From NCBI GenBank assembly GCA_022828125.1, contig JAJEJD010000007.1:1-39816 (forward strand): 39,816 nt of DNA, in the 5' to 3' direction. How positions within the stretch are numbered: the first letter of the stretch is position 1; every line of letters starts with the position of its first letter. Below are positions 1-39,816 of this stretch, in pieces. The notes below the pieces were generated by a model, which saw only the letters and a list, made by a program, of their open reading frames with translations, had not been told where the DNA came from and made no database searches. A program made the translations under genes and the position numbers. The DNA comes from a bacterium. Lineage in GTDB: Bacteria; UBA8248.

Positions 1-138
1 AATCAGACATCCGTGGCCGGATCGACGATTTGCCGTCAGCGCTGGCGTGGGCGCAACCCAAGGGAGGAGCCGGATGCCTTAGCGGGCACGTCCGGATCTG
101 TGCGGGGGGCGCCGGGTAACCGGCGTCCCTACCGCAAT
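1..138 (+). mobile_element. 3' end of a group II intron (domains V and VI), partial
   Basis: Positions 67-98 fold as a domain V hairpin. It begins GAGC with the AGC triad at 68-70; CCGGA (70-74) pairs with TCCGG (91-95), GCC (76-78) pairs with GGC (85-87), and a two-base bulge lies at 88-89. Positions 102-135 form a domain VI hairpin (GCGG...CCGC outside, CGCCGG-GTAA-CCGGCG inside) with an unpaired TA near 130-131 that would hold the branch-point A. The inferred 3' splice boundary is the AT at 137-138. The rest of the intron and any reverse transcriptase lie off the left edge. Short ORFs crossing this stretch are translations of the ribozyme and are not annotated. Confidence 0.7.
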
Positions 139-332
139 GGATGCGCCTTACCGGCAACATCACACAAAGGCGAGGCGGCATCATTATGCCCGCTCCGGCT
201 CCCCATTGATGGCGGCACCAATTGCCGCATGGAAACCGCTATTGGGCAAGATCGGGCAGTGATATTCACCGAATAAAAGAAAATACCGCCTGTATCAGAA
301 GGGAAGGAGAATAACGCGCCGAATGAAAAACC
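139..332. other. non-coding stretch between the intron end and the first gene
   Basis: No convincing gene is seen. There is one short hairpin, GCGGCA (212-217) with TGCCGC (223-228) around loop CCAAT. It has no T-run on either side, so it is not called a terminator for the minus-strand operon that ends at 333. Confidence 0.4.
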
Positions 333-1106
333 TTACTCCTGCGTGCTCTCGTGCCAGCGGAGAATGTGGTTGCGGACCGCTCCCAGGCCGTAGATGGCGC
401 AAAAGCCGATTACCCCGATGAGCGCCATGCCCATGAAAGCGTCCGCGGTCAGGTTGTCTTCGCGCGCCAGCATGATCATGAACCCGATTCCCTCCTGCGC
501 CCCCGCCAACTCGGCCGCGATGAGCCCGCGGAAAGCATAGCCGAGTCCGATCCAAAGCCCGGTCATGATGTGGGGTAGGGTGGCGGGCAGCGTGACCCGC
601 CAGAAAAGCTGCCTCCGGCTCGCGCCCAGCGAGCGCGCGGCGCGGATGATGGCGGGCTCGGTCATCTTGACGCCGTCGAAGGTGCAGATGATGGCGGGAA
701 ACAACGCGCCATAGGTGATGATGAATACCTTGGAACCCTCTCCCATCTGGAACATCAGGATGGCGAGGGGAATCCACGCAACCTCGGGTATTTGCCGGAA
801 TATGTCTACGATCGGTTCGAGCGCATCGCCGATGATTCGGACCTGACCCATGAGCAAGCCGAGCAAGACGCCCAGGGCGGAGCCCAGGAAGAACCCCTCG
901 GTGATGCGAAGCACCGAGGCGATGATGTGGTGGAGAAGCTCACCACCTTCGGCACGCCTGATCCCGGACTGGATGGCCATCCAGGGAGACGGGAGAATGA
1001 GCGGATCCACCAGCCCGAGGGTGACGGAGAGCTGCCAGAGGACGACGAACCCCGCCACCGAGATAGCGGATATTCCAAAGCGGCCTGACACGGATTGCGT
1101 TTGCAC
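333..1106 (-). CDS. NitT/TauT-type ABC transporter permease
   Basis: Inner-membrane subunit of an ABC importer of the nitrate/sulfonate/taurine class (BPD_transp_1 fold), 257 residues with about six hydrophobic segments. The EAA-type cytoplasmic loop that contacts the ATPase reads AARSLGASRRQLFWRVTLPA, typical of SsuC/TauC. The ORF stays open upstream, but the preferred start is the GTG at 1106, which has AGGAGAG five to six bases before it. That places it 8 bp after the stop of the upstream permease gene. It is the last gene of the group ATPase, permease, permease. Having two different permeases suggests a heterodimeric channel, whereas SsuC is usually a homodimer. The substrate cannot be read from sequence. 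Confidence 0.88.
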   Translation of the reverse strand: MQTQSVSGRFGISAISVAGFVVLWQLSVTLGLVDPLILPSPWMAIQSGIRRAEGGELLHHIIASVLRITEGFFLGSALGVLLGLLMGQVRIIGDALEPIVDIFRQIPEVAWIPLAILMFQMGEGSKVFIITYGALFPAIICTFDGVKMTEPAIIRAARSLGASRRQLFWRVTLPATLPHIMTGLWIGLGYAFRGLIAAELAGAQEGIGFMIMLAREDNLTADAFMGMALIGVIGFCAIYGLGAVRNHILRWHESTQE

Positions 1107-1114
1107 CGTCTCTC

Positions 1115-1885
1115 CTAGTAGAAAGCGCCTTCCCGGCTCGTGGAATGCCAGCGGAGAAACCATCTCTCCGCGATTTCCACGAGGCGCGTGATGCTGAATC
1201 CCAGAGCGCCGATGACGGCCATGCCCAGGATGACCAGATCCCCTCGGAAATAATTCCGGGCGTCCTGGATCAGGAATCCCAGGCCCGAAGTGGAACCCAC
1301 CAGCTCCGCCGCAACCAGCAAGGCGAAGGAGACCTGAACGCCCAGCCGAAAACCGGTGAAGATGTGAGGGAGGGTTCCGGGGAGGACCACGCGAAAGAAA
1401 ACGTCCCGGCGGTTGGCTCCCAGGCTGCGCGCGGCGCGAACCAGAACGGGGTCCAGCGAGCGGACCCCCACGAAGGTATTGGTGACGACGGCGAGGAACA
1501 CGCCCATGGATATGATGAATACCTTGGAGGCGTCTTCGATGCCGAACCAGATAAGGGCCACCGGGATCCAGGCCAGGCCGGGAATGGGCCGGATGATTTC
1601 GACCAATGGCCCCACGGCCGCATGGAAGAACCGGAACTGGCCCATCAGGATTCCGATGACTACGCCGGTAAAGGAGCCGACGACGAAACCCATGAACATC
1701 CGCCATAGGCTGGCGGCAATGTGTTCCCGCAACTCACCCGCCTGAATAAGATCGACCGCTCCCTCCCAGACTTCCCTGGGCGGCGGCAGGAAGAGCGGAT
1801 TGACCAGCTTGTAATGCGTAACCACGAACCAGAGGATGACCAATCCGCCGATAGAGACGGCGCGCGTTGCCATTCTTCTGTTCAT
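1115..1885 (-). CDS. NitT/TauT-type ABC transporter permease
   Basis: Inner-membrane permease of 256 residues, paralogous to the next gene downstream. An N-terminal hydrophobic segment is followed by a periplasmic stretch with LFLPPPREVWEG, as usual for SsuC/TauC proteins. The coupling loop reads AARSLGANRRDVFFRVVLPG. The ATG start overlaps the stop of the upstream ATPase gene by four bases (ATGA), indicating translational coupling within one operon. It probably pairs with the second permease (333-1106) to form the channel. Substrate unknown. Confidence 0.9.
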   Translation of the reverse strand: MNRRMATRAVSIGGLVILWFVVTHYKLVNPLFLPPPREVWEGAVDLIQAGELREHIAASLWRMFMGFVVGSFTGVVIGILMGQFRFFHAAVGPLVEIIRPIPGLAWIPVALIWFGIEDASKVFIISMGVFLAVVTNTFVGVRSLDPVLVRAARSLGANRRDVFFRVVLPGTLPHIFTGFRLGVQVSFALLVAAELVGSTSGLGFLIQDARNYFRGDLVILGMAVIGALGFSITRLVEIAERWFLRWHSTSREGAFY

Positions 1886-2694
1886 GCGCCCTCTCCCGGA
1901 ACCGCGGAATCCGAATCCTGCACTTCCGACGCCTTCTCCACCTCGACCCGGATGAGGTCGTCCATCGTCCGGTACAGTTCGTTGAATTCGGGAGAAGTCC
2001 TCTCCCGGGGACGGGGGAGGTCGACGCCGAGAAGGGACTTCACCTGGCCCGGGCGGGCCGTCATGATCAGCACCCGGTCGGCCAGAACGATGGCCTCGTC
2101 GATCGCGTGGGTCACGAAGAGGACGGTTTTCTGCGTTTCACCGAGAAGCTTCAGGAGCTCTTCCTGCATCACCCGGCGCGTCTGGGCGTCCAGTGCACCA
2201 AAAGGCTCGTCCATCAGCAGCACCTCGGGGTCGTTCGCCAGCGCCCGGGCGATCCCGACGCGCTGCTTCATTCCGCCCGAAAGCTCGAAGGGGTATTTGT
2301 CCTCGAATCCCGTAAGGTGGATGCGCTGGATGAGCTCCCGCGCGTGGGTGTGCCGGTCGGTTTTTTCCATCCCCTTCAGGACAGGACCGAATTCGATATT
2401 TTCGAGCACCGTCCGCCAGGGGAAAAGGGCGAACTCCTGGAAGACGAAACCCCGATCGGGTCCCGGCTCGATGACCGGGCGCCCGTCAACGCGAACCTCC
2501 CCCCCCGAGGGGGGGAGGAATCCCGCGATGATGTTCAGTAGGGTGGATTTTCCGCATCCGCTGGGACCGAGGATGCAGATGACCTCGCCTTTTTGGACCT
2601 CGAGGTTTATTTCATCCAGCGCCCGCACCGTAGACTTGGCGCGCCGGTCGACGAATTCTTTCGAGACCCGACTTACCTGCAGATTAACCGTCAT
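1882..2694 (-). CDS. NitT/TauT-type ABC transporter ATP-binding protein
   Basis: Cytoplasmic ATPase of 270 residues that powers the two permeases encoded directly downstream. All nucleotide-binding motifs are present: Walker A GPSGCGKST (43-51), Q-loop Gln86, signature LSGGM (138-142), Walker B VLLMDEP (158-164) and switch His196. Length and the LSGGMKQRVGIARAL stretch match the SsuB/TauB/NrtD class. Its stop overlaps the next gene by four bases. The upstream binding-protein gene ends 52 bp away, so the group is probably one transcript. Confidence 0.93.
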   Translation of the reverse strand: MTVNLQVSRVSKEFVDRRAKSTVRALDEINLEVQKGEVICILGPSGCGKSTLLNIIAGFLPPSGGEVRVDGRPVIEPGPDRGFVFQEFALFPWRTVLENIEFGPVLKGMEKTDRHTHARELIQRIHLTGFEDKYPFELSGGMKQRVGIARALANDPEVLLMDEPFGALDAQTRRVMQEELLKLLGETQKTVLFVTHAIDEAIVLADRVLIMTARPGQVKSLLGVDLPRPRERTSPEFNELYRTMDDLIRVEVEKASEVQDSDSAVPGEGA

Positions 2695-2746
2695 ATCGGA
2701 AGTTCACTATACAGACACCCCAAACCGGTAAAGTGAGACTGTCCCC

Positions 2747-3787
2747 CTAAAGCTTGCAGGCCCCTTCGGTCTTCGCCAGATCCTTCGCGACCGACTTCAG
2801 GAGGTCCGTATAGACGAATTCTCTCATGTTCGGCGTTCTTTTGAGCTTTCTGCCGACCCTTTTCATGTTATTGGCCACCGCCTGTTCGGCGTTCACCATT
2901 TCATCCGTAATCTCAAGCCTGTAGAAAGTGTTGTCAAGAATGGGTTTCATCGCGGGAGCGGACATCTTGTACGCCTTGCCCAGGATTTTCAGAAACTCCG
3001 CGCGATTTCCCGAATCGTTCATGAACCGGTAGGATTTCAGCATCGCGCGCATATACGCCTTCATGGCGTCCGGCTTGTTCTTAAGCGCCGCTTTCCGCGC
3101 GCTGATGAGGGTGAAGGAAAGGTGGATGTTGGCGGGCTTCGCCATTTTGCCGAACTTGTTGAGCAACTGGGAATGCGCGAAATGCGTCGGGCGGACCTGT
3201 TCCGCGGTCGTCAGGTGCGGGTACCAGACCACCCCGCCGTCCACGTCCTTGTTCTTGTAGGCGGCGATGAGATCGTTCGGCGTCAGGTTCACCACCCGGA
3301 TCTTTTTGGCGTCCAGGTTGTATTTTTGAAGAAAATTGATCCACAGAATGTGGGCCGCGGATGCAAACCGCAACCCGACCTTTTTCCCGTAGAAGTCGGT
3401 GGGTTTCGTCATACCCAGGTCCTTGCCGACGAAAATCTCGAGGTAGTCCTTGTCCTGCCCGTTCTGGGCGATGATGCAGGCGGGCACGTTGGCGGCAGCC
3501 AGCGAGACAAACGGCAGATCCCCCGAGTGGCCCAGCTCGACGCCGCCCGCCGCGAGCGCCTCGACCATGGCCGCGCCGGAGGAGAATATCTTGTGTTCGA
3601 TCGCAAGGTCTTCTTGTGTGAAGTACCCCTTCACCTTGGCGACGTGGATGGGTGCCCCGATGTTGCCGCCGCCCGAACCCACGACGAGTTTGTGCTTGGC
3701 CGCTTCCGAGACGCCTGCGCCAAAGGCCCAGGCCGCCACAACGGCAACGAGCATGATGATATTGATTCGTCTCCACGCGCACCTCAT
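2747..3787 (-). CDS. NitT/TauT-type ABC transporter substrate-binding protein
   Basis: Periplasmic receptor of 346 residues, SsuA/THI5-like (NMT1 fold). The start is the ATG at 3787 with AGGAGG nine bases upstream; a longer reading frame to 3853 lacks a site and would bury the signal peptide. Residues 1 to about 30 form a signal peptide: basic MRCAWRR, a hydrophobic core, then a GVSEAA cleavage region. The mature start KLVVGSGGGNIGAPIHVAKVKG matches the typical first strand and helix of this family, followed by the family-like segment GYFTQEDLAIE. It heads the importer operon. The ligand is unknown: candidates include sulfonates, nitrate-like anions, pyrimidines and aromatic or amide compounds. 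Confidence 0.9.
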   Translation of the reverse strand: MRCAWRRINIIMLVAVVAAWAFGAGVSEAAKHKLVVGSGGGNIGAPIHVAKVKGYFTQEDLAIEHKIFSSGAAMVEALAAGGVELGHSGDLPFVSLAAANVPACIIAQNGQDKDYLEIFVGKDLGMTKPTDFYGKKVGLRFASAAHILWINFLQKYNLDAKKIRVVNLTPNDLIAAYKNKDVDGGVVWYPHLTTAEQVRPTHFAHSQLLNKFGKMAKPANIHLSFTLISARKAALKNKPDAMKAYMRAMLKSYRFMNDSGNRAEFLKILGKAYKMSAPAMKPILDNTFYRLEITDEMVNAEQAVANNMKRVGRKLKRTPNMREFVYTDLLKSVAKDLAKTEGACKL

Positions 3788-4454
3788 ATCGCAAGTCCTC
3801 CTGTTGACTACGTTTTGGTGAGTGAAAACCCACAAATATGCACTCACCCCCATTCGAAGACGTGCTGAACGCGGACTCGTAACTCCGCTTTGCAGATACT
3901 GAAATGCGTTTATGTATAAAGAAAGAAGGTATGAAAAAAAATTTTATCTAAATTGTCCATGAAGCGCAATATTGGAAAATTCGTGTGTATCGGGGTGGTT
4001 TTCGTATCCTGCGGAATGGGGCAAAACAGTAAGGCCAAAAGAATATTTCACGAAGTGTACTAATACCCGCATGGAGAAACAAGCGGGACCGGGAAGACGG
4101 AACATCTAAGGCCGAAATGGGCCGGCAAAACAAATTCTTCTTCCGAGGAGGAGAGAACATCTTGTCTAGCGGTAGATGCAGCCAGTCGCAAACTATTCTT
4201 TACTGAAGGTCCCAGTGAATAGGGACTATATCGGGATTTTCTAGTTTTTGGGGCATATGCTCCTCAACCTTTCGGTTTTCCTGAATCATGAAGGCCTACA
4301 GAATCTTCATCCCGCATACCGATCCGGGAAACGTGTTCGCAAACTATTCCTTGATTTTTGCTTTCATTTGAACTTGCCTCGCTCAAAAAGGAAACTCGGT
4401 GCGGTTAATCTGTGCTTCCGCTTCTGATGTTTTTCCCTGAAGCGAACTGCACTC
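3788..4454. other. intergenic region, AT-richer, probably holding the promoter of the importer operon
   Basis: This 667-base gap is visibly more AT-rich than its flanks, notably 3900-3960 and 4190-4380. The minus strand near 3910-3925 contains TATACA in a T-rich context, which could be a -10 box for the binding-protein gene, but no good -35 partner is seen. A 70-codon ORF at 3948-4160 has no recognisable product and atypical composition and is left out. No tRNA, riboswitch or repeat was recognised. Confidence 0.3.
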
Positions 4455-5843
4455 TCACAGGATAGGCCACTTCCCCGGTACTTCCACGCCGCTCCTCTTG
4501 AGGATACCCGCCGCGCATTCCTGGCACTTCTCCAGGATTTCCTCCTCATTCACCGTCAACACCCGGCGGTCTTCCATGATGATCTTCCCGTCGATGAACA
4601 CCGTCTCCACCGAATCGCCCGAAGCGGAGTACACGAGGTTCTGCACCTCGCTGTAGAGCGGATACCATTCCGGCCGCTTCATGGTGATGATGATCACGTC
4701 CGCTTTTTTACCGGCCTCGAGCGAACCGATTTCATGGTCCATCCCGATGGCGCGCGCTCCGTTGATGGTGGCCATCTCGATGGCCGTCTCCGCGGAGCCG
4801 GCGTCGGGGTCGTAGCGGTAATCCTTGGGCAGCACGCCGGCGAGGTACATGACGCGAATCATGTCGGCATAGTTCGAGCAGTCCGAAGCGTCGCTTCCGA
4901 TTCCGACATTGACCCCCTTGTCCAGCATCTCCGGGAACCTTCCGAACGCCGCGTTGCCGTAGGAAATCTTGAGCGCCGTCGAGGGGCAGTGAATCACCTG
5001 CGCATCTTTTTCGGCCAGCATGTCGATTTCCCGCTCGCTCACGTGAACCATGTGAACGAGAACCGTATTCGGCCCGAGCACGTCCAGATGATACATATGC
5101 TCGACGGGACGGTGGCCATAGCGCATGCGCGTAGCCGTCACTTCCTCGAACATGGCCGCAAGGTGCAGGTTCAGGGTGGTCCCGTAATCATCCGCCATCT
5201 TTTTCGAATCGATATACAGCTTGTCCGAGCAGCGGCCGAGCCCGACGACGTCCACGCACGCCTTGATCAACCCGCCGTTGTAGCCGTCCTTGTACTTCTC
5301 CAGGAAGGCGAGGTTTTCCTTGAGACACGTCTCGGTATCCTCCAGGAGCATGCCGTGGCCCAGAAACTCCTCGTCGAAGGACCGCCTGCCCATCAGGCCG
5401 CGCATCCCGATGCGCGAGATGCCCTCGATCACCGCCGCCGGGTTGTAGGAGCCCGCCTCCAGAAAGGTGGTGGTGCCCGCCTTCAAGGTTTCCAGGAGAA
5501 TCGTCAGCCCGCCGTAGATCTCATCCTCGGGCGTGAGGACCGTGGCGATATATCTGTGAACGTAGTCGGACCACAGCATGCCTCCGAGGTTTTCAGGCGC
5601 CAGCCCCCGGTGCATGGTGTGGTAAAAATGCATGTGGGAATTCACGAAACCGGGCATGATGAGCTTCCCCTTGGCGTCAATCGTGCGCCCGGCGGTGAAT
5701 TCCCGGCTCAACTCCTCCGCTTTTCCGACGGCTGCGATCCGGTCTCCTCGAATGGCGACCGCGCCGTCGCGGATAACGCGGCGCCCTTCGTCCACCGTGA
5801 TGACGGTTCCCCCGCTTAGAAGATAATCGGTTTTCTGAGGCAT
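4455..5843 (-). CDS. amidohydrolase of the AtzA/TrzA/SsnA (cytosine deaminase-like) superfamily
   Basis: Predicted cytoplasmic metal-dependent hydrolase or deaminase of 462 residues. The start is the ATG at 5843 with GGGAGG about eight bases upstream. It shows the N-terminal composite-domain strand, then PGFVNSHMH with metal-binding His70 and His72, His227 in HLAAM, His264 in VHMVHVSE, and Asp318 in GSDAS. The C-terminal sandwich has GSLEAGKKADVIII. Relatives deaminate or dechlorinate triazines, S-adenosylhomocysteine, guanine and similar N-heterocycles. One oddity: the family's general acid/base Glu, three residues after the strand-5 His (HxAE), is Ala230 here, with Glu233 and Glu234 close by. 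It lies between the ABC importer and the hydantoinase cluster on the same strand. Substrate unknown. Confidence 0.88.
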   Translation of the reverse strand: MPQKTDYLLSGGTVITVDEGRRVIRDGAVAIRGDRIAAVGKAEELSREFTAGRTIDAKGKLIMPGFVNSHMHFYHTMHRGLAPENLGGMLWSDYVHRYIATVLTPEDEIYGGLTILLETLKAGTTTFLEAGSYNPAAVIEGISRIGMRGLMGRRSFDEEFLGHGMLLEDTETCLKENLAFLEKYKDGYNGGLIKACVDVVGLGRCSDKLYIDSKKMADDYGTTLNLHLAAMFEEVTATRMRYGHRPVEHMYHLDVLGPNTVLVHMVHVSEREIDMLAEKDAQVIHCPSTALKISYGNAAFGRFPEMLDKGVNVGIGSDASDCSNYADMIRVMYLAGVLPKDYRYDPDAGSAETAIEMATINGARAIGMDHEIGSLEAGKKADVIIITMKRPEWYPLYSEVQNLVYSASGDSVETVFIDGKIIMEDRRVLTVNEEEILEKCQECAAGILKRSGVEVPGKWPIL

Positions 5844-6397
5844 TCTGGTTTCCTCCCGAAATATCAAGTCTCTATCGGCTGGGTTCGATATGTGGAGGAA
5901 TTGTAATTCAATACGTTCGGGGTGTCATGGAAGCCTGATCCCGGGAAGTTGTTGAGAAAGTCCGAGAAGAAATGAACCACTCCCCCCTTGAAGGGCTGTT
6001 GAAAAACCCTGATGCGACAGAGTTCACCGTCATTCCGGCGAAAGCCGGAATGACGAGCAAAACCGGGTTCGGCACGCCTTCCTTGAACGGTCGCGTCAAA
6101 CCCTCGTCTTGAATGGCCACTGTCTCGACCTCATCCTGAGTAGGCGCGCAAGCGCCGTATCGAAGGATGGGAGGCGCTTCTCCCCCCGCAGGCCTGAAAT
6201 TCGCCCTTCGATACGCGGCTTCGCCGCTACTCAGGGTGAGGCGGAGCGGTGGGTTGCTCAGGGGGAGGGATGTATTACGCGCCAAGGCGGTAGGTGCGTC
6301 ACAGACTTTTCCCTCTTGAGGGGCTTTTTCAACAGCCCCTTGGGGGTCGGACTTCCCGAGGGGAAAACCCGACGACGGGGTAAGGTTGTCAGCCCCC
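5844..6397. repeat. intergenic region filled with REP-like palindromes and GTTGAAAAA/TTTTTCAAC flanks
   Basis: This 554-base gap carries several repeats. A perfect 11-bp-arm palindrome GTCATTCCGGC-GAAA-GCCGGAATGAC sits at 6029-6054; the same unit recurs near 37449 and 37637. Two inverted copies of a CTCATCCTGAGTAG...TATCGAAGGATG unit lie at 6129-6172 and 6203-6241. The outer boundaries carry CTGTTGAAAAACCC (5997-6009) and GGGCTTTTTCAACAGCCC (6321-6338), the flanks seen at the other repeat sites. Short ORFs here are repeat-derived. No gene is called. Confidence 0.65.
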
Positions 6398-8458
6398 TCA
6401 CGAGGCCAACGGGGGGTGAGAATAGGGCGTCAGGATCCGCCGGAGCCATATTCGCTCCTCCTCGTGCAGCTTCAGGATGCTCGCCGCGACGGGTCCGAGG
6501 GGAGTTTCCCCCTTGGGCAGCCCCGGCGCGATCTTCACCCAGGCTCTGAGCGGCGCTCCCCGCACCGGAACGTACTCCACCAGCATCCCCTCTGAAAATC
6601 CTCCTTCACTCGCCGTCTCGTGAGACATCGCGCAAAGCCGCCGGCTGCCGCTGTAGGCGTCCTCGTCATTCAGGCGGGCGGTGAGATAAACCCTTGCTTT
6701 TCTCAGCCGCTCCCGCGCGGAGGAGGTCGCGGCCATATCGAGCGCCCCGTCCTTCAAGACGACGCCATAGACTTCCCGCGCATCTTCTACGGTGATGTAT
6801 CCCAGCCGGAGGTCGGCCAGCACCGCCTCGGGCGTGCGGAGCAGGGGATCTCCCCAGCCGCCTCCACCCGCGGAGCGCAGAACGACGGCATCACCTTCCC
6901 TGAGCGGAAACGCCGTGGCTTTTCCCGGGACGCCGGAAGGCTCGACCTCCGAACCTTCGCGGAGAACCGTGAACCGGTTTCCACCGCCCGAGGTCCCGCC
7001 GTCCACCCCGTAGGGAGGAATGATCACGCGGTCCGTCAACACGGTGAGCCCCGCGCCGCCTGTCTCCAGGCGGACCCTCCGTTTCATTCCCAAACCGCCG
7101 CGCCGCTCCCCGTGGCCGCAGGAGCCGACCCGAAGGCCGCTCTCCTCCACGAGGACCGGAAGCGTAGCCTCCAGGCTCTCCACCGGCTGGACGGCGTTGA
7201 AATCCCCTTCGGTGTAGGTCCGGATGGCGTGGTCCCCGTCGCTTCCCGCGAGAGCGCCCGTGCCCCCCGCCGGATATTCATAGTAGAGGAAGGCCTCGCC
7301 GGAGTCGGGTTGGCTGCCGGCGATGTAGCAATGGTTGGCCGCCCCCTTCGTGTCGCCCGCCGCAAGGCCGGGCATCGCCTGAACCGCCGCGCCCAGAACG
7401 CACGATTCAATCGTGCGCCGCACGTCGGAAGCGCCGCCGAACGGAGCGGGAAATTCCGCATTGAGGATCGACCCTTCCGGGGCTTCCATCGTGAGCGGGC
7501 GGAAACAGCCCGCATTCACGCTCAGCGCAGGGTCCAGGAGCGATTTGAGCACCATGAAGCAAGACGTGGCCACCGTGGCGGGGCCCGCATTCGTAGGCCC
7601 TTTCACCTGCCCGGAAGTCCCGCTGAAATCACAGTGAATTTGCTCTTCCTGAATCTGGAGGCGAAGCGAAATCCGGAGCGGCTCGGCGCCTGTCCCGCTG
7701 TTGTCGATGTAGTTCTCGTAGTGAAACACCCCGTCCGGGAGCGCGCTGATGGCCGCCCGCATCCGTTTCTCCGCCCTGCCTATGAGGTTGTCGTTCACCG
7801 CCTGGAGCGTTTCGCGTCCATATCGATCCTCGATTTCGTCCAGGCGACGCTGAGCCAGCCGGCAGGTGCCGAGCATGGCCATCAGGTCGCCGTGCCTGTC
7901 TTCGCGGCCCCGCATGTTGCGGAGAACGACCTCCAGGCATTCCCGGTTCAGCTCGCCCCGGGAATAGAGCCGGATGGGCGGGACGATCATTCCCTCCATG
8001 AAGATGTGGGAGGCGTCACCGGAGAGACTGCCGGCCACCGAGCCGCCGACGTCCCCCCAATGCGCGCGGAGCGCCGGGAAGGCGAGCGCGCGGCCCTCAA
8101 AAAACCGGGGGCAGAACATCGCCATGTCGTTCATGTGGGTTCCGCAGATATAGGGGTCGTTCAGGAGAAAAACGTCGCCCGGATGAACGTCGCCCGCGTA
8201 GCGCTCGAAAACTGCTCTGGCGGCGTAGGAGATCGGGAAGATGTGGCCTGGATGATCTTCCGACTGGGCGACCAGATCTCCTTCCGGCGAGAGAAGCGCG
8301 CAGGAAAAATCGTGTCCTTCGTTGATGATGGATGAGAATGCGCTTCTGGAAAAAGTGACCCGCATCTCGCGGACCACGGAGATCAAGAGTTCCTGAATGA
8401 CCGAGACCGTAACGGCGTCGGCCGAGGCGCTCTCTTGAATCGTCCGGCTGTCGCTCAT
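6398..8458 (-). CDS. hyuB: hydantoinase B / 5-oxoprolinase-type subunit with long C-terminal extension
   Basis: ATP-dependent hydantoinase, oxoprolinase or acetone-carboxylase type beta subunit (HyuB, PF02538), 686 residues, expected to act with the HyuA encoded upstream on a cyclic amide or ureide. Family stretches are visible: HPGDVFLLNDPYICGTHMND near residues 85-110, a central region ending in GPATVA, and PPYGVDGGTSG then RSAGGGGWGDPLLR in the C-terminal part. The start is the ATG at 8458, 2 bp after the aminotransferase stop. HyuB proteins normally end shortly after the DPL...GYITVEDAREVYGVVL segment. Here roughly 90-100 more residues follow, including an HETASEGGF stretch and a compact charged domain that I do not recognise. 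It is the last gene of the hyu group. Confidence 0.9.
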   Translation of the reverse strand: MSDSRTIQESASADAVTVSVIQELLISVVREMRVTFSRSAFSSIINEGHDFSCALLSPEGDLVAQSEDHPGHIFPISYAARAVFERYAGDVHPGDVFLLNDPYICGTHMNDMAMFCPRFFEGRALAFPALRAHWGDVGGSVAGSLSGDASHIFMEGMIVPPIRLYSRGELNRECLEVVLRNMRGREDRHGDLMAMLGTCRLAQRRLDEIEDRYGRETLQAVNDNLIGRAEKRMRAAISALPDGVFHYENYIDNSGTGAEPLRISLRLQIQEEQIHCDFSGTSGQVKGPTNAGPATVATSCFMVLKSLLDPALSVNAGCFRPLTMEAPEGSILNAEFPAPFGGASDVRRTIESCVLGAAVQAMPGLAAGDTKGAANHCYIAGSQPDSGEAFLYYEYPAGGTGALAGSDGDHAIRTYTEGDFNAVQPVESLEATLPVLVEESGLRVGSCGHGERRGGLGMKRRVRLETGGAGLTVLTDRVIIPPYGVDGGTSGGGNRFTVLREGSEVEPSGVPGKATAFPLREGDAVVLRSAGGGGWGDPLLRTPEAVLADLRLGYITVEDAREVYGVVLKDGALDMAATSSARERLRKARVYLTARLNDEDAYSGSRRLCAMSHETASEGGFSEGMLVEYVPVRGAPLRAWVKIAPGLPKGETPLGPVAASILKLHEEERIWLRRILTPYSHPPLAS

Positions 8459-8460
8459 GA

Positions 8461-9750
8461 TCAGTCGAGGCCTCTGGCGCATACGGCTCGCGCCGCTTCG
8501 AGGAACTCGCCCAGGTCCGATTCGCCGTGGGCCGTGGAAAGATAGTTCTTGGCCCTGCGGCTCATGAAAATACCTCGCGCGAACATTTTTCGGACGAACG
8601 ATTCGAAACGATTCCGGTTGGCCTGCGTCTGAGACCGGTAGTCCGTGACTGGATTCGGCGTGAAAAACACCTGGAAAAAGGGCCCGACCCCCTGCACCCG
8701 GGCCGGAACCCCGTGTTCGTCGAACAACGCCGCTAGTTCCTTGCGGTACCTGTCCCCCATGTCGCGCAAGCCGTCGTAGACGCCGGGCCGGGATAATTCC
8801 TCCAGGGTGGCGAGTGCTGCTGCGGCGCACACCGGATTCCCCGAGAGCGTGCCGCTGATGTAGACGTATTCCGGCTCCCCCTTTCGGGCGGGGTCCGCCA
8901 GTTCCATCACGTCCGCTCTTCCCGCGACCGCCGACAAGGGGAATCCGCACGCGACGGCTTTGCCGTAAGCCGCGAGATCGGGAACGACGCCGAAATACTC
9001 CTGCGCCCCTCCGTAGGCGAGGCGGAACCCGGTCACCACCTCGTCATATACGAGCAGCACACCGCGCTCGGCCGTCACCTGTCGAAGCTGCTCGAGAAAA
9101 CCCGGCGCCGGGGGAATGGAGCGCTGAACGGGCTCGACGATGACGGCGGCGAGTTCCCCGGCGTGCTCTTCCACCAGCCCGCAGGCGATATCGGCGTTGT
9201 TGAAGGGCGCCGTGATCACCAGTTCCTGAACCGCTGCGGGAATCCCGGCCGAATCGGGGTGGTGAGACGGATACAGGTTCGGGCGCGGCGGAGAAACGCT
9301 CATCATTCCGTAGTCGCTGTGGCCGATGTAGCTCCCTTCGAATTTTAGGATTTTCTCCTTGCCGGTGAAGGCGCGCGCCAGCCGCAGCGCGTAGAACGTG
9401 GCCTCCCCGCCCGTCGAGGCGAAACGCACCAGTTCCGCGCAGGGAATCGCCTTCACAAGCTCCTCGGCCAACTCGATGGAGCGGTCACTCAGCGTATAGT
9501 AGGTCGAGCCGAGTTCCATCTGCCTTCGAACAGCTTCGAGGATGGCCGGATGCGCGTGGCCCAGAATCAGGGACCCCCCGCCCATCGTGAAATCGAGGTA
9601 ACCGCGTCCTTCCACGTCGTAAAGGCGGCTTCCCTCGCCGCGGGAGGCGATAAGCATCATCTCTTCGGGAAGCGTCAGGTCCCCGAGCCAGCCGCCCGGG
9701 AGGGAAGCGCGGGCCCTTTCGAGGAAATCAGATCCCTTTTTTGAAGTCAT
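8461..9750 (-). CDS. class III PLP-dependent aminotransferase (glutamate-1-semialdehyde aminomutase-like)
   Basis: Cytoplasmic PLP enzyme of 429 residues, fold type I. Expected features are present: the aromatic N-terminal YDVEGRGYLDF region, ASTGGEAT near 111-118 (the NSGTEA phosphate-binding position), EP at 207-208, Asp236 in LLVYDEVVTGFR, and Schiff-base Lys264 in AAYGKAVACGFP. The GSAM-like architecture does not fix the function. In a hyu operon it could remove an amino group from, or rearrange, the amino acid released by ring opening. The ATG overlaps the stop of a 34-codon ORF (ATGA at 9747-9750). Its own stop is 2 bp before HyuB. No haem biosynthesis genes are nearby, so a hemL assignment is not supported. 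Confidence 0.9.
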   Translation of the reverse strand: MTSKKGSDFLERARASLPGGWLGDLTLPEEMMLIASRGEGSRLYDVEGRGYLDFTMGGGSLILGHAHPAILEAVRRQMELGSTYYTLSDRSIELAEELVKAIPCAELVRFASTGGEATFYALRLARAFTGKEKILKFEGSYIGHSDYGMMSVSPPRPNLYPSHHPDSAGIPAAVQELVITAPFNNADIACGLVEEHAGELAAVIVEPVQRSIPPAPGFLEQLRQVTAERGVLLVYDEVVTGFRLAYGGAQEYFGVVPDLAAYGKAVACGFPLSAVAGRADVMELADPARKGEPEYVYISGTLSGNPVCAAAALATLEELSRPGVYDGLRDMGDRYRKELAALFDEHGVPARVQGVGPFFQVFFTPNPVTDYRSQTQANRNRFESFVRKMFARGIFMSRRAKNYLSTAHGESDLGEFLEAARAVCARGLD

Positions 9751-9851
9751 CTCTCCACCTCTTCATTCACGTAAGGCCGTAATTCCAGCGAAATTTTCCG
9801 GCCGGCCTCGACAATGTTCGGAATCCAGGTATTCGAATCCTCTCGCTGCAC
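9747..9851 (-). CDS. putative 34-residue ORF upstream of the aminotransferase
   Basis: A GTG start at 9851 has GGGAGG five bases before it. The reading frame ends in a four-base ATGA overlap with the aminotransferase start. The peptide is mixed charged and hydrophobic (RKISLELRPYVNEEVER at its end) and is not recognised. The frame stays open upstream into the neighbouring repeat element. It may therefore be a small coupled peptide, or the 3' remnant of a gene truncated by the repeat insertion. Confidence 0.35.
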   Translation of the reverse strand: MQREDSNTWIPNIVEAGRKISLELRPYVNEEVER

Positions 9852-10173
9852 TACAACCTCCCGCCGAGCATCATTGGGCAAGAAACGGAGCCCCGATGGG
9901 GTTGTTGAAAAACCCCCTGAGAGGGTAATGGCAACCCCCTTGAATGGGAAATCCCATAAAACCAACCCCCCCTACCCCCCCTTGTCAGGGGGGCAAGAAA
10001 AAGCAAAACCCCTTCAGCCCGGCGGGGGCGCATCGCCTTTTTATACCCCCCTGTCAAGGGGGGGTAGGGGGGGTTGCCTTTCCAGGCGAGAAGGACGAGC
10101 GGGGCGAGTGAAGCATGATTCCTCCCGACCCCCCAACCCCCTCAAGGGGGAGTGAATCTCGCCTTCGCTCGTC
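9852..10173. repeat. intergenic repeat element (G/C-run palindromic family, copy at 9963-10076)
   Basis: The core at 9963-10076 has near-perfect inverted ends. The left arm CAACCCCCCCTACCCCCC then TTGTCAGGGGGG matches the reverse complement of the right arm at 10043-10076. An A/T-rich centre contains AAGAAAAAGCAAAA. The left flank has GTTGTTGAAAAACCCC (9901-9916). The right flank ATGATTCCTCCC...CCCCCTCAAGGGGGAGTG (10114-10154) resembles the left flank of the copy at 31781 in inverted orientation. It sits inside the hyu operon between hyuA and the aminotransferase. Confidence 0.7.
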
Positions 10174-12216
10174 CTACAGTCGCCGCAGCAGAAGATGCCC
10201 GCTCTCGTGGACCGCCGCGCGCCACCCCGGGGGAATCACCGTCGTGGCTCCGCTCTCCTCGATGATGGCGGGACCTTCCACGCTTGCTCCAGGCCCGACC
10301 TCGTTTCGCTCATATACGGCGGTATCGCGCCACTTCCCCTCGAACCAGGCTTTCCTGATCTCCTTATGGCCTTCGCCGCCCCCGCGCTTCGCCCGCCAGG
10401 TATTCGCCGGATACGTCTGGACTTCTCCCTCGCCGATGATCTGGATCGAGATCACCTCCCATTCGGTCGCGGGGTCCGGGTTGCGGCCGTAGCGCTCGGC
10501 ATAAATTTTATCAAAGGCGCCCTCGATGGCCGGCAGATCCACCCGCTCCGGTGACGATCCCAGGGGAACGGGAATCTCGTGAGCCTGCCCGAGACAGCGC
10601 ATCTCCAGAAAACACGACAAGGAGATGCTCTCCTCCCGCACGCCGTCGGCAAGGAGGCGATTCTCGACCCCCCTGGCCATATCCGCGAGCCGCCCGCGCA
10701 GGTCCGCCAAATCGAGGGTGGAGGAGCGTTCGAGGTAGGTGGCGCTCGCATCACGGCGCATCTTCGCCATCACGAGCCCCAGGGCGGAAAAATTCCCCGG
10801 GTGAGACGGAACCACGACCGTTTCCATATCGAGTTCATCCGCGATGGCCGCCGCGTGCATGGGGCCTGCTCCGCCGAAGGCGGCGAAGGCGAATTCACGC
10901 GGGTCGAATCCCCGTTCGAGCGAAATCTCGCGGATGAGTCGAACCGTCCGGGCCACGAGAATTTTCAACGCCCCTTCGGCCAGCTCTTCCAGCGAGCCGA
11001 AATCGAGCCCCTCCCGCACCGGGGCCATCGCCTCCCGCGCCAGCGAGGCGTCCACCCGTATTTTCCCGCCGAGAAGGGCGCCGTCTCCGATCCGGTTCAG
11101 GATGACGTTCGCGTCGGTGACGGTGGGCTCCTCTCCCCCGAATCCGTAACAGGCGGGACCCGGCGAGGAGCCCGCGCTCCTGGGTCCCACGCAGAGCGCC
11201 CCGTCGACATCGACCCACACGATGCTCCCGGCGCCCGCGCCGACGGTTTTGATTTCGAGCTGGGCGGCGCGGACGGGCACCCCCGAGATGACGGCGTCTT
11301 TGGCGTAAAGAATCCGGTCCCCGAGGAGGAGGGCGACGTCCGCGCTCGTTCCGCCCATGTCGCAGGTGATGAGATTCGGCAGTTCGAGTTCGTCTGCGAT
11401 AAAACGCCCCGCTGTGACCCCGCCGGCGGGGCCCGAAAAGATGGTCCGTACCGGAAAGTCCTCCGCCGTGTCGATATCCATCACGCCGCCCGCCGAACCC
11501 ATGATGTAAATGCTCCGGTTTTCCAGCTTCCCGATATCTTCGTCCCGGAGTTTCGAGAGATACCGCCCCACCGCCGGACCGACATAGGCGTTCACCACAG
11601 TCGTGGAGAACCGCTCGAACTCGCGGTACTGGGGGTTCACGGAGCTTGAAAGCGAGATGTAGACCCCGGGCCCCAACCGGTCCCGCAGCCACCGCCCGAC
11701 GGCTTCCTCGTGATCCGGATTCTCGTAGGAGTGAAGAAAACATACCGCCACCGCCTCGACTCCTTCTCGCTTCAAATTTTCCACTACATTCTGAAACTCT
11801 TCCGGCCGGGGCGAGGCTTCGACGCTTCCGTTCGCCCGGAGGCGCTCGTCCACCTCCTCGCGCAAGTTTCGGGGAACCAGAGGCGGCGGACGGCGGAACC
11901 CGATATTGAACATACCGCCCTCGACCAGCCGCCGGCACCTCCCGATTTCGACGGCGTCCCGGAACCCGCGCGTGGTCACCAGCGCCGTCACGGCGCCGCG
12001 CCGCTCCAGGAGCGCATTGGTGGCGACGGTGGTTCCATGGATCATCCGCTCCAGTTCCTCGCCCTCGAGCCCGAGGTCCCGCAGGCACGCCAGGATGGCC
12101 CCTGCGGGTTCATCCGAAACCGAGGGGATCTTGCCCGTCCGCACCTCGCCGCGCTCGGGATCGACCGCCACGAGGTCGGTGAACGTGCCGCCGATGTCGA
12201 CGCCTAACGTAAACAA
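10174..12216 (-). CDS. hyuA: hydantoinase A / 5-oxoprolinase-type subunit
   Basis: ATP-binding subunit (HyuA, actin-like fold, PF05378 then PF01968) of 680 residues, partner of the HyuB encoded downstream. The N-terminal phosphate loop GVDIGGTFTDLVAVD is followed by MIHGTTVATNALLER, a second nucleotide-binding motif CDMGGTSADVALL and FGGAGPMHAAAIADEL, all diagnostic of the hydantoinase A/oxoprolinase family. The frame is open from a GTG at 12225, but that codon overlaps the GGAGG site. The TTG at 12216, nine bases after the site, is the preferred start. It follows the TRAP permease gene by about 46 bp. Ring substrate unknown: hydantoin, oxoproline or a related lactam is likely. Confidence 0.9.
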   Translation of the reverse strand: MFTLGVDIGGTFTDLVAVDPERGEVRTGKIPSVSDEPAGAILACLRDLGLEGEELERMIHGTTVATNALLERRGAVTALVTTRGFRDAVEIGRCRRLVEGGMFNIGFRRPPPLVPRNLREEVDERLRANGSVEASPRPEEFQNVVENLKREGVEAVAVCFLHSYENPDHEEAVGRWLRDRLGPGVYISLSSSVNPQYREFERFSTTVVNAYVGPAVGRYLSKLRDEDIGKLENRSIYIMGSAGGVMDIDTAEDFPVRTIFSGPAGGVTAGRFIADELELPNLITCDMGGTSADVALLLGDRILYAKDAVISGVPVRAAQLEIKTVGAGAGSIVWVDVDGALCVGPRSAGSSPGPACYGFGGEEPTVTDANVILNRIGDGALLGGKIRVDASLAREAMAPVREGLDFGSLEELAEGALKILVARTVRLIREISLERGFDPREFAFAAFGGAGPMHAAAIADELDMETVVVPSHPGNFSALGLVMAKMRRDASATYLERSSTLDLADLRGRLADMARGVENRLLADGVREESISLSCFLEMRCLGQAHEIPVPLGSSPERVDLPAIEGAFDKIYAERYGRNPDPATEWEVISIQIIGEGEVQTYPANTWRAKRGGGEGHKEIRKAWFEGKWRDTAVYERNEVGPGASVEGPAIIEESGATTVIPPGWRAAVHESGHLLLRRL

Positions 12217-12262
12217 CCGATACACCCTCCACGGAGCGTTGGTTCAGCCATATCCACGAACT

Positions 12263-14197
12263 TCAAGCGCCCTCCTGATTCGCCCCTCTTCTCCCGAGAA
12301 TTTGCCACCCAACCACCAGCGCAAGGAGGACCATGCCGATGAAATCCAGGAGCAGGTGCGGTTCGAACAAGGCGATCGTCGCCGCCGCGAGCAAGAATCT
12401 CTGCCATATATTCAAGGTGCCCGCAAGGTAGCCGATGACGGCGCCGCCGAAGCAAATCGCCGAGAGGGCCGCCGTCGAAAGCGTCCAGAAGAAGGAAAAA
12501 TTCAGCCCCGGATTCAGGAGGTCGCCGAAAACGAAGGCGATGGGGATGAGGTAGATGAACAGCCCGATCCGGAAGGCGAAAAACCCCGTCCGCCAGGGGT
12601 GGGCGCCTGCGATGGCGGCCGCGGTGAAGGCGCCGCCGCAGACCGGAGGCGTCAGGTTCGAAGTCTGCGAATACCAGATGATCAACAGGTGGGCCGCCAT
12701 CGGCGTCGCGCCGAGTTCGATCAACGCCGGTGCGATCAGCACCGAAAGGAGGAGGTAGTCTGCCGTGATGGAGGAGACGCCCATCCCCAGCACGAACGTC
12801 ACCAGGGCGGTCAGCAAGACGGCGAGAATGAGATACCCGCCGGACAGGTCGACCACGAGAATCGAGAGCTTGGTTCCGATTCCCGTTCGGAACACGATCC
12901 CGATGATGATGCCCAGGCATCCGGCCAATCCGCCGACGGTGAGCGATCTCCGGGCGCCGACCTCGAGGATTTTCGCCCACTGGGGAATCGTCAGGCGCGT
13001 GTGCCTGGAGAGGAGACTCGCCCCCGCCACGCCCAGAATAGCGACGAACACGGCGTAATCCGGGCTGTAGCCCGATCCGAGCATGTAGAAGATGAGGCCC
13101 AGGGGAACCGCGAAGGTCCAGTAGTTTTTGAGTATCTCCCAGGGATCCCCCAACTCCTCGGGCGGCAACCCTTCGATGCCCGCCTTCCTCGCGTAGACGT
13201 GGGCCACCGCCAGGAGGGACAGCATGAACAACAGCGACGGCAGTATGGATACCTTGACGATTTCCAGGTAGGGAATTCCCGTGAAATCCGCCATGAGGAA
13301 TATGGCCGCGCCCATCAGCGGGGGCATGGTCACCCCGATGGTCGAGGCCGTGGCCTCGAAAGCTGCCGAGACGTGCGGCGGGAACCCGGAGCGCTTCATC
13401 AGCGGGATGGTGAGCGTTCCGGTGCCCACGATGTTCGCCGTGGGACTCCCGGATATCATCCCGAAGAGCGCGCTCGCCACGGCGCTCAGCTTCGCCGAGC
13501 CTCCCCGCGTCCGCCCGATGATCGAAAGCGGGAGATTGAGGAAGAGCTCCTTGCCTCCCGACATCTCCAGAATCGCGCCGAACACGATGAAGAGAAATAC
13601 GAAACTCGCGAAGATGCGCGTGATGACGCCATAGATCGACTGGTTGCTGTAGAGCCATGCCGCGGTGTCCCAGACGCTGATTCCCTGGTGCGTCAGATGC
13701 CCCGGGAAGTAGGGGCCGAAAAGGGAATATCCGATCAAGGCGAGCGAGATCAGCGGGAGGGCGGGGCCCAGCGTGCGGCGGCAGGCCTCCAGGGCCAGAA
13801 CGATGGCCATGATGCCGAAAACCACGTCGTGTACGAGCGCCTCGCCGAACCGCTCGATGTAGCGGATGGGGAAGTAGACGTTGTAATGGTAAGTGACCGC
13901 GACGGTGCTCAACACCAGAATCCCGTCGACTGTGGTAATCCGGTCGCGCGGCGCTTTGTCCGACCCCGGAAAAAGGATGAAAACCAGGACGAAGGTGAAA
14001 CCCAGGTATCCCGAGATGAAGCTCTCGGGCGAGAAATATCCGAACCCGGCGTAGTAGATGTAGAGCAGGGAAAACGCGACGGAAACCAGCGTTACGACGG
14101 CGCGGAGTCCCTTCGAGCGCAAGTCCCGGGGCAGCGGAATGGCGGTCGTCCGGGTGACGAAGCGGTCGAGCCAGTTGCTTCGGGCGTCATCGCGCAC
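12263..14197 (-). CDS. TRAP transporter fused permease (4TM/12TM, DctQ-DctM type)
   Basis: Inner-membrane protein of 644 residues in which the small DctQ-like four-helix domain (N-terminal about 200 residues) and the large DctM-like domain are fused, the form usually found with TAXI receptors. Many hydrophobic segments are present. The DctM part contains GMISGSPTANIVGTGTLTIP and later GMGVSSITADYLLLSVLIAPAL, typical of the sodium- and substrate-binding re-entrant regions. The preferred start is the GTG at 14197, six bases after GGAGAGG; an upstream TTG at 14212 would overlap that site. The matching receptor is encoded at 15713-16750, with a Gfo/Idh/MocA gene between them. It is expected to use an ion gradient to import an organic anion. 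Confidence 0.92.
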   Translation of the reverse strand: MRDDARSNWLDRFVTRTTAIPLPRDLRSKGLRAVVTLVSVAFSLLYIYYAGFGYFSPESFISGYLGFTFVLVFILFPGSDKAPRDRITTVDGILVLSTVAVTYHYNVYFPIRYIERFGEALVHDVVFGIMAIVLALEACRRTLGPALPLISLALIGYSLFGPYFPGHLTHQGISVWDTAAWLYSNQSIYGVITRIFASFVFLFIVFGAILEMSGGKELFLNLPLSIIGRTRGGSAKLSAVASALFGMISGSPTANIVGTGTLTIPLMKRSGFPPHVSAAFEATASTIGVTMPPLMGAAIFLMADFTGIPYLEIVKVSILPSLLFMLSLLAVAHVYARKAGIEGLPPEELGDPWEILKNYWTFAVPLGLIFYMLGSGYSPDYAVFVAILGVAGASLLSRHTRLTIPQWAKILEVGARRSLTVGGLAGCLGIIIGIVFRTGIGTKLSILVVDLSGGYLILAVLLTALVTFVLGMGVSSITADYLLLSVLIAPALIELGATPMAAHLLIIWYSQTSNLTPPVCGGAFTAAAIAGAHPWRTGFFAFRIGLFIYLIPIAFVFGDLLNPGLNFSFFWTLSTAALSAICFGGAVIGYLAGTLNIWQRFLLAAATIALFEPHLLLDFIGMVLLALVVGWQILGRRGANQEGA

Positions 14198-14276
14198 GGC
14201 TAACCTCTCCAAGCCTTACGTTCCGCGGGCATGCCTCGTATGGCGTCAGGGGCGTCATATGCGGAGCGGGGAATTC

Positions 14277-15371
14277 TCAGATGACTCTCGAGGGCAGTTC
14301 AATCGCCCTTCCGGTCCGCGCGGATTCGTCGATTGCGAGGGTGATTTCCAGCGTCTGCCGCGCCTCTTTGGCGGTCGGATGCAGGCAGGGATTCCCCGTC
14401 GAAAGGTAATCAAGCCAGGCGCGCGTCTCGTGGGCGACGGGCCCGAACATGTGATCGAGCGCCCAGTCGCCGGCGGAATTGGTTCCCAGGAACGCGGTGT
14501 TGATGTGGTGGTCGGGGACGTAGACGTGGGGGTATCCCTTCTCCGTGTAGAGGAGGTTCTCCTTCTTGTCCTCGTCGAAAAGAAGCACTCCCTCCTTTCC
14601 GATGACTTCCAGGCGGGTGCCTTGCCCCAGTGTGGGGTATTTGTAGGGCAGGGCGTAGCAGATTCCCAGGCTGAAGACGGCGCCGTCCTCGAACGTGAGA
14701 ATCGCCCAGGTCGTATCGTCGATCCCGGGGTAGCCGGCCTCTTCGAAAACGACCCCGTGGCCTCGGGCGAAAACCTCCACGGGGCGTATCCCCTCCATGA
14801 GCCAGCAGATCATGTCCACCGAGTAGACCAGCACGTCGACCACCGGGGTGACCTCGTCCGTTCGCTTCAGTATCTCGAAGGCCTGCGCGCGAGAATTGTA
14901 CACCCGGGCCGTTCCGCCCAGGAGCCGCCCCAGCCGGCCCTCCTGGACCTGCTCCTTGCCGAGGAAGTAGTGCCGCGAGTAGCGCTTGCTGTAGTTCACG
15001 TGCAGTTCCACGCCGCTGCTCGCGGAAGCATCGATGAGCCTGTCCGCATCGTCCAGGCTCAAGGCCAGGGGCGTCTCGACCACGACGCGTTTTCCGCGCT
15101 CGATGGTCTGCAGAATCGGCTCGACGTGCCTGGGTTCGGGGGTGGATACGATGACGGCGGTGACGTCGGGGTGGGATATCGCCTCCTCGTTGTCGCCCGT
15201 GGTGAAATGCGCGCCCACCTGTTCGCCCAGCGCCTTGGCGCGGTCGGGGTCGATATCCGAAATGGCCAGGAAGCGGACCGCGGGGTGTTTGGACGCCATT
15301 CGGGCGCGATGGGTCCCCATGCGCCCCGCGCCGATGACGGCGACCCCGAGTGTCTTCCTCTCAAAACTCAT
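14277..15371 (-). CDS. Gfo/Idh/MocA-family NAD(P)-dependent oxidoreductase
   Basis: Predicted cytoplasmic dehydrogenase of 364 residues. The N-terminal Rossmann fold has GAGRMG (14-19) and the second strand ends in ISDIDPDRAK. The conserved EKP motif that follows the coenzyme domain is ETP here (Glu99-Thr100-Pro101), so the Lys that often takes part in catalysis or cofactor positioning is missing. The C-terminal domain has VDVLVYSVDMICWL at the usual substrate-site helix. The ATG at 15371 has GGAG about ten bases upstream. It lies between the TRAP permease and its receptor. The family acts on sugars, inositols and other polyols or amino-sugar derivatives. Specific substrate not determined. 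Confidence 0.88.
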   Translation of the reverse strand: MSFERKTLGVAVIGAGRMGTHRARMASKHPAVRFLAISDIDPDRAKALGEQVGAHFTTGDNEEAISHPDVTAVIVSTPEPRHVEPILQTIERGKRVVVETPLALSLDDADRLIDASASSGVELHVNYSKRYSRHYFLGKEQVQEGRLGRLLGGTARVYNSRAQAFEILKRTDEVTPVVDVLVYSVDMICWLMEGIRPVEVFARGHGVVFEEAGYPGIDDTTWAILTFEDGAVFSLGICYALPYKYPTLGQGTRLEVIGKEGVLLFDEDKKENLLYTEKGYPHVYVPDHHINTAFLGTNSAGDWALDHMFGPVAHETRAWLDYLSTGNPCLHPTAKEARQTLEITLAIDESARTGRAIELPSRVI

Positions 15372-15712
15372 CGCACACGGCTCCGCCCTCTTCGATCCCG
15401 CACGGGACCGGGAAACTCCGAATCAAGTCCCTCGCTGATCCCCCCGCAGGGGGGGTGTTGAAAAAGTCCCCCTTTCAGGAGGTAGAGGGGACACCCCTCT
15501 CGACCGGAAAAGCAACCCCCCCTACCCCCCCTTAACAGGGGGGTAAAAGAGAAAAAGCCCCCCTGACAAGGGGGGTTGGGGGTTACCCCCTTGACAAGGA
15601 CTTTCTCAACAACCCCGCAGGAGGCGGAATCCGGCCCCCGCGCTGATGAACGGAGAAAGCCGCCCGAACCCCGCGCCTCCGGGGAGACAAACGCGAATAT
15701 CACCCGCTTGGA
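15372..15712. repeat. intergenic repeat element (G/C-run palindromic family, shorter copy at 15513-15594)
   Basis: Left arm CAACCCCCCCTACCCCCC then TTAACAGGGGGG. The right arm CCCCCCTGACAAGGGGGG is followed by a degenerate TTGGGGGTT. Flanks GTGTTGAAAAAGTCCC (15463-15478) and GGACTTTCTCAACAACCCC (15598-15616) bracket the element. It separates the TAXI receptor gene from the oxidoreductase gene on the same strand. The remaining bases up to 15712 show no gene. Confidence 0.65.
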
Positions 15713-16750
15713 TTACATCGAACCCTCGGCGGGCGCCATGTTCTTGACCCCTCTTTCCTTCCAGTACCGGGCGGCGCCCGCGTGAACCGGAATCACCAGC
15801 CCTTCGGTCGGATTGGCTTTCTTCATGCCGGCCAGGCCGCGGTTGTTCTTCGTCAGGTAACCGACGCAGGACTTGCCCCAGAGCGTCTTCGTCATCTCGT
15901 AAATCAGATCGGGCGAGGTGTTTTTGTTCGCCACCAGAACACCGCTCAGGCCCATGGTGGACACGTCATAGTCCACGCCCTTGTAGGTTCCCTTCGGAAT
16001 CGTCGTGGGCTCGAAGCCGGGAAATTCCTTCAGGAAACCGCTGAAATCCACCCCCTGATCGACGCTGATCAGCCGGACGGGCCGGGTCAGGGCCGCTTCG
16101 GTGACCGAGGGGTTCGGAAGACCGCCCTGAAGGGCGTAGCCGTCGATCTTGCCGTCCTTCAGGTAGCTGACCTGCTCGCCGTGGGAGAGGTTGCTGACCT
16201 TGATCTTGTTGTACAAGCCGATGTGCCTGAGAAAGGAGCCGACGGATGCGTAGCAGGTGGTGCCGATGGGGCAGGGCGAGAACTTCTTTCCGCTCAAGTC
16301 GGCCAGCTTCTTGATGCCGGAGCTTTTCAGGACGACGAAGTGGAATATCGATGAGGAAATCCCGAAGCCGACCGCGCGCAGTTCCCGGAGCTTCTTTCCC
16401 TTCCAGCTTCCCTTGCCGGCCCAGGCCGGAAAGGCCACGGTCTGGAAGGTGAACCCCACGTCGGCCTTGCCCGCCTGGAGCTTGCGGAACGCTTCCATGC
16501 CGCCCGAGGTCGGGACGACGGTGACCTTGATGTCGCTGTTTTTCCGCATGCATTCGCTCATCGCGGTCAGGTAGCGGTACCAGGAGCCCTTGGCGCCGCC
16601 CGACATGAAGGTAAGCTGCTTGTCCATGGCGAATACGGGGGACGAGAGAACGGCGGCAAAGCCGAATATCGCCAGCACCAGGAGCAACCCGCTCATTCTC
16701 ACGGTTCGGTTTTCAAGGAGACGCTTTCCATTTCTTCGATTACGCCACAT
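15713..16750 (-). CDS. TAXI-family TRAP transporter solute-binding receptor
   Basis: Periplasmic receptor of 345 residues. The start at 16750 has GGGAGG six bases upstream. A basic N-terminus and a hydrophobic segment (about residues 18-40) ending SSPVFA form a signal peptide. The mature region LTFMSGGAKGSWYRYLTAMSE is the TAXI hallmark first strand and loop, followed by VVPTSGGMEAFRKLQAGKADVGF. The middle part has SFLRHIGL and later HAGAARYWKERG, as in TAXI receptors. It is the first gene of the minus-strand cluster and feeds the fused permease at 12263-14197. TAXI receptors bind dicarboxylates, glutamate-like compounds and other organic acids. The ligand here is unknown. Confidence 0.93.
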   Translation of the reverse strand: MWRNRRNGKRLLENRTVRMSGLLLVLAIFGFAAVLSSPVFAMDKQLTFMSGGAKGSWYRYLTAMSECMRKNSDIKVTVVPTSGGMEAFRKLQAGKADVGFTFQTVAFPAWAGKGSWKGKKLRELRAVGFGISSSIFHFVVLKSSGIKKLADLSGKKFSPCPIGTTCYASVGSFLRHIGLYNKIKVSNLSHGEQVSYLKDGKIDGYALQGGLPNPSVTEAALTRPVRLISVDQGVDFSGFLKEFPGFEPTTIPKGTYKGVDYDVSTMGLSGVLVANKNTSPDLIYEMTKTLWGKSCVGYLTKNNRGLAGMKKANPTEGLVIPVHAGAARYWKERGVKNMAPAEGSM

Positions 16751-17688
16751 AGCCGACCTCCCCTATTTCTCGGTTTAAGAAAATGAAAGCGCAACAGCGC
16801 TTTCCGTGTCTTTGTCAGGCTTCCCGGATGCGCAATGCAATACGCCGGAGTATCGACGGCGCATGAGGGCATCGAAAACGCTTCCCCTCGAAAGATATCC
16901 GGCGGCGGATTCGCGCTCGGGGGTTATTATAATTGGATTCGGGATCGTCACCGGCGCGAGCGGCCGGGAAAAACCACGCATGTTTCGCGTCCATCGAGAA
17001 CCCCTTTTCGCGGTTCGGAAAGCGCAGGTGGATCGTTGATGGCGTGGTCAAAAGTATAAAGATATTAAAGAATCCTCAATGTAACACTGAGAATATGGCA
17101 GGTCAATCGGGCGAAAAAGCTTTGGGTTGGTATCGAAGCCCATAAATATTTTTCGCAGAAAATGCAGGAATAAATTAGTGAGAGCGCCTGACGGGTCATA
17201 TTGCAAGCCGATTCTGAGGCGTTGATTCCAGGCCTAATCGGACATTTTTCGAAGCATTGCGCTCATACCTTACGGCAGGTATCGAGTCGCGGCACACATT
17301 GAGCGCACGCGCTCCGCCCCCCCTCTCCCGAACCTCCCGGATCCGCAACCGGATTCCGTCTTCCCGCGCTTTGGTTTGCAACGGCGGGATACCGGTGATA
17401 CCATTTATGTATTCAAATAGATTATTCGATACCTACTAAAGCGATTCCACCGAAGATCCTGGCCGGTGATACGAAGCGGCGAGACAGGAGACCCGAGGAA
17501 GCGCACAACCATTCCTTCTCGTAGCGAACACCGGCTTTTTAATCCATCGTGCGGGGCGTAACGAACCGCCCGGCGTTTGAATTGCGGCGTGAGAGATCTT
17601 CCGCTCGCGATGTCGTCCGTTCGAACGCCTGTCGGTGATGGCCCGCAAAGCGTAACGGTTCGATCGCACCCATCAGGGAGGAACAGAA
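16751..17688. promoter_or_regulatory. divergent intergenic region between the TAXI cluster (minus) and the Liv-type operon (plus)
   Basis: These 938 bases separate two divergent operons, so promoters for both must lie here. AT-rich patches occur at 16920-16940 (ATTATAAT, a -10-like match on both strands but without a good -35), 17045-17095, and 17395-17440 (upstream of the plus-strand operon). No riboswitch, tRNA or repeat-family copy was recognised. Short ORFs of 60-78 codons on both strands show no recognisable protein sequence. Confidence 0.35.
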
Positions 17689-18975
17689 ATGTCCAAGAGC
17701 ACGATCACGAGACGCGAGTTCCTGAAGTATTCGACTGCCGGTTCACTGGCCGGCCTCGGCACCCTGGCGGCGCCGGGTATCCTCACATCGGCCAGCGCCG
17801 CGAAGCCCATCCGTATCGGCTGCCCGATGCCGCTCACCGGGCGGTATTCCCGCGAGGCGCTCTACTGCGTCGAGGGTTACAAGCTTTGGGCCAAGCACAT
17901 CAACGAGAAGGGCTACAGCTACGGCAACGAGAAGCTTCCGCACAGCGGGCCAGGGCTCATCGACGGGCGCAAGGTCGAGTTGACCGTTCTCGACGATACG
18001 AGCGACCCCACCCAGGGCGCGCGGCTCATGCTTCATCTCATCCACAACCAGAAGGTCGACCTGCTGCTCGGCCCCTACGCCAGCTCCATCAACCTGGCGG
18101 TGCGGCCCATCATCGCCGCGGCGAAGATTCCTACCGTCAGCGCCACCGCCTCCAGCCAGAAGATCTGGCTGGGTCAGAAGCTCAACTGGCAGGTGCAGCT
18201 CATGGTCCCGAGCCGCGACCGCTTCGCCGGAATGGAAGTGATGTGCAAGAACGCCGGGATGAAGAAGGTCGCCCTGCTGCACATCGATGACGCGATGCCG
18301 ATCGCCGCGGCGGAGGGCGTGCGCAAGCGGATCAAGGCCGCGGGCCTCGACCTCGTTCTCGACGAGGCCTATCCCATCGGGATTCAGGACATGGTGCCGC
18401 TGGTGCGCAAGGCCCGGGACGCCGGCGCCGAGGTGCTCTGCGGCGGCGGCTACTCGGCCGACTCCATCCTGATTGCCAAGGCCGCCCTTTCATTGAAATG
18501 GGCGCCCAAGGCGATCTGGTACATGTCCGCCCTCGGCCACGTGGACTTCAATCAGGCGCTCGGGAAGAACGCGGCCTGGCATTGCAGCGACACCGAATGG
18601 CTCCCGACAGCCGACTGGCCCGGCAACAAGAAGTTCGTCGACGCCTTTGCCAAGGAGTACAACAAGGCGCCCGACTGGCTCGCGGCGGCCGGATACGGCG
18701 GCTGTCAGATTCTCGAGGAGGCGGTCAAACGGGCCGGCTCGGTGGAGAATCGCTCGGCGATCCGCGACGCCATGTTCTCGCTCGATCGCGCCACCGTGTT
18801 CGGACGCTTCAGGGTGAACCCGCTGGGCCATCCCGACTCCGGGTTGCAGGTCGGCGGCACGCGACTCGCTTTGCAAAACCAGATCAAGAACGGCAAGGTG
18901 GTGCCCGAGGTGATCTACCCGAGCAAGATCGCCTCCGCCAAGTTCGTGCACCCGTTCAAGTGGGAAGCCATGTAA
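17689..18975 (+). CDS. branched-chain amino acid-type ABC transporter substrate-binding protein, Tat signal
   Basis: Periplasmic receptor of 428 residues, Peripla_BP_6/LivK-like. GGGAGG seven bases before the ATG fixes the start. The N-terminus holds a twin-arginine motif TRREFLKYS (residues 7-15), a moderately hydrophobic segment and TSASAA, so export folded via Tat is likely. The mature part starts with IRIGCPMPLTGRYSREA, the usual first strand and ligand loop of LivK/amide-binding proteins. Longer than typical LivK (about 370) and closer to the amide/urea-binding subgroup. It is the first gene of a complete Liv-type operon. The ligand may be an amino acid, amide or aromatic acid. Confidence 0.92.
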   Translation: MSKSTITRREFLKYSTAGSLAGLGTLAAPGILTSASAAKPIRIGCPMPLTGRYSREALYCVEGYKLWAKHINEKGYSYGNEKLPHSGPGLIDGRKVELTVLDDTSDPTQGARLMLHLIHNQKVDLLLGPYASSINLAVRPIIAAAKIPTVSATASSQKIWLGQKLNWQVQLMVPSRDRFAGMEVMCKNAGMKKVALLHIDDAMPIAAAEGVRKRIKAAGLDLVLDEAYPIGIQDMVPLVRKARDAGAEVLCGGGYSADSILIAKAALSLKWAPKAIWYMSALGHVDFNQALGKNAAWHCSDTEWLPTADWPGNKKFVDAFAKEYNKAPDWLAAAGYGGCQILEEAVKRAGSVENRSAIRDAMFSLDRATVFGRFRVNPLGHPDSGLQVGGTRLALQNQIKNGKVVPEVIYPSKIASAKFVHPFKWEAM

Positions 18976-19093
18976 GCGAAAGCGCCCCGTCGGAACCGTT
19001 GCATATTGCCGGGAGTCGGCCTCGATGCGGGCTCCCGGCGGCTGCACCGAGTCGCCGGCTTCGGCCAACCACCCTTCGTTTGGGAAACCCGGC

Positions 19094-19969
19094 ATGTTTG
19101 AAACCCTCGGCGCCCTCGGCGAACTGATCGCGTTCGGGATCATCCTGGGGACGATGTACGCGCTGGTGGCCATCGGTCTGAGCCTGATCTTCGGCGTCTG
19201 CGGGGTCGTCAACGCGGCCCACGGCGAGTTCGTAATGCTCGGCGCCTTCACCACCTTCGGAGCCTGGGCTTTCCTCGGCATGAATCCGCTGCTGGCGCTG
19301 CCCCTCACCATAGCGGTGCTCTTCGCCATCGGCTTCGGGCTGGGGCATTTTCTGATCAACGTCGTCGCCGTCCGCGGGCTGATGCCGCCGATGATGCTGA
19401 CCTTCGGGATCTCCATGATCCTGTGGAACACGGCGGAGGTGGTCTTCACGCCGACCTTTCGATCGGTCGACTATCTGGGCGAGCCGGTCACGGTCGGGTT
19501 TCTCACCACCAGCAAGATATATCTCGTCGCCTTCGTGCTGGCGCTGCTCCTGCTCGCCGCTTTCTTCGCCCTCCTCCGGTTCACGGCATACGGCGAGGCC
19601 ATACGCGCCACCGCGCAGAACCGGAGTCTGGCGCAAGCCTGCGGCATCAACGTCAAGCAGGTCATGACGATAACCTTCAGCCTCGGCATCGCGCTCGCGG
19701 GCGCCTGCGGGACCATGGTGGCGATGGTGTGGACGATTTATCCGCAAATGGGGCTGATCTACGTGGCCAAGGCCTTCGCCATCGTCGTCATCGGCGGCCT
19801 CGGGAGTCTGCCCGGCGCATTTCTGGGGGCCTACATCTTCGGCATCGTCGAGAGCGTCGGCACTTATTTCCTGACGACGCGGATGGCGCAGGTGCTGCCT
19901 TACCTGATCATCGTGCTGATTCTGGCCATCCGGCGGCGAGGGTTGCTCGGCTACGGGGTGGAGGATTGA
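19094..19969 (+). CDS. livH: branched-chain amino acid-type ABC transporter permease, LivH-like
   Basis: Inner-membrane permease of 291 residues with about eight hydrophobic segments. LIFGVCGVVNAAHGEFVMLGAF is the standard LivH signature. The C-terminal coupling region contains VIGGLGSLPGAFLGAYIFG. The frame is open from 19025, but the ATG at 19094 gives the normal family length and begins directly before the first membrane helix; the extra upstream residues are proline- and charge-rich. The Shine-Dalgarno site is weak at both. It lies 118 bp after the receptor gene and 7 bp before the LivM-like gene. Confidence 0.9.
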   Translation: MFETLGALGELIAFGIILGTMYALVAIGLSLIFGVCGVVNAAHGEFVMLGAFTTFGAWAFLGMNPLLALPLTIAVLFAIGFGLGHFLINVVAVRGLMPPMMLTFGISMILWNTAEVVFTPTFRSVDYLGEPVTVGFLTTSKIYLVAFVLALLLLAAFFALLRFTAYGEAIRATAQNRSLAQACGINVKQVMTITFSLGIALAGACGTMVAMVWTIYPQMGLIYVAKAFAIVVIGGLGSLPGAFLGAYIFGIVESVGTYFLTTRMAQVLPYLIIVLILAIRRRGLLGYGVED

Positions 19970-19976
19970 TCCGGCC

Positions 19977-20924
19977 ATGACCTGGAGACGCGCGATTCCT
20001 GTCGTCGGCGCCTTGGGCCTGACAGCCTACGCGGTCCTCGCGGCTACCGCGCCGCTCTTTTTGAGCCCGGCGGCGGTCTCCCTGCTGTTCCTGATCCTCT
20101 ACTATACCTGCCTCGCAGGCGCCTGGAACTTCTTCTCCGGCTTTTCCGGTTACATCAATTTCGGCTTCGTCCTGTTCGTCGGTCTCGGCATGTACGCCTC
20201 GGTCATCGGCTTCGTCGACTTCAAAATGGGACTGATCCCGGGTTACCTGACGGGCGGGCTCGTCTCCGCCCTCGTCGCGGCGGTGATAGGCTATCCGCTG
20301 CTGCGCATTCGCGGGGCCTATTTCGCCATCTCCATGCTGGCGCTGGCCGAGGGAGCCCGGGTGCTGATATCCACCAAGTACCTGACGCCGCTTACGCGCG
20401 GCGGCGCCGGCATGCCCGTCCTCGCGGGAAACCTGAACCAGAAGTACTACGCCATCTTCGCCCTCGCGGTCTGCATCGTGCTGGCGACCATGTTCTTCGC
20501 CCGTTCGTACTTCGGCCTGTCGCTGATCGCCGTACGCGAAGACGAGGCCGCGGCGAGCGGTCTCGCGGTCAATACCACCGCCGTGAAGGTCAGCGTGTTC
20601 GTCGGCAGCGCCTTCTTCGCCGGAACGGCGGGCGGTATCCATGCCACCTTTCTGCACTACATCGAACCGTTCGCGGCTTTCGACATCAAGTACACCATGC
20701 TGTCCATCGTGATGGCCATGTTCGGTGGGCTGGGAACCGTCCTCGGCGCGGTGATCGGCGCTTTCACGCTCCAGCTCATCAGCGACTACGTCTGGCTGCA
20801 TTTCGGCCAGGCCAACATCACAATCTTCGGTCTCGTCATGGTCTGCCTGGTTATCTGGATGCCCGACGGCATTCTGGTCCGCCTCAAGGAGATGGGCATC
20901 CTGCCGAAAACGAGGTGGATCTGA
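19977..20924 (+). CDS. livM: branched-chain amino acid-type ABC transporter permease, LivM-like
   Basis: Inner-membrane permease of 315 residues that pairs with the LivH-like subunit. LivM-type features are AWNFFSGFSGYINFGFVLFVGLG near residues 43-65 and YFGLSLIAVREDEAAASGLAVNT before the last helices, with FGGLGTVLGAVIGA at the C-terminal coupling loop. The start is 7 bp after the preceding stop. It is 59 bp from the first ATPase gene; that gap holds only a GGGGGAG ribosome site and an 18-codon ORF judged non-coding. Confidence 0.91.
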   Translation: MTWRRAIPVVGALGLTAYAVLAATAPLFLSPAAVSLLFLILYYTCLAGAWNFFSGFSGYINFGFVLFVGLGMYASVIGFVDFKMGLIPGYLTGGLVSALVAAVIGYPLLRIRGAYFAISMLALAEGARVLISTKYLTPLTRGGAGMPVLAGNLNQKYYAIFALAVCIVLATMFFARSYFGLSLIAVREDEAAASGLAVNTTAVKVSVFVGSAFFAGTAGGIHATFLHYIEPFAAFDIKYTMLSIVMAMFGGLGTVLGAVIGAFTLQLISDYVWLHFGQANITIFGLVMVCLVIWMPDGILVRLKEMGILPKTRWI

Positions 20925-20983
20925 CATGGAGGCGAAAACCCGCCGCGCCACGCGCCACCGCTTGAGCCACCTGGGGGAGTAGC

Positions 20984-21691
20984 ATGACTGCCGATAGTCC
21001 GATCCTCGAGATCCACGACGTCCGGAAAAACTTCGGAGGAGTCCATGCGCTCGCCGGGTGCGGCTTTTCCGTCGGAGAGGGCGAGATCGTCGGCCTGATC
21101 GGCCCCAACGGCTCCGGCAAGACGACCTTGTTCAATACCATCGTGGGGTATCTGCCGCTGGACGGCGGGCGCATCCTCTATCGCGGAGAGGACGTGACGG
21201 GCCTGCCGCCCTACCAGATCGCCCGGAAGGGAATCGGCCGAACCTTCCAGGTGACGCGCATCTTCCCCAAGATGACCCTGCTGGAGAACGTCGCCTTGCC
21301 GACACGAAACGCCGCCGCGAACGAAAGGGCTCATGAACTCCTCGAGTTCGTCGGCCTGGCCGACCTGCAGGACGAATACGCGAGCGACCTCTCCTTCGGC
21401 CAACAACGCCTGCTCTCTATCCTCCAGGTCCTGATGCTCGATCCGGGGCTGATCCTTCTCGACGAGCCGGCCGCCGGCGTCAGTCCCATGATGCAGAAGA
21501 AATTGCTGGAGCTGATCCATTACCTGAATGAGGATGGCAGGACCTTTCTGATCATCGAGCACAACATGGACGTGATCATGAACAACTGCGAACGCGTCGT
21601 CGTACTGAGCATGGGCGAGAAGATCGCCGAAGGTACGCCGGACGAAGTCCGGCGGGACGAGGCAGTCCTCACCGCCTATTTCGGGGCTTGA
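20984..21691 (+). CDS. livG: branched-chain amino acid-type ABC transporter ATP-binding protein, LivG-like
   Basis: Cytoplasmic ATPase of 235 residues. Walker A GPNGSGKTT (40-48), GRTFQVTRIFPKMTLLENV after the Q-loop, signature LSFGQ (136-140) and Walker B LILLDEPAAG (156-165) with the GVSP stretch typical of LivG. Somewhat shorter than E. coli LivG (255). GGGGGAG precedes the ATG by about five bases. The LivF-like gene starts 3 bp after its stop, so the two ATPases are translationally linked and probably form a heterodimer. Confidence 0.92.
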   Translation: MTADSPILEIHDVRKNFGGVHALAGCGFSVGEGEIVGLIGPNGSGKTTLFNTIVGYLPLDGGRILYRGEDVTGLPPYQIARKGIGRTFQVTRIFPKMTLLENVALPTRNAAANERAHELLEFVGLADLQDEYASDLSFGQQRLLSILQVLMLDPGLILLDEPAAGVSPMMQKKLLELIHYLNEDGRTFLIIEHNMDVIMNNCERVVVLSMGEKIAEGTPDEVRRDEAVLTAYFGA

Positions 21692-21694
21692 GCT

Positions 21695-22414
21695 ATGGCC
21701 GGGGATACATTGCTCAAAGTCGAGGGAATCGTCTCGGGCTACGGCAAGAAGCAGATCCTGCACGGCGTCTCGCTCGAGGTCGGCCGCGGCGAGACGATCG
21801 CCCTCATCGGGCCGAACGGCGCCGGCAAGTCGACCGTATTGCTGACCATCCTGGGATACCTGAAGCCGACGGACGGAACGGTCGTCCTCGAGGGAGAGGA
21901 CATCACAGGGATCGAGCCGCACCTGATCATCCAGCACGGAGTCGCGTATTGCCCCCAGGGACGCAATATCTTCCCCCAGATGACGGTGAGCGAGCACTTG
22001 AACCTCGGCGCCTGGACGGTGACCGACGCCGGGGAACGGCGCCGCTCTCGCGAAGGGGTATTCGGCCTGTTCCCAATCCTGAAGGAGAAAGAGCGCAGCA
22101 AGGCCCGCACCCTCAGCGGCGGCCAGCGGCAAATGCTCAGCTTCGGGATGGCCATGGTGACCAAGCCGACCCTCATCCTGCTCGACGAGCCGACGATCGG
22201 GCTTGCGCCCACGGTGATGGAAACCATCTTCGAGAGCATCGAGCGGATTCACCGCGACGGCGTTTCGATCCTGGTCGTGGAGCAGAATTCGGCCAAGGCC
22301 CTGGAGAATTCCGACCGGGGATACGTGCTGGACATGGGCCGGAACCGTCGCGAGGGAGACTCGGCGGAACTCCTGCTTGATCCGAACATACGCCAGATGT
22401 ACCTTGGCATGTAG
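21695..22414 (+). CDS. livF: branched-chain amino acid-type ABC transporter ATP-binding protein, LivF-like
   Basis: Cytoplasmic ATPase of 239 residues. Walker A GPNGAGKST (39-47), the LivF-type segment YCPQGRNIFPQMTVSEHLNLGAW, signature LSGGQ (140-144), Walker B LILLDEPTIGLAP and a C-terminal EQNSAKALE switch region. It completes the five-gene importer (receptor, two permeases, two ATPases). The M20 hydrolase starts about 100 bp downstream on the same strand, suggesting that the imported compound is cleaved by that enzyme. Confidence 0.93.
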   Translation: MAGDTLLKVEGIVSGYGKKQILHGVSLEVGRGETIALIGPNGAGKSTVLLTILGYLKPTDGTVVLEGEDITGIEPHLIIQHGVAYCPQGRNIFPQMTVSEHLNLGAWTVTDAGERRRSREGVFGLFPILKEKERSKARTLSGGQRQMLSFGMAMVTKPTLILLDEPTIGLAPTVMETIFESIERIHRDGVSILVVEQNSAKALENSDRGYVLDMGRNRREGDSAELLLDPNIRQMYLGM

Positions 22415-22515
22415 TCTGACAATTGTTTCCTGGCATATAGCCACCGGGGCGCCCGCCGCGAGAGGCCGGGGCGTCCGTGTAGCCATGGATCGCGCGAACC
22501 GAGGAGGGACGAACG

Positions 22516-23838
22516 ATGAGCATGGTCGAAGACGCACTGGCATACGTCGACGAGGAAGCTATCGCAGGGTTGACCATGGAGATGGTCGACATCCCGAGCC
22601 CCCAGGGCGGCGAGAAAGCGCTCGCCGAATATCTCGCCGACCGCTTCCGGGCGGCGGGCCTTCAGACCTGGATGCAGGAGGTCGAGCCGGATCGGTACAA
22701 CGTCTACGGCCAGCTCGAGGGCACGGGCGACGGCCCTACCCTGATGTACTGCGGCCACCTGGACACGACCTACGGCGGCGACGAGGAGGGCATCCGCGAT
22801 CTCGGGCCGGGGTACCAGCCGAAGTCCTGGCGCGAGGGTGAGTGGATCTACGGCATGGGCACCTACAACATGAAGAGCGGCCACGCGTCGGCCATCCTCG
22901 CCGTGGAGGCCATGGCCCGCTCCAAGGCGAAGCTGCGCGGCAACCTGATGATCGCCGGCGTCGTCGGCGAGACCTGCCACACGCCGGTGGGGCGTTACCA
23001 GGGCGCGCGCTACCGGGGCTGCGGGATCGGTGCCCGCTTCATGGTCAACAACGGCATTACCGCCGACATGGTGGTCATACCCGAGCCGACGTCCAACCGG
23101 ATTTCGGTGGCCACGGGCGGATACGTGTTCATGGAACTCATGACCCGGGGCAACCCGGCCGCCACCTACAGCCGCGGCGGCTCCACGGTGCAGATCAAGC
23201 CCGGCGAAGACGCCATCGAGAAGATGCTGAACGCCATACCCGCCCTCAAGAGCTGGGGCGAGGACTACCTGAGCAGGACCCGCTACAAGGGGGAGCAGGC
23301 CGGAAACGTCAACATCATCGCCATCGAAGGGGGGCATCCGTTCCGGGCGAGCAAGCTGCCGTGCTTCTGCCGGCTCTATCTGGAAGTCGGGATCATGCCG
23401 GGCCAGTTGCACGGCGACATCATCGCCGAAGTGGACCAGGTCATCCGCCAGTTGCGGGAGCGGGAACCCGCCATCGAGATCGAGCTACAGGTCATCCAGA
23501 CGGCGTACGCGGCCGAAATATCGCCCGAGGAATACGTCGTGCGCAGCATCTCCGCCTCGCACGACCTCGTCTGGGGCGAGCGCCCCGAGATCACCTGGGA
23601 CGGCTGGTACGCCGACACCGCGCCGCTGACCCGCGCCGGAATTCCGGCGATCTGCTACGGCCCCCAGGGCCGCGCCAGCGGCGGCGGCACGGGTTACTAC
23701 CCGAAGGAGGGAGAGCACGCATCGGTGCACGATCTCACCAAAGGCACCCACGTGTTCGTCAACGCCGCCCATGACATCTGCATGAAGGATCGCCTCGAGA
23801 TACGAAAGCCGGACGTCGCCGGAACAATCGTGCGTTGA
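22516..23838 (+). CDS. M20-family metallohydrolase (ArgE/DapE/carboxypeptidase-like), atypical metal site
   Basis: Cytoplasmic zinc-type amidohydrolase or peptidase of 440 residues. Visible family elements: YCGHLDTTYGG (first metal His and following Asp), YGMGTYNMKSG where the bridging metal Asp of the usual GxGaxDMKGG motif is Asn, GVVGETCH at the catalytic Glu position where the usual second Glu (DEE) is Thr, IPEPTSNRISVATGG (third-site Glu), and EGEHASVHDL near the C-terminus with a candidate metal His. It therefore belongs to an M20 branch with a changed dinuclear site. It may use one metal or a different ligand set. It lies directly behind the Liv-type importer, so it probably deacylates or cleaves the imported compound. 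GGAGG sits about eight bases before the ATG. Confidence 0.85.
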   Translation: MSMVEDALAYVDEEAIAGLTMEMVDIPSPQGGEKALAEYLADRFRAAGLQTWMQEVEPDRYNVYGQLEGTGDGPTLMYCGHLDTTYGGDEEGIRDLGPGYQPKSWREGEWIYGMGTYNMKSGHASAILAVEAMARSKAKLRGNLMIAGVVGETCHTPVGRYQGARYRGCGIGARFMVNNGITADMVVIPEPTSNRISVATGGYVFMELMTRGNPAATYSRGGSTVQIKPGEDAIEKMLNAIPALKSWGEDYLSRTRYKGEQAGNVNIIAIEGGHPFRASKLPCFCRLYLEVGIMPGQLHGDIIAEVDQVIRQLREREPAIEIELQVIQTAYAAEISPEEYVVRSISASHDLVWGERPEITWDGWYADTAPLTRAGIPAICYGPQGRASGGGTGYYPKEGEHASVHDLTKGTHVFVNAAHDICMKDRLEIRKPDVAGTIVR

Positions 23839-24042
23839 CGCGTCCGGGCTCCATAGTTGGGGAGATAAACATAGGTTTTTCGCTTCAAACGCCTGCGCGG
23901 CGTCGCATTCCTGTATTCGGGAAAGGAGAAAGGGGATGCGCGTCAGGAACGATAATTCGACCGGATAAGAATCTCGGTATCCGGCATCAGACGGTTCAGG
24001 TGACCGGCGGCTCGCTTGGCGCACCGGAAGGTCCGGGTGGTG

Positions 24043-24807
24043 TTATATCATCGCCGCCCCCCCGTTTATGTCGAGGGTCACGCCGGTGATGTAGCCGGCC
24101 TCCCGGCTGCAAAGGAATATGACCGCCGCCGCAACCTCTTCGGGCTGGCACAGGCGGCCTATGGGTGTTACTTCTTCGATATGCCGGATGCGCTCTGGTT
24201 TGCGTATGGCCATGGTGCTCGGGGTGGCCACGTTGGCGGGCGCGATCGCATTCACGGTGATTCCGTGGGGGCCCAGTTCGCCCGCCACTTGACGTGTCAG
24301 GCCGAGAACCCCGGCTTTCGCCGCGGTGTAGTGGGGCGGGTTCGGATTGACCGCGCTGCGGGCGGCCAGGCTGGAAAAGCAGACGACGCGGCCGTAGCGC
24401 GCCTCCATCATATAAGGCGCGACCGCCTTGAGCAGAATGAACATCGATTTCATGTTGCTCGCCACCATCGGGTCCCACGTCTCCAACGGGCAGTCGAGAA
24501 GGCCGAAGAATTCCGGGAATCCGCCGGCCACGTGCGCGAGCACGTCGATGCGCCCATGCCGGTTGTGGGCCGCCTCGACGGCGGCTCGGGTGGCGTCCCA
24601 ATCGGTGAGATCCACCTCGAACGCCTGCGCGTCTCCTCCGCCCCCGCGAACCTCGGCGGCGACGCTCTCCGCTCCTTCGCCGTTGATGTCGAGGATGGCG
24701 ACTGAGGCGCCCCGCTCGGCGAAGAGGCGCGCGCTCGCCTCCCCCACCCCGGTCGCCCCGCCGGTCACGATGACGTCCTGTCCTTCAAAGTTCATGAATG
24801 AATCCAT
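24043..24807 (-). CDS. SDR-family NAD(P)-dependent oxidoreductase
   Basis: Classical short-chain dehydrogenase of 254 residues. Cofactor loop TGGATGVG (15-22), Asp40-Ile-Asn at the end of strand 2 suggesting NAD preference, Asn118 in ASNMKS, Ser145/Ser146, and the catalytic pair Tyr160-x3-Lys164 (HYTAAKAG). The C-terminus GVTLDINGGAAMI is FabG-like. The frame is open upstream to 25017, but GAGAGGG before the ATG at 24807 and the family length fix the start. It is the only minus-strand gene in this part of the window, convergent with the M20 gene and divergent from the next importer. Substrate unknown. Confidence 0.9.
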   Translation of the reverse strand: MDSFMNFEGQDVIVTGGATGVGEASARLFAERGASVAILDINGEGAESVAAEVRGGGGDAQAFEVDLTDWDATRAAVEAAHNRHGRIDVLAHVAGGFPEFFGLLDCPLETWDPMVASNMKSMFILLKAVAPYMMEARYGRVVCFSSLAARSAVNPNPPHYTAAKAGVLGLTRQVAGELGPHGITVNAIAPANVATPSTMAIRKPERIRHIEEVTPIGRLCQPEEVAAAVIFLCSREAGYITGVTLDINGGAAMI

Positions 24808-25139
24808 GCTTTCCCTCTCTCGGTGAAGCCCATCTGGAATGGAATCGAATGCCTCCGGGCCGGGCCTTTGTTTTCGCTCCGGTTCTCCGTCAGGTGAAAG
24901 ACATGCCCGGCGAGGCATCGCGGGCGCGCCGCCCGGGTGAAGCCGCGAACCGAAATGGCGTGAAAAACGAGGAAGCCTCCATTCGCCTCGGAGCCGGTGC
25001 GGCGTCGCTCCCCGCATTCTAGTGGATTTCTCCTGCCGGTTGAATATGATACATTTGGTTTCATCCTACATTCATTATCCTCATCCAGATTGCGGAAGCC
25101 GTCTTATCACACGGGGTGCGAAGCTTGGGGGAGGGGAGA
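24808..25139. other. divergent intergenic region, no gene seen
   Basis: These 332 bases lie between the SDR gene (minus) and the second NitT/TauT importer (plus). An AT-richer patch at 25038-25085 is the likely promoter area. No clear -35/-10 pair, repeat or RNA gene was recognised. Confidence 0.3.
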
Positions 25140-25895
25140 ATGCGGGGCAAGCCATGGTCGGGGATGCTATCCGTCTTTGGATTTTCGCTCTTCATCTTTG
25201 GGTGGTGGATAGTTTCGGAGTTCTCCCATCCCCTCTTCGTTCCCTCGCCCTGGCTCACCGTCATGACGGCCATCGAGCTGGCGGGAACGGGCTTTCTCCA
25301 CGAATCCATCCTGATGAGCATGGGCCGGATCATGGGCGGCTGGCTACTGGGGTGCGCGCTGGGAATTCCCCTGGGCCTGCTCATGGGCTGGTTGCCCGGC
25401 GTTCGCACATTCGCCACCCCCTACATCCAGGGATTGCGCTACATTCCGCCCATCTCGTTCGTGGGCATCTTCATCGTCTGGTTCGGGCTGGGTGAAGCCT
25501 CGAAGATCATGCTCGTTTTCTACACCTCGTTTTTCGTGATCGTCATCAACACCATGGCCGGAACCTTGAGCGCCTCGCCGGGGGTCCTGCGCGCCGCCCG
25601 AAGCCTGGGAGCGACGGAAACCCAGGTCCTGCTCCAGGTGGTCGTGCCCGAAACGGTACCCTACATCGTGACGGGCATGCGGATGGCCATGGGAAACGCG
25701 TTCATCGTTATCGCGGCGGCGGAGATGCTTGCGGCGCGATCCGGCATGGGATACCTCATCTGGTCCGCAAGAAATTTCATGCTGACCGATCAGATTTTTG
25801 TCGGTTTCCTGGGGCTGGGCCTCCTGGGGTTGACCACCGATCAGGTGTTCCGGTTCCTCGTCTACCGGTTTTTCTCCCGCTACCGGGTGGTGTGA
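25140..25895 (+). CDS. NitT/TauT-type ABC transporter permease
   Basis: Inner-membrane permease of 251 residues, SsuC/TauC class, with about six hydrophobic segments. The coupling loop is AARSLGATETQVLLQVVVPE and the start region PLFVPSPWLTVMTA matches the family. The frame is open from 25116, but the ATG at 25140 directly after GAGGGGAGA is preferred. It is the first gene of the second two-permease importer, followed by the receptor 195 bp away. It is clearly paralogous to the permease at 27121-27873: both share the PETVPY stretch and the C-terminal RYRVV/HYRVV. Confidence 0.9.
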   Translation: MRGKPWSGMLSVFGFSLFIFGWWIVSEFSHPLFVPSPWLTVMTAIELAGTGFLHESILMSMGRIMGGWLLGCALGIPLGLLMGWLPGVRTFATPYIQGLRYIPPISFVGIFIVWFGLGEASKIMLVFYTSFFVIVINTMAGTLSASPGVLRAARSLGATETQVLLQVVVPETVPYIVTGMRMAMGNAFIVIAAAEMLAARSGMGYLIWSARNFMLTDQIFVGFLGLGLLGLTTDQVFRFLVYRFFSRYRVV

Positions 25896-26090
25896 ACCAC
25901 AACAGCCGCCGGTCTGTATGAAAGGGCTGAGAATGGTTTCATTCCAAAACCCTTCCGCACTTCGCTCACGAGTCAGAACCGGGTATTCGATTCCGCTCAT
26001 CTCCAGTTCCGGCGCTAACGGATACGCCGGGCTTCAATCGCGATGTGTTGCCTCACCGAACTTCACCCTGTGAAAAGAGGAGGATGACCT

Positions 26091-27089
26091 ATGATGCGTG
26101 AAAGAAGCTGGAAAAGGGAATGTATCGGAATTGCCGTGTTGGCGTTTTTCCTGGCGGCCGGTCCCGGGCCTGCGGGTGCGGCCGACGACGGCGCGGTCCG
26201 CTTCTCGACCGAGCCCACTTCGCTGGGGATACCCTACTGGCTGGCCGAGGACAAGGGGATTTTCAAAAAGCACGGACTCAAGACCACCAACACCATGGGC
26301 CACACCGCCCTGGTGGGCCTGCGGGCCATCGGCAGCGGCCAGCTGGACATCTCCTTCCAGAGCGATCCGCCCACCATCTCGAACATCGCCAAGGGGATCG
26401 ACGCCATCATCGTGGCCGCGACGGCGCAGGGCAACGAGAGCATGAAGCTGGTGGCCAAAAAGTCGATCAAGAGCCCCAAGGACCTCATCGGCAAGAAAGT
26501 AACCTGGATGGGCGGAACCGGCGGCGAGTTCGGGTTCATCAAGTTCCTCGGGAACAGGGGCATCGACTACAAGAAGCTGGAGCACGTCAACCTCCCCCCG
26601 CCCGAAGCCGCCCCCACCATGGTGAAGGGCGCCGTGGAGGCCATGTGGTTCTGGGAACCCTGGCCGCGAAAGGTGATAGCTCTCAAAGGGGATGCCCTCC
26701 ACATCCTGGCGGCGAGCAAGGCCGCCGATTACGAGCCCAACTTCCACTTGACGGTCCGCCGGGGGTTCGCCAAGGAGAAACCCAAAACCCTGAAGCGCTT
26801 TCTGCGGGCGCTGATCGAAGCAACGGATATGGCCAACGCGGATCCCGCAGCGGCGGCGGCCGCGTTCCAGAAGGTCACTCGTTCCAGCGCGGCTGACGCC
26901 AAGGCGGCGCTGAACGACTACAAACTGAAAATCTGGCTCGACAAGAGTTACTTCGATACCCTTCAGGAGGTTTCTGCGTTCAAGAAGAAGCTGGGGCACA
27001 TCAAGAAGATTCCGGACTGGAAGAGCATCATCGATCCGAGCTTCCTCCGGGCGGTAGACGCCTCCAGGGCGAAAGGTTTCCCGTACTAG
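26091..27089 (+). CDS. NitT/TauT-type ABC transporter substrate-binding protein
   Basis: Periplasmic receptor of 332 residues, SsuA/NMT1-like. GAGGAGG about eight bases before ATGATG sets the start; either ATG is possible. A signal peptide ends near GPAGAA (about residue 31). The mature domain opens with VRFSTEPTSLGIPYWLAEDKGIFKKHGLK, the standard family beginning, followed by GQLDISFQSDPP and MVKGAVEAMWFWEPWP in the ligand cleft region. It lies between the two permease genes, an uncommon order. Ligand unknown. Confidence 0.9.
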   Translation: MMRERSWKRECIGIAVLAFFLAAGPGPAGAADDGAVRFSTEPTSLGIPYWLAEDKGIFKKHGLKTTNTMGHTALVGLRAIGSGQLDISFQSDPPTISNIAKGIDAIIVAATAQGNESMKLVAKKSIKSPKDLIGKKVTWMGGTGGEFGFIKFLGNRGIDYKKLEHVNLPPPEAAPTMVKGAVEAMWFWEPWPRKVIALKGDALHILAASKAADYEPNFHLTVRRGFAKEKPKTLKRFLRALIEATDMANADPAAAAAAFQKVTRSSAADAKAALNDYKLKIWLDKSYFDTLQEVSAFKKKLGHIKKIPDWKSIIDPSFLRAVDASRAKGFPY

Positions 27090-27120
27090 GACGAAGGGTG
27101 CGAAAGGGGGAATGTAAGGT

Positions 27121-27873
27121 TTGAGGATCGGGGGAACCATCGCGATTTACACTCTTTCCGTGGCCATCTTTCTGGTGGCCTGGTGGGGATTTACCTTCGT
27201 CTTTCCGCCGATCTTCCTCCCCTCCCCCCTGGCCACCACGCTGAAGGCCGTCGAAATCACGCGCACCGGCGAGTTGCCCTGGAATATCGTGATGAGCTTG
27301 TTCCGGGTACTCTCGGGATGGGCGCTCGGCGCCGTCGTCGGTTCATTTCTCGGGGTCGTCATGGGACGGCTCCCCTGGGTGCGGGCGCTCGCCTTGCCGG
27401 TTCTGGAATACTTCCGCTTCGTCCCGCCCGTGACGCTGGTCACGTTGTTCATCATCTGGTTCGGCTTCGGCGAAGAATCGAAAATCGTCCTGATCTTCTA
27501 CACGGCGGTCTTCATCGTGGTGGTGAACACCATGGCGGGGGCCGCCTCGGTGCGCGAGGGCGCCATCCGGGCCGCCCGGAGCCTCGGCGCCACCGGGACC
27601 CAGGTGCTCTTCCGGGTCGTCGTGCCCGAGACGGTTCCCTACATGGTCACCGGTTTGCAGCTGGCCCTCAGCAACGCCTTCATGACGATCGTGGCGGCGG
27701 AGATGCTCGCCGCGAAATCGGGGGTCGGCTTCATGATCTGGGACGCCCAGGTCTATACCAAGACGGAGCGGATGTTCGTCGCCTTCGTCACCCTGAGCCT
27801 GATGGGCTTCTGCCTGGATCGCTCCGTTCACGCCCTCTCCCGCCGCATGTTCGTCCATTACAGGGTGGTGTGA
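27121..27873 (+). CDS. NitT/TauT-type ABC transporter permease
   Basis: Inner-membrane permease of 250 residues, SsuC/TauC class. The start is a TTG at 27121, nine bases after AGGGGG; no ATG with a comparable site lies nearby and the first membrane helix begins about residue 7. Coupling loop AARSLGATGTQVLFRVVVPE. It pairs with the permease at 25140-25895 to form a likely heterodimeric channel. Its TGA overlaps by one base the ATG of a 46-codon ORF that leads into the ATPase gene. Confidence 0.9.
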   Translation: MRIGGTIAIYTLSVAIFLVAWWGFTFVFPPIFLPSPLATTLKAVEITRTGELPWNIVMSLFRVLSGWALGAVVGSFLGVVMGRLPWVRALALPVLEYFRFVPPVTLVTLFIIWFGFGEESKIVLIFYTAVFIVVVNTMAGAASVREGAIRAARSLGATGTQVLFRVVVPETVPYMVTGLQLALSNAFMTIVAAEMLAAKSGVGFMIWDAQVYTKTERMFVAFVTLSLMGFCLDRSVHALSRRMFVHYRVV

Positions 27874-28013
27874 TGCGAAAGGAGACAAAGCCGTTTCCCG
27901 GGAATCGTCGTGAGAAGAAAGCGAGCGAGGCGTATACGGAATCCACGTTTTCGCCGCTCGCGGCGCGTCTCGGGACGCCTGAAGACGCTCACTTGGGAAT
28001 CTTCTCCATATGA
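27873..28013 (+). CDS. putative 46-residue coupled ORF between permease and ATPase
   Basis: An ATG at 27873 shares one base with the TGA of the upstream permease. The TGA at 28011-28013 overlaps the ATPase ATG by four bases (ATGA). The peptide is very basic in its first half (RKETK, NRREKK) and has no membrane segment. It matches nothing I know. The ATPase gene has no Shine-Dalgarno site of its own in front of ATGA, so ribosomes arriving through this ORF may be what translates it. The function could be coupling alone. Confidence 0.45.
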   Translation: MRKETKPFPGNRREKKASEAYTESTFSPLAARLGTPEDAHLGIFSI

Positions 28014-28801
28014 CGGAAAAAGTCCGGCTCGAGAGAGTCACCAAAATCTTCGAAGACCCCAGGCAGGGACGGGAGACTGTGGCCCTGAAGGATGTTTCCT
28101 TCGGCATCGAAGACCGGGAAACCGTCGCCCTCCTGGGCCCGAGCGGGTGCGGCAAGACCACTATCTTGAACATCATCGCGGGGTTCATCCTGCCCACCGA
28201 GGGGAAGGCGCTGATCGAAGGACGCCCCATCACGAAACCCGGCCCGGAACGCGGCGTCGTTTTCCAGGAGCACTTCCTGTTTCACTGGCTTACCGTGGAA
28301 GACAACATCGCCTTCGCGCTCAAGGTCCGGGGCGTGTCCAGGAAGGAATTCCTGCCCCGCGCGCACGAATTCGTGAAGCGCGTGGGACTCACGGGTTTTG
28401 AGCGCCACTACCCGGACGAGCTCTCGGGAGGGATGCGGCAGCGCGTCTCCATCGCCCGTGTTCTCATCAACAACCCGGAGATCCTCCTCATGGACGAGCC
28501 TTTCGCGGCGCTCGACGCCCAGACCCGCCTCCTCATGCAGGAGTGGCTGCTCAAGCTCTGGGAAGAGCACCAGATGAGCATGCTCTTCATCACCCACGAC
28601 GTTGACGAAGCAATTCTGATGGCGGACCGAATCTTCCTCATGGGGGTGCAGCCGGGCAGAATCATCCATGAGCTCAAAGTGCCTCTGCCCCGGCCGCGGG
28701 CGCGGACGATGCTGACTTCTCAGGCCTTCATGGAGACCAAGGCGGGATGCCTGGACCTGATCGCAAAGGAGAGCGCCAAGATATTCGAGCACAGGGGATA
28801 G
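28010..28801 (+). CDS. NitT/TauT-type ABC transporter ATP-binding protein
   Basis: Cytoplasmic ATPase of 263 residues for the second two-permease importer. Walker A GPSGCGKTT (43-51), Q-loop Gln86, signature LSGGM (138-142), Walker B ILLMDEP (158-164) and switch His196 in FITHDVDEA. Motif positions are the same as in the ATPase at 1882-2694, so the two importers belong to one family. Its ATG overlaps the stop of the 46-codon ORF. It is the last gene of the importer group; the next gene starts about 260 bp further on. Confidence 0.92.
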   Translation: MTEKVRLERVTKIFEDPRQGRETVALKDVSFGIEDRETVALLGPSGCGKTTILNIIAGFILPTEGKALIEGRPITKPGPERGVVFQEHFLFHWLTVEDNIAFALKVRGVSRKEFLPRAHEFVKRVGLTGFERHYPDELSGGMRQRVSIARVLINNPEILLMDEPFAALDAQTRLLMQEWLLKLWEEHQMSMLFITHDVDEAILMADRIFLMGVQPGRIIHELKVPLPRPRARTMLTSQAFMETKAGCLDLIAKESAKIFEHRG

Positions 28802-29059
28802 GCCGACTCTGCTGAATCCATACTCCTCCGGAGGGGGGCTGCCCCGTTAAAACCCCCGAAGTTCCCGCAGCCTCCTCGTATTTCCGCACTCTATCAGTAG
28901 GCGAAAACCGCAGGCTTTCCCCGCCCGCGTTCGACCCCGGAATCATTGACAGCCGAACGGATTCCTGTCTATAACTGATCCATCTAAGCATATTGGAAGA
29001 CCGCGGCTGAACCCATGGCGCGGAGTGCGTGTTCCCCTTGGATTGGAGGGAGTTTGTCT
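28802..29059. other. intergenic region before the selenoprotein gene
   Basis: These 258 bases hold no gene. CTCCTCCGGAGG (28824-28835) forms a short palindrome without a T-run. The stretch 28930-29000 is AT-richer and is a likely promoter area for the selenoprotein pair, but no clear -35/-10 pair is visible. Confidence 0.3.
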
Positions 29060-30667
29060 ATGGGCGAGAACGCTCGAATCGAAATCATCAACCCCATCGC
29101 CGCCGTGGCCGAAGAGGAAGGCGCAGGCGCAGGCGCCGCCGTAACGGGCCTGGACGGGCTGCGCATCGCTCTCCTCGACAACTCCATGCCCCACGCGGGC
29201 GATTTCCTGAGCCACGTCGGCGAAGCCTTCGCCGAGCGGCACGACGCGAAGCTCCTCGTGCGCAAGAAGGGCTGGGCCGCGCAGGGCGCGGGCCAGGAGA
29301 CGCTCGATGAGATCGCGTCGAACTGCGACGTGGCGGTGACCGGCTTCGGGGTCTGAGGAGGCTGCACGTCGTGGAGTGTCCACGACTCGGCCGAGCTTGA
29401 AAAACGCGGCGTCCCCACCGTCGTGGTGGTGGGCAACGGGTTCGAGACGGCGGCGCGAAGCTTCGCCAAGGCCTATAAATCCCCCCACCTCCGCCTTCTC
29501 CTCGTGGATGACACCGTGGCCCACCAGGGCGGCGACGCCCTGATGCGCATGGCGAAAAACGGCGTGGATACGGTAGCCGCCGAGTGGATGAACACGGCGA
29601 ACGAGGGAGAAGCCGCCGCCGCCGATGACCCCATCGAGCGGGTCCTCACGATCGCGGGCGACCCCATAGGTGCGAACGGAGCGCTCTTCGATCTGGGGGC
29701 GACCGACGGGATGCCCGTCATCCCCCCCACCCTGGATATGGTGGAGCGGTTCGTGGCGGCCTCGGGCCGTAAGGGAGACGAGGTTATCGCCCGCCTCATG
29801 CCGAGGCTGGCGGACATCACCGTGGAGCGGATCGCGGCCAACGCCATCATGGCGGGCTGCAAGCCGGGCGTCATGCCCATCCTCGTGACGGCGGTGCAGG
29901 CCATGGGGGCGGAGGAGTACCACGTCAACCACGTCATCACCACGGCGCACACGCTTTTCCCCATCGTCGTGGTGAGCGGCCCCATCGCGCGCGAGGTCGG
30001 GATGAGCGACGGGCGCGACTTGAGCGCAGCGGGCTGGGGGGTGAACGCCTCGGTCGGCCGCGCGATCAAGCTGATCATGTTCAACTGCATCGGTGACCTC
30101 GAAAACCGGGGCGCCACCTGCCAGGGCCATTTCGCCAAGTATTTCGACGCCATCACCGAGAACGTCGAGCAGAGCCCCTGGGAGCCGCTCCACGTGGAGA
30201 AGGGTTTCGCCGAGTCCGACAGCGTGGTGACGGTGTTCACCGCGGAACCCCTCCACATGGTGGACGACCACAGCGCGCTCACCGCGCAGGGCATCCTGGG
30301 CACCTTCGGCACCGTGGCCGCCTGCTCCGGCACGCGGCCGCAGTTCGGCCGCTGCGAGATCATGCTCATCTTCGGCCCCACCCACGCGAACAAGGTCGCG
30401 GAAGCGGGGTTCGACAAGAAGCTCGTGCGCGATTATCTCTGCGAGGTCCACCGGATTCCGGTCAACACCTATCCCCCCGAATCGCGCGAGCGCTGGAGCG
30501 ACTGGAAGCAGATGCTCTACGGGGTGAACATGATGGAGAACGCGACCCTGCCCATCGTCGAGGAGAGGGAGGACATCACCATCCTGGTGCACGGCGGCGC
30601 GGGGCCGAACTCGCTCATGGCGCCCGGCGCGCTGAACCACCGATCCGTGACGCGGAAGATCGACTAG
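29060..30667 (+). CDS. UGSC-family selenoprotein (Sec99, in-frame UGA) fused to a C-terminal domain shared with the next gene
   Basis: Read as one 535-residue protein from the ATG at 29060 (GGAGGG upstream) through the TGA at 29354-29356 to the TAG at 30665. No other stop interrupts the frame. Residues 33-99 end in VAVTGFGV-U and continue GGCTSWSVHDSAELEKRGVPT. This matches the UGSC family, whose hallmark is U/C-G-S-C-T followed by a W-V-H-D-x-LE-GvPT stretch. Here the motif is Sec99-Gly-Gly-Cys102, a CxxC-like redox pair. The remainder (about residues 190-535) is a separate domain with MPVIPPT, DITVERIAANAIMAGCKP and VNASVGRAIKL, also found in the protein encoded 3 bp downstream. A hairpin at SECIS distance supports Sec insertion. 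Biochemical role unknown; a redox or detoxification enzyme is plausible. Confidence 0.85.
29354..29386 (+). promoter_or_regulatory. bacterial SECIS-like element following the in-frame UGA
   Basis: The UGA is at 29354-29356. Eleven bases later a perfect 7-bp stem, GTCGTGG (29368-29374) with CCACGAC (29380-29386), closes a five-base loop AGTGT (29375-29379). The loop begins 18 bases after the UGA and has G among its first two bases. That distance, stem and loop fit bacterial SECIS elements recognised by SelB. A weaker lower stem, GGC (29360-29362 region) with GCC (29389-29392 region), may extend it. Confidence 0.75.
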
Positions 30668-30670
30668 GCC

Positions 30671-31705
30671 ATGCCCGGGGTGCTCCTGAGCGAACTCTCG
30701 CCAGGCGCCGAAGCCGCGCTCGAAGCCGCGATGGAGAACGGGCCGGGCGACGGCCTTCCCCTCATCCCGCCGACTCGGAGAGCGGTGGACGCCATGCTCG
30801 CCTCCGTGCAGGAGGGTTCCGGCCACGTTCTGGGGATGATGGCGCCCGGCATGGTGGATGTGACGGTCGAGGATGCGGCCGTCTGCGCGGTTCTCACGGG
30901 ATGCAAGCCTTCGTATTTCCCGGTCGTCCTGGCGGCGCTCGAAGCCGTCATGGAGCCCGAGTTCAACTTCCTGGCCATCCAGGCGACTACCGAGCTCGCC
31001 TCGCCCCTGGTCATCGTCCACGGGCCGATTGCCGAGCGCCTGGGCGTGCATTCGGGTAGTGGATGCCTGGGGCCGGGCTTCCGGGCGAACGCCACCATCG
31101 GCCGCGCCGTCCGCCTGGCCGCCGTGCGGCTGGGAATGGCGGTGCCCGGCGAGACGGACATGGCCACCTTCGGCCACGGGGGTAAGTTCTCCGCCTGTTT
31201 CGCCGAGGCGGCCTCCGGCTGGGAGCCGCTCCACGCGACGCGGGGGTTCCGCGCGGAGCAGAGCGCGGTGACGGTGGTGGCTGCCGACGCCCCGGTGAAC
31301 GTGAACGATTATGCGAGCGGAAGCGCGGAGAGCGTGCTCCGCATGATAACCGCCACGATGGCCTATCCCGGTTCCAACAACGCGCAGGGCGGCGGCGAGG
31401 TGCTGGTCGTCATCAGCCCCCAGCACCTGGGGCTTCTCGAATCAGGCGGCATGAGCCGTGAGGACGCCCGGCGCGCGCTCTTCGAGGGAGCGCGCGTGCC
31501 GCTTACGAGTTTTTCGCCCGAGATCGCCGAGCGCGTGCGGGGCAGGCGGCCGGGGCTTTTCGAGGACGCGGAACCCGATGCCGTTCCGGTAGCGGACGGG
31601 CCGGAGAGCATTCTCATAAGTGTGGCCGGGGGGCCGGGGAGCCACACGCTCTTCTTCCCCACCTACGGCGAGACCCGGGCGGTGACGAAGGCGATACGGG
31701 ATTAG
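30671..31705 (+). CDS. paralogue of the selenoprotein C-terminal domain (family without known function)
   Basis: 344 residues starting 3 bp after the selenoprotein stop, so the two genes are co-translated. It aligns over most of its length with residues about 190-535 of the preceding protein: DGLPLIPPT (28-35 region) versus DGMPVIPPT, VDVTVEDAAVCAVLTGCKP versus ADITVERIAANAIMAGCKP (Cys78 conserved), VIVHGPIAERLGV versus VVVSGPIAREVGM, ANATIGRAVRL versus VNASVGRAIKL, and SGWEPLHATRGF versus SPWEPLHVEKGF. It has no UGSC domain and no signal peptide or membrane segment. The shared domain and spacing suggest a hetero-oligomer with the selenoprotein. No function is claimed. Confidence 0.82.
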   Translation: MPGVLLSELSPGAEAALEAAMENGPGDGLPLIPPTRRAVDAMLASVQEGSGHVLGMMAPGMVDVTVEDAAVCAVLTGCKPSYFPVVLAALEAVMEPEFNFLAIQATTELASPLVIVHGPIAERLGVHSGSGCLGPGFRANATIGRAVRLAAVRLGMAVPGETDMATFGHGGKFSACFAEAASGWEPLHATRGFRAEQSAVTVVAADAPVNVNDYASGSAESVLRMITATMAYPGSNNAQGGGEVLVVISPQHLGLLESGGMSREDARRALFEGARVPLTSFSPEIAERVRGRRPGLFEDAEPDAVPVADGPESILISVAGGPGSHTLFFPTYGETRAVTKAIRD

Positions 31706-32234
31706 GGAGGGTTCACGGCAAGGAGGGATGAGGGGTTCGGAGGGAATCATGCTTCACTCGCCCTCCCTCGGTTTGAAAACCAACCCCCCCTACCCCCCCC
31801 TTGACAGGGGGGTAAAAAAGGCTGACGCCCCGGCAGGTGGGGGATATGAAAAAAGACGACGCCCGCCGCCGGTTGAGGAGGTTTTGCTTTTTCATACCCC
31901 CCTGACAAGGGGGGGTAGGGGGGGTTGCCTTTATCCCCTGACAAAGGGGGGCTGCTCCTTTGACAAAGGCTTTTTCAACAGCCCATATCAAGGGGGGAGT
32001 GATATTGAAACCCGACCGGGGAGAGGGCGGTTTTGTAAGAGTCGCATATATGCGACCCGTGTTTGTCGGCGAAAGACAGGGCCGCATATATGCGGCCCCT
32101 ACGGGTCGGGACTGACTCTCAAGAGGGGCGTGAGAAAAACCAAGCGGCAGAGAGTGGTTATAGAGCAGGACTGATGAACTGACCGGCCAGAAGGTCGTCA
32201 ACCGAAGCATATCATTCCAGAAAAGGAGACGCCC
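31706..32234. repeat. intergenic repeat region (palindromic family copy 31781-31927 plus TATATA palindromes)
   Basis: The core at 31781-31927 is 147 bases with inverted ends CAACCCCCCCTACCCCCC and GGGGGGGTAGGGGGGGTTG. Its interior (GACGCCCCGGCAGGTGGGG..., GACGACGCCCGCCGCCGG) is shared closely with the copy at 35011-35157. The flank GGAATCATGCTTCACTCGCCC (about 31744-31763) matches, inverted, the right flank of the copy at 9963. GGCTTTTTCAACAGCCC lies at 31968-31984. Two further palindromes follow: GTCGCATATATGCGAC (32041-32056) and GGGCCGCATATATGCGGCCC (32079-32098). Confidence 0.7.
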
Positions 32235-33620
32235 ATGGCGGACAGGAGCAACGTCGACGTTCTCGTAGTCGGAGCCGGCATGGCCGGGGTGTGCGCCGCC
32301 ATCGCCGCGGCGCGGGGCGGCGCGCGGACGGTCCTCACGGACCGCTACGCCTTCCTGGGGGGCAACGCCACCGCGGGCCTTCTCGGCAACTTCCTCACCT
32401 TCCACAACATGAAGGGGGAGCAGATCTGCAACGGCATCCCCCAGGAGATCGTGGACGAACTCATCAATCTGGGCGGCGCCTTTCCCGAGGGCCACCTCCA
32501 CAACGCCTACGGCAACTCCTACTCCGTGACGCCCCAGGACGGCGAGGTGCTCAAGCTCGTGAACCAGAAGCTCTGCCTGGAGGCGGGCGTGGACCTCGTG
32601 CTGAACACCTACACCATCGGACCCGTCATGGACGGCGACCGGGTGGCCGGGGCGCGCATCGTGAACAAGAGCGGGGAGAGCGAGATTCGCGCGAAGGTCG
32701 TCATCGACGCGAGCGGCGACGCGGACATCGCAGCGCAGGCGGGCGCGCCCTTCCACCTGGGTGATGAGGAGGGGAAGATGATGTCCATCAGCCTCTTCTC
32801 CCGCATGGGGAACGTGGACCTCGACCGCCACCTCCGGCACGTGAAGGAGAACCCGACGAACTTCATGCTCGGCGAGGACCCCTACATCGGCAAGTCCCGC
32901 GAGGAGATCGCCGCAGGCCTCCGCACCCACAAGGACTACCCCCTCGTGACCGGATATTACGAGTCGGTCAAGCTCGCCCAGTCGCGCGGCGAATTCCACC
33001 CGAACCGCCAGCGCGTGGTGTTCTCCATCACCACCACGCCCGGGGTGGTCACCATCAACTCGACGAGCATGCTCGGCTACAGCGGCGTCGACAACGACGA
33101 CCTGAACCAGGTCGCCATCGAGGGCCGCGAGCAGATATTCAAGGTGCGCGATTTCTACCGCAAATACGCCCCCGGCTTCGAGGAGTGCTACGTGATCGAC
33201 TCGGCCTCGGCCATCGGGGTGCGCGAGACGCGCCGCATCATCGGGGAGGAGACCCTCACGGATGAGGACTGCATCGATGCGCGCAAGGGGCCGCGCGACA
33301 TCGGCCAGGGGGCCTACTGCCTGGACGTCCACCAGCCCACCGGCGTCATCGAGCACAAGCACGTCAGGGACGGGGAGGCCTACGGCATCCCCTACGGCGT
33401 CATGCTCCCGCAGAAGATCGAGAACTGCCTCGTGGCGGGCCGGCCCGTCTCGAGCAACCGTTTCGCGAACGGCTCCGTGCGCAACCAGGCCCACATCATG
33501 ACCATCGGCCAGGCGGCGGGCACGGCGGCGGCCATGTGCGTGGAGCGCAGGACGACCCCGCGTGAACTGCCGGTGGAGCCGCTCAGGGAGAAACTCAGAC
33601 AGGACGGAGCGGTGGTGTGA
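32235..33620 (+). CDS. FAD-dependent oxidoreductase (FAD_oxidored, PF12831-like)
   Basis: Predicted flavoprotein of 461 residues. The N-terminal dinucleotide motif VVGAGMAGVCAAIAAARGG (GAGMAG at 13-18) is followed by TDRYAFLGGNATAG (GGNATAG 42-48), the fingerprint of this subgroup. VVIDASGDADIAAQAGAPF closes the first FAD domain and the C-terminal ENCLVAGRPVSSNRFANGSVRNQAHIMTIGQAAGTAAAM is the second FAD-contact segment. GGAG lies about nine bases before the ATG. It precedes a sugar-class ABC transporter by 53 bp, so it may oxidise the imported compound. Substrate unknown; the subgroup includes enzymes of sugar and xanthan-like polymer catabolism. Confidence 0.88.
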   Translation: MADRSNVDVLVVGAGMAGVCAAIAAARGGARTVLTDRYAFLGGNATAGLLGNFLTFHNMKGEQICNGIPQEIVDELINLGGAFPEGHLHNAYGNSYSVTPQDGEVLKLVNQKLCLEAGVDLVLNTYTIGPVMDGDRVAGARIVNKSGESEIRAKVVIDASGDADIAAQAGAPFHLGDEEGKMMSISLFSRMGNVDLDRHLRHVKENPTNFMLGEDPYIGKSREEIAAGLRTHKDYPLVTGYYESVKLAQSRGEFHPNRQRVVFSITTTPGVVTINSTSMLGYSGVDNDDLNQVAIEGREQIFKVRDFYRKYAPGFEECYVIDSASAIGVRETRRIIGEETLTDEDCIDARKGPRDIGQGAYCLDVHQPTGVIEHKHVRDGEAYGIPYGVMLPQKIENCLVAGRPVSSNRFANGSVRNQAHIMTIGQAAGTAAAMCVERRTTPRELPVEPLREKLRQDGAVV

Positions 33621-33673
33621 CCGCTCCCTGGAATACGCATCATCCGATCACCCGGAAAAAAGGAGGAGAAACG

Positions 33674-34945
33674 ATGAAACGCACCGGAAACCGGCTATTC
33701 AGCATTATCGCCGTGGCCGCCTTTGTGGCGGGGCTCGCGCTGCCCGCAGCGGCGGCCAAGAATGTCACCCTCCTCATCCACCCGACCCTGTTCAAGGCGG
33801 CGGGGGGTCCCAAGGGCGTGGTGGCTGACCTCGAGAAGGAAAAGGGCATCAAGGTGACCGTGGTGACCACCCCCTACGGGAAGATCAAGGACAAGGCGGT
33901 GCTCTCCTTCGCGGCCGGGGGCGGGCAGTTCGACGTGGTGTCCTGGGTGGACGCGTGGGTCAACCCCGAGACCATCGGCTTCCTGGAGCCGCTGGACAAC
34001 TACATCAAGAGCGCGCCGAAGGGTTACGACTACGGGGACCTCATCCCCGCCCTCTCGGGCACGACCCGCTTTCCCAAGCCTAAAGGGCCCGCCTACGGCG
34101 TTCCCTACCGGACGGGCACCGGAATCGTCTATTACCGCAAGGACCTCTTCGCGGCGGCCAAGGTCGCGATTCCCAAAACGTGGGACGAGTTCCTCGCCGC
34201 GGCCGAGAAGCTGAACCAGCCCGGCAAGGTCTACGGCGTCGTCCAGCGCGGAAAACCGGGCGTCCACGTGGAGCAGGACTTCCTGCGCTATCTCCACAGC
34301 TCGGGCCACGGCGTGCTCTCCGCCGACAACAAGACCTGCCTGCTGGATCGCGCCGATTCGATCAAGCTGCTCGAGGTGTTCGGCAAGCCCTTCCGCAGCG
34401 GCTGGTCCCCGCCCGACATGCTGGCCTGGGGCCGCGACGAATACCGGAACGCCATGATGCAGGGCCGCGCCGCGATGGGGGTCTACTTCTCCCCCTACTG
34501 GGGCCTGATGACCAACCCCAAGAAATCCAAGACGGCGGACAAGCTGGGCTGGTTCCTCGTCCCCACGCTGGACGGCAAGAACCGCGGCGCCACGCTGAAC
34601 GGCGGCTGGCACCTCGTCATGGACAAGAAGAGCAAGAACAAGGCGGCGGCGTGGGAGCTCATGATGGCGCTCTCCAACAAGAAGAACCAGCTCCGGGGCG
34701 CCCTCAACTGGGCGAACGGCCCCGTGCGCAGTTCGGTCTACAACAACGCGGAATATCTCAAGAAGTTCCCGGTGGCGAAGGCGTGGCTGACCGCCATCAG
34801 CCGGGGCAGCGGCGCGGCGCAGCATCCGCGCGCGTCCGAGATAAGCGACGTCACCTCGAAGGAAGTCATCAACTACCTGCAGAAGAAGAAGAGCGCGAAG
34901 CAGGCCATGGGGGACGCCTGCAAGCAGATCAAAGCAGTTCTGTAG
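33674..34945 (+). CDS. extracellular solute-binding protein of a sugar-class ABC transporter
   Basis: Family 1 (SBP_bac_1) periplasmic receptor of 423 residues. The ATG at 33674 has AGGAGG about seven bases upstream; the longer frame from 33617 overlaps the previous gene's end and is rejected. Signal peptide: KRTGNR, a hydrophobic core, then LPAAAA at about residue 27. The mature part has the expected VTLLIHPTLF strand, a VVSWVDAWVNPETIGFLEPLDNYIK hinge stretch and NGGWHLVMDKKSKNKAAAWELM in the second lobe. It works with the MalF/MalG-like permeases at 35481-37259 and the UgpC-like ATPase at 37953-39029. Ligand unknown (sugar, polyol or glycerophosphodiester class). Confidence 0.9.
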   Translation: MKRTGNRLFSIIAVAAFVAGLALPAAAAKNVTLLIHPTLFKAAGGPKGVVADLEKEKGIKVTVVTTPYGKIKDKAVLSFAAGGGQFDVVSWVDAWVNPETIGFLEPLDNYIKSAPKGYDYGDLIPALSGTTRFPKPKGPAYGVPYRTGTGIVYYRKDLFAAAKVAIPKTWDEFLAAAEKLNQPGKVYGVVQRGKPGVHVEQDFLRYLHSSGHGVLSADNKTCLLDRADSIKLLEVFGKPFRSGWSPPDMLAWGRDEYRNAMMQGRAAMGVYFSPYWGLMTNPKKSKTADKLGWFLVPTLDGKNRGATLNGGWHLVMDKKSKNKAAAWELMMALSNKKNQLRGALNWANGPVRSSVYNNAEYLKKFPVAKAWLTAISRGSGAAQHPRASEISDVTSKEVINYLQKKKSAKQAMGDACKQIKAVL

Positions 34946-35214
34946 CAGCGCTGCGAAAACAAAGGCGCACCGGGGGGTGTTGGAAAAGTCCTCTCCTCAG
35001 GGGATAAAACCAACCGCCCCTACCCCCCCTTGACAGGGGGGTAAAAAAGACCGACGCCCCGGCAAGTGGGGAATATGAAAAAAGACGACGCCCGCCGCCG
35101 GGCCGAGGGGGTTTTGCTTTTTCTTACCCCCCTGACAAGGGGGGGTAGGGGGGGTTGCATTTTTTCCCTGACAAGGAGGTTGGGGAGTTGCTACCCCGCC
35201 GAGGAACGTACCAG
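34946..35214. repeat. intergenic repeat element (palindromic family, copy 35011-35157)
   Basis: A 147-base copy with inverted ends and an interior about nine-tenths identical to the copy at 31781-31927 in the same orientation. The left flank has GTGTTGGAAAAGTCC (34977-34991). It lies between the receptor gene and its permease genes. No gene is present. Confidence 0.7.
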
Positions 35215-35370
35215 AATCACTCCCCCCTTGAGGGGGAGTCGGCAAGACGAGGGCGAAGCCCGAAGTCGCGCCGGTGGGGGGACATGCCACAGAGTAAACC
35301 TCCCCCCACCGATTCAGCCTTCGCACAAAACGCTTGGCTTCATCGACTCCCCCTCAAGGGGGGAGTGATT
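35215..35370. mobile_element. MITE-like element with 27-bp perfect terminal inverted repeats
   Basis: The 27 bases at 35215-35241 (AATCACTCCCCCCTTGAGGG and on) are the exact reverse complement of 35344-35370. The 156-base element also has internal inverted parts (GGTGGGGGGA near 35272-35281 and TCCCCCCACC near 35301-35310). It has no coding capacity. Part of the inverted end (CTCAAGGGGGGAGTG) also appears singly at about 31995-32001 and 37703-37718. No clear target-site duplication was recognised. Confidence 0.65.
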
Positions 35371-35390
35371 ACGGATTGACGAGGTGTGGC

Positions 35391-35418
35391 GTAGGGACAG
35401 GTCGCGACCTGTCCCTAC
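35391..35418. repeat. 28-bp perfect palindrome
   Basis: GTAGGGACAGGTCG followed immediately by its exact reverse complement. It lies 60-90 bases before the permease start and would form a long hairpin in mRNA. The GTAGGG...CCCTAC ends are shared with the imperfect inverted pair at 37340-37432, so it belongs to a REP-like family. Confidence 0.75.
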
Positions 35419-35480
35419 GGGATGATGGCGGCCAACACGTCGGGACAGGCGCGGCCGCAGGCGCAAGCACGGAGAGGAAC

Positions 35481-36407
35481 GTGAATACCGGAGCCGTTCA
35501 GGATACGGCGCGGCGGGGCCGTGGCTGGCTCACCCCCGCGCGCAAGCAGGCGTTGGCGCCCTACCTGCTCATGGCGCCCGCCTTCATTATCCTGGGCGCG
35601 ATACTGGTCTATCCCTCCATCTACAACATCTATCTCTCGCTGTGGAAATGGCGTCTCACGACGCCCCATCTCTCCACCTTCGTCGGCTTCGCGAACTACG
35701 TCCACCTGCTCTGGGTCGACCCCGACTTCTGGGAGGTGACCCGTTTCAGCCTGGGCTTCACCGTGGCCACCATCGCCCTGGAGTTCATCATCGGGGTGGC
35801 GAGCGCGCTGCTGCTCTACGGCCTCGTGCGCGGGCGCAGGCTCATGACGTCCTTTCTCCTCACCCCCTACATGGTCGCCCCCATCGCGGTGGGCCTCGGC
35901 TGGCGGCTCATGTGGGACCGCGACATCGGCATCGTGAACCTCCTCATCACCCTCGTGGGCGTCGCCAAGGTGAACTGGCTCGCCGAGACCGGCCCCGCCT
36001 TCTGGGCCATCGTGATCTGCGAGGTCTGGCGCTCGACGCCCTTCGTCACCATGATCCTCCTGGCGGGCATCACCGCTCTCCCCAACGAGGTGTTCGAGGC
36101 CGCCCACGTGGACGGCGCGAACCGGGTGCAGGTGTTCCGGCGGATCACCTTCCCGCTCATCCTGCCCCCGCTGGTGGTGGCGCTGCTGTTCCAGACCATC
36201 TTCAAGCTGCGGGTGTTCGACATTCCCTACATCCTCACCGAGGGAGGGCCCGGCACGTCCACCATGCCGTACGGCCTGTTCATCCAGCGCATTTATTTCC
36301 GCTATTTCGACGTGGGCAACGCGGCGGCCACCTCGGTCATCCTCCTCGTGCTGGGCGCGGGTATCGCGTTCGCCTACTTAAGGCTCATCCAGGACAGGGA
36401 CGGCTAG
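35481..36407 (+). CDS. sugar-class ABC transporter permease, MalF/UgpA-like
   Basis: Inner-membrane permease of 308 residues with six hydrophobic segments. The frame is open from 35334, but the upstream part reads through the MITE-like and palindrome sequences. The GTG at 35481 with GGAGAGG three bases before it is the natural start and gives the family length. Typical N-terminal part: KQALAPYLLMAPAFIILGAILVYPSIYNIYLSL. EAA loop EAAHVDGANRVQVFRRITFPLI. The MalG-like partner starts 3 bp after its stop. Its leader region carries two strong repeats, so expression may be affected by mRNA structure. Confidence 0.9.
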   Translation: MNTGAVQDTARRGRGWLTPARKQALAPYLLMAPAFIILGAILVYPSIYNIYLSLWKWRLTTPHLSTFVGFANYVHLLWVDPDFWEVTRFSLGFTVATIALEFIIGVASALLLYGLVRGRRLMTSFLLTPYMVAPIAVGLGWRLMWDRDIGIVNLLITLVGVAKVNWLAETGPAFWAIVICEVWRSTPFVTMILLAGITALPNEVFEAAHVDGANRVQVFRRITFPLILPPLVVALLFQTIFKLRVFDIPYILTEGGPGTSTMPYGLFIQRIYFRYFDVGNAAATSVILLVLGAGIAFAYLRLIQDRDG

Positions 36408-36410
36408 GCC

Positions 36411-37259
36411 ATGGCGCGCGGCGAAGAGCAGATCGGGCCGGGTATCCCCTCCTTCCCGGCGGCGCGCGGGGCGATGATGGTGCTGCTCGCGTTCAGCCTG
36501 TTCCCGATCGTCTGGATCATGCTCACCTCGGTGAAGAACGAGACCGCCATATTCAGTATTCCGCCCAAGGTCTTCGTCACCCCGGATTTCTCCTCCTACT
36601 GGAAGTTCCTGGGTTTCGGCAACGAATCCGCGCTCCGGTTCATCTGGAACAGCACCTTCATCGCGGTGGTGACGACCTTCCTGACGCTCCTGGTCTCCTC
36701 GCTGGCCGCCTATGCGTTCTCGCGCTACCGCTTTAGGGCGTCGAACTACCTGCTCTTCTTCATGCTGGCGACGCGGCTGCTGCCGCCCGTCACGGCGGTG
36801 GTGCCGCTTTATCTCCTGTTCCGCTATCTCCAGATACTCGACACGCGCTTCATCCTGATCCTCATCTACACCGCCTTGAACATCCCCTTCGGCACCTGGC
36901 TGATGAAGGCGTTTTTCGACGGCATACCGAAGGAACTCGAAGAGGCCGCGGCGTTGGACGGCTGCGGCGCGCTGCGCACGCTGGCGCGGGTGACCTTCCC
37001 CCTCGCGTCATCGGGGATAGCTGCGACCTCCATCTTCGTCTTCCTGCTGGCCTGGAACGAGTTCATGTTCGCGTTCATGCTGACGAACGTGTACGCGCGC
37101 ACCATCCCCGTCCGGCTGGCGGAGACGATGGGGGAGATGCAGGTCTTCTGGCAGGACATGTCCACCCTGGCGACGCTGATCATGCTGCCCGCCCTGCTGG
37201 TGGGCTTTTTCATGCAGCGCTATCTCATCCGCGCCCTGACGGCGGGAGCGGTGAAGTGA
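36411..37259 (+). CDS. sugar-class ABC transporter permease, MalG/UgpE-like
   Basis: Inner-membrane permease of 282 residues forming a heterodimer with the preceding gene product. Features: FSLFPIVWIMLTSVKNETAIFSIPPK near the N-terminus, SSLAAYAFSRYRF before helix 3, and EAA loop EEAAALDGCGALRTLARVTFPLASSG. The start is 3 bp after the MalF-like stop. The ATPase gene lies about 690 bp downstream, separated by repeats. Confidence 0.91.
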   Translation: MARGEEQIGPGIPSFPAARGAMMVLLAFSLFPIVWIMLTSVKNETAIFSIPPKVFVTPDFSSYWKFLGFGNESALRFIWNSTFIAVVTTFLTLLVSSLAAYAFSRYRFRASNYLLFFMLATRLLPPVTAVVPLYLLFRYLQILDTRFILILIYTALNIPFGTWLMKAFFDGIPKELEEAAALDGCGALRTLARVTFPLASSGIAATSIFVFLLAWNEFMFAFMLTNVYARTIPVRLAETMGEMQVFWQDMSTLATLIMLPALLVGFFMQRYLIRALTAGAVK

Positions 37260-37952
37260 TGGGTGTGTTGGGGGTCGAACGCGGCGGGGGAGGGAGCGTT
37301 CGCTCGCTTGAAAAGGCCCTGATCCCTCGGGTTCGATATGTAGGGGCGGACCTGTGTGTCCGCCCAATCGCTCGGGCGAGAACACGGAAAAACGGGAGAA
37401 CACACAGGGCGGACACGCAGGTCCGTCCCTACGAAAACCGCACCCCTCGTCATTCCGGCGAAAGCCGGAATCCATTTTCGCCTTTGTCTTTGGCCTTTCG
37501 CCCGGCCGCACTCTCTCCCGACCGGAGAAGATACGGACACCGCCATATATATCCGCCTCATCCGTTCCGGATTCGGGCGCGGCGTTCCCTCCCGCGAGCC
37601 GGAATCAAATGCGAAAACGAAAGCAAAAATCATAAAATGGATTCCGGCTTTCGCCGGAATGACGGTGGTTTTCCCGCATCGAGGGGCTTTTTCAACAGGC
37701 CCCCTCAAGGGGGGAGTGAAATTCAACGCGCTCTTTCACGGGATAAAGGCACCCCCCCTTGTCAGGGGGGCAAGAAAAAGCAAAAGCCCCTCTACCGGTG
37801 GCGGGTGTTGCCTTTTTATACCCCCCTGTTAAGGGGGGGTAGGGGGGGTTGGTTTTAAGGGATTCCCCTTTCAAGGGGGTTGCCATTACCCCCGCAAGGC
37901 GTTTTTCAACGGCCGCGTTCGGGGTGCGGGGCGCGATGATGGAGGAACCGGT
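37260..37952. repeat. repeat-rich intergenic region between permease and ATPase genes
   Basis: Contains, in order: an imperfect 26-bp inverted pair at 37340-37365 and 37407-37432 (GTAGGGGCGGACCTG type, two mismatches); an inverted pair of the GTCATTCCGGC-GAAA-GCCGGAAT unit at 37449-37472 and 37638-37663; GGCTTTTTCAACAGGCC near 37684-37700 with a CCCTCAAGGGGGGAGTG end; a palindromic-family copy at about 37751-37851; and TTGCCATTACCCCCGCAAGG with TTTTTCAACGG (37880-37913), the inverse of the left flank of the copy at 9963. ORFs across this stretch are repeat-derived. No gene is called. Confidence 0.7.
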
Positions 37953-39029
37953 TTGGGCACGGTGAGCATCGAGAACCTGAGCAAGCACTTCGGCAGCGTG
38001 CGCGCCGTGGACGGCATCGACCTGGAAGTCGCCGAGGGGGAGTTCCTCGTCCTGGTGGGGCCGTCGGGCTGCGGGAAGACGACGACGCTGCGCATGGTGG
38101 CGGGCCTCGAGTTTCCCACCGACGGGGAGATACGCGTCTCGGGCGAGCGCGTGAACGAGATTCCCGCCAAGGACCGCAACATGGCCATGGTGTTCCAGAA
38201 CTACGCCCTCTACCCCCACATGACGGTGTACGAGAACATGGCCTTCGGCCTGCGCGTGCGGCGGTTTTCTGCGGGCGAGGTCGACCGCCGCGTCAAGGAG
38301 GCCGCCGCCCTCATGGGGCTCGAAGACCTGCTCCACCGCAAGCCCCGCCAGCTCTCGGGGGGCCAGCGCCAGCGCGTGGCGGTCTGCCGCGCCATCGTGC
38401 GCGACCCGGTCGCCTTCCTGTTCGACGAGCCGCTCAGCAACCTCGACGCCAAGCTCCGCGTCACCGCCCGGGCCGAGATACGAAAGCTCCAGCGCCGCCT
38501 GGGCACGACCTCGGTCTACGTCACCCACGACCAGACCGAGGCGATGACGATGGGCGACCGCATCGTCGTCATGGACCTGGGAAAGATACTGCAGGTGGGG
38601 CCGCCCATCGAGCTTTACGACCGGCCCGTCAACCGCTTCGTGGCGGGGTTTCTGGGGAGTCCGGCCATGAACTTCATCGAGGGCCGCGCGCAGCGGGCGG
38701 AGGGAGGCCTCGAACTCGAAGCGGGCGCCCTGCGCTTCCCGCTGCCGCAAGCCTGCCGGGAGGGAGAGGCCTACACCCTGGGCTTCCGCCCCGAGCACCT
38801 GGGCTTTGGGGACGCAGGCGCGCGCCCCGTCTCCGCCGAGGGCCGGGTGGAGCTCGTCGAGCCGCTGGGTTCCGACACCTTCGTCGCCCTCGATATCGAC
38901 GGGATCGTCCTCACCGTGAAGGAAGAGGGCCATTTCCGCGCGCAGGTGGGCGAGAACATCCGGGTGTTCTTCGACATGGAGAACGTCCACCCCTTCGACG
39001 GCGACACCGGCGCGCGTGTGGAGGGGTAG
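37953..39029 (+). CDS. sugar-class ABC transporter ATP-binding protein, UgpC/MsmK-like
   Basis: Cytoplasmic ATPase of 358 residues. The start is a TTG at 37953 with GGAGG seven bases upstream. Walker A GPSGCGKTT (36-44), Q-loop Gln82 in MVFQNYALYPHMTVYENMAF, signature LSGGQ (134-138), Walker B AFLFDEP (154-160) and switch His192. Residues after about 240 form the C-terminal OB/TOBE regulatory domain, including FRPEHLGFG and DTFVALDIDG. These proteins often serve several sugar importers. Here it most likely serves the receptor and permeases at 33674-37259. Confidence 0.92.
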   Translation: MGTVSIENLSKHFGSVRAVDGIDLEVAEGEFLVLVGPSGCGKTTTLRMVAGLEFPTDGEIRVSGERVNEIPAKDRNMAMVFQNYALYPHMTVYENMAFGLRVRRFSAGEVDRRVKEAAALMGLEDLLHRKPRQLSGGQRQRVAVCRAIVRDPVAFLFDEPLSNLDAKLRVTARAEIRKLQRRLGTTSVYVTHDQTEAMTMGDRIVVMDLGKILQVGPPIELYDRPVNRFVAGFLGSPAMNFIEGRAQRAEGGLELEAGALRFPLPQACREGEAYTLGFRPEHLGFGDAGARPVSAEGRVELVEPLGSDTFVALDIDGIVLTVKEEGHFRAQVGENIRVFFDMENVHPFDGDTGARVEG

Positions 39030-39041
39030 GTCCGGCGAAGG

Positions 39042-39073
39042 GAATCGGCGGACGCACTCTCGCCGCCGAATTT
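39042..39073 (+). terminator. weak terminator-like hairpin after the ATPase gene
   Basis: TCGGCGG (39045-39051) pairs with CCGCCGA (39063-39069) around an 11-base loop. Only TTT follows, so termination would be inefficient. It sits about 15 bases after the last stop of the sugar importer. Confidence 0.3.
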
Positions 39074-39137
39074 CCGAAAAATTCGATTAATCATTGTCAT
39101 GAACCCGGTGTCGGCGCGATAGTATGATTGACTCCGT

Positions 39138-39165
39138 TTGTCTACGATAACATGTTGTTTATAAT
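39138..39165 (+). promoter_or_regulatory. candidate sigma-70-type promoter of the integrase gene
   Basis: TTGTCT at 39138-39143 (four of six -35 matches) and TATAAT at 39160-39165 (full -10 match) are separated by 16 bases. It lies in an AT-rich stretch about 120 bases before the integrase ATG. Confidence 0.45.
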
Positions 39166-39284
39166 ACTATATTTCTGTTATTCCCCACCCTGGTGCCCCT
39201 TGCATTTTCGTCATATATATGCTTGAATACTCACCTGTTTGATGCCGCACGTATGCGTTTTGATTACATATTTCAGGAGGCGGG

Positions 39285-39816
39285 ATGCCGAAGCGAAGCG
39301 ATCTGAAACTCACCAAGCGCACCGTCGACGCGCTCGAGGCCGACGGGAAGGACGTCCTCTTCTGGGACCGGGAGCTGGCGGGCTTCGGGGTGCGCGTCCA
39401 CTCCACGGGCAGAAAGACCTACGTGGTGCAGTCCCGGGGACCATCGGGTCCCAAACGCATGACGCTCGGCCGTCACGGGAAGCTGGCCGTCGACGAGGCA
39501 AGGAAGCGCGCCGCCAATCTCATCGACCGCATCAAGCGGGGTGAGGAATTCAGCACTGCGGCGCCCGAGGCGGAGACCACCGTGGCGGGGCTCGCCGAAC
39601 GCTTCATGCGCACCCACGTGGAGAAACACTTAAAGCCCGCCAGCGTTGCCGCGTACCGCACCGTGCTCGACAAATACATCCTGCCGGCCCTGGGCGGGAT
39701 GGGGCTGGACGAGGTCGGCGGGGCGGAAGTCACGGCGCTCCATCACGGCCTTCGCGATACGCCGGTCCTGGCGAACCAGGCGGTCCACCTGCTCTCGCGG
39801 ATGTTCGTACTTGCCG
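39285..39816 (+). CDS. tyrosine recombinase / integrase, N-terminal part (runs off the window)
   Basis: AGGAGG four bases before the ATG at 39285; about 177 codons are visible before the window ends. Residues about 8-95 match the arm-binding DUF4102 domain of P4-type integrases: LTKRTVDALEADGKDVLFWDRELAGFGVRVHSTGRKTYVVQ, then RMTLGRHGKLAVDEARKRA. Residues about 108 onward (TVAGLAERFMRTHVEKHLKPASVAAYRTVLDKYI) are the SAM-like core-binding domain. The catalytic domain with the R-H-R-Y residues is outside the window. It is preceded by about 220 AT-rich bases unlike the rest of the region, consistent with the edge of an integrated element. No tRNA or att site is recognised inside the window. Confidence 0.85.
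   Translation, partial: MPKRSDLKLTKRTVDALEADGKDVLFWDRELAGFGVRVHSTGRKTYVVQSRGPSGPKRMTLGRHGKLAVDEARKRAANLIDRIKRGEEFSTAAPEAETTVAGLAERFMRTHVEKHLKPASVAAYRTVLDKYILPALGGMGLDEVGGAEVTALHHGLRDTPVLANQAVHLLSRMFVLA

Follow-up and report, generated by a model that had tools for sequence, protein, structure and literature searches.

A predicted UGSC-family selenoprotein encoded across an in-frame UGA and fused to a C-terminal partner domain

The window analyzed here (a stretch of 39,816 nucleotides, positions 1 to 39,816 of contig JAJEJD010000007.1 in assembly GCA_022828125.1, from a bacterium of the lineage UBA8248) contains two open reading frames in the same frame, separated only by a UGA codon at 29354-29356, which raises the question of whether they are two genes or a single gene in which the UGA encodes selenocysteine (Sec). 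Under the standard code the frame is split into one ORF starting at 29015 or 29060 and ending at 29356, and another spanning 29423-30667. An earlier note, made from the sequence alone, had read both as one selenoprotein gene with a SECIS-like hairpin after the UGA, and a stop scan of 29060-30667 bore out its description of the frame: the only internal stop is TGA 29354-29356, and the terminal TAG lies at 30665-30667. Read in this way, the forward strand at 29060-30667 holds 535 codons, with the single UGA as the Sec codon at residue 99. Eight bases before ATG 29060 there is a Shine-Dalgarno-like sequence, GGAGGGAG (29045-29052, forward strand), and the alignments with orthologues begin at residue 1 counted from this ATG; the in-frame ATG upstream, at 29015, is a less likely start.

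The protein consists of a UGSC domain (residues 8-176) and a second domain (about residues 196-535), the latter absent from the earlier note. The UGSC domain (29081-29587, forward strand) matches PF24696 over the whole profile and across the UGA (130.6 bits, E 8.7e-38, gathering cut-off 25), while the match to the equivalog model NF041046 (99.6 bits) falls below the curated cut-off of 125. The UGA was said to lie exactly where the family has its Sec or Cys, and this held: Cys is aligned with it in plasmid-borne homologues from Natrinema, Halalkalicoccus, Arthrobacter, Roseovarius and Halorientalis, and a UGA occupies the Sec site in the plasmid homologues of Paracoccus versutus (pBEN, locus L083) and Acidovorax sp. 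T1. The assignment to the UGSC family was correct; the motif here reads U-G-G-C instead of U-G-S-C. The Acidovorax gene (plasmid p2-T1, L085 6920-7210), which adjoins IS1071 and IS91-type elements, is annotated as a truncated ORF of 97 aa ending approximately at the UGA, in agreement with the expectation that default gene callers split genes of this kind. Other variants were observed within the family. One paralogue in the genome to which the window belongs (G000 C31:1891-2397, L063) has the motif UGSS, with Sec kept and the second Cys lost; a protein on an Arthrobacter plasmid (L087 7985-8797) carries an extra C-terminal NifU-like domain (PF01106, E 4e-6), and another from genome G013 (L034) has a similar-looking, Cys-containing C-terminal tail. 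A search of viral contigs for relatives found none.

Orthologues of the complete protein are present in five genomes of the same genus (93-97% identity) and in one of another genus (65%). Each of them has this one TGA as well, and in none does similarity end at that point, since it runs to residue 535. Along the 21 codons from the UGA to GTG 29423, each of the five comparisons within the genus yielded between 2 and 4 synonymous differences and 0 non-synonymous ones, and the 55 codons from this GTG onward are under purifying selection too. These data bear on the simplest alternative, in which the UGA is a genuine stop between a gene of 98-113 aa and another of 414 aa starting at GTG 29423. Mechanical ORF calling yields precisely this split, and in any selenoprotein gene a share of the ribosomes may well stop at the UGA, but the strong purifying selection on the 21 intervening codons, the extension of PF24696 across the UGA, the Cys homologues that read through it and the presence of the Sec machinery described below make two separate genes very improbable.

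The hairpin was found as the earlier note had described it. It occupies 29368-29386 of the forward strand, 11 nt 3' of the UGA, with seven perfect pairs, GUCGUGG/CCACGAC (29368-29374 and 29380-29386), and the loop AGUGU (29375-29379). The model of bacterial SECIS elements asks for a loop of 3-9 nt, a stem of 4-16 bp, G in the first two loop positions, 16-37 nt from the UGA to the loop and an MFE <= -7.5 (PMC13188914). The window hairpin agrees with every one of these rules, with a loop of 5 nt, a stem of 7 bp, G at loop position 2 (followed by U), a distance of 18 nt and an MFE of -21.9 kcal/mol (z -2.4). As a single sequence it goes moderately beyond chance when compared with synonymous-codon randomizations (MFE, p 0.023; stem length, p 0.042), and an Rfam scan of the window returned no family and no bacterial SECIS match. 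Because MFE z-scores by themselves do not distinguish several of the paralogue hairpins from synonymous shuffles, the case for a SECIS was built on covariation and on the identity of codons. In an alignment of 14 distinct UGSC sequences of the lineage, 94.9% of the cells pair, and compensatory changes are found among the paralogues, one pair changing from GC to AU and to CG and another from GC to CG. Covariation reached 0.275, against 0.134 +/- 0.025 in shuffles (0/500 as high), with a significance that is inflated because related sequences are not fully independent; all slid registers gave far lower values. Moreover, codons 96-109, a run of 14 straddling the UGA and the hairpin, are identical at the nucleotide level to those of the 65%-identical orthologue, the next longest run in the 535 codons being of 5. 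Only 50% of the codons for conserved residues are identical overall between these two genes, and the match over the nine degenerate codons that follow the UGA has p 0.0016. At two other fusion loci (L050 and L052) a different sequence folds at a similar position, with the loop GGUCAGA. The comparative evidence, that is, compensatory changes and codon identity, is stronger than the single-sequence statistics in pointing to a functional hairpin.

The lack of selA, selB, selC or selD in the host would have argued against Sec insertion, and all four are present in the same genome (3.9 Mb, 97% complete): tRNA-Sec (selC) at C30:107402 (75.9 bits, cut-off 47), SelA at C30:163419 (575.9 bits, cut-off 268), SelB at C30:165740 (384.5 bits, cut-off 242) and SelD at C30:4116 (334.9 bits, cut-off 125), the latter with an in-frame UGA in AGGUGSK. 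Searches with the UGSC Pfam model in 18 related genomes of the phylum gave 90 matches, distributed over all 18. Exactly one in-frame TGA was found in 89 of them, and the remaining match is a fragment starting downstream of the Sec site. These numbers speak to a further possibility, that the UGA stems from faulty assembly or sequencing, or from a Cys codon mutated in a pseudogene, which could be entertained in a metagenome-assembled genome; the same TGA in six other assemblies, one of them from another genus, and in nearly every UGSC match, together with purifying selection on both sides of the codon, leaves it practically no probability, the independent assemblies refuting it. Equally negligible, and with no point in its favour, is a reassignment of UGA in this genome, for example to Trp or Gly: TGA is the stop of 13 of the 27 confident genes in the window, a usage that refutes it, and tRNA-Sec, SelA and SelB are present. 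On comparative sequence evidence, 29060-30667 is confirmed as one gene, predicted to encode a genuine selenoprotein that belongs to an established family, and we infer insertion of Sec at UGA 29354-29356 with near certainty.

In metagenomes from aquatic environments, UGSC ranks with the more common families of selenoproteins. A survey from 2016 counted 33 UGSC selenoproteins in 26 organisms and took six selenoproteins as the threshold for a selenoprotein-rich organism (PMC5029168). The genome studied here exceeds this threshold with at least 13 selenoprotein genes: eight UGSC genes, 8/8 of them with Sec, four PF07355 genes and SelD. The PF07355 genes, one GrdB-like and three PrdB-like, each have an in-frame UGA at the Sec position of their family and are located at loci other than those of UGSC (C15:262831, C19:225508, C5:84444 and C17:5347; L092-L095); glycine or proline fermentation would be unexpected in this genome. 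Publicly named relatives are Nitrospinota/Nitrospinae metagenome bins, and by our reading of the bin names some are putatively of sponge origin.

The second domain of the protein (CTD; 29645-30664, forward strand) has no Pfam relative, and a PDB sequence search with it returned only chance-level matches. Positions invariant in 22 sequences include DG-P, followed by PT, the GC of an (M)AGC motif, whose Cys is residue 267 of the window protein, and GP. The domain occurs at 15 places in the genome, and at most of the other loci there UGSC and CTD are encoded by adjacent separate genes, an arrangement also found on archaeal and bacterial plasmids; the CTD is hence a recurrent partner of UGSC proteins that is fused in the window and is a separate neighbour elsewhere. 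The order is trxB-trxA-CTD-UGSC on the Arthrobacter plasmid and CTD-UGSC-trxB in Roseovarius, and in Variovorax trxB is close by. Additional neighbours of UGSC and CTD genes are solute-binding proteins of TTT, TRAP and ABC transporters, CoA-transferases and hydratases. In one tandem array (L062 7346-11550, G000 C5) there are four CTD copies and, close to them, a single UGSC gene, so that a number of CTD proteins may share one Sec protein. A fusion between UGSC and an unnamed domain, "Unknown_1", was reported in 2008 (PMC2398784, Figure S1A), and Unknown_1 is probably the CTD of the window protein. Structural modelling was of limited use. The AlphaFold model of the fusion has a pLDDT of 36 in the CTD, which makes it unusable, and that of the UGSC domain reaches a pLDDT of only 62; in it the sheet looks Rossmann-like and Sec sits where a helix begins, just past a strand. 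With this low-confidence model Foldseek returned generic alpha/beta matches, the top ones including no Trx protein, and a PDB sequence search with UGSC gave nothing.

The selenoprotein gene is the first of an operon on the forward strand. It is followed by a free-standing CTD paralogue (30671-31705, about 31% identical), an FAD-dependent oxidoreductase (PF12831, 32235-33620) that is conserved beside the selenoprotein gene, and an ABC importer composed of a substrate-binding protein (PF01547, 33617-34945), two permeases (PF00528, 35334-36407 and 36411-37259) and a MalK-type ATPase (PF00005, OB_MalK, 37953-39029). The free CTD, the oxidoreductase and the importer (33617-39029) are kept at the orthologous loci of the same genus, as far as the contigs reach, and the operon is complete in a genome of another genus (G017), with identities of 66-85%. 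A sulfonate-type ABC transporter at 25116-28801 was considered as part of the system and rejected, being absent upstream of the orthologues, and since the downstream genes are conserved and this transporter is not, the limits of the system were set at 29060-39029. The nearest NCBIfam models for 25116-28801 are SsuA, TauC, SaoA and SaoP, all scoring below cut-off. An assignment to the Sao type (selenocysteine-assisted organometallic), raised by SaoA being the top model for the ATPase, was also discarded, since the SaoA match scored 248 bits where the cut-off is 360 and the transporter genes are not conserved with the selenoprotein. Two copies of a dispersed, partly palindromic MITE-like repeat lie between operon genes (31760-31960 and 35006-35174), and the repeat was scored at 40 or more places in the genome, at 72-94% identity. 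An ORF of 148 aa at 31728-32174, inside the repeat, is probably not a gene.

With respect to function, we know of none assigned so far to the UGSC family. A 17-sequence UGSC profile was compared with a 12-sequence profile of GrdB/PrdB, the Sec subunits of glycine and D-proline reductase, resulting in a probability of 95.3 and a pairwise E of 2.3e-8, with Sec aligned on Sec and the element "(L)E--GIPTV" that follows it also matched. The score is 56, whereas the best of 60 column shuffles scored 20; reversal gives 0.4%, and with the Sec columns masked in both profiles the probability is still 93%. An earlier comparison with two PrdB sequences had been weak (16%), and it was the 12-sequence profile that proved decisive. 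As judged from these alignments, the UGSC domain is shown to be a distant homologue of the GrdB/PrdB Sec domain, a relation that is not stated in the literature found by keyword that names both families, although a Pfam clan or another paper may have it. PF07355 itself has no match among UGSC proteins at E<=10. As for the partner, the CTD gives 0.2% against the GrdB/PrdB profile and no relation to UGSC, and CTD proteins have no Pfam match of the Gly_reductase type at E<=10 and no detectable relation to GrdE or PrdA, the partner proproteins that form a pyruvoyl group in those reductases, so that homology lends no support to the analogy where substrate binding is concerned.

In glycine and proline reductases the Sec selenolate helps to form a Se-C bond with the activated substrate. 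A thiol resolves this bond, leaving a selenenyl-sulfide, and thioredoxin or some other dithiol then reduces the latter (review PMC10298544). The homology to GrdB/PrdB, the UxxC motif, the fixed partner and the trxB/trxA neighbours lead us to infer a cycle of this type, and thereby a concrete hypothesis for the function of UGSC proteins. SelB, guided by the hairpin at 29368-29386, would insert Sec (residue 99) at the UGA. The CTD would bind a small organic substrate, supplied through the importer of the operon, with different CTD paralogues for different substrates. The Sec selenolate would then attack the substrate and cleave a bond reductively, after which a selenenyl-sulfide could form between Sec and the Cys of U-x-x-C, to be reset by the thioredoxin system or, in the window operon, perhaps by the flavoprotein. 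As a counterpoint to resetting by thioredoxin, this genome has a single trxB, located at a distance from every UGSC gene, and the operon's FAD oxidoreductase is a member of a family with mixed functions. Cycling through U-x-x-C cannot hold for all UGSC proteins either, as the UGSS paralogue has no second Cys. We give this mechanism an even chance of applying to the fusion.

The UGSC selenoprotein could otherwise be a general thiol/selenol oxidoreductase of the thioredoxin-like kind, as the 2008 marine survey supposed, rather than a substrate-cleaving reductase. The UxxC motif and the trxB/trxA neighbours would suit a redox protein too, but the homology is to GrdB/PrdB and not to thioredoxins, no Trx family match was obtained, and the weak UGSC model looks Rossmann-like instead of Trx-like. 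In addition, the eight paralogues in one genome, several of them CTD-paired and in transport or acyl-CoA clusters, suggest substrate-specific enzymes, and we regard a general oxidoreductase as rather unlikely. The role that the sequence comparisons make most likely for the fusion is that of a substrate-specific Sec reductase. The explanation we favour, and consider moderately probable, is that of a single Sec protein, made under the guidance of SECIS and SelB, with UGSC-CTD architecture, working like glycine or proline reductase and having its own importer. More tentatively, and with somewhat less than even confidence, UGSC could constitute a third branch of the glycine/proline reductase superfamily: two-part UGSC-CTD enzymes with specificity set by the CTD, which a marine, sponge-associated, Nitrospinota-like lineage would have expanded to eight systems, all with Sec, and which would have spread in Cys or Sec forms on proteobacterial, actinobacterial and haloarchaeal plasmids, with the window gene as the single-chain version that has its own importer.

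The fusion is of a known type; what adds interest is its link to GrdB/PrdB, the expansion of the family with Sec throughout, and the conservation of the operon. It offers a one-gene system in which the functional hypothesis could be addressed, with an importer in the operon that should handle the substrate, and the lineage exposes how a whole expanded family, eight members per genome, is split or truncated by standard annotation.

Compared with the UGSC family as defined by PF24696 and NF041046, the window protein is alike in having Sec at the U of the family, a full bacterial SECIS and known Cys homologues; it differs in its UGGC motif, in which U, G and the second Cys are kept, in scoring below the NF041046 cut-off, and in being fused to a CTD as one of eight all-Sec copies in one genome. 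With the 2008 fusion to Unknown_1 it shares the combination of UGSC with an unnamed conserved domain that has a conserved Cys. The likeness to GrdB/PrdB (PF07355) lies in the distantly homologous Sec region, the UxxC common to UGSC and PrdB, the pairing with a second subunit and, in some genomes, the neighbouring thioredoxin reductase. Unlike those proteins, UGSC is devoid of the N-terminal GrdB region and lies below Pfam detection, its partner is, by the searches made, unrelated to GrdE/PrdA, and its hosts are mostly aerobic-type or marine.
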